NCBI GenBank assembly: GCA_014193315.1
Contig: BJHS01000018.1
Coordinates: forward strand, 1-41,176
Length of the DNA: 41,176 bases
Origin: Verrucomicrobiota bacterium
GTDB lineage: Bacteria; Verrucomicrobiota; Verrucomicrobiia; Opitutales; UBA953
Direction: 5' to 3'
The translations under genes were made by a program, and so were the position numbers. Numbering within the stretch: the stretch's first letter is position 1; each line of letters opens with the position of its first letter. The notes below the pieces were generated by a model, which worked only from the letters and a program-made list of their open reading frames with translations, searched no databases and was not told the DNA's origin. Of the stretch, positions 1 through 41,176 are shown one piece after another.

Positions 1-783
1 GCCGTAGAGGCCGAATGTCTTGAGGGCGCCGGCGTGCAGCATCGAGGCTGGCGTCGGGGCCGCGGTGTAGCCCGGGGCGGCCCAGGAGTGGAAGGGGAAG
101 AGCGAGGCGAGCGTGCCGAAACCGAAGAGGACGAGGCCCGTGGTGGCGGCCGGGACGACGCGCAGGTCGATGGTGTTGAGCAACTCGCTCCAGGTCGAGG
201 TGTAGCCCGTCTTGGCCGCGCCCAGCGCGAGCAGGAGGCCGGCCAGCGAGACCATCGCGCCGACGGTGAGGTAGATCGCCATCTGCATCGCGGCCGGCCG
301 GCGGCCGGCGCCGCCCCAGAAGAGCGTCAGCAGGAACGTCGGGATGAGCGCGAACTCGTGGAAGAAGTAGGCGCCGAGCACGCTGCTGGTGGCGAAGACG
401 CCGAGCGTGCCCCCGAACATGAACAGCAGCAGGCCGAGGTACGTGTTGCGCGACTCCACTTCCTGCTGGAGGGCCTTGAGGCCGGCGGCGAGGCCGATGA
501 CCGCCGTCATCAGGAAGAGGGGAGCGCTGAGGCCGTTGAGGCTAAACTCGAAGCCCCACGGCGAACCGCTGGAGCTCAACTGGGCGAAGGCGATCTGATG
601 GCCGGGCCACGGGCAGACGAGCCAGAGGCCGAGGACCAGCGGCAGGGCGAAACCGGCGAAGGCGAAGCCCGAGGCGAAGCTGGCGGGCAGGCGTCGGCCC
701 GCGAGGAGGAGCAGGCCCACCAAGACGGGGGTGTAGACCGCGACGGCGGCGATGTTGGCGTTGAAAAGGTCGAGAGAGTCCAT
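1..783 (-). CDS. nuoM: NADH-quinone oxidoreductase subunit M (partial, 3' end outside window)
   Basis: This is the N-terminal 261 residues of a NuoM-type antiporter-like subunit of the complex I membrane arm, which couples quinone reduction to proton pumping in the inner membrane. The reading frame stays open to base 1. Hydrophobic helices run throughout. FHEFALIP carries the conserved TM5 glutamate (E143). The TM7 region ends in FPFHSWAAPGYTAAPTPAS, and LHAGALKTFGLYG supplies the next-helix lysine (K255). One oddity stands out. Aligned on the PFH/PLH motif, the residue seven before the histidine is Leu225, where NuoL next door has lysine and where E. coli NuoM has K234. The ATG lies three bases after the nuoL stop, so the two are cotranscribed. 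It could be called a NuoM paralogue (NuoM2-like), but complex I membership is firm from context. Confidence 0.93.
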   Translation of the reverse strand, partial: MDSLDLFNANIAAVAVYTPVLVGLLLLAGRRLPASFASGFAFAGFALPLVLGLWLVCPWPGHQIAFAQLSSSGSPWGFEFSLNGLSAPLFLMTAVIGLAAGLKALQQEVESRNTYLGLLLFMFGGTLGVFATSSVLGAYFFHEFALIPTFLLTLFWGGAGRRPAAMQMAIYLTVGAMVSLAGLLLALGAAKTGYTSTWSELLNTIDLRVVPAATTGLVLFGFGTLASLFPFHSWAAPGYTAAPTPASMLHAGALKTFGLYG

Positions 784-786
784 GGG

Positions 787-2625
787 TCAGCGGGCGAGGA
801 AGTACCAAGCCAGGAGAAGGGTACCGGCGACGAGGCTGAGGGCGTAGAGCCGGGTCTGACCGCGGTGCAGCGTGCGACCGGCCAGGTAGCCGATGACGGC
901 GGGGATGCCGGCGCCGAGCCAGCGGACGGCGACCCCGTTGATCAGGAGCAGGTCGAGGAAGGCGATGAATTCGGCGACCCGGCGTTGCACGGAGGCGACG
1001 ACCCAGCCGTAGAAGGTGTCCATCCAGCGGAACTCGAGGAGGCCGTAGACGCGCGGGAGGTCGGCGCGGAGGCTGTCGACGCCGGCGGCCCGGCCGTAGT
1101 AGCGGAAGGCGAAGGCGCCGAGGATCAGCGCCAACCCGCCGACGAGCGTGGCGGGCGCGGTGGCGTGAAAGGCCATCTCGTGCAAGGGTGCGGCGACCCG
1201 CGCCAGGGCGCTGGCCGGGATGAGCGCGGGGGCGGCGATGCCCGCGGCGACGGAGAAGACGAGGCCGAGCACGACCAGCGGGGTCGTCATCGTCCAGGGC
1301 GACTCGTGGGCGTGTTCGGCGGCCGCGGAGTTAGCCGGCCCGAAGAACACCAGCCGCACCATGCGGGCGCTGTAGAGGCAGGTCGCGAGGGCGGCGAGGG
1401 CGAGCAGCGCGAAGAGGTAGAGGTTGTGGTGATGGGCCGCCTCGATGATGGCGTCCTTGGAGTACCAGCCGGCGAGGAAGGGGACGGCGCAGTTCGAGAG
1501 CGTGGCGGCGATGAAGGTGGCGGCGGTGACCGGCATCTTGCGCGCGAGCCCGCCCATCTTCAGCATGTCCTGCTCGTGGTGGCAGCCGTGGATGACGGAG
1601 CCGGCGCCGAGGAAGAGGGTCGCCTTGAAGAACGCGTGCATCGCCATGTGCAGCACGGCGAGGTCGGGGCGGTGCAGGCCGATGGCGCAGCCCATGATGC
1701 CGAGGTGCGCGAGCGTGGAGTAGGCGAGGGACTTCTTGATGTCGGTCTGGGCCAGTGCGCAGAGTCCGGCCAGGGCGGCCATGCCCGCCCCGGAGATGGC
1801 GATGAACCCGAGTACCTCGTCCGTCATCAGGAAGGAGATCCGCGCCATGAAGTAGACGCCGGCGGCGACCATCGTGGCGGCGTGGATGAGCGCGGATACG
1901 GGCGTCGGGCCGGCCATCGCGTCCGTGAGCCAGACGTGCAGGGGGAACTGGGCGGACTTGCCGATGAAGCCGCACATCAGGAGCGCGCCGAGCAGCCAGG
2001 GCCAGCCGGCCACGGGCTTGAGGGCGCCCAGTTCGGCGAAGTTCAGCGTGCCGTGATGGGCGAGGCAGAAGGCGATGCCGAGGATGAAGCCGAGGTCGCC
2101 GAGGCGGTTGACGATGAAGGCCTTCTTGGAGGCCTCGGCCGCCTCATCCTTGTCGAAGTAGTGCGCAATCAGCATGTACGAGCTGAAGCCGACCAGTTCC
2201 CAGAACACGAAGGTCATGAGTAGGTTGTCGGCGACGACGATGCCCAGGATGGAGAACATGAAGATCGACAGGCCGCCGAAGAACCGGCCCCGCGCGTCAT
2301 CGTCCTGCATGTAACCGACGGAAAAGAGGTGGATCCACGCCGCCACGAACGACACCACGAAGAGCATCAGGCGCGCGTTGGCGTCGATGAGGTAGCCGAA
2401 GCCCAGCGAGATGCCGCCCAGCTTGGCGAGCTCGACGTGCCAGAGCGTGTCCGCGGACGTGACGGTCAAGAGGCGCAGCGCGAGGGCCGCGATGGCGAAG
2501 GCGACGCCGGTGGAGAGCCAAGCGGCGAGGGTGCCGGCGCGGCGGAGGAACAGGGCGATGAACAGGGCCGCGCCCAGCGGCAGGAACAGGATCCAGTGGA
2601 CCAGGGACGAAAAGTCAGGGGGCAT
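787..2625 (-). CDS. nuoL: NADH-quinone oxidoreductase subunit L
   Basis: This is the 612-residue distal antiporter-like subunit of complex I, an integral inner-membrane protein, close to the usual length of about 613. The channel residues of the family are visible: E143 in FWELVGFSSYMLI, K223 in GFIGKSAQFPLHVWLTDAM and H248 in SALIHAATMVAAGVY. The strongly conserved tract KKAFIVNRLGDLGF spans residues 167-180. The C-terminal part has the hydrophobic helices expected for the lateral amphipathic helix and anchor. The ATG start gives a canonical N-terminus (MPPDFSSLVHWILFLPLGAA) and follows the nuoK stop by nine bases. Gene order J-K-L-M matches standard nuo operons. Confidence 0.97.
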   Translation of the reverse strand: MPPDFSSLVHWILFLPLGAALFIALFLRRAGTLAAWLSTGVAFAIAALALRLLTVTSADTLWHVELAKLGGISLGFGYLIDANARLMLFVVSFVAAWIHLFSVGYMQDDDARGRFFGGLSIFMFSILGIVVADNLLMTFVFWELVGFSSYMLIAHYFDKDEAAEASKKAFIVNRLGDLGFILGIAFCLAHHGTLNFAELGALKPVAGWPWLLGALLMCGFIGKSAQFPLHVWLTDAMAGPTPVSALIHAATMVAAGVYFMARISFLMTDEVLGFIAISGAGMAALAGLCALAQTDIKKSLAYSTLAHLGIMGCAIGLHRPDLAVLHMAMHAFFKATLFLGAGSVIHGCHHEQDMLKMGGLARKMPVTAATFIAATLSNCAVPFLAGWYSKDAIIEAAHHHNLYLFALLALAALATCLYSARMVRLVFFGPANSAAAEHAHESPWTMTTPLVVLGLVFSVAAGIAAPALIPASALARVAAPLHEMAFHATAPATLVGGLALILGAFAFRYYGRAAGVDSLRADLPRVYGLLEFRWMDTFYGWVVASVQRRVAEFIAFLDLLLINGVAVRWLGAGIPAVIGYLAGRTLHRGQTRLYALSLVAGTLLLAWYFLAR

Positions 2626-2634
2626 CGGAAAAGC

Positions 2635-2943
2635 TTAGTCGCGGAGCGTGTTGAGGGCGTCGGACTGGATCGTGCCGCGGCGACGGTAGAGGGCCACAAT
2701 CAGGGCGAGGCCGACGGCCACTTCGGCGGCGGCGACGGTGATCACGAAGAAGACGAAGATCGCGCCGTCCATCTTGTGGTTGAAGCGCGAGAAGGCGACC
2801 ATCGCGAGCGTGCTCGCCGCGAGCATCAACTCGAGGCACATGGTGACGACGAGCAGGTTGCGGCGCAGCAGCACGCCGGTCAGGCCGACCGCGAAGAGCA
2901 GTCCGGCCAGGAGGAGGTGGTGCACGAGGGTGGTGGATTCCAT
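2635..2943 (-). CDS. nuoK: NADH-quinone oxidoreductase subunit K
   Basis: This small three-helix membrane subunit of complex I has 102 residues, the standard size. It carries the two buried glutamates needed for proton transfer: E38 in VTMCLELMLAAS and E74 in TVAAAEVAVGLALIV. The central tract FVFFVITVAAAEVAVGLAL is diagnostic. The ATG lies ten bases after the nuoJ stop, with a GAGGA-like ribosome binding site in the gap. It sits in the middle of the nuoJ-K-L-M transcript. Confidence 0.96.
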   Translation of the reverse strand: MESTTLVHHLLLAGLLFAVGLTGVLLRRNLLVVTMCLELMLAASTLAMVAFSRFNHKMDGAIFVFFVITVAAAEVAVGLALIVALYRRRGTIQSDALNTLRD

Positions 2944-2953
2944 GGCGGGGTCC

Positions 2954-3487
2954 TCAGGCTTGGCCCTCCGGGGCGTCCTTGCTCAACGAGACGACGCCGA
3001 CGAGGGCGACGAGGAGGAGGAAGCCCGCGATTTCCAACGGCAGCAGGTACTTCGTGTAGAGCAGGCGGCCGAACGATTTGGCGGCGGTGGTGAATTCGGC
3101 CGGGTTGGCGGAGAGCTCGGGCGGCGTGGCGCCGGCCGGGGTCGGGCTCACGGCCCCGGACCAGTGGAAAAGCCAGATGACGCCGGCGGCCAGAAGGAAG
3201 AAGGTGGCGAGGCCGAGGGCGGCGGTCTTCCACGGGTAGGCCCCCGTCGCGTCGTCCGTGTCCAGGAGCATGATGATGAAGAGGAAAAGGACCATCACGG
3301 CCCCGGCGTAGACCAGCACCTGGAGCACGCCGAGGAAGTAGGCGTCCAGGAGGAAGAAGTCGGCGGCGATGCCGACCAAGGCGAGGATCATCCCCATCGC
3401 CGAGGTCACGGCGTTCCGGCTTAGGACCAGGAGGAGAGCCGCACCGAGGGTCAGCGCAGCGAAGAAAGTAAACAGGCCGTCCGGCAT
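2954..3487 (-). CDS. nuoJ: NADH-quinone oxidoreductase subunit J
   Basis: This 177-residue membrane subunit of complex I has five predicted hydrophobic helices. The signature YAGAVMVLFLFIIMLLD, the pi-bulge TM3 of the family, follows LGVLQVL. It is the first gene of the visible nuo cluster. Upstream on the same strand lies folA, not nuoI, so nuoA-I must be elsewhere. The gene may therefore be transcribed from the 111-bp gap in front of it (3488-3598). I could not settle on a convincing promoter in that gap. Confidence 0.93.
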   Translation of the reverse strand: MPDGLFTFFAALTLGAALLLVLSRNAVTSAMGMILALVGIAADFFLLDAYFLGVLQVLVYAGAVMVLFLFIIMLLDTDDATGAYPWKTAALGLATFFLLAAGVIWLFHWSGAVSPTPAGATPPELSANPAEFTTAAKSFGRLLYTKYLLPLEIAGFLLLVALVGVVSLSKDAPEGQA

Positions 3488-3566
3488 GGTCGGGACGGTA
3501 GGGCGGGGGGAGTCCTTGGAAAGGACAAAAGGCAGAAAAACGCCCCTTTTAGCCGTTTGACTAGGG

Positions 3567-3589
3567 TCCGTAAGCCGCAGGCCTACGTT
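3567..3589 (-). terminator. Hairpin after folA, possible weak terminator
   Basis: Read on the minus strand, CGTAGGCC and GGCTTACG flank a TGC triloop (plus-strand positions 3569-3587), giving an 8-bp stem with one U-G wobble, about 12 bases after the folA stop. On the plus strand the same position would be an A-C mismatch, so the stem fits a minus-strand transcript better. There is no run of U directly after it, so termination efficiency is uncertain. Confidence 0.35.
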
Positions 3590-3598
3590 TACTTAAAA

Positions 3599-4090
3599 TT
3601 AAGCACTTGGCGACTTGCCTCCCAAGGGGAGGTGCTGGCGCATTTCGCACGTCGGGAACCGGTTAAGGACCTTTCCTGCGTCAAAATGACCCGTCCAGTC
3701 AGGGAAAAAGGCATCCGCTTCGGGCTCCATCGCCACGTGGGTGAGGATCAGTTCGCTGCACCAAGGGAGGGCTTCGGCGTAGAGGGCCGCCCCCCCGGCT
3801 AGGAAGAGGGTCTTCCCGGGCTCGACTTGGGCGGCTTCCTCCCAGGTCGCCGCCGTGACGACGCCCGGGGCGGTGAACCCGGATCGGCTCAGCACCACCG
3901 TCGTGCGACCCGGCAGCGGCCGGCCGATCGACTCGTAGGTCTTGCGGCCCATGAGCAGCACCTGGCCCATGGTCGTCGCCTTGAAGAAGGCGAAGTCCTC
4001 CGGGATGCGCCAGGGGAGCTTGTTGGCCAGGCCGATGCCGCGGTTGCGGGCGACGGCGGCGATGGCGATGAGCGGACGGCCGAGGCGCAC
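3599..4090 (-). CDS. folA: Dihydrofolate reductase, GTG start
   Basis: This enzyme reduces dihydrofolate to tetrahydrofolate with NADPH in the cytoplasm, regenerating the cofactor consumed by ThyA encoded just upstream. The 163-residue product shows the family landmarks in order: LIAIAAVARNRGIG, LPWRIPEDFAFFKATT with the active-site acid, MGRKTYESIG, LPGRTTVVLSR, LFLAGGAALY and LTHV. The frame is open far upstream inside thyA, but homology begins at VRLGRPLIAIAAV. A GTG at 4090-4088, two bases after the thyA stop, is therefore the likely start. The length matches typical bacterial FolA (about 160). It is the second gene of a thyA-folA pair. Confidence 0.93.
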   Translation of the reverse strand: MRLGRPLIAIAAVARNRGIGLANKLPWRIPEDFAFFKATTMGQVLLMGRKTYESIGRPLPGRTTVVLSRSGFTAPGVVTAATWEEAAQVEPGKTLFLAGGAALYAEALPWCSELILTHVAMEPEADAFFPDWTGHFDAGKVLNRFPTCEMRQHLPLGGKSPSA

Positions 4091-4092
4091 GA

Positions 4093-4938
4093 TCAGATGG
4101 CCACCGGGGCCTTGATCGCCGGGTGCGGGTCGTAGCCTTCGACCACGATGTCCTCGAACTTGAACGCGAACAGGTCTTTCACGTCGGGGTTGAGCACGAG
4201 GCGGGGCAGGGTGCGGGTCTCGCGCGAGAGCTGCAGTTCGACCTGCTCGGCATGGTTGGAATAGATGTGCGCGTCGCCGAAGGTGTGCACGAAATGGCCC
4301 GGTCGCAGGCCCGTGACCTGCGCGAGCATGTGCGTCAGCATCGCGTAGCTCGCGATGTTGAACGGCACGCCCAAGAACAGGTCGGCGCTGCGCTGGTACA
4401 GTTGGCAGCTCAGGCGGCCGTCGGTCGAGACGTGGAACTGGAAGAGCGTGTGGCAGGGCGGCAACGCGACTTGGTCGGCCTCCTGCGGGTTCCAGCCCGT
4501 CACGATCAGACGGCGGCTGGAGGGGTTGCGCCGGATCTCCTCGATGACGCGCCGGAGCTGGTCGACGCCATCGTCCGCATAAGAGCCGTCGGCCTGCTTG
4601 GTCGCGCCGAACCGACGCCATTGATGCCCGTAGACCGGCCCGAGCTCGCCCGCCGCGCGGCCGAACTTGGCGCACTGCTCGGCGGTCGCCCATTCGTTCC
4701 AGATGCTCACCCCGCGCTCTGTCAGCCAGGCGTTCTGGGTGCTGCCCGAGAGGAACCAGAGCAGTTCGTGCGTGATGGATTTCAGGTGGACCTTCTTGGT
4801 GGTCAGGAGGGGGAACCCCTCCGCGAGGTCGAAACGCAACTGGGCGCCGAAGATGCCGAGCGTGCCCGTGCCGGTGCGGTCGCCCCGGATTTCTCCGTGC
4901 TGCCGGACATGGCGAAGCAGGTCGAGGTAGGCCTTCAT
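4093..4938 (-). CDS. thyA: Thymidylate synthase
   Basis: This cytoplasmic enzyme methylates dUMP to dTMP using methylene-tetrahydrofolate and yields dihydrofolate, which FolA recycles. It has 281 residues, the classic ThyA length. Catalytic Cys162 lies in [10 protein letters not shown]. The phosphate-binding arginines are in [11 protein letters not shown] and [14 protein letters not shown]. Further landmarks are [19 protein letters not shown] and the C-terminal [14 protein letters not shown], which closes over the active site. The ATG start gives the standard N-terminus. It is transcribed divergently from lysS across 117 bp and is followed at two bases by folA. Confidence 0.98.
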
Positions 4939-5013
4939 TTGAGTCTTGGGTTATTCTCCGGAAAGGCCCCGCCGCAACACGGAAACCATCCCGCCCGCCG
5001 AACCTTTCGCCCT

Positions 5014-5037
5014 TGCCTCCCCGCCCCCTCGGAGGCA
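5014..5037 (+). promoter_or_regulatory. Hairpin in the lysS leader
   Basis: TGCCTCC (5014-5020) and GGAGGCA (5031-5037) form a perfect 7-bp stem around a C-rich 10-base loop, ending 18 bases before the lysS ATG. It lies just upstream of the AAGGGAG ribosome binding site and does not contain it. No T-box or other known leader is recognisable, so a regulatory role is only a possibility. Confidence 0.3.
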
Positions 5038-5055
5038 CCCCTCAAGGGAGCCCAC

Positions 5056-6540
5056 ATGAGCGAAAAGACCGACCTCAACGCCATCTCCCACGACCTCCAC
5101 GCGGTCCGAAAGGAGAAACTCGCCCAGCTCCGGGCCGCCGGGGAAGACCCCTTCCGCGCCGAGTGGTCGCAGACCCATGTTTCGAACGACTGCCCGGCGC
5201 TCTTGCCCGAGGGGGTCGAGGAAGGCCCCGAGGTCTCCGTCGCCGGACGGATCGTCGCCCTGCGCGTCATGGGCAAGGCCAGTTTCGTCAAGCTCCTGGA
5301 CCGCGGCGGCGTCATCCAGGCGTACTTCACCCGGGATGCGCTCGGCGATGCCTACGACACGCATTTCAAGAAACTCGTAGACTCCGGCGACTTCGTGGGC
5401 GTCCGCGGCAAGCTGTTCCGCACCAAGACCGGCGAGGTCACGGTGCGCGTCGCCGAGTACAAGCTCGTGTCCAAGGCCCTCCGCCCGCTCCCCGAGAAGT
5501 GGGCCGGCCTGACCGACGCCGAGAAAATCTACCGCCAGCGTTACCTCGACCTCGTCGTCAACGAGGAGTCGCGCCGCCGCCTGTTCGTCCGCAGCCGCGT
5601 CGTCGAGGCGATCCGGCGCTTCCTCTGGAGCCGCCAGTTCACCGAGGTCGAGACCCCGGCCCTGCACGCCATCGCTGGCGGCGCCGCCGCCCGGCCCTTC
5701 GAGACGCACTCCAACGCGCTCGACTGCGATTTCTACCTGCGCATCGCCCTCGAGCTGCACCTCAAACGCTGCCTCGTCGGCGGTATGGACCGCGTCTTCG
5801 AGATCGGCCGCGTCTTCCGTAATGAAGGCGTGTCCATCAAGCACAGCCCTGAGTTCACGATGCTCGAGGCCTACCAGGCCTACACCGACTACCGCGGCAT
5901 GATGGAGCTCGTCCGTTCGATGATCCAGAAGGTCTGCGTCGACGTCCTCGGCACGACCAGCGTCCTCCGTCCGGACGGCGTGGCCATCGAGCTCGCCGGC
6001 GAATGGCGCGAGGCGAAGTACAAGGACCTCATCCTCGAACGCACCGGCGACCCGCAGTGGTTCGCCCGGACCAAGGAGGAGAAAATCGCCGCGTGCAAGG
6101 CCCTCGGTCTGCACGAGCCGCGCCCCGACTGGGAAGATTTCGAAGTCACCAACGAGGTCTTCGGCAAGCTCATCGAGCCCGGCCTGATCCAGCCGACCTT
6201 CGTCACCCACATCCCCAAGGAGCTCTGCCCGCTCGCCAAGGTGACCATCGGCGACGACTCGACCATCGACGTCTTCGAACTCTGCATCAATGGCCAGGAA
6301 ATCGCCCCGGCCTACTCGGAGCAGAACGACCCCGGCGTGCAGCGCGAGATGCTGCAGCTCCAGGCCGGCGCCGAGACCCAGAAGATCGATGAGGACTTCC
6401 TCCTCGCGCTCGAGCACGGCATGCCCCCCGCGGGTGGCCTCGGCATCGGCATCGACCGCCTCGTGATCCTGCTGACCGGCGCGGCCAACATCCGCGACGT
6501 CATCCTGTTCCCGACGCTCGCGCCCGAGAAGCAGGCCTGA
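5056..6540 (+). CDS. lysS: Lysyl-tRNA synthetase, class II
   Basis: This enzyme charges tRNA-Lys with lysine in the cytoplasm. The 494-residue product has an N-terminal OB-fold anticodon-binding domain (roughly residues 55-150, with SVAGRIVALRVMGKASFVKLLD) and a class II catalytic domain. Motif 2 is seen in FRNEGVSIKHSPEFTMLEAY and motif 3 in GLGIGIDRLVILLTG. The RQRYLDLV tract at the domain junction and NGQEIAPAYSEQNDP near the end are typical of LysS. The frame is open upstream, but that stretch is the antisense of thyA. ATG 5056 has a ribosome binding site (AAGGGAG) seven bases upstream and gives the family N-terminus. The lolC/E-type gene follows after ten bases. Confidence 0.97.
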   Translation: MSEKTDLNAISHDLHAVRKEKLAQLRAAGEDPFRAEWSQTHVSNDCPALLPEGVEEGPEVSVAGRIVALRVMGKASFVKLLDRGGVIQAYFTRDALGDAYDTHFKKLVDSGDFVGVRGKLFRTKTGEVTVRVAEYKLVSKALRPLPEKWAGLTDAEKIYRQRYLDLVVNEESRRRLFVRSRVVEAIRRFLWSRQFTEVETPALHAIAGGAAARPFETHSNALDCDFYLRIALELHLKRCLVGGMDRVFEIGRVFRNEGVSIKHSPEFTMLEAYQAYTDYRGMMELVRSMIQKVCVDVLGTTSVLRPDGVAIELAGEWREAKYKDLILERTGDPQWFARTKEEKIAACKALGLHEPRPDWEDFEVTNEVFGKLIEPGLIQPTFVTHIPKELCPLAKVTIGDDSTIDVFELCINGQEIAPAYSEQNDPGVQREMLQLQAGAETQKIDEDFLLALEHGMPPAGGLGIGIDRLVILLTGAANIRDVILFPTLAPEKQA

Positions 6541-6550
6541 GCCTTTCCCC

Positions 6551-7771
6551 TTGCCCTGGTTCCTCCATCTCGCCCTCCGCCAGCTCTTCCCGCCCGGTAA
6601 GCGCTTCCCGGCGTTCGCCACGGTCTCGATCCTGGGGGTGGCCCTCGGCGTCGCGACCTTGCTGGTGGTGCAGACGGTGATGAACGGTTTCGGCGAGGAA
6701 CACCGCAACCGCATCCGTGAGTCCTTCGGCGACTGCCTCGTCCTCTCGGCCCAGCCCATCGCGCGTCCCGAGGAACTGGTCGCGCAATTGCGGCGCGACC
6801 GGGAAGTCACTTCCGCCACCGCCTTCGCTGAAGGCCCGGCGCTGGCCCGGCGCGGCGATTTCTCGGGTGTGGCCGCCGTGCGCGGCATCGACCCGACCGA
6901 CCCGGCGCAGCCGGCCCGGCGCTACATCCACGGCGGTACCTTCGACGACCTCGACGACGGGCGCGTGATCCTCGGCCTCGGGCTGGCGCAGCAACTGCGC
7001 GTGCGCGTCGGCGACAAGGTCGAGCTTTGGTCGCCGGTGATGGCCGAACGCGCGGAGAAGGGCAAGGCCCCGCTTCCCGCCGAGTTCGAGGTCTGTGCCA
7101 TCCTGCGCACCGGTTTCACGGAAGTCGACAACACCGCCGCGCTCATCCCCTTGCGGCGCTTTCGCGAGATCTGGCACCTGGGTCCGCGGGCCCACGGCAT
7201 CATCCTGCGGCTCAGGACGCCCGCGCAGGCCGAGGCCGTCGCCTCCCGGCTGAACGTCGGTCACCCGGACCTGGTCTTCCGGCCATGGCAGGACATCAAG
7301 CGCAACTTCCTCGAGGCGATCCGCTTCGAGAAGACGATGCTCTTCTTCCTGATGTTCATCATCACGCTGGTCGCCTCCTTCTCCATCGGCAGCACGCTCT
7401 TCTCCGCGGTGATCCGCCGCTCGCGCGAGGTCGGGGTGCTCGCCGCGCTCGGCGCCAGCCAGAGCCGCATCCTGGCGCTGTTCGGCTTGCAGGGGCTCTT
7501 CATCGGCGCCCTCGGTACCGGCCTCGGCTTCCTGTTGGCTTGGGGCATCCTGTGTTTCCGCGACTCGATCCTTGGTGCGATCAACGCCGTCTTCGGCGAT
7601 GGCGACATGGTCGCGAGCGTCTACCAGTTCGCCCGGGTCCCGCTCCATTACGATGCCATGGACTTTCTGGCCGCCGGCCTGTTCACCCTGCTCGTGACCA
7701 CGCTCGCCGGCCTCGTCCCCGCGCTCTGGGCCGCCAGTCGCAAACCCTCGGAGGCCATGCGCGATGCCTGA
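6551..7771 (+). CDS. LolC/LolE-type lipoprotein-releasing permease, TTG start
   Basis: This is a membrane subunit of an ABC transporter of the MacB/FtsX superfamily, most like LolC/LolE, which hand outer-membrane lipoproteins from the inner membrane to LolA. The 406-residue product has TM1 near residues 23-45 (VSILGVALGVATLLVVQTVMNG) and a periplasmic domain of roughly residues 50-260. The FtsX-type three-helix block follows (TMLFFLMFIITLVASFSIGS, LFGLQGLFIGALGTGLGFLLAW, FTLLVTTLAGLVPALWAASR) and ends with the coupling-helix style P-S-E-A. No ATG fits; TTG 6551 gives a normal N-terminus. Its stop overlaps the lolD start by eight bases, so translation is probably coupled. Only one permease gene is present, so the transporter may be a homodimer. 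Confidence 0.88.
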   Translation: MPWFLHLALRQLFPPGKRFPAFATVSILGVALGVATLLVVQTVMNGFGEEHRNRIRESFGDCLVLSAQPIARPEELVAQLRRDREVTSATAFAEGPALARRGDFSGVAAVRGIDPTDPAQPARRYIHGGTFDDLDDGRVILGLGLAQQLRVRVGDKVELWSPVMAERAEKGKAPLPAEFEVCAILRTGFTEVDNTAALIPLRRFREIWHLGPRAHGIILRLRTPAQAEAVASRLNVGHPDLVFRPWQDIKRNFLEAIRFEKTMLFFLMFIITLVASFSIGSTLFSAVIRRSREVGVLAALGASQSRILALFGLQGLFIGALGTGLGFLLAWGILCFRDSILGAINAVFGDGDMVASVYQFARVPLHYDAMDFLAAGLFTLLVTTLAGLVPALWAASRKPSEAMRDA

Positions 7772-8432
7772 CCTCGTGCTCCATGCCGTTGGTCTGGCCA
7801 AGGCCTTTGCCGCCCCTGCCGGCCCGTTGCCGGTCTTGGTCGATGTCTCCCTCGAGGTTTATGCCGGCGAGTCCGTTTCGATCCGCGGATCTTCGGGCTC
7901 GGGTAAGACGACCTTGCTGCAGCTGCTGGGCGGGCTGGATCAGCCCGATGCGGGCGCGGTCCAGGTCGCCGGTCCCCGCGGCCTCGTCGAGCCGCGCACG
8001 TGCCTCGGGCAGGGCGTGGGTTTCGTCTTCCAGAATTACCAACTCATGCCGGAGCTCACTGCGCTCGAGAACGTGGCGCTCGCCGCCCGGATCGCCGGGG
8101 TGCCGAGCGCCCTCGCCTCCGCCGACGCCCGCGAACTCCTCGGGCTCGTCGGGTTGGGCGATCGGCTGGCCCACCTGCCGGCCAGCCTTTCGGGGGGCGA
8201 ATGCCAGCGCGTCGCGTTGGCCCGCGCCCTTATCAATCGGCCGGTGGTCCTGTTGGCCGACGAACCCACGGGCAACCTGGACGAACGCACCGCGGAGGAA
8301 GTCATGCAGCTCCTGCTGGCCATCGTCGCCGCCCGCGGCCTCGCCTTGGTCTTGGTGACGCATAGCCGCGAATTCGCGGAGCGGACCGACCGTCGGCTGG
8401 TGCTGTCCGGCGGGGTCCTTTCGCCCGCCTGA
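7764..8432 (+). CDS. lolD: LolD-type ABC transporter ATP-binding protein
   Basis: This cytoplasmic ATPase would power the permease encoded immediately upstream. The 222-residue length is typical of LolD. Walker A is GSSGSGKT (42-49), the Q-loop lies in FVFQNYQLMPELTALENV, the ABC signature LSGGE is at 142-146, Walker B is LLADEPTGNLD (163-173), and the H-loop is in LVLVTHSREFA. The LMPELTALENV segment after the Q-loop is the LolD/MacB-family pattern. The stop codon sits inside a 7-bp hairpin (8425-8444). Confidence 0.92.
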   Translation: MPDLVLHAVGLAKAFAAPAGPLPVLVDVSLEVYAGESVSIRGSSGSGKTTLLQLLGGLDQPDAGAVQVAGPRGLVEPRTCLGQGVGFVFQNYQLMPELTALENVALAARIAGVPSALASADARELLGLVGLGDRLAHLPASLSGGECQRVALARALINRPVVLLADEPTGNLDERTAEEVMQLLLAIVAARGLALVLVTHSREFAERTDRRLVLSGGVLSPA

Positions 8433-8444
8433 TTTGACAGGCGG
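8425..8444 (+). terminator. Hairpin spanning the lolD stop codon
   Basis: CCGCCTG (8425-8431) and CAGGCGG (8438-8444) form a perfect 7-bp stem with loop ATTTGA. The lolD TGA lies at the stem-loop junction. There is no downstream U-run. The right half contains TTGACA (8434-8439), which could be the -35 box of the nitroreductase gene. The element may therefore end one transcript and start the next. Confidence 0.4.
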
Positions 8445-8470
8445 TCTCGACGGTGTTGGGTAGCGTAACC

Positions 8471-9121
8471 ATGAAAGCCGCCCTGACGCCTGCCCAACTC
8501 CTCGCTTCCCTGGAATGGCGTTACGCCACCAAGGCCTTCGACACGCGCCCGTTGCCTGCGGCCACTTGGGCCGCCCTCGAGGAGTCGCTCCGCCTGACGC
8601 CCTCCTCCTACGGCCTCCAGCCCTGGAAGTTCTTCATCATCGCCGACCCCACGGTCCGCGCGAAGCTCCGGCCGGTGTCTTGGAACCAGACGCAGGTCAC
8701 CGACGCCTCGCACCTCGTGGTCTTCGCCCGGCGGACCGAGATCACCGAGCAGGACGTGAATGACTTCTTTAATCAGATGGTCTCCGAGCGCGGCGCCGAT
8801 GCGGCCAAGCTCGAGCCTTACCGCCAGATGATGATCGGTGGCGTGGTGCGGGGCAAGGACGCCGCCGGCCAGAAGGAATGGGCCGCCCGGCAGCTTTACA
8901 TCGCGCTCGGCCAACTCATGGGCGCTGCCGCCGCGCTCGCCGTGGACACCTGCGCGCTCGAAGGCATCGACCCCGCGGCCTACACCGAGATCCTCGGCCT
9001 CAAGGGCACGGGCTACGAAGTCGTGGTCGCCTGCGCCGTGGGCTACCGCTCGGCGGAGGACAAGTACGCGCAGATGAAGAAAATCCGCTACCCGCAGGCC
9101 CGCGTCATCACCCGCGTCTGA
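8471..9121 (+). CDS. NAD(P)H-dependent nitroreductase/oxidoreductase (NfsB-like)
   Basis: This flavin-dependent oxidoreductase of the nitroreductase fold would be a cytoplasmic FMN enzyme using NAD(P)H; its physiological substrate is unknown. The 216-residue product matches NfsB-type length. The N-terminal WRYATKAFD supplies the conserved arginine and lysine that bind FMN phosphate. The TPSSYGLQPWKFFII segment is the classic S-S-x-G-x-Q-P-W motif, and GLKGTGYEVVVACAVGYRS is the C-terminal FMN-contact region. A GTG at 8453 is in frame, but ATG 8471 gives the family N-terminus. No Shine-Dalgarno site is visible. TTGACA lies 37 bases before the ATG, which would fit a leaderless transcript. Confidence 0.9.
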   Translation: MKAALTPAQLLASLEWRYATKAFDTRPLPAATWAALEESLRLTPSSYGLQPWKFFIIADPTVRAKLRPVSWNQTQVTDASHLVVFARRTEITEQDVNDFFNQMVSERGADAAKLEPYRQMMIGGVVRGKDAAGQKEWAARQLYIALGQLMGAAAALAVDTCALEGIDPAAYTEILGLKGTGYEVVVACAVGYRSAEDKYAQMKKIRYPQARVITRV

Positions 9122-9126
9122 ACGGC

Positions 9127-11421
9127 TCAGCTCCGCGTCGCCCACTGCGCGAACTCCTCGTCGTCCGCTAAGACGGGCGGGTCGCCGTATTCCGTCGAGA
9201 GCAGGTTGCGGTAGGACTCGTCGGCGAAGCGCCGGCAATGCAGGAGCACGCGGGCCGTCTGGCCGGGCGCCCGGACGAGTCGGCCGAGCGCTTGGTTGAC
9301 CTTGCGCATGCCGGGGCGGACGTACGCCAGCGCGAACGCATCCTCGACACCGTCGTTGGCGAACATCTTGCGGCGCGCCTCTTGCAGCGCGTTCACCTCC
9401 GGCAACGCCGGGCCGACAATCACCGCCGAGCGGATCCGGCCGCCCAGCATGTCGACGCCTTCGCCGAGCGAGCCCCCGAGGATCAAGCACAGGATGGTAT
9501 GGCGGTTGAGGGAATCCTCGACGAAACGCGCCGTCCCATCCGGGCCGAGCCCGCGGGGCTGGAGGGCGATGTCGGCCTTCGGGTCGAGGTTGGCGACTTC
9601 CTTCCCCACGCCCTCGGCGTACTTGTAGGACGGGAAGAAGGCCGCCACCGCCCCTTCCTGCGAGAGCCGGAGCAAGGCGGCCGCCGTGCGGGCGAGGTGG
9701 GTCTCGCGCGTCTTCAGGCGCGTGTCCACTCGGCCATCGATGGCGACCGTGTAGGCGCCTTGGCGCCACGGTGCCAGCGCGTCGACCTTGGCCAGCGCGT
9801 CGCTATCCAGCCCGCACTCGTTGGCCAACGCCCCGCGGGGGCCCGGGGTCGCGGTCATCAGTAACGCATGGCCGAACTTCAGGAGCCGTTCGCCGGTCGC
9901 CTTCGCCGCCGAGAGGCAATCCAGGCTCAACGTGCCGGCGCGGGGCGACCACACTAGCCAGCCGAGGTCGGCGGCCTCCAGCCGGTCGGACCACATGCCC
10001 GCATTCCACAGGCCTTGGCGCGTGGTTTCCGAAAGGTCGTCGGTGTTGAACGGCTGGTTGGTCGCCAGTTCCGCCAATCGCTCGGCCAGCCCCATCGCCT
10101 CGAGCCGGTCGTCGGGTGAGACCGCGTCGGCCTTCGGCAACCGCCCGAGGAAGTCGGCCCAATCCTGCGTGGCGCGGATCCAAGGCTCAGGGGCGCGGTG
10201 ACGCCCCAGCTCATGGGCGAGGTCGGCGGCGTCGGGGGCGTCGTCCCGCAGGGAGAGGCATTCCGCCGCCCGGTCGGGCAGGTTGTGGGCCTCGTCGACG
10301 ATCAGGGCGGTGTCGGACTCGTCCCAGCCCGGCACGTTCTCGAGCGCCGCGCGGTTGCGGGGCGAGAAGACGTAGTTGTAATCGCAGATCACCCCCTCGG
10401 CGTACGCGAGCATCGCCTTGGTGATGTCCCAGGGCGGCACGCCGGCCAGCCGGCCGATCTCGCGGATGCGGCGGAGGTTGGAGCCGTCCTCGAGCAAGGC
10501 CTGCGGGTCGATGCCGGCGCGGGCCCAGTTGCGGCGGATCTCTTCCGGGTCGTCGGGTTGGCCGTCCACCTCGTGCTCCGCCCGGGGGCGCAGGACCAAG
10601 GCGCGGAGCTCGGACGGCTTCGCCAAACGCCGCAGCTCTTGCAGCACCTGCAGCTGACCGGTGCCTTTCCCCGTGAGGTAGAGCAAGCGCCCCGCGCGAC
10701 CGCCGCGGAGCAGGCCGAGGCCGTGGCGGAGCGCGGCGGAAGTCTTGCCGTAGCCCGTCGGCGCGACCAGCAAGCGGGTGGAGGATTCCATGCCCGCTTG
10801 GTCGAGGTCGGCGCACCCTTGCAGCCATTCCGGCCGCGGCTCCTTGAATGGCAGGCGATCCGGCAGGCAGAGCAGGCGGGCGTGGCTCGCGCGGCGGTTC
10901 TCCGCGTGGGCCGCGATGGTTTCGGCTTGTTTGAGGAGGTCCGCTTCGGCGCTCGGGGGTAGCGGCACCGCCTGCTGCTCGCCGCTGGTCAGGTCGACGA
11001 ACACGACCTCGCCTTGCACCTGCCGGACGGTGGCGTCGAGCCGCGCCGCCTGGCAATAGAGGGACAGTTGCAGGAAGTGATGCGGGTAACGTTGGACGAG
11101 CTGGTCGGGCCGGCGGGGGAGGGAGGTGCTCACCGTCTTGATCTCGCGGACCCGGACGGCGCCGTCGACCGCGCGCCATTGGTCGGCCCGGCCCGTGATG
11201 ACCAGCCGCCACCCGAGCGCCTGCAGCTCGCAGTTCGCCGCCTGTTCGAAGGTCCAGTGATCCTGCTCGGCCTCGGCTTGGCGTCGGAGCGTCTCGTGCC
11301 ACTGCCGGCCAGCCTCGGCGCGCCACGGCGCCCCGCCGGCGCCGGCGCCGGGTCCGGGTCGGAACGTGGCAAACTCCTGGGCGCTCAGTTCAATCCGCCG
11401 CGACTTGATGTCGAAGCGCAT
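9127..11421 (-). CDS. PD-(D/E)XK nuclease-like domain fused to an XPD/DinG-like helicase
   Basis: This 764-residue protein is probably a DNA repair or recombination enzyme. Residues about 35-130 resemble a RecB/Cas4-type nuclease: WHETL, then GRAD (D80), REIKTV (E93, K95) and a downstream QLSLYCQAA helix. The helicase follows: PTGYGKT Walker A (221-227), VICDYNYVFSP, DEAH (376-379), MTATP, GSLGEGVDMLGG and QALGRLVRAPGQ. Between Walker A and DEAH the layout matches iron-sulfur XPD-family helicases. However, the usual four cysteines are absent: VPPWDI (328-333) stands where C-P-F/Y is expected, and the only Cys is in ICDYNYV. ATG 11421 overlaps the recO stop by one base, and the longer upstream frame is antisense sequence inside recO. 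Polarity and substrate are unknown. Confidence 0.85.
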   Translation of the reverse strand: MRFDIKSRRIELSAQEFATFRPGPGAGAGGAPWRAEAGRQWHETLRRQAEAEQDHWTFEQAANCELQALGWRLVITGRADQWRAVDGAVRVREIKTVSTSLPRRPDQLVQRYPHHFLQLSLYCQAARLDATVRQVQGEVVFVDLTSGEQQAVPLPPSAEADLLKQAETIAAHAENRRASHARLLCLPDRLPFKEPRPEWLQGCADLDQAGMESSTRLLVAPTGYGKTSAALRHGLGLLRGGRAGRLLYLTGKGTGQLQVLQELRRLAKPSELRALVLRPRAEHEVDGQPDDPEEIRRNWARAGIDPQALLEDGSNLRRIREIGRLAGVPPWDITKAMLAYAEGVICDYNYVFSPRNRAALENVPGWDESDTALIVDEAHNLPDRAAECLSLRDDAPDAADLAHELGRHRAPEPWIRATQDWADFLGRLPKADAVSPDDRLEAMGLAERLAELATNQPFNTDDLSETTRQGLWNAGMWSDRLEAADLGWLVWSPRAGTLSLDCLSAAKATGERLLKFGHALLMTATPGPRGALANECGLDSDALAKVDALAPWRQGAYTVAIDGRVDTRLKTRETHLARTAAALLRLSQEGAVAAFFPSYKYAEGVGKEVANLDPKADIALQPRGLGPDGTARFVEDSLNRHTILCLILGGSLGEGVDMLGGRIRSAVIVGPALPEVNALQEARRKMFANDGVEDAFALAYVRPGMRKVNQALGRLVRAPGQTARVLLHCRRFADESYRNLLSTEYGDPPVLADDEEFAQWATRS

Positions 11422-12023
11422 CAGGGCAGGACGAAATGGGCTTCGCCCGCGGCCCAGCGCTCGAGGTCGGTCGCCAGCCGCTGCACGCTGTCTTCCTCGG
11501 TCGTCTGCGCGTCGAGCGGTTGCGTCAGGATCGCTCCGGCCGCGTCGCGGCGGGCGCCGAGCCCGGCCAGCCAATCCTCCTGCACCGGCCAGCCCCCGTC
11601 CTTCAGCATCAACCAGAGTCCCTTGAAGTAAGCCGCGTCCGCGCGCGGGCGCGTCGCCATCGCGTCAAAGGTCTCGGTCGCGATGCGGGCGCAGACCGCG
11701 GCGGATTCGGGCGGGGGTGGGTTCTTCCGCACCATCGCGGCAAACCGGCAGGCGCGTTCCAGCGTGCGGTGGTCGCGCGCGATGCCCAGCCGGCGGTGCA
11801 GGAGGCGGTAGTCGCGGGCGAAGCGCGTCCCGCCGTCCTTGGCGCGCTCGAGGGTGATCTCCCCCTCGTCGAAGAGGTCGGGGATCGTCGCGGTCTTGCC
11901 GGCGCGGGCGCGGATCAGGCAACGGAGTAGGCCCTCGTGGGGCTCGAGCAAGGTGAGCAGCGAATGCGATTCCCCCGACGGGTCGCGTCCGAGGACCAGG
12001 CAACGCAGCGGGGCGGACGACAT
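11421..12023 (-). CDS. recO: RecO-like DNA repair protein
   Basis: This is a probable RecO, the mediator that loads RecA onto SSB-coated gaps in the RecFOR pathway. The N-terminal 70 residues look like the RecO OB fold (LRCLVLGRDPSGESHSLLTLLEPHEGLLRCLIRARAG, given here in two pieces: LRCLVLGRDPSGESH and LLTLLEPHEGLL). The rest is helical with FDAMATRPRADAAYFKGLWL. At 200 residues it is shorter than typical RecO (about 240) and shows no zinc-binding cysteine cluster. It overlaps the nuclease-helicase start by one base and begins five bases after the DUF502 gene, so repair functions appear grouped. RecO is a weakly conserved family, so this is a moderate assignment. Confidence 0.65.
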   Translation of the reverse strand: MSSAPLRCLVLGRDPSGESHSLLTLLEPHEGLLRCLIRARAGKTATIPDLFDEGEITLERAKDGGTRFARDYRLLHRRLGIARDHRTLERACRFAAMVRKNPPPPESAAVCARIATETFDAMATRPRADAAYFKGLWLMLKDGGWPVQEDWLAGLGARRDAAGAILTQPLDAQTTEEDSVQRLATDLERWAAGEAHFVLP

Positions 12024-12028
12024 CCGCC

Positions 12029-12712
12029 TCAGGCCTGGTCGTCGGGCTTCGGGATGACCGCGCCGAAACTCATCAGCAACGCGAGGGCTTCGGAAACCTT
12101 GAGCTTCGTCTCGCGGATGTCTTCGGGGGGCACCTGCAGGATGAAGCCCGAGGTCGGTGCTGGGGCGGCCGGGATGAAGACATTGACCACCGGGCGGCCG
12201 AGGGCCTCGGAGAAGGCGGCGGGTTGCTCATGGGTCACGAAGGCGATGCTCCAGCAATTCACGCGCGGGTATTGCACGAGCACCACCCGGCGGAAGGTGT
12301 CCTTGTTGCGGCCGCTGAGCGCATCGACCATCTGCCGGATCGAGTTATACAGCGAGCCGAGGCCCGGGGTCTTCTCCAACATCTTATCGAAGACATGGTG
12401 CATGACCTTGCCGAAGAGCCGCTTGGACAGGTAGCCGATGATTGTCAGGACGACCAGCATCACGACCGCCGAGGCGATGGTCAGCGCCAGCCCCATCATG
12501 CCGTCGTTGAGGTTCGGCAGCGGCTGCTTGGTGTTCTCGAAGACCCAGGTGAGGACGAAGAGCGCGATCTGCTTGGCCGGTTTACCGAGGAGGTCGATCA
12601 GGATGGACACCACCCAGAAGGTCAGGGCGAGCGGCAAGGTCAGGAAGAGCCCCGTCAGGAAGTTATGGCCCATCCGGGAAACGAAGGAGGATTTCTCGGC
12701 GGGCAGGCTCAT
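12029..12712 (-). CDS. DUF502 family inner-membrane protein
   Basis: This conserved membrane protein of unknown function belongs to the DUF502 family. It has 227 residues, with TM1 near 14-40 (FLTGLFLTLPLALTFWVV) and TM2 near 70-93 (ASAVVMLVVLTIIGYL). The family-typical stretch EKTPGLGSLYNSIRQMVDAL is followed by RRVVLVQYPR and, near the end, FIPAAPAPTSGFILQVPPED. It is the first gene of a three-gene minus-strand unit with recO and the nuclease-helicase. The ATG is preceded by AGGGGG at very short spacing. Plant relatives of DUF502 are known as COV-like proteins; no bacterial role can be read from the sequence. Confidence 0.88.
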   Translation of the reverse strand: MSLPAEKSSFVSRMGHNFLTGLFLTLPLALTFWVVSILIDLLGKPAKQIALFVLTWVFENTKQPLPNLNDGMMGLALTIASAVVMLVVLTIIGYLSKRLFGKVMHHVFDKMLEKTPGLGSLYNSIRQMVDALSGRNKDTFRRVVLVQYPRVNCWSIAFVTHEQPAAFSEALGRPVVNVFIPAAPAPTSGFILQVPPEDIRETKLKVSEALALLMSFGAVIPKPDDQA

Positions 12713-12808
12713 GACCCCCTAGTAAAGCCCTTTCGCCTCCGCTTGCAAGGGCGGGTGAGTAATCACGCGGGTTTGCTTTTCGCCGGATTCCGCCTCAAGT
12801 GTCGAGGT

Positions 12809-13375
12809 ATGAAATTGCCCCATCTCCTCCTCGCCATGGCCACCTTCGTTCCTTCCTTCCTGCGCGGTACCGAGGAAGCCTACCCGCGCACCCCCATGGG
12901 GACGATCGAGACCAAGACGCTGCCGGCCGCCCGGTTGATGTTATCGGAATCGCCCAAGGGTTACTTCGAGGCCGACAACGGTCTGTTCATGAAGTTATTC
13001 CGTTACATCGATGGCAACCAGATCCCGATGACCGCGCCCGTCGAGGCCCGCTTGCAACCGGGCGTCATGGTCTTCTACATGGATGCGGGCTCGGCCAAGC
13101 GCACGGACCTCCAGCCGACCGCGCTGGTCAAGTTGGCGGAGACCCCTGCCCGGCTCGTCGCCGCGATCGGCGTGCGCGGCTCCTACTCCCGCGAGAATTT
13201 CGACGAAGCCTTGGCCAAGCTCAAAGCCTGGCTGGCGACGCACCCGGAGTGGTCGACCCAAGGCGAGCCTTACGCGGTCTACTGGAATAGCCCCTTCGTG
13301 CCCGGGATTTTCAAGCACTCCGAGGTGCACATCCCCGTCGTCGCAAAGCCCGCGCCCGCCCCGGCGGCGAAGTGA
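12809..13375 (+). CDS. SOUL-family heme-binding-like protein, probably exported
   Basis: This 188-residue protein of the SOUL/HBP family begins with a short hydrophobic signal-like segment (MKLPHLLLAMATFVPSFL). The family core follows: IETKTLPAARLMLSES, then FMKLFRYIDGNQIPMTAPV (a hallmark SOUL stretch), VMVFYMDAGS, LAAIGVRGSYSRENF-like sequence, and YAVYWNSPFVPGIFKHSEV at the end. SOUL proteins bind heme or other tetrapyrroles, but no axial ligand can be assigned here. The frame is open upstream, but only ATG 12809 gives the family N-terminus plus signal peptide. It converges on the next gene with a six-base gap. TTGCTT lies 36 bases before the ATG. Confidence 0.88.
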   Translation: MKLPHLLLAMATFVPSFLRGTEEAYPRTPMGTIETKTLPAARLMLSESPKGYFEADNGLFMKLFRYIDGNQIPMTAPVEARLQPGVMVFYMDAGSAKRTDLQPTALVKLAETPARLVAAIGVRGSYSRENFDEALAKLKAWLATHPEWSTQGEPYAVYWNSPFVPGIFKHSEVHIPVVAKPAPAPAAK

Positions 13376-13381
13376 GTCGGC

Positions 13382-14098
13382 TTAGCGCCAGACCAGCGTC
13401 CATTCGACCTTTGCGGTCTCGTCCTCGATCTTAAAGCCTTCGCCGGTCTTCGCCCCGGCGATGAGCTCCGACGCTTTGCGCCGCTGGGACTTATCCTTGC
13501 CGGCTTTCGCGAGCAACAGCGCCTGCAGGCGTTCCCACTCGCGCGTCGTCTCGGGCGCCCCGAGGGCGCTGAGCTTGGCGAGGTTGAATTCCTGGCGGGT
13601 CCAGCCGGGGCGCGTCGGCTCGGTCGCCGGGTTGACCGTTTTGAGTTGGGTGGCCAGGATTTCGGACGGCTTACCGAGTTCCTTCGCCGTCTTGGGGTCG
13701 AGTTCGTACAGGAGGACGCCTTCGCCTTTCACCGTGCCATAGGTGCCGGCGACGACCTTGGCCTTGGAGAGGGCGCCGAACCCGCTGCGGTTGGCGCCCA
13801 GTTGCCGGCTGGAGAAGTTCGCCACAAAGGCCTGGAATTTCTCGAGGGGCAGGAGCACGATGATCGCGCCGCCGGCTTCTTCTTTCTCATTACCGGTGAG
13901 GATGCGCACCGCCGCGGCGGGGGCGTCGCTGGTCACCAGCCCCGGTTCTTCGACGCCGAGGACGGCCGTCTTCACCGGCTTGCCTTCGTACTGCGCCGGG
14001 TCGGCCCGCCAACTCTCGGCGGCGCAAGGGTCGCCTTTTCGGGCGTTGGGCGTCAGGGCGGCGAGCATGGCCGCGAGCAGGAGCAAGCCGCTGGTCAT
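13382..14098 (-). CDS. Exported protein of unknown function
   Basis: I do not recognise this 238-residue product. It starts with a hydrophobic stretch (MTSGLLLLAAMLAALTPNA) that could be a short signal peptide. The mature part is soluble and mixed alpha/beta in appearance: a WRADPAQYEGKPVKTAVLGVE segment, then IIVLLPLEKFQAFVANF, GTYGTVKGEGVLLYELDP and a lysine-rich helical C-terminal part. The early tract with a pattern like Y-x-G-K-P-V suggests a small beta domain. No catalytic motif is seen. It begins five bases after the pyrD stop, so it is probably the second gene of a pyrD transcript, although functional linkage is not evident. Confidence 0.75.
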   Translation of the reverse strand: MTSGLLLLAAMLAALTPNARKGDPCAAESWRADPAQYEGKPVKTAVLGVEEPGLVTSDAPAAAVRILTGNEKEEAGGAIIVLLPLEKFQAFVANFSSRQLGANRSGFGALSKAKVVAGTYGTVKGEGVLLYELDPKTAKELGKPSEILATQLKTVNPATEPTRPGWTRQEFNLAKLSALGAPETTREWERLQALLLAKAGKDKSQRRKASELIAGAKTGEGFKIEDETAKVEWTLVWR

Positions 14099-14102
14099 CG
14101 GC

Positions 14103-15155
14103 TCAGATCCAGGCGCGTTGACGCCACGCGAGCCCTTCGGCGATCTCGCGGGCGAGGGCCGGCCCGCGGAACACGAGCCCGGAGTAGACTTGCACGAGGC
14201 ATGCGCCTTCGTCCATGAAACGGCCGGCGTCCGCCGCGCAGGTGATGCCGCCGCAGCCCACGACGGGGATGCGTCCGCCCGCTTCCTTCACGAGGAAACG
14301 CACGACGCCCAGCGATCGTTCCAGCAGCGGGGCGCCGCTCAGGCCGCCCTTGGTCGCGCAGGCTTCGGTCCCTGGCGGCCGGGTGATGGTGGTGTTCGTG
14401 GCGATGATGCCGGCGAAGCCGCACTCGCCGACGACGCTGACGATGTCCGCGAGTTGATTCGGGTTGAGGTCGGGCGCGACTTTCAGGAGCAGCGGCACCG
14501 GGCCGCCGGCGACGCTCCGGTTTTCGCGCGTCAGCGTGGAGAGCAGTCGGACGAGCGGGGCGCGGTCCTGCAAGGCGCGCAGGCCCGTGGTGTTCGGGCT
14601 GCTGATGTTGATGACCACGTAGTCGGCCAAGGGGGCGAGCCGCTGGAAGCCGAGCAGGTAGTCCTCATGGGCGCGTTCGTTGGGGGTGTCCTTGTTCTTG
14701 CCGAGGTTGATCCCGAGCGGGCAGCTGCGCTGGCCCCGACCCGGCTGGCCCGAGAGGCGCGCGTGTAACGCCTCGACGCCGGCGTTGGGGAAGCCGTACG
14801 AATTGACCACGGCCTGCAGGGCCGGGTACCGGAAGACGCGGGGGCGTTCGTTACCCGGCTGGGCCTTGGGGGTGACCGTGCCGATTTCCACATGCCCGAA
14901 GCCGAGGGCGGCGGCGCCGCGCCAGCCTAGGCCGTCCTTGTCGAACCCCGCGGCTAGGCCGACGTGGTTGGGGAACTTCAGGCCGAAGGCTTCGATGGGC
15001 TTGCCGCCCCGCGGGGTCAACCGGCGTTCCATGAGGGCGCGAAGCGGGGCCAGGGCACCGAGCAGGCCCATGCCCAGCAGCCCGAACTGGTGCGCTTTCT
15101 CCGGGTCCATCGCATAAAGGCCCCGGGCGACCACTTTTTCGTAAAGGAAAGACAT
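14103..15155 (-). CDS. pyrD: Dihydroorotate dehydrogenase (quinone), class 2
   Basis: This enzyme oxidises dihydroorotate to orotate in pyrimidine synthesis and passes electrons through FMN to quinone at the inner membrane. The 350-residue length and the amphipathic N-terminal helices (MSFLYEKVVARGLYAMDPEK) mark class 2. The core motifs are present: PNHVGLAAGFDKDG, FGHVEIGTVTPKAQPGN, NSYGFPN, GINLGKNKDTPNE, INISSPNTTGLR with the catalytic serine (S186), LLKVAPDLN, IATNTTI, GGLSGAPL and the FMN-phosphate site VVGCGGI. The ATG gives the family N-terminus. It is divergent from the acidic-tailed unknown at 15256. Confidence 0.97.
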   Translation of the reverse strand: MSFLYEKVVARGLYAMDPEKAHQFGLLGMGLLGALAPLRALMERRLTPRGGKPIEAFGLKFPNHVGLAAGFDKDGLGWRGAAALGFGHVEIGTVTPKAQPGNERPRVFRYPALQAVVNSYGFPNAGVEALHARLSGQPGRGQRSCPLGINLGKNKDTPNERAHEDYLLGFQRLAPLADYVVINISSPNTTGLRALQDRAPLVRLLSTLTRENRSVAGGPVPLLLKVAPDLNPNQLADIVSVVGECGFAGIIATNTTITRPPGTEACATKGGLSGAPLLERSLGVVRFLVKEAGGRIPVVGCGGITCAADAGRFMDEGACLVQVYSGLVFRGPALAREIAEGLAWRQRAWI

Positions 15156-15219
15156 GGGGAGCAGTTAAGGGAGGAAAGGGCGGAAGGAAAGCGGAGAAGC
15201 CTCGGTCTGTCGACCCCTC

Positions 15220-15248
15220 TTGACTCCCTGCGGGACTTGGGCAAATCC
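15220..15248 (+). promoter_or_regulatory. Possible promoter of the acidic-tailed gene
   Basis: TTGACT (15220-15225) and a weak -10 (CAAATC, 15242-15247) are 16 bases apart. Transcription would then begin almost exactly at the ATG at 15256, giving a leaderless mRNA. This fits the absence of a ribosome binding site. The -10 match is poor, so the call rests mainly on the -35 box and its spacing. Confidence 0.3.
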
Positions 15249-15255
15249 CTCTGCC

Positions 15256-16014
15256 ATGCCCGTGACGACCTCCAAACTTCTCTGGTGCACCATCCGCTTC
15301 AAGGAAAAGGAGGGTAATTGGTGGGTGAAGGAAAACTCCGACCCTAAGCACTATGAGCCCGACGGCCTCGGCATCCTCGACCCCTTTCAGTTCCCCTGGA
15401 TCCTCGACATGCTGGACCCGTTGCGTGAGTACGGCCTTTCGAACGAGATTCTCGAGGCGGCCTTCGTCCCGTTTCAGGTCCAAGAAATCGACAAGGACAA
15501 CACCGTGCGCCTCGCCCGCGTGGCCGAGCACATCCTCGACTCCGAGGAGCCGCTCTTCGCCCTCCCCAACATCAAGGACGGCGACAAGGGTGCCTACGCC
15601 GACTTAATGGAGCACATCATGCGCCTGCGCGTGAAGCTCATCAATGACACGATCAAGCTCGAGCAGAAGTTGACCGTCGAGGACGTGGATGAGCAGCTTT
15701 CCGAACTCCGCAATCAGGCCCTCATCGAGGGTCGCGACATCCACCCGCTGGAGGAGATCACCGACATCCTCGAGTTCGTCCCGCAGGGGCACGAGGTCCC
15801 GGGTGAGGATGACGACGATGAGAAGCCGGCCCGCTCCGCGGGTGCCGCCGACGACCTGCCCGACCTCCCCGAAGTTGAGGACGTCGACAAGGACATGGCG
15901 AAGGACCTGCGCTGGGATGACGAGGAAGAGGCCCCGGCCGAAAAGGAGGAGGGCGACGAGGAAGGCGGTCCGCCCGCCAAGGGTCCCAGCGGCGGTACCC
16001 GTCGCCGTCGCTAA
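15256..16014 (+). CDS. Conserved-looking protein of unknown function with acidic tail
   Basis: I do not recognise this 252-residue protein. The first 140 residues appear globular (LLWCTIRFKEKEGNWWVKE, then LDPFQFPWILDMLDPLREYG and VQEIDKDNTVRLARVAEHIL). A predicted helical, possibly coiled-coil stretch follows at about 115-165 (LMEHIMRLRVKLINDTIKLE, then DVDEQLSELRNQALIEGRDI). From about residue 178 the chain is low-complexity and strongly acidic with D- and E-runs, ending in GGTRRRR. There is no signal peptide, so a cytoplasmic location is likely. Such tails suggest interaction with basic partners or nucleic-acid machinery, but that is speculation. The gene is monocistronic and converges on the aspartyl protease gene. 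Confidence 0.8.
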   Translation: MPVTTSKLLWCTIRFKEKEGNWWVKENSDPKHYEPDGLGILDPFQFPWILDMLDPLREYGLSNEILEAAFVPFQVQEIDKDNTVRLARVAEHILDSEEPLFALPNIKDGDKGAYADLMEHIMRLRVKLINDTIKLEQKLTVEDVDEQLSELRNQALIEGRDIHPLEEITDILEFVPQGHEVPGEDDDDEKPARSAGAADDLPDLPEVEDVDKDMAKDLRWDDEEEAPAEKEEGDEEGGPPAKGPSGGTRRRR

Positions 16015-16026
16015 GTTTCGCCTGGC

Positions 16027-16962
16027 TTATTTCGCCGGCACCGCCGCCGGTTCGGTCTTCAACGCGGGTTCCGTCGAGGCCTTGGTTTCTTCAACGGGCA
16101 GCGCCCGCGGCTTGGCCACGTTCTGCGATTCGAACAGCCAGAGGCGCCGGGAGGGCATGTCCACGGCGATCGGGTGGGCCCGCAGGAAATCGTCGCCGAG
16201 CAGGTTGTGTTCCTGGTCGCGATTGAACTCCACGCCGGTCAACGGGACACCTCCGATGCGGAGCGATTTGATCTGGCAGGTCTCGACGCGGGTCAGCGAG
16301 ACGCCCCGTACCGTCGCGACGGGGATGTAGCCCTTGAACGTCGTTTTCCCTTTGAACTTCAGCGAGCTCATGTAGGACTTGGACGCGCCGGAGTCGACAA
16401 TCATGGGCACCTTCTGGCCTTCGACCTCGATGTTCACGCCGCAGTGGCCGCCGCGGCTGTAGCAGGAAATCTCGTGCGCGGCGGAGGTATCCGGCGTCTT
16501 GCCAAGCGTCATGACCTTATTGGACAGGTCCATGTAGAAGGGCTTCTCGAAGAGGATGTCCGCGCCGATGAGCCCATCGAGGTCCATGCCATTGAGGGGC
16601 ATGATGCTGATGTGGAAATCGCGCCAGACCGCGCCGCTCGCCTCGAGTTTCTCGATGTACCCGTAGGTGTTCTCGCTGCGGCCGGAATTGCCCATCGAAG
16701 GCACGGTGAACGCCTCGGGGACGTCGCATTTCGCGGCGCCGCGGGGGGTCAGCACGCCGGTGCCTTGGCAGCCGGTGTCCACCCCCAGCGTCAGCGGGAC
16801 GCCGTTGATCTTCACCTGGATCGTCGGGATGGATTTGATGCGTAGGCGGAAGGTCGCGATGCCTTCGGCCGGAAATTCCGACTTCGGTTTCTTCACCTCT
16901 TGGGCCGGCAGGGCCGCGACCAAGAGGGCGATAAGGCTGGTGAACAGGAGTCTCAGGGTCAT
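16027..16962 (-). CDS. Exported double-lobed aspartyl protease (retropepsin-like)
   Basis: This 311-residue protein has a signal peptide (MTLRLLFTSLIALLVAALPA, 1-20) and is presumably periplasmic or envelope-bound. Two retropepsin-like halves are visible, each with an aspartic active-site triplet. The first is LTLGVDTGCQGTGV (D62-T-G) with a flap-like region, then GLIGADILFEKPFYMDL. The second is PMIVDSGASKSYM (D190-S-G), then LLGDDFLRAHPIAVDM. Both halves end in the hydrophobic-G-x-D motif expected after the active site. A single chain with both aspartates could form an intramolecular dimer, as pepsins do. ATG 16962 is chosen because it yields the signal peptide. It follows lnt on the same strand after a 91-bp gap, so shared transcription is possible. 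Confidence 0.8.
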   Translation of the reverse strand: MTLRLLFTSLIALLVAALPAQEVKKPKSEFPAEGIATFRLRIKSIPTIQVKINGVPLTLGVDTGCQGTGVLTPRGAAKCDVPEAFTVPSMGNSGRSENTYGYIEKLEASGAVWRDFHISIMPLNGMDLDGLIGADILFEKPFYMDLSNKVMTLGKTPDTSAAHEISCYSRGGHCGVNIEVEGQKVPMIVDSGASKSYMSSLKFKGKTTFKGYIPVATVRGVSLTRVETCQIKSLRIGGVPLTGVEFNRDQEHNLLGDDFLRAHPIAVDMPSRRLWLFESQNVAKPRALPVEETKASTEPALKTEPAAVPAK

Positions 16963-17048
16963 GACGGGAAGCGTCGCCGGGTCGGCGGTTTGTCCGGGCG
17001 GGGTGAGATTACCTTGGCTCGAAACCGGGGGAGGTCGAGCGGTCTCTG

Positions 17049-17060
17049 CCGATTTATCGG
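17049..17060 (-). terminator. Short palindrome over the lnt stop codon
   Basis: CCGA and TCGG arms flank TTTA, with the lnt TAA stop lying in the central part. The stem is only 4-5 bp, so this is weak as a terminator. It is recorded because similar palindromes cover other stop codons in the window. Confidence 0.2.
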
Positions 17061-18636
17061 TCGAGCGGCCGGCGGCGGCGCCAGAGGTAGGTCGCGGCAA
17101 AGGCCAGCCCGCCCAGACCGACCGCCCAGTCGCCATGCTGCACCCAGTAGGTCGGACGGCTCCGCGGGGAGCGGACCTCGGCCACCTGGACGGCGGCGGC
17201 GCCCGCACCGGTCGGGAGCATCAACCCGTGCGGGGTGATGACCCCGCTCCAACCTTCATTGCCCGAACGGGCGACCGGCAGGCCCGTGGCGGCGGCGAGC
17301 AGGACCGAGTGGGCGGTGTGCTGGGCGTCGGCGGCTTCGTGGCCGTACCAGCCATCGTTCGTCACCACGATCAAGAGGTCGGCGCCGGCCAAGGCATGCT
17401 CACGGGCCAGCTCGGGGAAGACATCCTCGTAGCAGACGAGCGGGCCCGCCACGAAGGTGAAGCCGCCGCGGGTCGTCAAGGGCAGCAGGGTCGCGGTCTG
17501 ACCGGCGACGCAGTCCTCGGCGATGGGGACGACTTTGCGCAGCGGCAACCAGTCCGCGCCGGGCACATACTCGCCAAACGGGACGAGGCGCCGCTTCGCG
17601 TAGGTCGGCTTCTGGGCGCCTTCGGTGGTCACGACCGCCACGCTGTTGGCGTAGCCTTCGCCGCGTCGCTCGAGCACGCCGACCACGAGGGGCGGGCCGC
17701 CGGTCGCCCCGCGCAGCCGGGCGGCGTAGCCGGGGTCGTCAAGCAAGGGCGGCAGCGCGGCTTCCGGCCAGATGACCACGTCCGGCTTGGCCGCCGCCGC
17801 CCGCCTAGTCGCCTCGAGGATGGCCGCATAATGCCGGGCGAACTTATCCGATTCCCATTTCTCCGTCGGGTTGAAATGCGTCGTGATCGCGCCGATGCGC
17901 ACCGCTTGGCGCGGGACGGGGCGAGCCGCCTTGTCCAACGTCACGTAAAAGCCGGCCGCGATCACCGCCAGCCCCAGGTAAAGTTCCGGCGTCAGGCGTC
18001 GCGCCCAGTCCAGCGAACCCATCGGCTGGAGGGCGAGGTCGGCTTGGCGGAAATTCCGGAGGCGGATGAGCCAGCTCGCCACGCCGAGGTTGATCAGCAC
18101 GAGTCCCATGGACAGGCCGATCGGCCCGACCCAGGCACAGAGCCCGAGCATCACGGGGTTGCCTTGTTGGCTGGCGGCCAAGGGTAGCCAGCCGAAGCCG
18201 GTCAGGATGGTCATCCGGGTCCATTCCAGCAGGCCCCAGGCCCCGGCGAGGCCGAGGAGGGCGAGCAGGCGCGCCGGCCAGGCGGCGGTCGTGCTGACCG
18301 GGAGGATCCAGCGCAGTAGTAGCAACCAGACCCAAGGGTACAGCGCGCAGTAAGCGCTCAGCCCGACCCAACCCAGCCAGCCAAGGGGTGGGTAGACATG
18401 CCGGAGCCAAGCCAGCAGCACGAACCAGAGCGCCCAGCTGGTGAGGAAGGCCGCCCGTCGCCAGTGGCGAAAATTCGGGGAGCTCGCCGCGGCCCAGGCC
18501 GCTGGGACCAGCGCGAAGAAGGCGACGAACGGGTGGCCGAACGGCGGGAAGGAAAGGCCGAGCAGGACCGCGGTGAGTCCCAGCCCGCACCAGGTCGGTC
18601 GGCGATCGCTGAAGGCGGGGCTGGCGGCCGCCTCGA

Positions 18637-18640
<4 letters not shown>
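17054..18640 (-). CDS. lnt: Apolipoprotein N-acyltransferase
   Basis: Lnt adds the third acyl chain to the N-terminal cysteine of lipoproteins in the inner membrane, the step before Lol-dependent sorting. The 528-residue length is normal. The N-terminal half has several hydrophobic helices (residues about 17-235). The C-terminal half is a carbon-nitrogen hydrolase domain with the catalytic triad in place: E293 in VVIWPEAALPP, K349 in YAKRRLVPFGEYVPG, and C403 in LVCYEDVFPEL. Further landmarks are VVTNDGWYG and ARSGNEGWSGVI. Its ATG overlaps the secA stop by four bases (ATGA), so it is translationally coupled to secA. Confidence 0.95.
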
Positions 18641-21642
<3,002 letters not shown>

Positions 21643-21696
21643 GGGTCCGGGACGAAGGGTAAGCAAACCCTCACCCGCCCCCCCGGGGCAAGCCAT

Positions 21697-21725
21697 TTGA
21701 CTCAGTTGTTCACAAGGGGTTTTCC
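21697..21725 (+). promoter_or_regulatory. Possible trxB promoter
   Basis: TTGACT (21697-21702) is followed after 17 bases by TTTTCC, a poor -10, in the 126-bp gap between the divergent secA and trxB genes. The -35 match is good and the position is reasonable for trxB, but the -10 is unconvincing. Confidence 0.25.
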
Positions 21726-21768
21726 GCCTTGCTGTCAGCCTCCATCCCTCAAGATGGAAGGCCTCCCC

Positions 21769-22692
21769 ATGGCTGAAAACGTCCTCATCCTCGGCACCGG
21801 ATGCGCTGGCCTCACCGCCGCCATCTACGCCGCCCGCGCCGGCCTCAATCCGCTGGTCCTGGAGGGTGGTCAGCCCGGGGGCCAGTTGACCACGACCTCC
21901 GAGGTCGAGAACTTCCCTGGCTTCGTCCACGGCGTCGATGGTAACGAGCTGATCACAAATATGAAGGGGCAGGCCGAGCGATTCGGCGCCCGCTTCGCCT
22001 GGGATCGCATCGAGTCCGTCGACTTCTCCGGCCCCGACAAGAAGCTCAAGGGTGGCGAAGCTACCTATGAGGCCAAGGCGGTCATCATCGCCACCGGCGC
22101 CTCGCCCCGCTTCCTCGGTATCCCCGGCGAGAAGCAGTATTACGGCGGCAACGGCGTCACCACCTGCGCGACCTGCGACGGCGCCTTCTACCGCAACGTC
22201 CCGGTCGCCGTGGTCGGCGGCGGCGACTCCGCCTGCGAGGAAGCCCTCTTCCTGACCCGTTTCGCCTCGAAGGTCCTCCTCGTCCATCGTCGCGACACCT
22301 TCCGCGCCTCCGAGATCATGGTCCAGCGCGTCAAGTCCCACGCCAAGATCGAGCTCGTCCTCAATGTCAGCCCCTTGGAAATCCTCGGCGGCGACGACGG
22401 TAAGGTGCACACCCTGCGCGTCCAGGATAAGTCCGGGGCGCCCCGCGATCTCGCGGTGAAGTGCGTCTTCGTGGCCATCGGCCACGTGCCCAATTCCCAG
22501 CCCTTCACCCCCGCCCTTGAGGTCGATGAAGGTGGCTATTTCCTCGCCGGCGCCAACACCGTCAGCACGCATGTCCCGGGCGTTTTCGTCGCCGGCGACT
22601 GCTCCGACCACGTCTACCGTCAGGCCATCACCGCCGCGGGCATGGGCTGCCGCGCCGCGATCGAGGCCGAGCGCTGGCTCGCCGGGCACTGA
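21769..22692 (+). CDS. trxB: Thioredoxin reductase
   Basis: This FAD enzyme uses NADPH to reduce thioredoxin and so maintains the cytoplasmic thiol pool. The 307-residue product has the FAD-binding [17 protein letters not shown] near its start, [15 protein letters not shown], the redox-active CATC (133-136), NADPH-binding [18 protein letters not shown], and [21 protein letters not shown] at the end. Two in-frame ATGs compete (21754 and 21769). The second starts nearer the FAD motif and has GGAAGG at good spacing in front, so it is preferred; the alternative adds five residues. The stop codon is buried in a long palindrome. Confidence 0.96.
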
Positions 22693-22739
22693 GCGCGCGT
22701 CGCGGCAGAGCCGCGACGAGGGCTCAGTGCTAGGCACTG
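22686..22739 (+). terminator. Nested and alternative hairpins over the trxB stop
   Basis: An outer 9-bp stem, GCACTGAGC (22686-22694) with GCTCAGTGC (22722-22730), encloses an inner perfect 9-bp stem, CGTCGCGGC (22698-22706) with GCCGCGACG (22710-22718). The outer right arm can instead pair as CAGTGC-TAG-GCACTG (22725-22739). The trxB TGA lies within the outer left arm. No U-run follows. It would be a strong structural barrier to RNA polymerase or exonuclease. Confidence 0.55.
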
Positions 22740-22819
22740 GAGATGCCAAGCTGGCCAGTGGGTCTGTGGGCAAGGGCGTAGCTGTTGCCTCTTGTCGCGT
22801 GCGCTCTGCACGAGGGTAG

Positions 22820-22850
22820 GGGCAGCACCGCGTGCTGCCCTAGCTGTCGC
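22820..22850. repeat. Dispersed palindromic repeat, copy 1
   Basis: The copy has a 9-bp stem GGGCAGCAC / GTGCTGCCC around a CGC triloop (22820-22840), followed by TAGCTGTCGC. Two related copies lie at 29331 and 29965. All three share the shape GGGYAG-YMCCG-MKTGCTGCCCT-RGCT. It lies in the convergent trxB/ilvB gap. Confidence 0.6.
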
Positions 22851-22863
22851 TCCCTCCCCCTCC

Positions 22864-22896
22864 GGCCAACCAATCAACTGATCAACTAATCAACTC
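22864..22896. repeat. TCAAC-rich dispersed repeat, copy 1
   Basis: GGCCAAC, TCAA, GATCAAC and TCAACT recur here at fixed spacing with three- or two-base variable gaps. The same blocks at the same spacing occur in the two inverted arms at 24855 and 24955. The variable gap bases differ between copies while the blocks are kept. Confidence 0.5.
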
Positions 22897-22931
22897 TCCC
22901 CTGGCCCCAGCCCTGGCCCTAGCCATAGCCC

Positions 22932-22960
22932 ACGAAATAATCCCTGCGGGATTATTTCGT
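22932..22960 (-). terminator. Perfect 13-bp hairpin covering the ilvB stop
   Basis: ACGAAATAATCCC (22932-22944) and GGGATTATTTCGT (22948-22960) pair without mismatch around a three-base loop. The TAA stop of the acetolactate synthase gene is inside the stem. There is no U-run beyond it. It lies where transcripts of trxB and ilvB converge and is near symmetrical, so it could stop both. Confidence 0.6.
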
Positions 22961-24754
22961 CAAAATCTCCATCGCCGACTTCTTCTGCGGGATGAAGGGC
23001 AGCACGTGCTCGGTGTAGGGCACGATGACGTCGAGGAGGTAAGGTCCGTCGTGATCGAGCATCTCGCGCATGGCGGCGCGGAGGTCTTCACGCTTCATGA
23101 CCTGGCGGCCCTTGATGCCGAAGCCGTTGGCTATCTTGACGAAGTCCGGGTAGAGGCCGCCTGGGTTGTCGGGGCTGCCGATGTTCTTCGCGTCACCGAG
23201 GATGGTGTGGCCGCGGGTGCCGGCGTAGAAGCGGTCTTCCCACTGCACCACCATGCCGAGGTGCTGGTTGTTGAGGATTAGGATCTTCGCGTTGATCTTC
23301 TCGATCTTCATGCACGCGAGTTCCTGGATGTTCATCAGGAAGGAGCCGTCGCCGTCGATGTCGATGACGTGCTTGTCCGGGTGGGCGACCTTGGCGCCGA
23401 TCGCGGCCGGTAGGCCGAAGCCCATCGTACCCGCGCCGAGCGAGCTGATGAAGCGGCGAGGTTCGCCGAAGTGGTAATACTGCGGGGCCCACATCTGGTG
23501 CTGCCCGACGCCGGTGGCGATGATGGCCTTGCCCTTGGTTTCCTCGAAGAGCACCTGCACGGCTTCCTGCGGCAGGATGTGCTTGCTCTTGCGCTCGTAG
23601 CTGAACGGGTACGGGTGTTCCTTCTTCCAGCCGTTGATGGTCTCGTACCACTTCTTCAGGTCGGGCTTCTTGAAACCCTTCTTCGCCAGCGTGACGAGGC
23701 GGCTGAGCGCGTACTTGATGTCGGAGTGGATCGGGTAGTGCGCGAACTTGTTCTTCTGGTGTTCGGAGCGGTCGATGTCGATATGGACGATGGTGGCGTC
23801 GGGGGCGAACTTCTCGATGGCGCCGGTGATGCGGTCGTCGAAACGCGCACCCATGGTGATGAGGAGGTCGCTCTTGCAGACGGCCCAGTTGCCGGCGACG
23901 GTGCCGTGCATCCCGTACCAGTAAAGGGATTGCGGGTGGTCGCAGGGGAAGGCGCCGAGGCCCATCAGCGTGGACGCGACGGGGATGCCGGTGGCTTCGG
24001 CGAAGGCACGCAACTCCTTATGGGCGTCGCCGGAAAGGATGCCGCCGCCGATGTAAAGCGCGGGCTGCTTGGCGCCTTCGATGAGGCGGAGGACTTGCTC
24101 CAGCTCGCGGTCGGCGCACTTCGGAGGCGTCGGCAGGCCTGGGATTTCGACGTCGTCAGCGTTCTTCGGGAAGACTGGCACCCACTCGTGCTGTTGGATG
24201 TCCTTCGGGATATCGATGACCACGGGGCCAGGTCGGCCGGTGGTGGCGATCTTGAAGGCCTTATACATGATGCTCGGCAACTCGTTGTAATCGAGGACGA
24301 GGAACGAGTGCTTCACGATCGGCAGCGTCATGCCGTAGAAGTCGGTTTCCTGGAAGGCGGCGCGCCCGATAAATTGCTGGTAGACCTGGCCCGTGATGCA
24401 GATCAGCGGGATACTGTCCATGTGGGCGTCGGCGATGGCCGTGACGAGGTTCGTCGCGCCGGGACCGGAGGTGGCCATGCAGACGCCGGGCTTGCCGGTC
24501 GAACGCGAGTAGCCGTGGGCCATGAAGGCACCGCCCTGTTCGTGGCGCGGCAGGATGGTGCGGATTTTCTTGGAGCGGATGAGACCATGGTGGAGCTCCA
24601 TGGAAGCGCCTCCGGGGTAGGCAAAAATCGTGTCGACGCCCAGGTTCTCGAGGCAGCGGACCATGACGTCGCAACCGCGCATCTTGGCGCCAGAGGAGAC
24701 CGCGGCGGCGCTGGCCTTGGGGGTGAACGTCTGGGCGGCTTTCTTTTTAGGCAT
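22952..24754 (-). CDS. ilvB: Acetolactate synthase, large catalytic subunit
   Basis: This thiamine-diphosphate enzyme condenses pyruvate (or pyruvate with 2-ketobutyrate) at the first common step of valine, leucine and isoleucine synthesis. The 600-residue product has the ThDP-activating glutamate E72 in [17 protein letters not shown], then [38 protein letters not shown], a central FAD-type domain, [14 protein letters not shown] and the ThDP-Mg motif GDGSFLMN...NNQHLGMV. A Lys/Ala/Thr-rich extension of about 24 residues precedes the first domain. ATG 24754 is chosen at the end of the upstream non-conserved frame. No small subunit gene (ilvH/ilvN) is adjacent; it must be elsewhere or beyond the window. 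Confidence 0.95.
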
Positions 24755-24854
24755 GGTCAGGGGGGCAGGGCGGGCCTGCAGGGAATGGGTTAGAAAAGGA
24801 CTGCCAGTAGCGGGAGCAAGTGTGAATAAGTAGGGTCGGCCGGCTTCTTGGGAA

Positions 24855-24987
24855 GTTGACCCGTTGATCGGTTGAAAAGTTGGCCAGATTTGAATAACCC
24901 CCGGTCGGCCGCTGACGCCCGTCCCCACCTTTTATCGAGGCAATGGGTGCGCCTCTGGCCAACTGGTCAAACGATCAACAGGTCAAC
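24855..24987. repeat. 33-bp inverted repeat upstream of ilvB (TCAAC repeat, copies 2 and 3)
   Basis: The left arm 24855-24887 (starting GTTGACCCGTTGATC) and right arm 24955-24987 (ending GATCAACAGGTCAAC) are reverse complements over 33 bp with four mismatches, separated by 67 bp. Each arm also matches the element at 22864. The arrangement looks like terminal inverted repeats of a tiny element or like paired operator sites in front of ilvB. There is no coding sequence between the arms. Confidence 0.6.
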
Positions 24988-25022
24988 TACCCGTTGCCCA
25001 GCTTGCCAGCCTACCCCCTCTC

Positions 25023-25811
25023 TCAACCCCCATGCCTAATCACCTTTAAACCACTGACCTTTATGCTGTTATGAATTCCGTCCTGCAGGTAGGCGTGCGC
25101 GGATTGGACAGATTCTGCAAGTCCCTTACCCAGAGCGATTTGAGCAGTTATTGCGGCCGAAAGTGTGCAGCCGCTGCCGTGGGTGTCGACGCCTGGCGCC
25201 CGGCGGGCTGTCAGGGTCAGCGTTCGCCCGTCCGGCCAAGCGAGGACATCGAGCAAATCATCCCCCTCGGCGTGCCCCCCTTTGAGGAGGAAAGGCACCC
25301 CATAGGCCTTCGCCAATTCCTTGGCCTCGGCTTCCGCCTGGGGCCCTCCGAGGGCCTTCCTTCCCAGTAAAATCGACGCTTCGTCGAGGTTCGGGGTCAC
25401 TAGGGCGGCGAGAGGAATCAGCCGTTTTTTGACCGATTCGACCGCCGCCGGGGCCAGCAAAGTCGCGCCACTGGTGGCCACCATGACCGGATCGACCACG
25501 GCGGGGATCCCCGCCGTGGCGATGAAGCCGGCGACCGCCTCGACGATACCAGCCTCGAGGAGCATGCCGGTCTTCAGGGCCCGGGGATGGAAGTGCTGGA
25601 CCACTTGCTGGCATTGTTCCAAGACGAAAGCCGGCGGGACCGGCAGCACGCCGGAGACCCCTTGCGGGTTCTGGGCCGTGAGGCAGGTGATCGCCGTCGT
25701 CCCAAAAACGCCGTTGGCCGCAAACGTCAATAGGTCGGCTTGGATCCCCGCGCCTGCCCCGCTGTCGGAGCCCGCGATGGAGAGGGCGGTGGGGAGCTCG
25801 GCGGCGGTCAT
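25023..25811 (-). CDS. thiD: Hydroxymethylpyrimidine/phosphomethylpyrimidine kinase
   Basis: ThiD phosphorylates HMP and HMP-phosphate in thiamine synthesis, providing a precursor of the cofactor used by acetolactate synthase next door. The 262-residue length is typical. Motifs in order are ALSIAGSDSGAGAGIQADL (10-28), the conserved TCLTAQN, ALKTGML, AVVDPVMVATSG, LVTPNLDEA, LLKGGHAEGDDLLDVL and the anion-hole region GVDTHGSGCTLSAAI with the catalytic Cys215. ATG 25811 starts just before the first beta strand; an in-frame start 33 bases upstream is possible but adds non-conserved residues. No Shine-Dalgarno site is seen. It shares a short divergent region with the small membrane-protein gene. 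Confidence 0.95.
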   Translation of the reverse strand: MTAAELPTALSIAGSDSGAGAGIQADLLTFAANGVFGTTAITCLTAQNPQGVSGVLPVPPAFVLEQCQQVVQHFHPRALKTGMLLEAGIVEAVAGFIATAGIPAVVDPVMVATSGATLLAPAAVESVKKRLIPLAALVTPNLDEASILLGRKALGGPQAEAEAKELAKAYGVPFLLKGGHAEGDDLLDVLAWPDGRTLTLTARRAPGVDTHGSGCTLSAAITAQIALGKGLAESVQSAHAYLQDGIHNSIKVSGLKVIRHGG

Positions 25812-25849
25812 CGTGAAAAGTTTATTAAGACAGGCTAGGGACAATCTGC

Positions 25850-25886
25850 TTGCCCAGCCCTATCGCGGTCAGCGTAAAATGGAGGT
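25850..25886 (+). promoter_or_regulatory. Candidate promoter and ribosome binding site for the TTG-started gene
   Basis: TTGCCC (25850-25855) and a good -10, TAAAAT (25875-25880), are 19 bases apart. GGAGGT (25881-25886) follows, 11 bases before the TTG start at 25898. The strong ribosome binding site decides the otherwise unusual TTG start. The promoter spacing is long, and a start site so close to the GGAGGT would leave little leader, so the promoter is the weaker part. Confidence 0.35.
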
Positions 25887-25897
25887 AAATCACCCAC

Positions 25898-26278
25898 TTG
25901 AGCAACGAGGAATCCCAACCTTCACCCGAAACCGTCGAGCAGCGCCGCCAGCTCTCCGTCGACGCGACCCTCGGGCTCGAACGCTTGGTGGTCGGCCGCG
26001 AATGCAATCGGTTCGACCGGCTTTCGGCGGAACGCAAAAGCCTGGCTTTCGCCGAGCTGATCCGCCTCGGGTTGGTCTACGGCACGGTGAAGCCGGTCGA
26101 GGGCCGTGCCTACCCCGACGTCGTGATTCAACGCGTCAGCCGCAACGCGGCCAAGAACGTCCGCAAGCTCCGGCTGTCGACCGATCGGCCCGACCGGCGT
26201 CACCTCGGCTGGAATCTCTTCCTGATCGGCCTTTTCTTGGCGATTGCTGGCCTCGTCCTCTGGGCCTTCCTTAAGTAA
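25898..26278 (+). CDS. Small C-tail-anchored membrane protein, unknown function
   Basis: I do not recognise this 126-residue protein. The N-terminal part is hydrophilic and helical ([20 protein letters not shown], then [20 protein letters not shown]). A short beta-like stretch follows ([20 protein letters not shown]), then a basic segment ([12 protein letters not shown]). A single transmembrane helix ends the chain at about 104-124 ([20 protein letters not shown]). The layout suggests a tail-anchored protein with its bulk in the cytoplasm. The TTG start is supported by GGAGGT upstream and by codon usage like the neighbours. It could regulate or tether a partner, but nothing in the context tells which. 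The stop lies in a small CCTTA/TAAGG palindrome. Confidence 0.7.
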
Positions 26279-26415
26279 GGGTGGAGGGGAGGGGGTCTTC
26301 GGGCGGGTCTCCGGCATGGCCCACCCCGGGGCGGTGCTTTATCTCTTTCCTTGCCACCCCCGCCTAATTTCCCCTTCTTTTGCCCTTCGCGTCCCCCGGC
26401 CAAGCCCCCGCTTGG

Positions 26416-26421
26416 TTGACC
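26416..26421 (+). promoter_or_regulatory. Possible -35 box of the ppdK gene
   Basis: TTGACC lies 35 bases before the ppdK ATG, in a pyrimidine-rich stretch with no Shine-Dalgarno site. No good -10 box can be pointed to. It is listed because similar TTGAC boxes stand 36-37 bases before two other start codons in the window. Confidence 0.25.
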
Positions 26422-26450
26422 TCGGCGCCCCCTCCTCTTCCCGATCTACC

Positions 26451-29216
26451 ATGGCCAAGAAACCCCCAAACCACTCCAAAACCACCAAGTCCACCAAGGT
26501 CGTCTACACCTGGGGCGACGGCCAAGCCGACGGCAACGGCACGATGAAGGCCCTCCTTGGCGGCAAGGGCGCCAACCTCGCCGAGATGACCCGCATCGGT
26601 CTCCCGGTGCCTCCCGGCTTCACGATCACGACCGAAGTCTGCACCTACTACTACGCGAATAAGCGCACCTACCCGGCCTCCCTCCAGTCCCAGATGGAAG
26701 CCGGCGTGACCAACATGGAGAAAATCATGGGCACCAAGTTCGGCGCCACCTCCGGCATGCCGCTCCTCGTCGCCGTCCGCTCGGGCGCCCGCGACTCGAT
26801 GCCGGGCATGATGGACACCATCCTCAACCTGGGCCTCAACGACCAGTCGGTCGTCGCCCTCGAGAAGGCCACCAACAACCCCCGCTTCGCCTGGGATTGC
26901 TACCGCCGCTTCATCCAGATGTACGGCGACGTCGTCCTCGGCGTGCAGAAGCGCGAAGGCGAGGACCATGAGCCGTTCGAGACGGTCATCGAGGAATTCA
27001 AGCACGCCAAGTACGACGGCGACGTCGAAGACTCCGCCCTCACCGCCGGCGACCAGCAGGAGCTCGTCAAGCGCTTCAAGGCCCTCGTCAAGGAGCGCAC
27101 CGGTCGCGTCTTCCCCAACGACCCGTGGGACCAGCTGCGCGGTGCCGCCGGCGCCGTGTTCTCTTCCTGGATGAACGACCGCGCGATCGTCTATCGCCGC
27201 AAGTACAACATCCCCGCCGAGTGGGGCACCGCCGTCAACGTCCAGGCCATGGTGTTCGGTAACACCGGCGACAAGTCCGGCTCCGGCGTCGCCTTCACCC
27301 GTAACCCCGCCAACGGCGTGGACGAATTCTACGGCGAGTTCCTCATCAACGCCCAGGGCGAAGACGTCGTCGCCGGCGTCCGCACCCCGGAGCCGGTCAG
27401 CAAGCTCAAGGCGGTGATGCCCCAGAGCTTCGCCCAGCTCATGAAGGTCCGCCAGACCCTCGAGAAGCACTTCAAGGACGTGCAGGACATCGAGTTCACC
27501 GTCCAGGAAGGTAAGCTTTACATGCTCCAGACGCGTAACGGCAAGCGCACCGCCGCCGCCGCGCTCAAGTTCGCCGCCGACATGGTGAAGGAGAAGCTCA
27601 TCGACTGGGAAACCGCCATCATGCGCAACCCGGCCGACCAGCTCGAACAGCTGCTCGCCCCGATCTTCGACCTCGCCGAAGTCAAGAAGGCCAAGGCCAT
27701 CGCCACCGGTCTCCCGGCCGGCCCGGGTGCCGCCACCGGCAAAATCTACTTCAACGCCGACCGCGCCGTCATCGCCGCCGAGAAGGGCGAGAAAGTCCTC
27801 CTCGTCCGCGTCGAGACTTCCCCGGAAGACCTCCGTGGCATGATCGCCGCCGAAGGCATCCTCACCGCCCGCGGTGGCGTTTCCTCGCACGCCGCGCTCG
27901 TCGCCCGCCAGATGGGCAAGGTCTGCGTCTGCGGTGCCGCCGCCGTTTCGATCGACTACGATAAGAAGACGACGACCATCGCCGGTCACACCTTCAAGGA
28001 AGGCGACTTCCTCTCCATCGACGGCACGGCCGGCACGGTGTACGCCGGCCAGATCAAGACCGCGCCTTCGGAAATCGTCGCCGGCCTGATCAACAACGAC
28101 AAGGCCGCGCAGAAGACCGAGAAGTACCGGAATTACGTGCAGCTGATGAAGTGGTGCGCCCAGGCCACCCGCCTGCAGGTCCGCACCAACGCCGACAACC
28201 CGGAGCAGACCGCGCAGGCCCTCGCGTTCGGCGCCCAGGGCATCGGCCTCACCCGCACCGAGCACATGTTCTTCGAAGGCGACCGCATCGATGCCGTCCG
28301 TGAGATGATCCTCGCCGACACCGTCGAAGGCCGCAAGAAGGCCCTCGCGAAGATCCTGCCCTACCAGCGCGCGGACTTCACCGGCATCTTCAAGGCGCTC
28401 AACGGCCTGCCCGCCACAATCCGCCTCCTCGACCCGCCCCTGCACGAGTTCGTGCCGCACGACGAGAAGTCGCAGGCCGCCCTCGCCCAGAAGCTCGGCA
28501 TCAAGACCGAGAAGGTCATCGCCCGCGTCGCCGCCTTGCACGAGTTCAACCCGATGCTCGGTCACCGCGGTTGCCGCCTCGGCATCGCCTACCCGGAAAT
28601 CACCGAGACCCAGGCCCGCGCCATCTTCGAAGCCGCCGCGGCGGTCCAGAAGAAGGGTATCAAGGTGAAGCCCGAAGTCATGGTCCCGCTCGTCGGCTTC
28701 AAGCGCGAGCTCGACCTCCAGGTCGAGGTCATCCACCGCGTCGCCGCCGAAGTGCAGAAGGAACAGAAGTGCAAGATCGCCTACTCCGTGGGCACGATGA
28801 TCGAAGTTCCCCGCGGCGCCCTCACGGCCGACGAGATCGCCCACACCGCCGAGTTCTTCAGCTTCGGCACCAACGACCTCACCCAGACCGCGCTTGGCGT
28901 CAGCCGCGACGACATGGGCAACTTCCTCGGGGCCTACACCGAGAACGAGATCTTCAAGAAGAACCCGTTCGCGACCCTCGACCAGACCGGCGTCGGCCAG
29001 CTCATCCAGATCGCCATCGAGAAGGGCCGCCAGACCCGTCCCGACATCAAGCTCGGCATCTGCGGCGAACACGGCGGCGAACCCGAATCCGTCAAGTTCT
29101 GCCACCGCGTGGGCCTGAATTACGTCTCCTGCTCGCCTTACCGCGTGCCGGTCGCCCGCCTCGCCGCTGCTCAGGCTGCGATCGAGGAAAAGCGTGCGGC
29201 CAAGGCTAAGAAGTAA
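26451..29216 (+). CDS. ppdK: Pyruvate, phosphate dikinase
   Basis: This cytoplasmic enzyme interconverts pyruvate, ATP and phosphate with PEP, AMP and pyrophosphate, linking glycolysis and gluconeogenesis. The 921-residue length is slightly above the usual 875-890. A Lys/Thr-rich N-terminal stretch precedes [20 protein letters not shown] and [10 protein letters not shown] of the ATP-grasp domain. The swivelling His domain carries the phosphorylated H480 in [17 protein letters not shown]. The C-terminal barrel has [40 protein letters not shown] and the catalytic Cys871 in [12 protein letters not shown]. The residue two before the histidine, usually a regulatory threonine (T-S-H), is serine here. 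The gene is monocistronic with a clear terminator. Confidence 0.97.
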
Positions 29217-29240
29217 GCCTCCAAGCCAGGTTACCGCTCA

Positions 29241-29270
29241 AGGGCGTGCCTTAGCCGCACGCCCTTTTGT
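29241..29270 (+). terminator. Rho-independent terminator of ppdK
   Basis: AGGGCGTGC (29241-29249) and GCACGCCCT (29257-29265) form a perfect 9-bp GC-rich stem around a seven-base loop, followed immediately by TTTTGTT. It begins 24 bases after the ppdK stop. This is the only textbook intrinsic terminator seen in the window. Confidence 0.88.
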
Positions 29271-29330
29271 TGGGCCTTGCCTGCGCCAAGCGGGGGTAGG
29301 GTTGAGCGGAGGTCTGCGGGGTGCCTCGGG

Positions 29331-29392
29331 GGGTAGCCCCGCTTGCTGCCCTGGCTCCCTCGACCCGACACGGGAGCCGGGAGGGTGTCGGG
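29331..29392. repeat. Dispersed palindromic repeat, copy 2, with extra stems
   Basis: A diverged copy of the GGGYAG...TGCTGCCCT element (29331-29352) is followed by interleaved inverted repeats: GGCTCCC (29353-29359) with GGGAGCC (29372-29378), and CCCGACAC (29364-29371) with GTGTCGGG (29385-29392). The two pairs cannot both form as simple hairpins, so a pseudoknot or alternative folds are implied. Confidence 0.5.
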
Positions 29393-29448
29393 GCGGCGAA
29401 AGGGGGTAGGGGGAGAATCCAACCCCCACCGCCGGCGCCATGACCTCG

Positions 29449-29484
29449 CCAGCGAAGGTCGCTCGCTGGGGACCATCGTCCCCA
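29449..29484. repeat. Overlapping perfect hairpins
   Basis: CCAGCGA (29449-29455) pairs with TCGCTGG (29463-29469), and TGGGGAC (29467-29473) pairs with GTCCCCA (29478-29484) around a CATC tetraloop. The stems share three bases and so compete. No gene contains them. Confidence 0.45.
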
Positions 29485-29964
29485 CTCGCCGTGCCCAAGT
29501 CCCCCCGTTCTTCGCCCCTCCAGGATTCTCGCCGGGCCTCCGCCCCGCCGGTCTGCCGCGTAACTTTAAAGACGGAAAAATCTCTCCATGGCGTCCGGAG
29601 GTGAGATGAAAATTTCCTCGTCAATGCGAAGCCATGCCGTGGTCGTCGACCCGAAGCATGACCGCGCTGGCAAAGATTTCCGACCGCGCCACCACCGGGG
29701 AGACCGCCCGCGTCGCGGCGGTCTTGGCCACGGCGAGGATGCCTTAAAATGCCTGTATTCATTGACTATAAACGATATTTACCCGGTCACCAATAGCCTG
29801 CAAACGCCCACCGAGGCGCGGCCGCCCTCTCGCCCGGTCGGCGGTTTGTGTTGACTATTCAGTGACAAGTTTGGCCGCCCGCGAAGCCGGACTTTGCGTC
29901 GAGTCGCTGGATCATCGCTCCGACCACTGAGGTTACCCCGACGCCCGCGCCGCTTCTCAAGTAA

Positions 29965-29995
29965 GGGCAGTACCGAGTGCTGCCCTGGCTCTCTC
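29965..29995. repeat. Dispersed palindromic repeat, copy 3
   Basis: GGGCAGTAC / GTGCTGCCC form a 9-bp stem with one T-G wobble around a CGA triloop (29965-29985), followed by TGGCTCTCTCG, close to the TGGCTCCCTCG of copy 2. Compensating or wobble-type changes between copies keep the hairpin. Confidence 0.6.
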
Positions 29996-30090
29996 GAAAA
30001 GTCAGGAGCAGGGAGAGGGGGCGCGGGGCCAAGCACCCCACGGCGGCCCGATACCCCTCCCCACCTACCCTCTGCCTTTGTCTAAAAACA

Positions 30091-30108
30091 GTCAGCAAGC
30101 TGACCTTT
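30091..30108 (+). terminator. Small hairpin followed by T-run
   Basis: GTCAG-CAAG-CTGAC followed by CTTTTAAA resembles a weak intrinsic terminator. The stem is only 5 bp (or 6 with a two-base loop). No gene is known to end just upstream. Confidence 0.25.
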
Positions 30109-30369
30109 TAAAGCCCATTTACCCTAAGGTCTACCATCGCCCAGAAGGCCTTTCCGGCCCCCCCTTTTTTAGCTGGGTGGGCACCTGGGATCGCGCCGAG
30201 GCCCCCCGCCCACCGGTCCTCGAGCCATTCGGGGGCGTTGCAGTTAGGTTTCTTTCTAGTCACATTAACGCACGGGAAGTCGTCGAAAACACGGCTGTAA
30301 AGCATTTTACACCTATATTAATGACTGAACTTCATTAAAGACTCATAAAACAGTCAAATAGTTAAACCA

Positions 30370-30400
30370 TTGAATTTAAAAGGCTTACAAACTCTATAAG
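30370..30400 (+). promoter_or_regulatory. Candidate promoter in the AT-rich leader
   Basis: TTGAAT (30370-30375) is followed by TATAAG (30395-30400) at 19 bases, or TCTATA (30393-30398) at 17. It lies in the most AT-rich part of the window, about 435 bases before the giant gene. A start site near 30407 would place the hairpin at 30476 about 70 bases into the RNA. Confidence 0.35.
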
Positions 30401-30475
30401 CAAAAGATTAAGTAAACTTAAGAAATTCAAGTAGGACCAATCTTAGGGGCTTTCCCGGTGGCGGCGCGGCTCAGG

Positions 30476-30503
30476 ATCGGCCGAGCTGGCCGGTTATTTT
30501 TCC
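30476..30503 (+). terminator. Terminator-like hairpin in the giant gene's leader
   Basis: ATCGGCC and GGCCGGT pair (7 bp with one wobble) around GAGCT, followed by TATTTTTCCC. With the promoter-like site at 30370 this could give an RNA of roughly 95 bases, or act as an attenuator for the downstream gene. Confidence 0.4.
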
Positions 30504-30605
30504 CGTTACCCTGTGAGGAGATTTTCCCTCAAAAGGTGTCCCCGGTATATTCACAAACCGACCCTTTTATTTACGCTTCTTTTACCAAATAAACCCTATG
30601 AAATA

Positions 30606-30628
30606 AGGGGTAAATACCCCAAAAGGGG
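30606..30628 (+). promoter_or_regulatory. Mutually exclusive hairpins in the leader
   Basis: GGGGTA-AA-TACCCC and CCCC-AAAA-GGGG share the same CCCC, so only one can form at a time. The element lies about 207 bases before the start codon. The arrangement resembles a switch, but no ligand-binding fold is recognisable. Confidence 0.3.
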
Positions 30629-30834
30629 TTGCCTCTGGCTTCGACCAGGATTGAATCAATTCATCGTACTTTCCCCGACAAGACGCTCCCGCGAGTCGTC
30701 AGCTCCTGCTGTCGACTCATCGGCGTTTACCCTCCCAGTCAAAAACTTGTCACCAAACTTTCACGACACCTGTTTCTCGTCCCGGAATTCCCTCCCACCA
30801 CTTTCATAAAAACCACCCTTAACTTTTTTGTCCA

Positions 30835-33800
30835 ATGAAACCCCGTAAGCGTTTACCTATTTCGCGAGCCTGCCTCTTCGCCGCAGCCGCCCTCCTCTCC
30901 GTCGCCCCCCGGGCACGAGCGGCCAACGTGTTCTTTGACGCCGACGGCAGCGACAGCACCGCCATCGGCGCCGCGACCGTCGGCGCGACCGGCACCTGGT
31001 CCGATGCATTCTGGTACAACGCCGGCACCGCGACCTCCATCGCCGGCGACGGCGCCGTCCTTACGTACGCCTTCACCGCCGCGGATACCGCGTATTTCCA
31101 AGGGAATAAGGGCACTTTGACGGCGGCGGCGGATCAGACGGTCACGCTCAACGGCATCAACGACTCCACGGGCATGACGTTGTCCGGCGGCTCGTTGTCG
31201 CTGTCCGGCGCCGGCGCGAACATCACCGTCAACGGCTCGGTCATGACCACGATCTCGTCGGTCATCATCGGAGACGCCGGCCTCATCAAGGCCGGCACGG
31301 GCGACCTCAAGCTCGCCGCAGCTAACACCTACACCGGCGTCACGCTCATCAGCGGCGGCCGGGTCATCGTCGACAACGCGACGGCCCTCGGCCTCAGCAC
31401 CGTCAACGTCGCCACCGGCGGCACGCTGAACCTCGGCGACAAGGTCATCACCAACCTCGTGACCGTCAGCGGCGGCGAGCTGACCGGCGGCGATCTCGAC
31501 GTCGGCCTGCTCTCCGCGAGCACGGGTATCGTCTCCGCCACGCTCAGCGGCACCGCCGGCCTGACCAAGAATACCAACGGTTCGCTGCGCCTCGACGGCC
31601 TGAACACCTTCCAGGGCAACGTCCTCGTCAGCCAGGGCACGCTCCTCGCCAACCATGTCTCCGCGCTCGGCACCGGCGCCGTGACCGTCAGCGGCGGCAC
31701 GCTCGACCTCGGTACCACGACCGGTCTCGCCAACGTCGTCACGCTCTCCGGCGGCACCCTGACCGGCGGCGAGCTCGCGGCCGACAAGCTCGTGCCGGTC
31801 GCCGGCACCGTCGCCACCAAGCTCACCGGCGCCGGCAAGCTCACCAAGACCGCGGCCGGCGTCGTCACGCTCTCCGGCGCGAACAATTTCTCCGGCGGCG
31901 CCGACATCTCCGGCGGCAAGATCGTCGCCGGTTCCGGCACGGCCCTCGGCGGCGGCACGGTCTCCCTGACGGGCGGCACGCTCGACCTCGGCAACCAGAC
32001 GCTGACCAACGCCATCGTCGTCGAAGGCGGCGAACTCACCGGCGGCTCGTTCGACGTCGCGAACCTCACCGCGAAATCCGGCACCATCTCCGCGCTCATC
32101 GTCGGCTCGTCCGCGCTGACCAAGTCCGCGAACGGCGTCCTCACGCTTTCCGCCGCCAACACCGGACTGACCGGCGGCGTCGCCCTCTCCGCCGGCTCGA
32201 TCGTCGTGGGCGACGCCGCGGCCCTCGGCACCGGCGCCGTCAACGTCACCGGCGGCACGCTGAACCTCAACGCCACGGCCATCTCCAACACCGTGACCGT
32301 CGCGGGTGGTACGCTCGCCGGCGGCTCGATCGATGTCGCCAAGGTCGTCCCGACCTCCGGCACGATCTCCGCGGTCCTCACCGGTACCGCGGGCTTCGCC
32401 AAGACCACCTCGGGCGACGTCACCCTCTCCGGCGCGAACACCTTCACCGGCGGCGTCACCGTCGACGCCGGCAAGGTCACCCTCGGCAACGCCGCCGCGC
32501 TCGGCACCGTCGACCTCAACGCCGTCACCGTCGGAGCCGACGGCGCGATCGACCTCAACGGCCGGACGGCCGTCGTCGCCTCCCTCGCCGGTGCCGGCGC
32601 GGTCACCAACGCCGCGGTCACCAATGCGTCCCTCATTCTCGCCACGGGCGTCGCGACCACCTCGACCTTCTCCGGCGTCCTCTCCGGCAACCTCGGCGTC
32701 GTCAAGTATGGCTTGGCTACGCAGGTCCTCTCCGGCGCGAACACCTTCGTCGGCAACGTCCAAGTCAACGCCGGCACCTTGGTCGCCGGCAGCGCCACCG
32801 CCTTGGGCGCCGCCACCAACCTCGTCGCCGTCAACGGCGGTACGCTCGACCTCACCGGCACCACCGGCGTGACCAACGCGATCACCCTCAACTCGGGCGC
32901 CCTCGTCGGCGGCCAGGTCGCGATCGCCAACGTCACCCTCGTCACCGGCTCCGTCGGCACCCAGCTCACCGGCTCCGGCGCGCTGACCAAGTCCGCCAAC
33001 GGCACGCTCACCCTCTCCGGCTCCAACGACTTCAGCGGCGGCACCACCGTCTCCGCCGGTACTCTCGCCGCCTCGGCCGACACCGCCCTCGGTTCCGGCA
33101 CGGTCACCGTCACCGCCGGTACCCTCGACCTGACCGGTGCTTCCATCGCCAACGCGGTCTCGATCACCGGCGGCACGATCCAGGGCGGCACCATCAACGT
33201 CGCCACCGGCACCGCGGTCAGCGTCCAAGCTGGTACGATTTCGTCTGCGATGACTGGCCTTGGCGGCGTCTCCAAGACCGGCTCCGGTGTGGCTAACCTC
33301 AACGGCTCCAACGACTTCAGCGGTGGCGTCACCGTCGACGGTGGCACCGTCAACGCTGGTACGAACACGGCCTTCGGCTCCGGCAACCTGACCGTCAATT
33401 CCGGCACCGTCAACCTTGGTACGGCCAGCATCGGCAACACCACCTTCCTTAATGGCGGGACCATCACCGGCGGCACCATCAACCTGGCCACCGCCACGAC
33501 CCTCACCGCCAAGGCCGGCACCCTCGCCTCCCTCCTCGCGGGCGATGGCTCCCTGAGCAAGACCGACAACGGCACCCTGATCATCACCGGGGACAACACC
33601 GGCTTCACCGGCGTCACCACCATCGCTGGCGGCACCGTCGCCCTGGGCTCCAACGCCGCGCTCGGCAGCAGCGCCGTCACCGTCTCCGCCGGTTCCCTCG
33701 ACCTCAACGGTAAGACTATTGTCAACGGCGTCACCGTCGACGGTGGCACGCTCACCGGTGGTTCCATCGCCGTCAACCAGGTGACCCCCAAGGCCGGCAC

Positions 33801-36800
33801 CGTCGCCGCGACCCTCACTGGCTCCGCCGCCTTCGTCAAGGCCGTCGCCGGTGACGTCGTCCTCAGCGGCGCCAACACCTTCACCGGTGGCGTCGCGGTG
33901 TCTGCGGGCAAGGTCACGGTCGGTAGCGCCACCGCGCTCGGTGCGGCCAACCGCAGCCTGACGCTTTCGGCGAGCGGCACCGTCGACCTCAACGGTCGCT
34001 CCGTCTCCCTCTCCAACCTCGTCGGGACGGGCGGCGAGCTCACCAACGCCGACGCCGTCAACGCCGCGACCGTCACCGTTTCCGGCGCGACCGATTCCGC
34101 CTTCGCGGGCGTCGTCTCCGGTAACCTCGGCCTCGTCAAGACCGGCGACGGCATCCTGACCCTCACCGGCACCAACCTCTTCACCGGCAACGTGAGCGTC
34201 ACCGGTGGCACCCTCGCCGCCGGCTCCAACACCGCTCTCTCCGGCGCGACCGTCACCGTCGACGGCGCCACCCTCGACCTGGCCGGCACCACCGGCACGG
34301 GCGTCGCCAACCTCGTCACCCTCACCTCCGGCGCGCTGACCGGTGGCCAGATCGCCCTCAGCCAGGTCACCCTCGTCGCCGGCACCGTCACGACCCAGCT
34401 CACCGGCAACTCCGGCCTCACCAAGTCGAACAACTCGACCCTTAACCTCAACGCCGCCAACACCTTCGACGGTGGCGTCACGGTTTCCAATGGCACCTTG
34501 AACGTCGGCAACGACGCCGCCCTCGGTACGGGTGACCTCACCGTTACCAACGGCACCGTTAACCTCGGTACCTCCCGCGTCGGCAACACCACCTTCCTTA
34601 ATGGTGGCACCATCACCGGCGGCACCATCAACCTCGCCACCACCAAGGTCCTGACCGCCACCGCGGGCACGCTCTTCTCCCTCGTCGAAGGCGACGGTTC
34701 CCTGACCAAGACCGGCACCGGCACGCTGACCATCACGAGCAGCAACACCTTCACTGGCGGCGCCTCCATCGCAGCCGGTACCGTGACCCTCGGCGCCAAC
34801 AACGCGCTCGGCGCTGGCCCGGTTTCCCTGACCGGCGGTTCGTTGAACCTCGGCGGTAACAGCATCGTTAATATCGTCTCCATCGCGGGCGGCACGCTCA
34901 CCGGCGGCTCGTTCGATGTCGCCAAGCTCGTCGCCAACTCCGGCACCGTCGCCACCGTCCTGACTGGTAACGCCGGCTTGACGACCGCGGGCAACGTCGC
35001 GCTCAACGCGGCCAACACCTTCACCGGCGGCGTCACCGTCGCTGGCGGCACCGTCACCCTCGGCAACGCGGCCGCCCTCGGCAGCACCGCCAATACCGTC
35101 AACGTCGACGGCACCGGCACGGTTGATCTCAACGGCAAGGCCATCTCCGTCGCGGGCCTCACCGGTTCCGGCGCCCTCACCGGAGCCGCGGCCTCGACCG
35201 TCACCCTCGGTGGTGCGACCGATGCCACCTTCACCGGTGCGATCGGTGGTGCGACCGCCCTCTCCAAGACCGGCACGGGCAACCAGACCCTCGGTGGTGC
35301 GAGCACCTTCACGGGTGGCACGAGCGTCACGGGCGGCACGCTCACCGTCGCCGATAACGCCGCGCTCGGTACCGGCGCGGTCAGCATCAACGGCGGCGAG
35401 GTCGCACTTGGCACGACCACGGGCCTCCTCAACAACGTCACCCTCGTGGCCGGCGTCCTGTCCGGCGGCGCCATCCCGGTCGCCCAGGTCACGCTCAACA
35501 GCGGCACGGTTTCTTCGCTCCTCACGGGTGCGGGTTCCCTCACCAAGAGCGCCAACACCACGCTGACGCTTTCCGGTGCCAACACCTTCCAGGGTGGCGT
35601 CACCGTTTCCGGTGGTACCCTCGTTGCGGCCAACGACACCGCCCTCGGTTCCGGCACGGTCGCTGTCTCCGGCGGCACCCTCAACCTGACGACCTCCTCG
35701 ATCGCCAACGGGGTCTCGATCACCGGTGGCACGATTCTCGGCGGCACCATCAACGTCGCCACCGGCGCTACCGTTGACGTCCAGGCCGGCACGATTTCCT
35801 CCGTCATCTCCGGTCAGGGCGGCATCGCCAAGACTGGCGCGGGCGCCGCGACCCTCAGTGGCGCCAACGCCTTCAGCGGCGACGTGACGGTCGGTGGCGG
35901 CACCCTCAACGTCGGCAACGACGCCGCGCTCGGCACCGGCGCCCTCACCGTCAACACCGGCACGGTCGCCCTCGGTACCTCTAGCGTCGGCAACCTCGTC
36001 TTCCTCAATGGTGGCACGATCACCGGCGGCACGATCAACCTCGCCACCGCCACGACCCTCGCGGCCACCGGCGGCACGATTTCCTCGCTCCTCGCGGGCG
36101 ACGGCTCCCTCACCAAGACCGGCACCGGCACCTTGGTGCTGTCCAGCACCAACACCTTCCTCGGCGGCGCCTCCATCGCAGCCGGTACCGTGACCCTCGG
36201 CGCCAACAACGCGCTCGGCGCTGGCCCGGTTTCCCTGACCGGCGGTTCGTTGAACCTCGGCGGTAACAGCATCGTTAATATCGTCTCCATCGCGGGCGGC
36301 ACGCTCACCGGCGGCTCGTTCGATGTCGCCAAGCTCGTCGCCAACTCCGGCACCGTCGCCACCGTCCTGACTGGTAACGCCGGCTTGACGACCGCGGGCA
36401 ACGTCGCGCTCAACGCGGCCAACACCTTCACCGGCGGCGTCACCGTCGCTGGCGGCACCGTCACCCTCGGCAACGCGGCCGCCCTCGGCAGCACCGCCAA
36501 TACCGTCAACGTCGACGGCACCGGCACGGTCGACCTCAACGGCAAGTCCATCTCCGTCGCGGGCCTCACCGGTTCCGGCGCCCTCGCCAACGCCGGCGCG
36601 GCCTCGACCGTCACCCTCGGTGGTGCGACCGATGCCACCTTCACCGGTGCGATCGGTGGTGCGACCGCCCTCTCCAAGACCGGCACGGGCAACCAGACCC
36701 TCGGTGGTGCGAGCACCTTCACCGGTGGCACGAGCGTCACGGGCGGCACGCTCACCGTCGCCGACAACGCCGCGCTCGGCACCGGCGCGGTCAGCATCAA

Positions 36801-39800
36801 CGGCGGCGCCGTCGACCTGACGACCACCACCGTCACCAACGCCATCACGCTGGTCAACGGCTCGCTAGTCAACGGCACCGTCAACATCGCCACCGCGCTC
36901 AACGCCCAGGGCGGCACCATCTCCTCCGTCCTGTCGGGCCTCGGCTCCCTCGCCAAGACCACGAACGGCACGCTGACCCTTTCCGGTGCCAACACCTACG
37001 CGGGCGGCACCACCATCGCCGGCGGCACCGTCACCCTCGGCAGCGGCACCGCGCTCGGTACCGGCCTCACCACCCTTTCCAGCGGCACGTTGGACCTCAA
37101 CGGCCAAGGCTTCACCACCAACGTCGCCGTCACTGGCGGCACGCTCACTGGCGGCACGCTCGACGTCGCCCAGCTCACCTCCCTTCAGGCCGGCTCGGTC
37201 CTGTCGATTCTGACCGGCACCGGTGGCATCACCAAGACCACCGTCGGCACCCTCGTCTTGGGCGGCGCCAATACCTTCACCGGTGGTGTCACCGTCTCCG
37301 GCGGCGCGATCACCGTCGCCAACACGCTCGCCTTGGGCGACCTCACCAACGCCCTCAACGTCGCTTCCGGCGCGACCGTCAACCTCAACGGCAACACCGT
37401 CGTCCTCGGCGGCCTCTCCGGTGCCGGCACCGTCACGGCTTCCAGCAATTCCGCGCTGACCCTCTCCGGCAACGCTTCCACGAGCTTCTCCGGCCTGATC
37501 ACCGGCAACACCAGCCTGACCAAGTCCGGCTCCGGTACCCTGACTCTCGCCGGCGCCAACACCTACTCGCTCGGCACCACGATCTCGGGCGGCACGATCT
37601 CCTACGCCAACCTCGGCGGCCTCGGCTCCGGCGCCGTCGCCATCGGCTCGGGTGCCACCGCCTCCTTCACCGGTGCCAACGGCAACACCACCATCCCGAC
37701 CGTCCTGACCGGCGCCGGCACCTACCAGCTCGTCCTCGCCGGTACCGCCAGCAACACCTACCTCACGGGCAACCTTGCTGGCTTCACGGGCACCATCCAG
37801 GTCAGCGGCACCTCCTCCAACAAGCTCAACACGACCGGCTTCACCGGCACGGGAACCACCGTCTCCGTTGATTCGGGTAATACCGTCTTCGTCGCGAGCC
37901 CGGGCGCGACCTTCGCCGGCCTCAACCTCGTCGGCGCGGGCAACGCCGAAGGCGTCGGCGCCCTCCGCGTCTCTGCTGGCGCGACCCTGAACGCCCCGAT
38001 CACCCTTGGCGGCGCCACGACCTTCAGCCAGGAAGGTGGCATCATCGCCGGTGGCATCGCTGCTTCCACCGCGTCCACGCTCACCCTTTCGGGCACGGGC
38101 AACCTCACGCTCAACGCCCCGATCTCCGGTGCGGTCTCGATCACCAAGAACGGCACGGGCGCGCTGACCTTCGGCGGCAGCAACAGCTACACCGGCACGA
38201 CCAACATCACCGCCGGCAGCGTCAATTACCTGACGGCCGCCAGCCTGGTCGCGTCGGGCACGACGATCGCCAACGGTCTCACCGCCACCTTCAACGTCGG
38301 TGGCGCGGGCGAGTTCGGTACGGCGGACTTCGCGAAGGTCGTCGCCATCACGTTTGGTACCGGCGCCGGGAGCAACACCCTCTCGTTCAACACGCAGAAC
38401 GCCACGGCCCCGACGACCTTAGCCAACAACATCCTGAACCCGACGGGCGGCGCCATCGCCCTGACCAAGAACGGGGCCGGCACCCTCGTCCTCTCCGGCC
38501 TCAGCACCTACACCGGCGCGACCACCATCAATGGGGGCGTCCTCGAAGCCACGACCATCGCCGACACGGTCGGCAGCTCGATCGGCATTGGTACCACCGG
38601 CGGCATCTCCCTGGCCAGCACCCTGCGCTTCACCGGCCTCTCCGGCGCCTCCACCCGCCCGCTCAACGTCACCACCGGCACAATCGACGTTTCCGCCGCG
38701 ACCGGCGTCCTGACCCTCACCCCGGCCAGCGGTAACATCACCGGCGGCCTGACCAAGGCCGGCACCGGTTCCCTCGTGCTCCAAGGTGCCCGCTTCACCG
38801 GCACCAACACCGCCACCGTGACCGTCTCCGGCGGCGCGCTGACGATGAACGGCGCCAACCTCTACTCGGGCGGCACGAGCATCGCCTCTGGCGCCACCGC
38901 CACCGCGGCCGCCGTCGGCGCCTTCGGCACCGGCAAGGTCGTCGTGGCCACCGGCGGCACCTTCACCTTGGGCGCCGCCTCTCCGGGCGCAGGCACCAAT
39001 ACCTACACCTTTGCCGGCCTCCAAGGCGGCGGCACGGTCAACGTCACCAACCTAGGTACCGGCGTCGGCACGACCCAGCTGACCCTGCCGACCTCCGCCT
39101 CGACCGCGGGCGCCATCAGCACGAACAGCCTGACGCTCACGAGCGCCAGCAACTTCGACGTCGGCATGCTCATCACCGGCACGGGCATCACCGCCGGCAC
39201 GACGATCACCGCCATCGCCGGCAATGTCCTGACGCTCAGCTCCACCCTCAGCGCCGCCGCCGCCGGCACCTACACCGGCGCCCTCAATACCTTCACCGGC
39301 ACGTTGAACGTCGGCGTCGGCGGCCTGGCCGCAGGCCAGTCCGGCAAGCTCTTTAACAGCAACATCGGTACCTCGGCCGCGACCATCAACCTCCTTTCCG
39401 GCGCCACCCTCTTCACCTCCGGCAACGCCGCGACCACCTTCCTCTACGGCGGAACCCTGGGCGAGACCCTCGGCCAGTTGCGCCTGACCGGCACGAACAC
39501 GGGCAACATCGTCCTCGCTGGCATTCAGGCCAACAACGGTTCCCTTGGCGGCAACCTGACGGAATCCGGCGTGGTCTCCGGCAACATCTCCGAGGCGGGC
39601 GGCTTCCCGCGCACCCTGCGTCTGGCTTATGGCACCGGTGGCACGATCACGCTCTCCGGCACCAACACCTTCACCGGTGGCATCAATCTCGGCGGCACCG
39701 GCACGCTGAATGTCTCCTCCTCCGCGAACCTCGGTTCCGCCGCCCCGCTGCGCGACACCTACTACCTCGCCCTGGCCGGTGGCTCCCTGAACTACACCGC

Positions 39801-41176
39801 GGCCACCGATCTCACGACCGCGGCGAATATCGGTCTCAACGTCCCCGTCAACCCGACCTATAACTTCATCCTGACCACGACCACCGGCAACGTCGTCGTC
39901 TCCGGTTCCTCGCTCTTCGGCGCGACCACGCTGACCCTCGCCTCGACCGGCGCGACCGGTTCCTCCCTGACGTTCAACAAGAACGTCAACCAGTTCGGCA
40001 AGGACACCACGATGAGCCCGGGCACGGCCACCCTCGGCGCCATCTTGAAGAACAACACGACCGGGGTCGGTATCAACGCCATCAACTTCAACGGACAGAC
40101 CTACCTCAGCCAGATCCTCAATAACAGCGTCGCGCCGCTGACCGTCAACTTCGGCGCCGGCTACGCGGTCCTCGCCAACAACGGCGGCACCGATCTTCAG
40201 GGCTGGTCCGATATCGTCCTCAACGGCACCGGGGCCCTTTCGTGGGGCGCCGGCAACACCAATGTCAGCCCGGACATCGCGGCCCTCGCCGGCACGACGA
40301 TCACCACCAACGTCCGCCTCATCGGCGACGTGACGTATGAGATCTGGGGCGGCACCAACGGCGGCACGCACGTGCTCGCCAACGCGGGGAATACCTTCGT
40401 CCGTCATATCTACATCGGCAACTCGGGCACGCTTTCCACGCCGAGCCTGACCTTCTCCGGTGTCGCGAGCAACCTGGGCGCGGGTGAGAACATCTCGATC
40501 AATTCGAACGGGGGTCTCTACAACAACACCCTCCTCTACACGGGTGCCGGCACCGTCAGCAATCGCCGCATCGACCTGGGCGGCTCCGCCGTGACCTCGC
40601 TGCCGACGGGCACCGTCCCGGCCGTCGCCGGCACGAGCACCCTGAACTTTGCCTCCGTCTGGCCGACCACCGCCGCCAGCGCCGTCGGTGCCAGCACGCT
40701 CACCGTCGGCGACGCCACCAGGTTCGCGGTCGCCATGCAGCTGAGCGGCGCGAACATCCCGGCCGGCTCCGTCGTCATCGCCGTCGCCGGCAACACGGTC
40801 ACGATCAACAAGCTGCTGACCGCCGCCGTCAATCCCGGCACCACCCTCACGGGCGTGTACCTCAACCCGTACTACGCCGGCATGGCCCTCACGGGCGCCG
40901 GCGTCGTCCCGGGTACCGTGGTCACCTCCGTCAACGCCGCGGCCGGTACGGTCACCCTCTCCAACCCGCTGGTCGCCAACCAGTCCGGCAGCTACTCGGT
41001 CGCCGCGCTCTCCCCGACTAACACCTACGGCTTCAACACCGCCGCCAGCAGCGTCATCCGCAACGCCGGCGCCGGCACCCTCCGCCTGACCCGCGACTTC
41101 GGCTCGCTCGCGGCCGCCACCCGCGTCCTCACCCTGGCGGGCACCGGTTCCTTCGACCTCGCCGGCAATATCCCCG
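30835..41176 (+). CDS. Giant secreted PATR-repeat (autotransporter-type) protein, partial
   Basis: The frame is open from ATG 30835 to the window end: 3447 complete codons with no stop. A basic N-region and hydrophobic core (MKPRKRLPISRACLFAAAAL) end in a likely signal-peptidase site after ARA at about residue 29. The mature start NVFFDADG with TGTWSDAFWYN is typical of this class. From about 31276 it consists of beta-strand repeats of the type SLTKTGTGTLTL followed by SGANTFTGGVTVSGGTL, expected to fold as a long beta-helix outside the cell. An in-frame stop at 30820 fixes this ATG as the first start; there is no Shine-Dalgarno site. The C-terminus is missing, so whether it ends in an autotransporter barrel, a PEP-CTERM anchor or another sorting tail cannot be told. 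Adhesin or surface-layer roles are possible. Confidence 0.92.
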   Translation, partial: MKPRKRLPISRACLFAAAALLSVAPRARAANVFFDADGSDSTAIGAATVGATGTWSDAFWYNAGTATSIAGDGAVLTYAFTAADTAYFQGNKGTLTAAADQTVTLNGINDSTGMTLSGGSLSLSGAGANITVNGSVMTTISSVIIGDAGLIKAGTGDLKLAAANTYTGVTLISGGRVIVDNATALGLSTVNVATGGTLNLGDKVITNLVTVSGGELTGGDLDVGLLSASTGIVSATLSGTAGLTKNTNGSLRLDGLNTFQGNVLVSQGTLLANHVSALGTGAVTVSGGTLDLGTTTGLANVVTLSGGTLTGGELAADKLVPVAGTVATKLTGAGKLTKTAAGVVTLSGANNFSGGADISGGKIVAGSGTALGGGTVSLTGGTLDLGNQTLTNAIVVEGGELTGGSFDVANLTAKSGTISALIVGSSALTKSANGVLTLSAANTGLTGGVALSAGSIVVGDAAALGTGAVNVTGGTLNLNATAISNTVTVAGGTLAGGSIDVAKVVPTSGTISAVLTGTAGFAKTTSGDVTLSGANTFTGGVTVDAGKVTLGNAAALGTVDLNAVTVGADGAIDLNGRTAVVASLAGAGAVTNAAVTNASLILATGVATTSTFSGVLSGNLGVVKYGLATQVLSGANTFVGNVQVNAGTLVAGSATALGAATNLVAVNGGTLDLTGTTGVTNAITLNSGALVGGQVAIANVTLVTGSVGTQLTGSGALTKSANGTLTLSGSNDFSGGTTVSAGTLAASADTALGSGTVTVTAGTLDLTGASIANAVSITGGTIQGGTINVATGTAVSVQAGTISSAMTGLGGVSKTGSGVANLNGSNDFSGGVTVDGGTVNAGTNTAFGSGNLTVNSGTVNLGTASIGNTTFLNGGTITGGTINLATATTLTAKAGTLASLLAGDGSLSKTDNGTLIITGDNTGFTGVTTIAGGTVALGSNAALGSSAVTVSAGSLDLNGKTIVNGVTVDGGTLTGGSIAVNQVTPKAGTVAATLTGSAAFVKAVAGDVVLSGANTFTGGVAVSAGKVTVGSATALGAANRSLTLSASGTVDLNGRSVSLSNLVGTGGELTNADAVNAATVTVSGATDSAFAGVVSGNLGLVKTGDGILTLTGTNLFTGNVSVTGGTLAAGSNTALSGATVTVDGATLDLAGTTGTGVANLVTLTSGALTGGQIALSQVTLVAGTVTTQLTGNSGLTKSNNSTLNLNAANTFDGGVTVSNGTLNVGNDAALGTGDLTVTNGTVNLGTSRVGNTTFLNGGTITGGTINLATTKVLTATAGTLFSLVEGDGSLTKTGTGTLTITSSNTFTGGASIAAGTVTLGANNALGAGPVSLTGGSLNLGGNSIVNIVSIAGGTLTGGSFDVAKLVANSGTVATVLTGNAGLTTAGNVALNAANTFTGGVTVAGGTVTLGNAAALGSTANTVNVDGTGTVDLNGKAISVAGLTGSGALTGAAASTVTLGGATDATFTGAIGGATALSKTGTGNQTLGGASTFTGGTSVTGGTLTVADNAALGTGAVSINGGEVALGTTTGLLNNVTLVAGVLSGGAIPVAQVTLNSGTVSSLLTGAGSLTKSANTTLTLSGANTFQGGVTVSGGTLVAANDTALGSGTVAVSGGTLNLTTSSIANGVSITGGTILGGTINVATGATVDVQAGTISSVISGQGGIAKTGAGAATLSGANAFSGDVTVGGGTLNVGNDAALGTGALTVNTGTVALGTSSVGNLVFLNGGTITGGTINLATATTLAATGGTISSLLAGDGSLTKTGTGTLVLSSTNTFLGGASIAAGTVTLGANNALGAGPVSLTGGSLNLGGNSIVNIVSIAGGTLTGGSFDVAKLVANSGTVATVLTGNAGLTTAGNVALNAANTFTGGVTVAGGTVTLGNAAALGSTANTVNVDGTGTVDLNGKSISVAGLTGSGALANAGAASTVTLGGATDATFTGAIGGATALSKTGTGNQTLGGASTFTGGTSVTGGTLTVADNAALGTGAVSINGGAVDLTTTTVTNAITLVNGSLVNGTVNIATALNAQGGTISSVLSGLGSLAKTTNGTLTLSGANTYAGGTTIAGGTVTLGSGTALGTGLTTLSSGTLDLNGQGFTTNVAVTGGTLTGGTLDVAQLTSLQAGSVLSILTGTGGITKTTVGTLVLGGANTFTGGVTVSGGAITVANTLALGDLTNALNVASGATVNLNGNTVVLGGLSGAGTVTASSNSALTLSGNASTSFSGLITGNTSLTKSGSGTLTLAGANTYSLGTTISGGTISYANLGGLGSGAVAIGSGATASFTGANGNTTIPTVLTGAGTYQLVLAGTASNTYLTGNLAGFTGTIQVSGTSSNKLNTTGFTGTGTTVSVDSGNTVFVASPGATFAGLNLVGAGNAEGVGALRVSAGATLNAPITLGGATTFSQEGGIIAGGIAASTASTLTLSGTGNLTLNAPISGAVSITKNGTGALTFGGSNSYTGTTNITAGSVNYLTAASLVASGTTIANGLTATFNVGGAGEFGTADFAKVVAITFGTGAGSNTLSFNTQNATAPTTLANNILNPTGGAIALTKNGAGTLVLSGLSTYTGATTINGGVLEATTIADTVGSSIGIGTTGGISLASTLRFTGLSGASTRPLNVTTGTIDVSAATGVLTLTPASGNITGGLTKAGTGSLVLQGARFTGTNTATVTVSGGALTMNGANLYSGGTSIASGATATAAAVGAFGTGKVVVATGGTFTLGAASPGAGTNTYTFAGLQGGGTVNVTNLGTGVGTTQLTLPTSASTAGAISTNSLTLTSASNFDVGMLITGTGITAGTTITAIAGNVLTLSSTLSAAAAGTYTGALNTFTGTLNVGVGGLAAGQSGKLFNSNIGTSAATINLLSGATLFTSGNAATTFLYGGTLGETLGQLRLTGTNTGNIVLAGIQANNGSLGGNLTESGVVSGNISEAGGFPRTLRLAYGTGGTITLSGTNTFTGGINLGGTGTLNVSSSANLGSAAPLRDTYYLALAGGSLNYTAATDLTTAANIGLNVPVNPTYNFILTTTTGNVVVSGSSLFGATTLTLASTGATGSSLTFNKNVNQFGKDTTMSPGTATLGAILKNNTTGVGINAINFNGQTYLSQILNNSVAPLTVNFGAGYAVLANNGGTDLQGWSDIVLNGTGALSWGAGNTNVSPDIAALAGTTITTNVRLIGDVTYEIWGGTNGGTHVLANAGNTFVRHIYIGNSGTLSTPSLTFSGVASNLGAGENISINSNGGLYNNTLLYTGAGTVSNRRIDLGGSAVTSLPTGTVPAVAGTSTLNFASVWPTTAASAVGASTLTVGDATRFAVAMQLSGANIPAGSVVIAVAGNTVTINKLLTAAVNPGTTLTGVYLNPYYAGMALTGAGVVPGTVVTSVNAAAGTVTLSNPLVANQSGSYSVAALSPTNTYGFNTAASSVIRNAGAGTLRLTRDFGSLAAATRVLTLAGTGSFDLAGNIP
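34756..35123 (+). repeat. 368-bp exact duplicate, copy A
   Basis: It is identical, base for base, to 36163-36530 (offset 1407 bp, 469 codons). It sits inside a longer similar block (about 34501-35398 versus 35908-36808) whose second copy gains one codon near 36590. The two copies lie in the same frame of the giant gene. Confidence 0.92.
36163..36530 (+). repeat. 368-bp exact duplicate, copy B
   Basis: This is the second copy of the segment at 34756-35123. The flanking similarity continues on both sides with scattered, mostly synonymous differences, and ends abruptly at 36808 where copy A has GAG and copy B GCC. Confidence 0.92.
39121..39279 (+). repeat. GxxI-TGTGI-type beta module 1 inside the giant protein
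   Basis: This segment encodes NSLTLTSASNFDVGMLITG, then TGITAGTTITAIAGNVLTLS. It differs from the PATR pattern and resembles small beta modules in phage tail and surface proteins (x-x-G-x-x-I-x-G-x-G-I-x-x-G-T-x-V). Two related modules follow at 40680 and 40876. Confidence 0.6.
40681..41010 (+). repeat. Two further beta modules of the same type
   Basis: The first encodes STLTVGDATRFAVAMQLSG, then ANIPAGSVVIAVAGNTVTIN. The second encodes YYAGMALTGAGVVPGTVVTS, then VNAAAGTVTLSNPLVA. They share order and spacing with the module at 39121. They lie in the irregular C-proximal part of the visible protein. Confidence 0.6.

Follow-up and report, generated by a model that had tools for sequence, protein, structure and literature searches.

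Iron–sulfur cluster cysteines are lost across a clade of nuclease-fused DinG-like helicases from Opitutales

Here, we analysed a helicase-nuclease gene in a stretch of 41,176 nucleotides (hereafter the window; contig BJHS01000018.1 of assembly GCA_014193315.1) from a Verrucomicrobiota bacterium of the order Opitutales. Judged by its sequence, the encoded protein is a homologue of the nuclease-fused DinG helicases whose iron–sulfur (Fe-S) cluster has been lost by a whole clade. The role of this cluster in XPD-family helicases, be it structural, as a redox switch or in damage sensing, is debated. The group presented here is a natural experiment on the purpose of the cluster, as the cluster was lost while the residues for both activities were kept. 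We consider it likely that the protein is a cluster-less enzyme resembling the ‘EndoDinG’ type, with a folded helical pseudo-FeS domain, which would unwind and cut DNA in chromosomal repair.

The gene occupies positions 9127–11421 of the minus strand, as the earlier note had placed it, and encodes an uninterrupted protein of 764 amino acids, while the plus-strand frame contains stops. Its ATG start at position 11421 overlaps the stop codon of the upstream gene (TGATG). An N-terminal PD-(D/E)XK nuclease domain (10897–11328, minus strand; residues 32–175, PDDEXK_1, E = 2e-7) with the residues H42, E59, D80, E93, K95, Q118 and Y122 is fused to an XPD/DinG-like superfamily 2 (SF2) helicase. On the translated protein, the Walker A motif APTGYGKT was found at residues 220–227 (10741–10764) and the DEAH box at residues 376–379 (10285–10296); the pseudo-FeS region between them was delimited by us as residues 269–345 (10387–10617). 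The Pfam family DEAD_2 matches residues 315–391 (E = 5e-9), and motor domain 2 is covered by Helicase_C_2 (residues 588–743; 9193–9660; Pfam E = 1e-22), all of these features lying on the minus strand. What the earlier note had read from the letters, namely Walker A, D376-E-A-H379, VPPWDI (328–333), ICDYNYVF (345–352), an XPD/DinG layout and a fused PD-(D/E)XK domain with D80, E93 and K95 intact, was found again in the minus-strand protein, the domain matches and the alignment. The source genome comprises 2.36 Mb in 44 contigs at 97% completeness and contains a single Helicase_C_2 match, which is this gene. Its closest named relatives are metagenome-assembled genomes titled Opitutae, Opitutales or Verrucomicrobia, among them ‘Opitutae bacterium BS10’ and an Erken bin, both at 93% identity. 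Genes of the same type also occur on contigs titled Akkermansia muciniphila (L017, 79% identity) and Polynucleobacter meluiroseus (L037, 77%), records which are probably mislabelled or derived from mixed bins.

Alignment with relatives from the same order confirmed that all four cluster cysteines (C1 to C4) are missing: position C1 is taken by E284 (EHE versus EHC in the relatives), C2 and C3 fall within a deletion, and position C4 is P329. By sequence, the window protein hence retains none of the four cysteines that bind the [4Fe-4S] cluster of XPD and DinG. All 51 Opitutae-type sequences (the window protein and 50 further ones, leaving out eight of the 58 close loci with less than 640 amino acids and the frame-broken L060) carry P329, H283 and E284 and have no cysteine in residues 279–345. 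The same loss was found in all 35 rows of the protein's own family in a 167-row alignment, 15 of them being loci of named records assigned to the family by identity, so that it is conserved in the clade and not the error of one assembly; an assembly or sequencing error was also rejected because the 51 sequences stem from many assemblies. Distant relatives, in turn, read C..C..C..CP between Walker A and DEAH: in 18 sequences titled Latescibacterota, Gemmatimonadetes, several Clostridia and others, with 20–27% identity to the window protein, the C4 column holds cysteine in 18 of 18 and the region contains four to five cysteines. Substitute cysteines were rejected as an explanation. The alignment placed none at the cluster positions; the window protein has ten cysteines, none of which lies in residues 268–345, and the nearest, C346 in ICDYNYVF, is part of the motor. 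A cysteine in the C346 column is found in 17/30 outgroup rows and 8/88 cluster-bearing rows of the order, every one of which also has the C4 cysteine.

Matches to the helicase-nuclease were obtained in 97 of 177 genomes drawn from the order, 69 of 79 drawn from the family and 77 of 387 drawn from the phylum, some of the latter being weak and partial. The 167-row alignment, which includes 15 of the 58 close named loci and leaves out L180–L206, L001, L079 and rows below 560 amino acids, revealed graded cysteine states. C4 is kept in 118 rows and absent from 49, i.e. the 35 own-family rows and 14 others (ten of 13 in family f21, both rows of f3 and the single rows of f2 and f12), the f2 row lacking C4 yet retaining a cysteine at C1. 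The order contributes 88 cluster-bearing rows. The C1 cysteine is present in 46 of them, including all rows of f14, f24 and f8; 27 have only C2, C3 and C4 (all of f11 and f9, 8/10 in f20, 3/4 in f5 and one in f21); and in 15 the third cysteine before C4 lies outside the C1 column (f22, f4, f23 and single rows of other families). The three-cysteine rows without C1, for example L088, L089, L092, L093, L097 and L102 from f20, f11 and f5, mostly carry a histidine just before the C1 site. Outside the order, genus g180 provides further relatives: L225 (family f59) has retained C4 with C1–C3 gone, L225 and L243 together keep C4 with C1–C3 mostly gone, and the second copy of the genus is frame-broken, the genus-mate G356 showing a broken reading frame with one cysteine besides C4.

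The histidine bears on the question whether H283 and acidic residues might bind a different metal or a cluster with other ligands. H283 is present in 35/35 own-family rows, and 79 of the 88 cluster-bearing rows have histidine at this position. As 27 of the 88 lack C1 and keep C2 to C4, the histidine may once have acted as a ligand, which would make the three-cysteine rows a histidine-liganded intermediate state of the cluster. For the window protein itself, we regard such a site as very unlikely: within residues 268–345, its family has no second histidine or cysteine conserved at 90%, which argues against zinc as well as against an Fe-S site.

Was the cluster lost once or repeatedly? On a tree of 100 rows calculated without the FeS columns, parsimony required seven changes in the C4 column, a count from which L225 was excluded. 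A subset of 56 rows with 18 cluster-less ones again gave seven changes; placing its cluster-less rows in a single clade cost 23.7 log units and was not rejected (AU p = 0.196). With 49 rows, obtained by removing the cluster-less L159, L137, L150, L119 and L120 as well as L149 and L107 (long branches or unsettled positions), four changes were counted and the single clade received AU p = 0.036, a weak result since these rows were picked after the first result was known. In a quick tree without bootstrap, the own family forms one clade (SH-aLRT 99) adjoining the cluster-bearing family f20 (SH-aLRT 87). The mixed states in f21, with three rows that kept and ten that lost the cluster, argue for more than one loss, provided that this family code stands for a true species group. 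We therefore put forward only tentatively, and at somewhat below even chances, that the cluster was dismantled stepwise within one order, from four cysteines to three (usually with histidine beside the C1 site) and on to none, and that this occurred repeatedly while the residues of motor and nuclease stayed the same.

Residues required for a working enzyme are well preserved. We checked 25 positions in the nuclease and the motor: 24 do not vary among the cluster-less rows, and only G650 does. Position 650 is glycine in the own family; the remaining cluster-less rows and 75/87 cluster-bearing rows of the order have serine or threonine. Counting rows with letters at the respective positions only, the seven nuclease residues are found in 34/34 own-family rows, 14/14 other cluster-less rows, 87/87 cluster-bearing rows of the order and 29–30 of 30 outgroup rows. 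The pseudo-FeS region is under purifying selection, with a dN/dS of 0.136 compared to 0.14 for the nuclease, 0.104 for motor domain 2, 0.061–0.102 for the pieces of motor domain 1 and a maximum of 0.164 for the arch. These values are pairwise counts from 30 gap-free close relatives, hand-picked from loci of equal length, with synonymous changes near saturation and region boundaries set by us. The predicted structure of the window protein (pLDDT 86.7, pTM 0.83) contains four helices in the pseudo-FeS domain (292–302, 306–312, 316–326 and 330–340), and ten-residue blocks between 271 and 340 reach pLDDT values between 79 and 90.

The unchanged motif residues, together with purifying selection on the pseudo-FeS region, favour an enzyme that works without the cluster, and on this basis the protein is probably active. 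The earlier note had argued that, the cluster being needed in XPD and DinG, the protein must either work without it or have changed its role; the first option is now favoured, and the dilemma itself turned out weaker than it was put. Disruption of the FeS-binding motif indeed abolishes the helicase activity of Escherichia coli DinG and of archaeal XPD, according to the available text of PMC12345164. Following this argumentation, cluster loss might have disabled unwinding and left an ATP-driven single-strand translocase or a nuclease regulated by ATP, a reading with which the invariant nuclease residues and the peak of dN/dS in the arch would agree. However, two natural cluster-less DinG proteins, Staphylococcus aureus DinG (PMC12345164) and CasDinG (PMC10450177), are described in the accessible parts of these sources as unwinding DNA. 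Moreover, the motor residues of the window protein family are unchanged and the constraint on its pseudo-FeS region is close to that on the nuclease. We hence judge a disabled helicase to be unlikely, albeit the most serious of the rival readings.

The gene neighbourhood adds to this. Immediately upstream lies a gene for a RecO-like protein of 200 amino acids with a diverged sequence (11421–12023, minus strand), followed by a DUF502 gene (12029–12712, minus strand; Pfam), giving the order DUF502, RecO-like gene, helicase-nuclease. The label RecO-like is a weak one: the upstream gene matches RecO_N at E = 0.046, below the cut-off, as are its homologues at L122 (adjacent, 2e-4) and L104 (about 0.9 kb upstream, 1.1e-3), the homologue at L136 gave no RecO_N match, and the reco model had zero matches in the source genome. 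Two genera of the own family, g1 and g3, share the three-gene order with cluster-bearing rows from f14, f8, f23, f5 and f21. In a profile search covering about 1.5 kb or less upstream, a RecO-like frame ended within 400 nt upstream in 9/19 coded own-family rows, namely in 9/10 rows of g1 and g3 (the tenth being cut at a contig end) and in 0/9 of g4 and g245 (one being cut 153 nt upstream). Beyond the own family, such a frame was present in 21/33 rows of f14, 6/6 of f8, 1/1 of f23, 1/4 of f5 and 2/13 of f21, and in none of f11 (0/14), f20, f22, f24, f4 and f3; it was located farther upstream in four of ten f20 rows and in single rows of f3, f4 and f5. The neighbourhood is thus common to cluster-bearing and cluster-less members, yet not universal, given its absence from g4/g245 and f11. 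For g1 and g3, though not for g4 and g245, the agreement with several cluster-bearing families further favours an enzyme that works without the cluster. The window also encodes a nitroreductase and genes of complex I, an enzyme that requires Fe-S clusters, so that a want of cluster assembly is unlikely to be the cause of the loss. At 30835–41175 (plus strand) it contains a reading frame composed of repeats, which stays open for over 3400 codons, runs off the window end and whose first 1000 residues match PATR (passenger-associated-transport-repeat).

The source genome has no PDDEXK_1 match other than the helicase-nuclease, a single UvrD-type helicase frame (694 amino acids) and RecJ, which suggested a substitute for AddAB or RecBCD. 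As a general role this was rejected, because the genus-mates G068, G116 and G128 carry additional PDDEXK_1 frames (908, 991 and 1084 amino acids) and because, of 34 genomes from the order that gave a RecC match, 23 (matched by hand) also possess the helicase-nuclease; G019 has a RecC-like frame. Absences in these many-genome RecC and PDDEXK_1 searches are unreliable, the PDDEXK_1 search having missed the window's own domain. Genus g2 of family f1 has the helicase-nuclease in 0/8 genomes and a RecC-like match in 6/6 drawn, and genus g1 shows the opposite (7/7 and 1/7); we make no claim from this pattern, as it reflects few independent events.

A CRISPR type IV DinG (CasDinG) or another defence helicase could also be suspected, since the PADLOC typeIV_DinG model PDLC01439 matches at 4.3e-52 and, as far as the available text of PMC10450177 describes it, the FeS domain of CasDinG likewise has no cluster cysteines. 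The model, however, matches two nuclease-fused relatives with all four cysteines much more strongly (L062, 1.6e-138, and L061, 4.1e-132) and hence behaves as a model of the helicase type; Cas4 models, too, recognise the nuclease part of L061 (5e-7). The only csf gene searched for, csf2, had no match in the genome, the window neighbours (nitroreductase, DUF502 and complex I genes) are not those of a CRISPR locus, the N-terminus carries a PD-(D/E)XK nuclease, and the fold agrees better with Finegoldia magna DinG (Z 25.0) than with CasDinG (19.2). A CRISPR identity was rejected on these grounds, and we rate it as extremely improbable. Among plasmid records, 15 matches were obtained, all below 60% identity. 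As a practical consequence, PDLC01439 may mislabel chromosomal genes of the nuclease-fused DinG type as CRISPR type IV DinG.

How might a helicase-nuclease operate without its cluster? In the reading we prefer, the SF2 motor would travel 5'-3' along single-stranded DNA, and the pseudo-FeS domain and the arch would still build the pore and the wedge that separates the strands. Packing around the start of the VPPW helix would stand in for the metal, which is a guess. The N-terminal PD-(D/E)XK domain would cut the strand passed on by the motor, and the role would be chromosomal DNA repair, possibly in concert with the RecO-like protein that the overlapping gene upstream encodes. If the stepwise and repeated loss holds true, this branch of the XPD superfamily would not need the cluster mechanically; the cluster's main function would have been that of a switch responding to redox state or oxygen, or of a staple of the fold that packing can replace. 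As the order contains otherwise conserved homologues with four, with three and without cysteines, it provides matched natural pairs for biochemistry.

Compared with known systems, the closest kin of the window protein are chromosomal nuclease-fused DinGs of the EndoDinG layout and not CRISPR Cas4-helicase fusions, and it is probably an orthologue of the former. DinG proteins without a cluster are already known: the available text of Cheng 2025 (PMC11981726) lists pseudo-FeS domains for CasDinG, CasDinG-HNH and certain ExoDinG. A literature search, supplements not covered, gave no recognisable report of a cluster-less EndoDinG or of graded loss within one order, so that we did not find a precedent for these two aspects. 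ExoDinG membership does not apply, as no exonuclease family matched at E up to 1 and residues 32–175 match PDDEXK_1; S. aureus DinG, an ExoDinG, is likewise nuclease-fused with a pseudo-FeS domain and unwinds DNA, as described in PMC12345164, but has a 3'-5' exonuclease domain in place of PD-(D/E)XK (fold score Z 18.8). Pseudomonas aeruginosa CasDinG shares the XPD-like motor and an FeS-position domain without cluster cysteines, which is called vestigial and suggested to be necessary for stability of this active helicase; it differs by its CRISPR association, its lower fold score and an N-terminal accessory domain that the accessible sections of PMC10450177 do not describe as a nuclease. The best match in the PDB is F. 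magna DinG 9kqh, a complex with ssDNA and ADPNP (Foldseek E 4.2e-39), for which our literature search found no paper. It aligns over 706 residues (rmsd 5.4; model residues 7–746, nuclease included), ahead of XPD entries with Z up to 24.6, and has the same architecture and a similar length (748 amino acids), but shares only 20% identity and carries the cysteines KVC..KC..DC..VCP in the domain. With EndoDinG proteins, exemplified by Bdellovibrio bacteriovorus DinG, the window protein has in common the N-terminal PD-(D/E)XK domain with H, E, D, E and K (here H42, E59, D80, E93 and K95, all conserved), the XPD-type motor with both motor domains (structurally matched to 9kqh and XPD), the insertion at the FeS position and the arch. 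The available text of PMC11981726 describes a conserved CCCC motif for this subgroup, of which all four cysteines are absent here; we thus file the protein as an EndoDinG variant rather than a plain member, and its clade shows that there are exceptions to the published rule.
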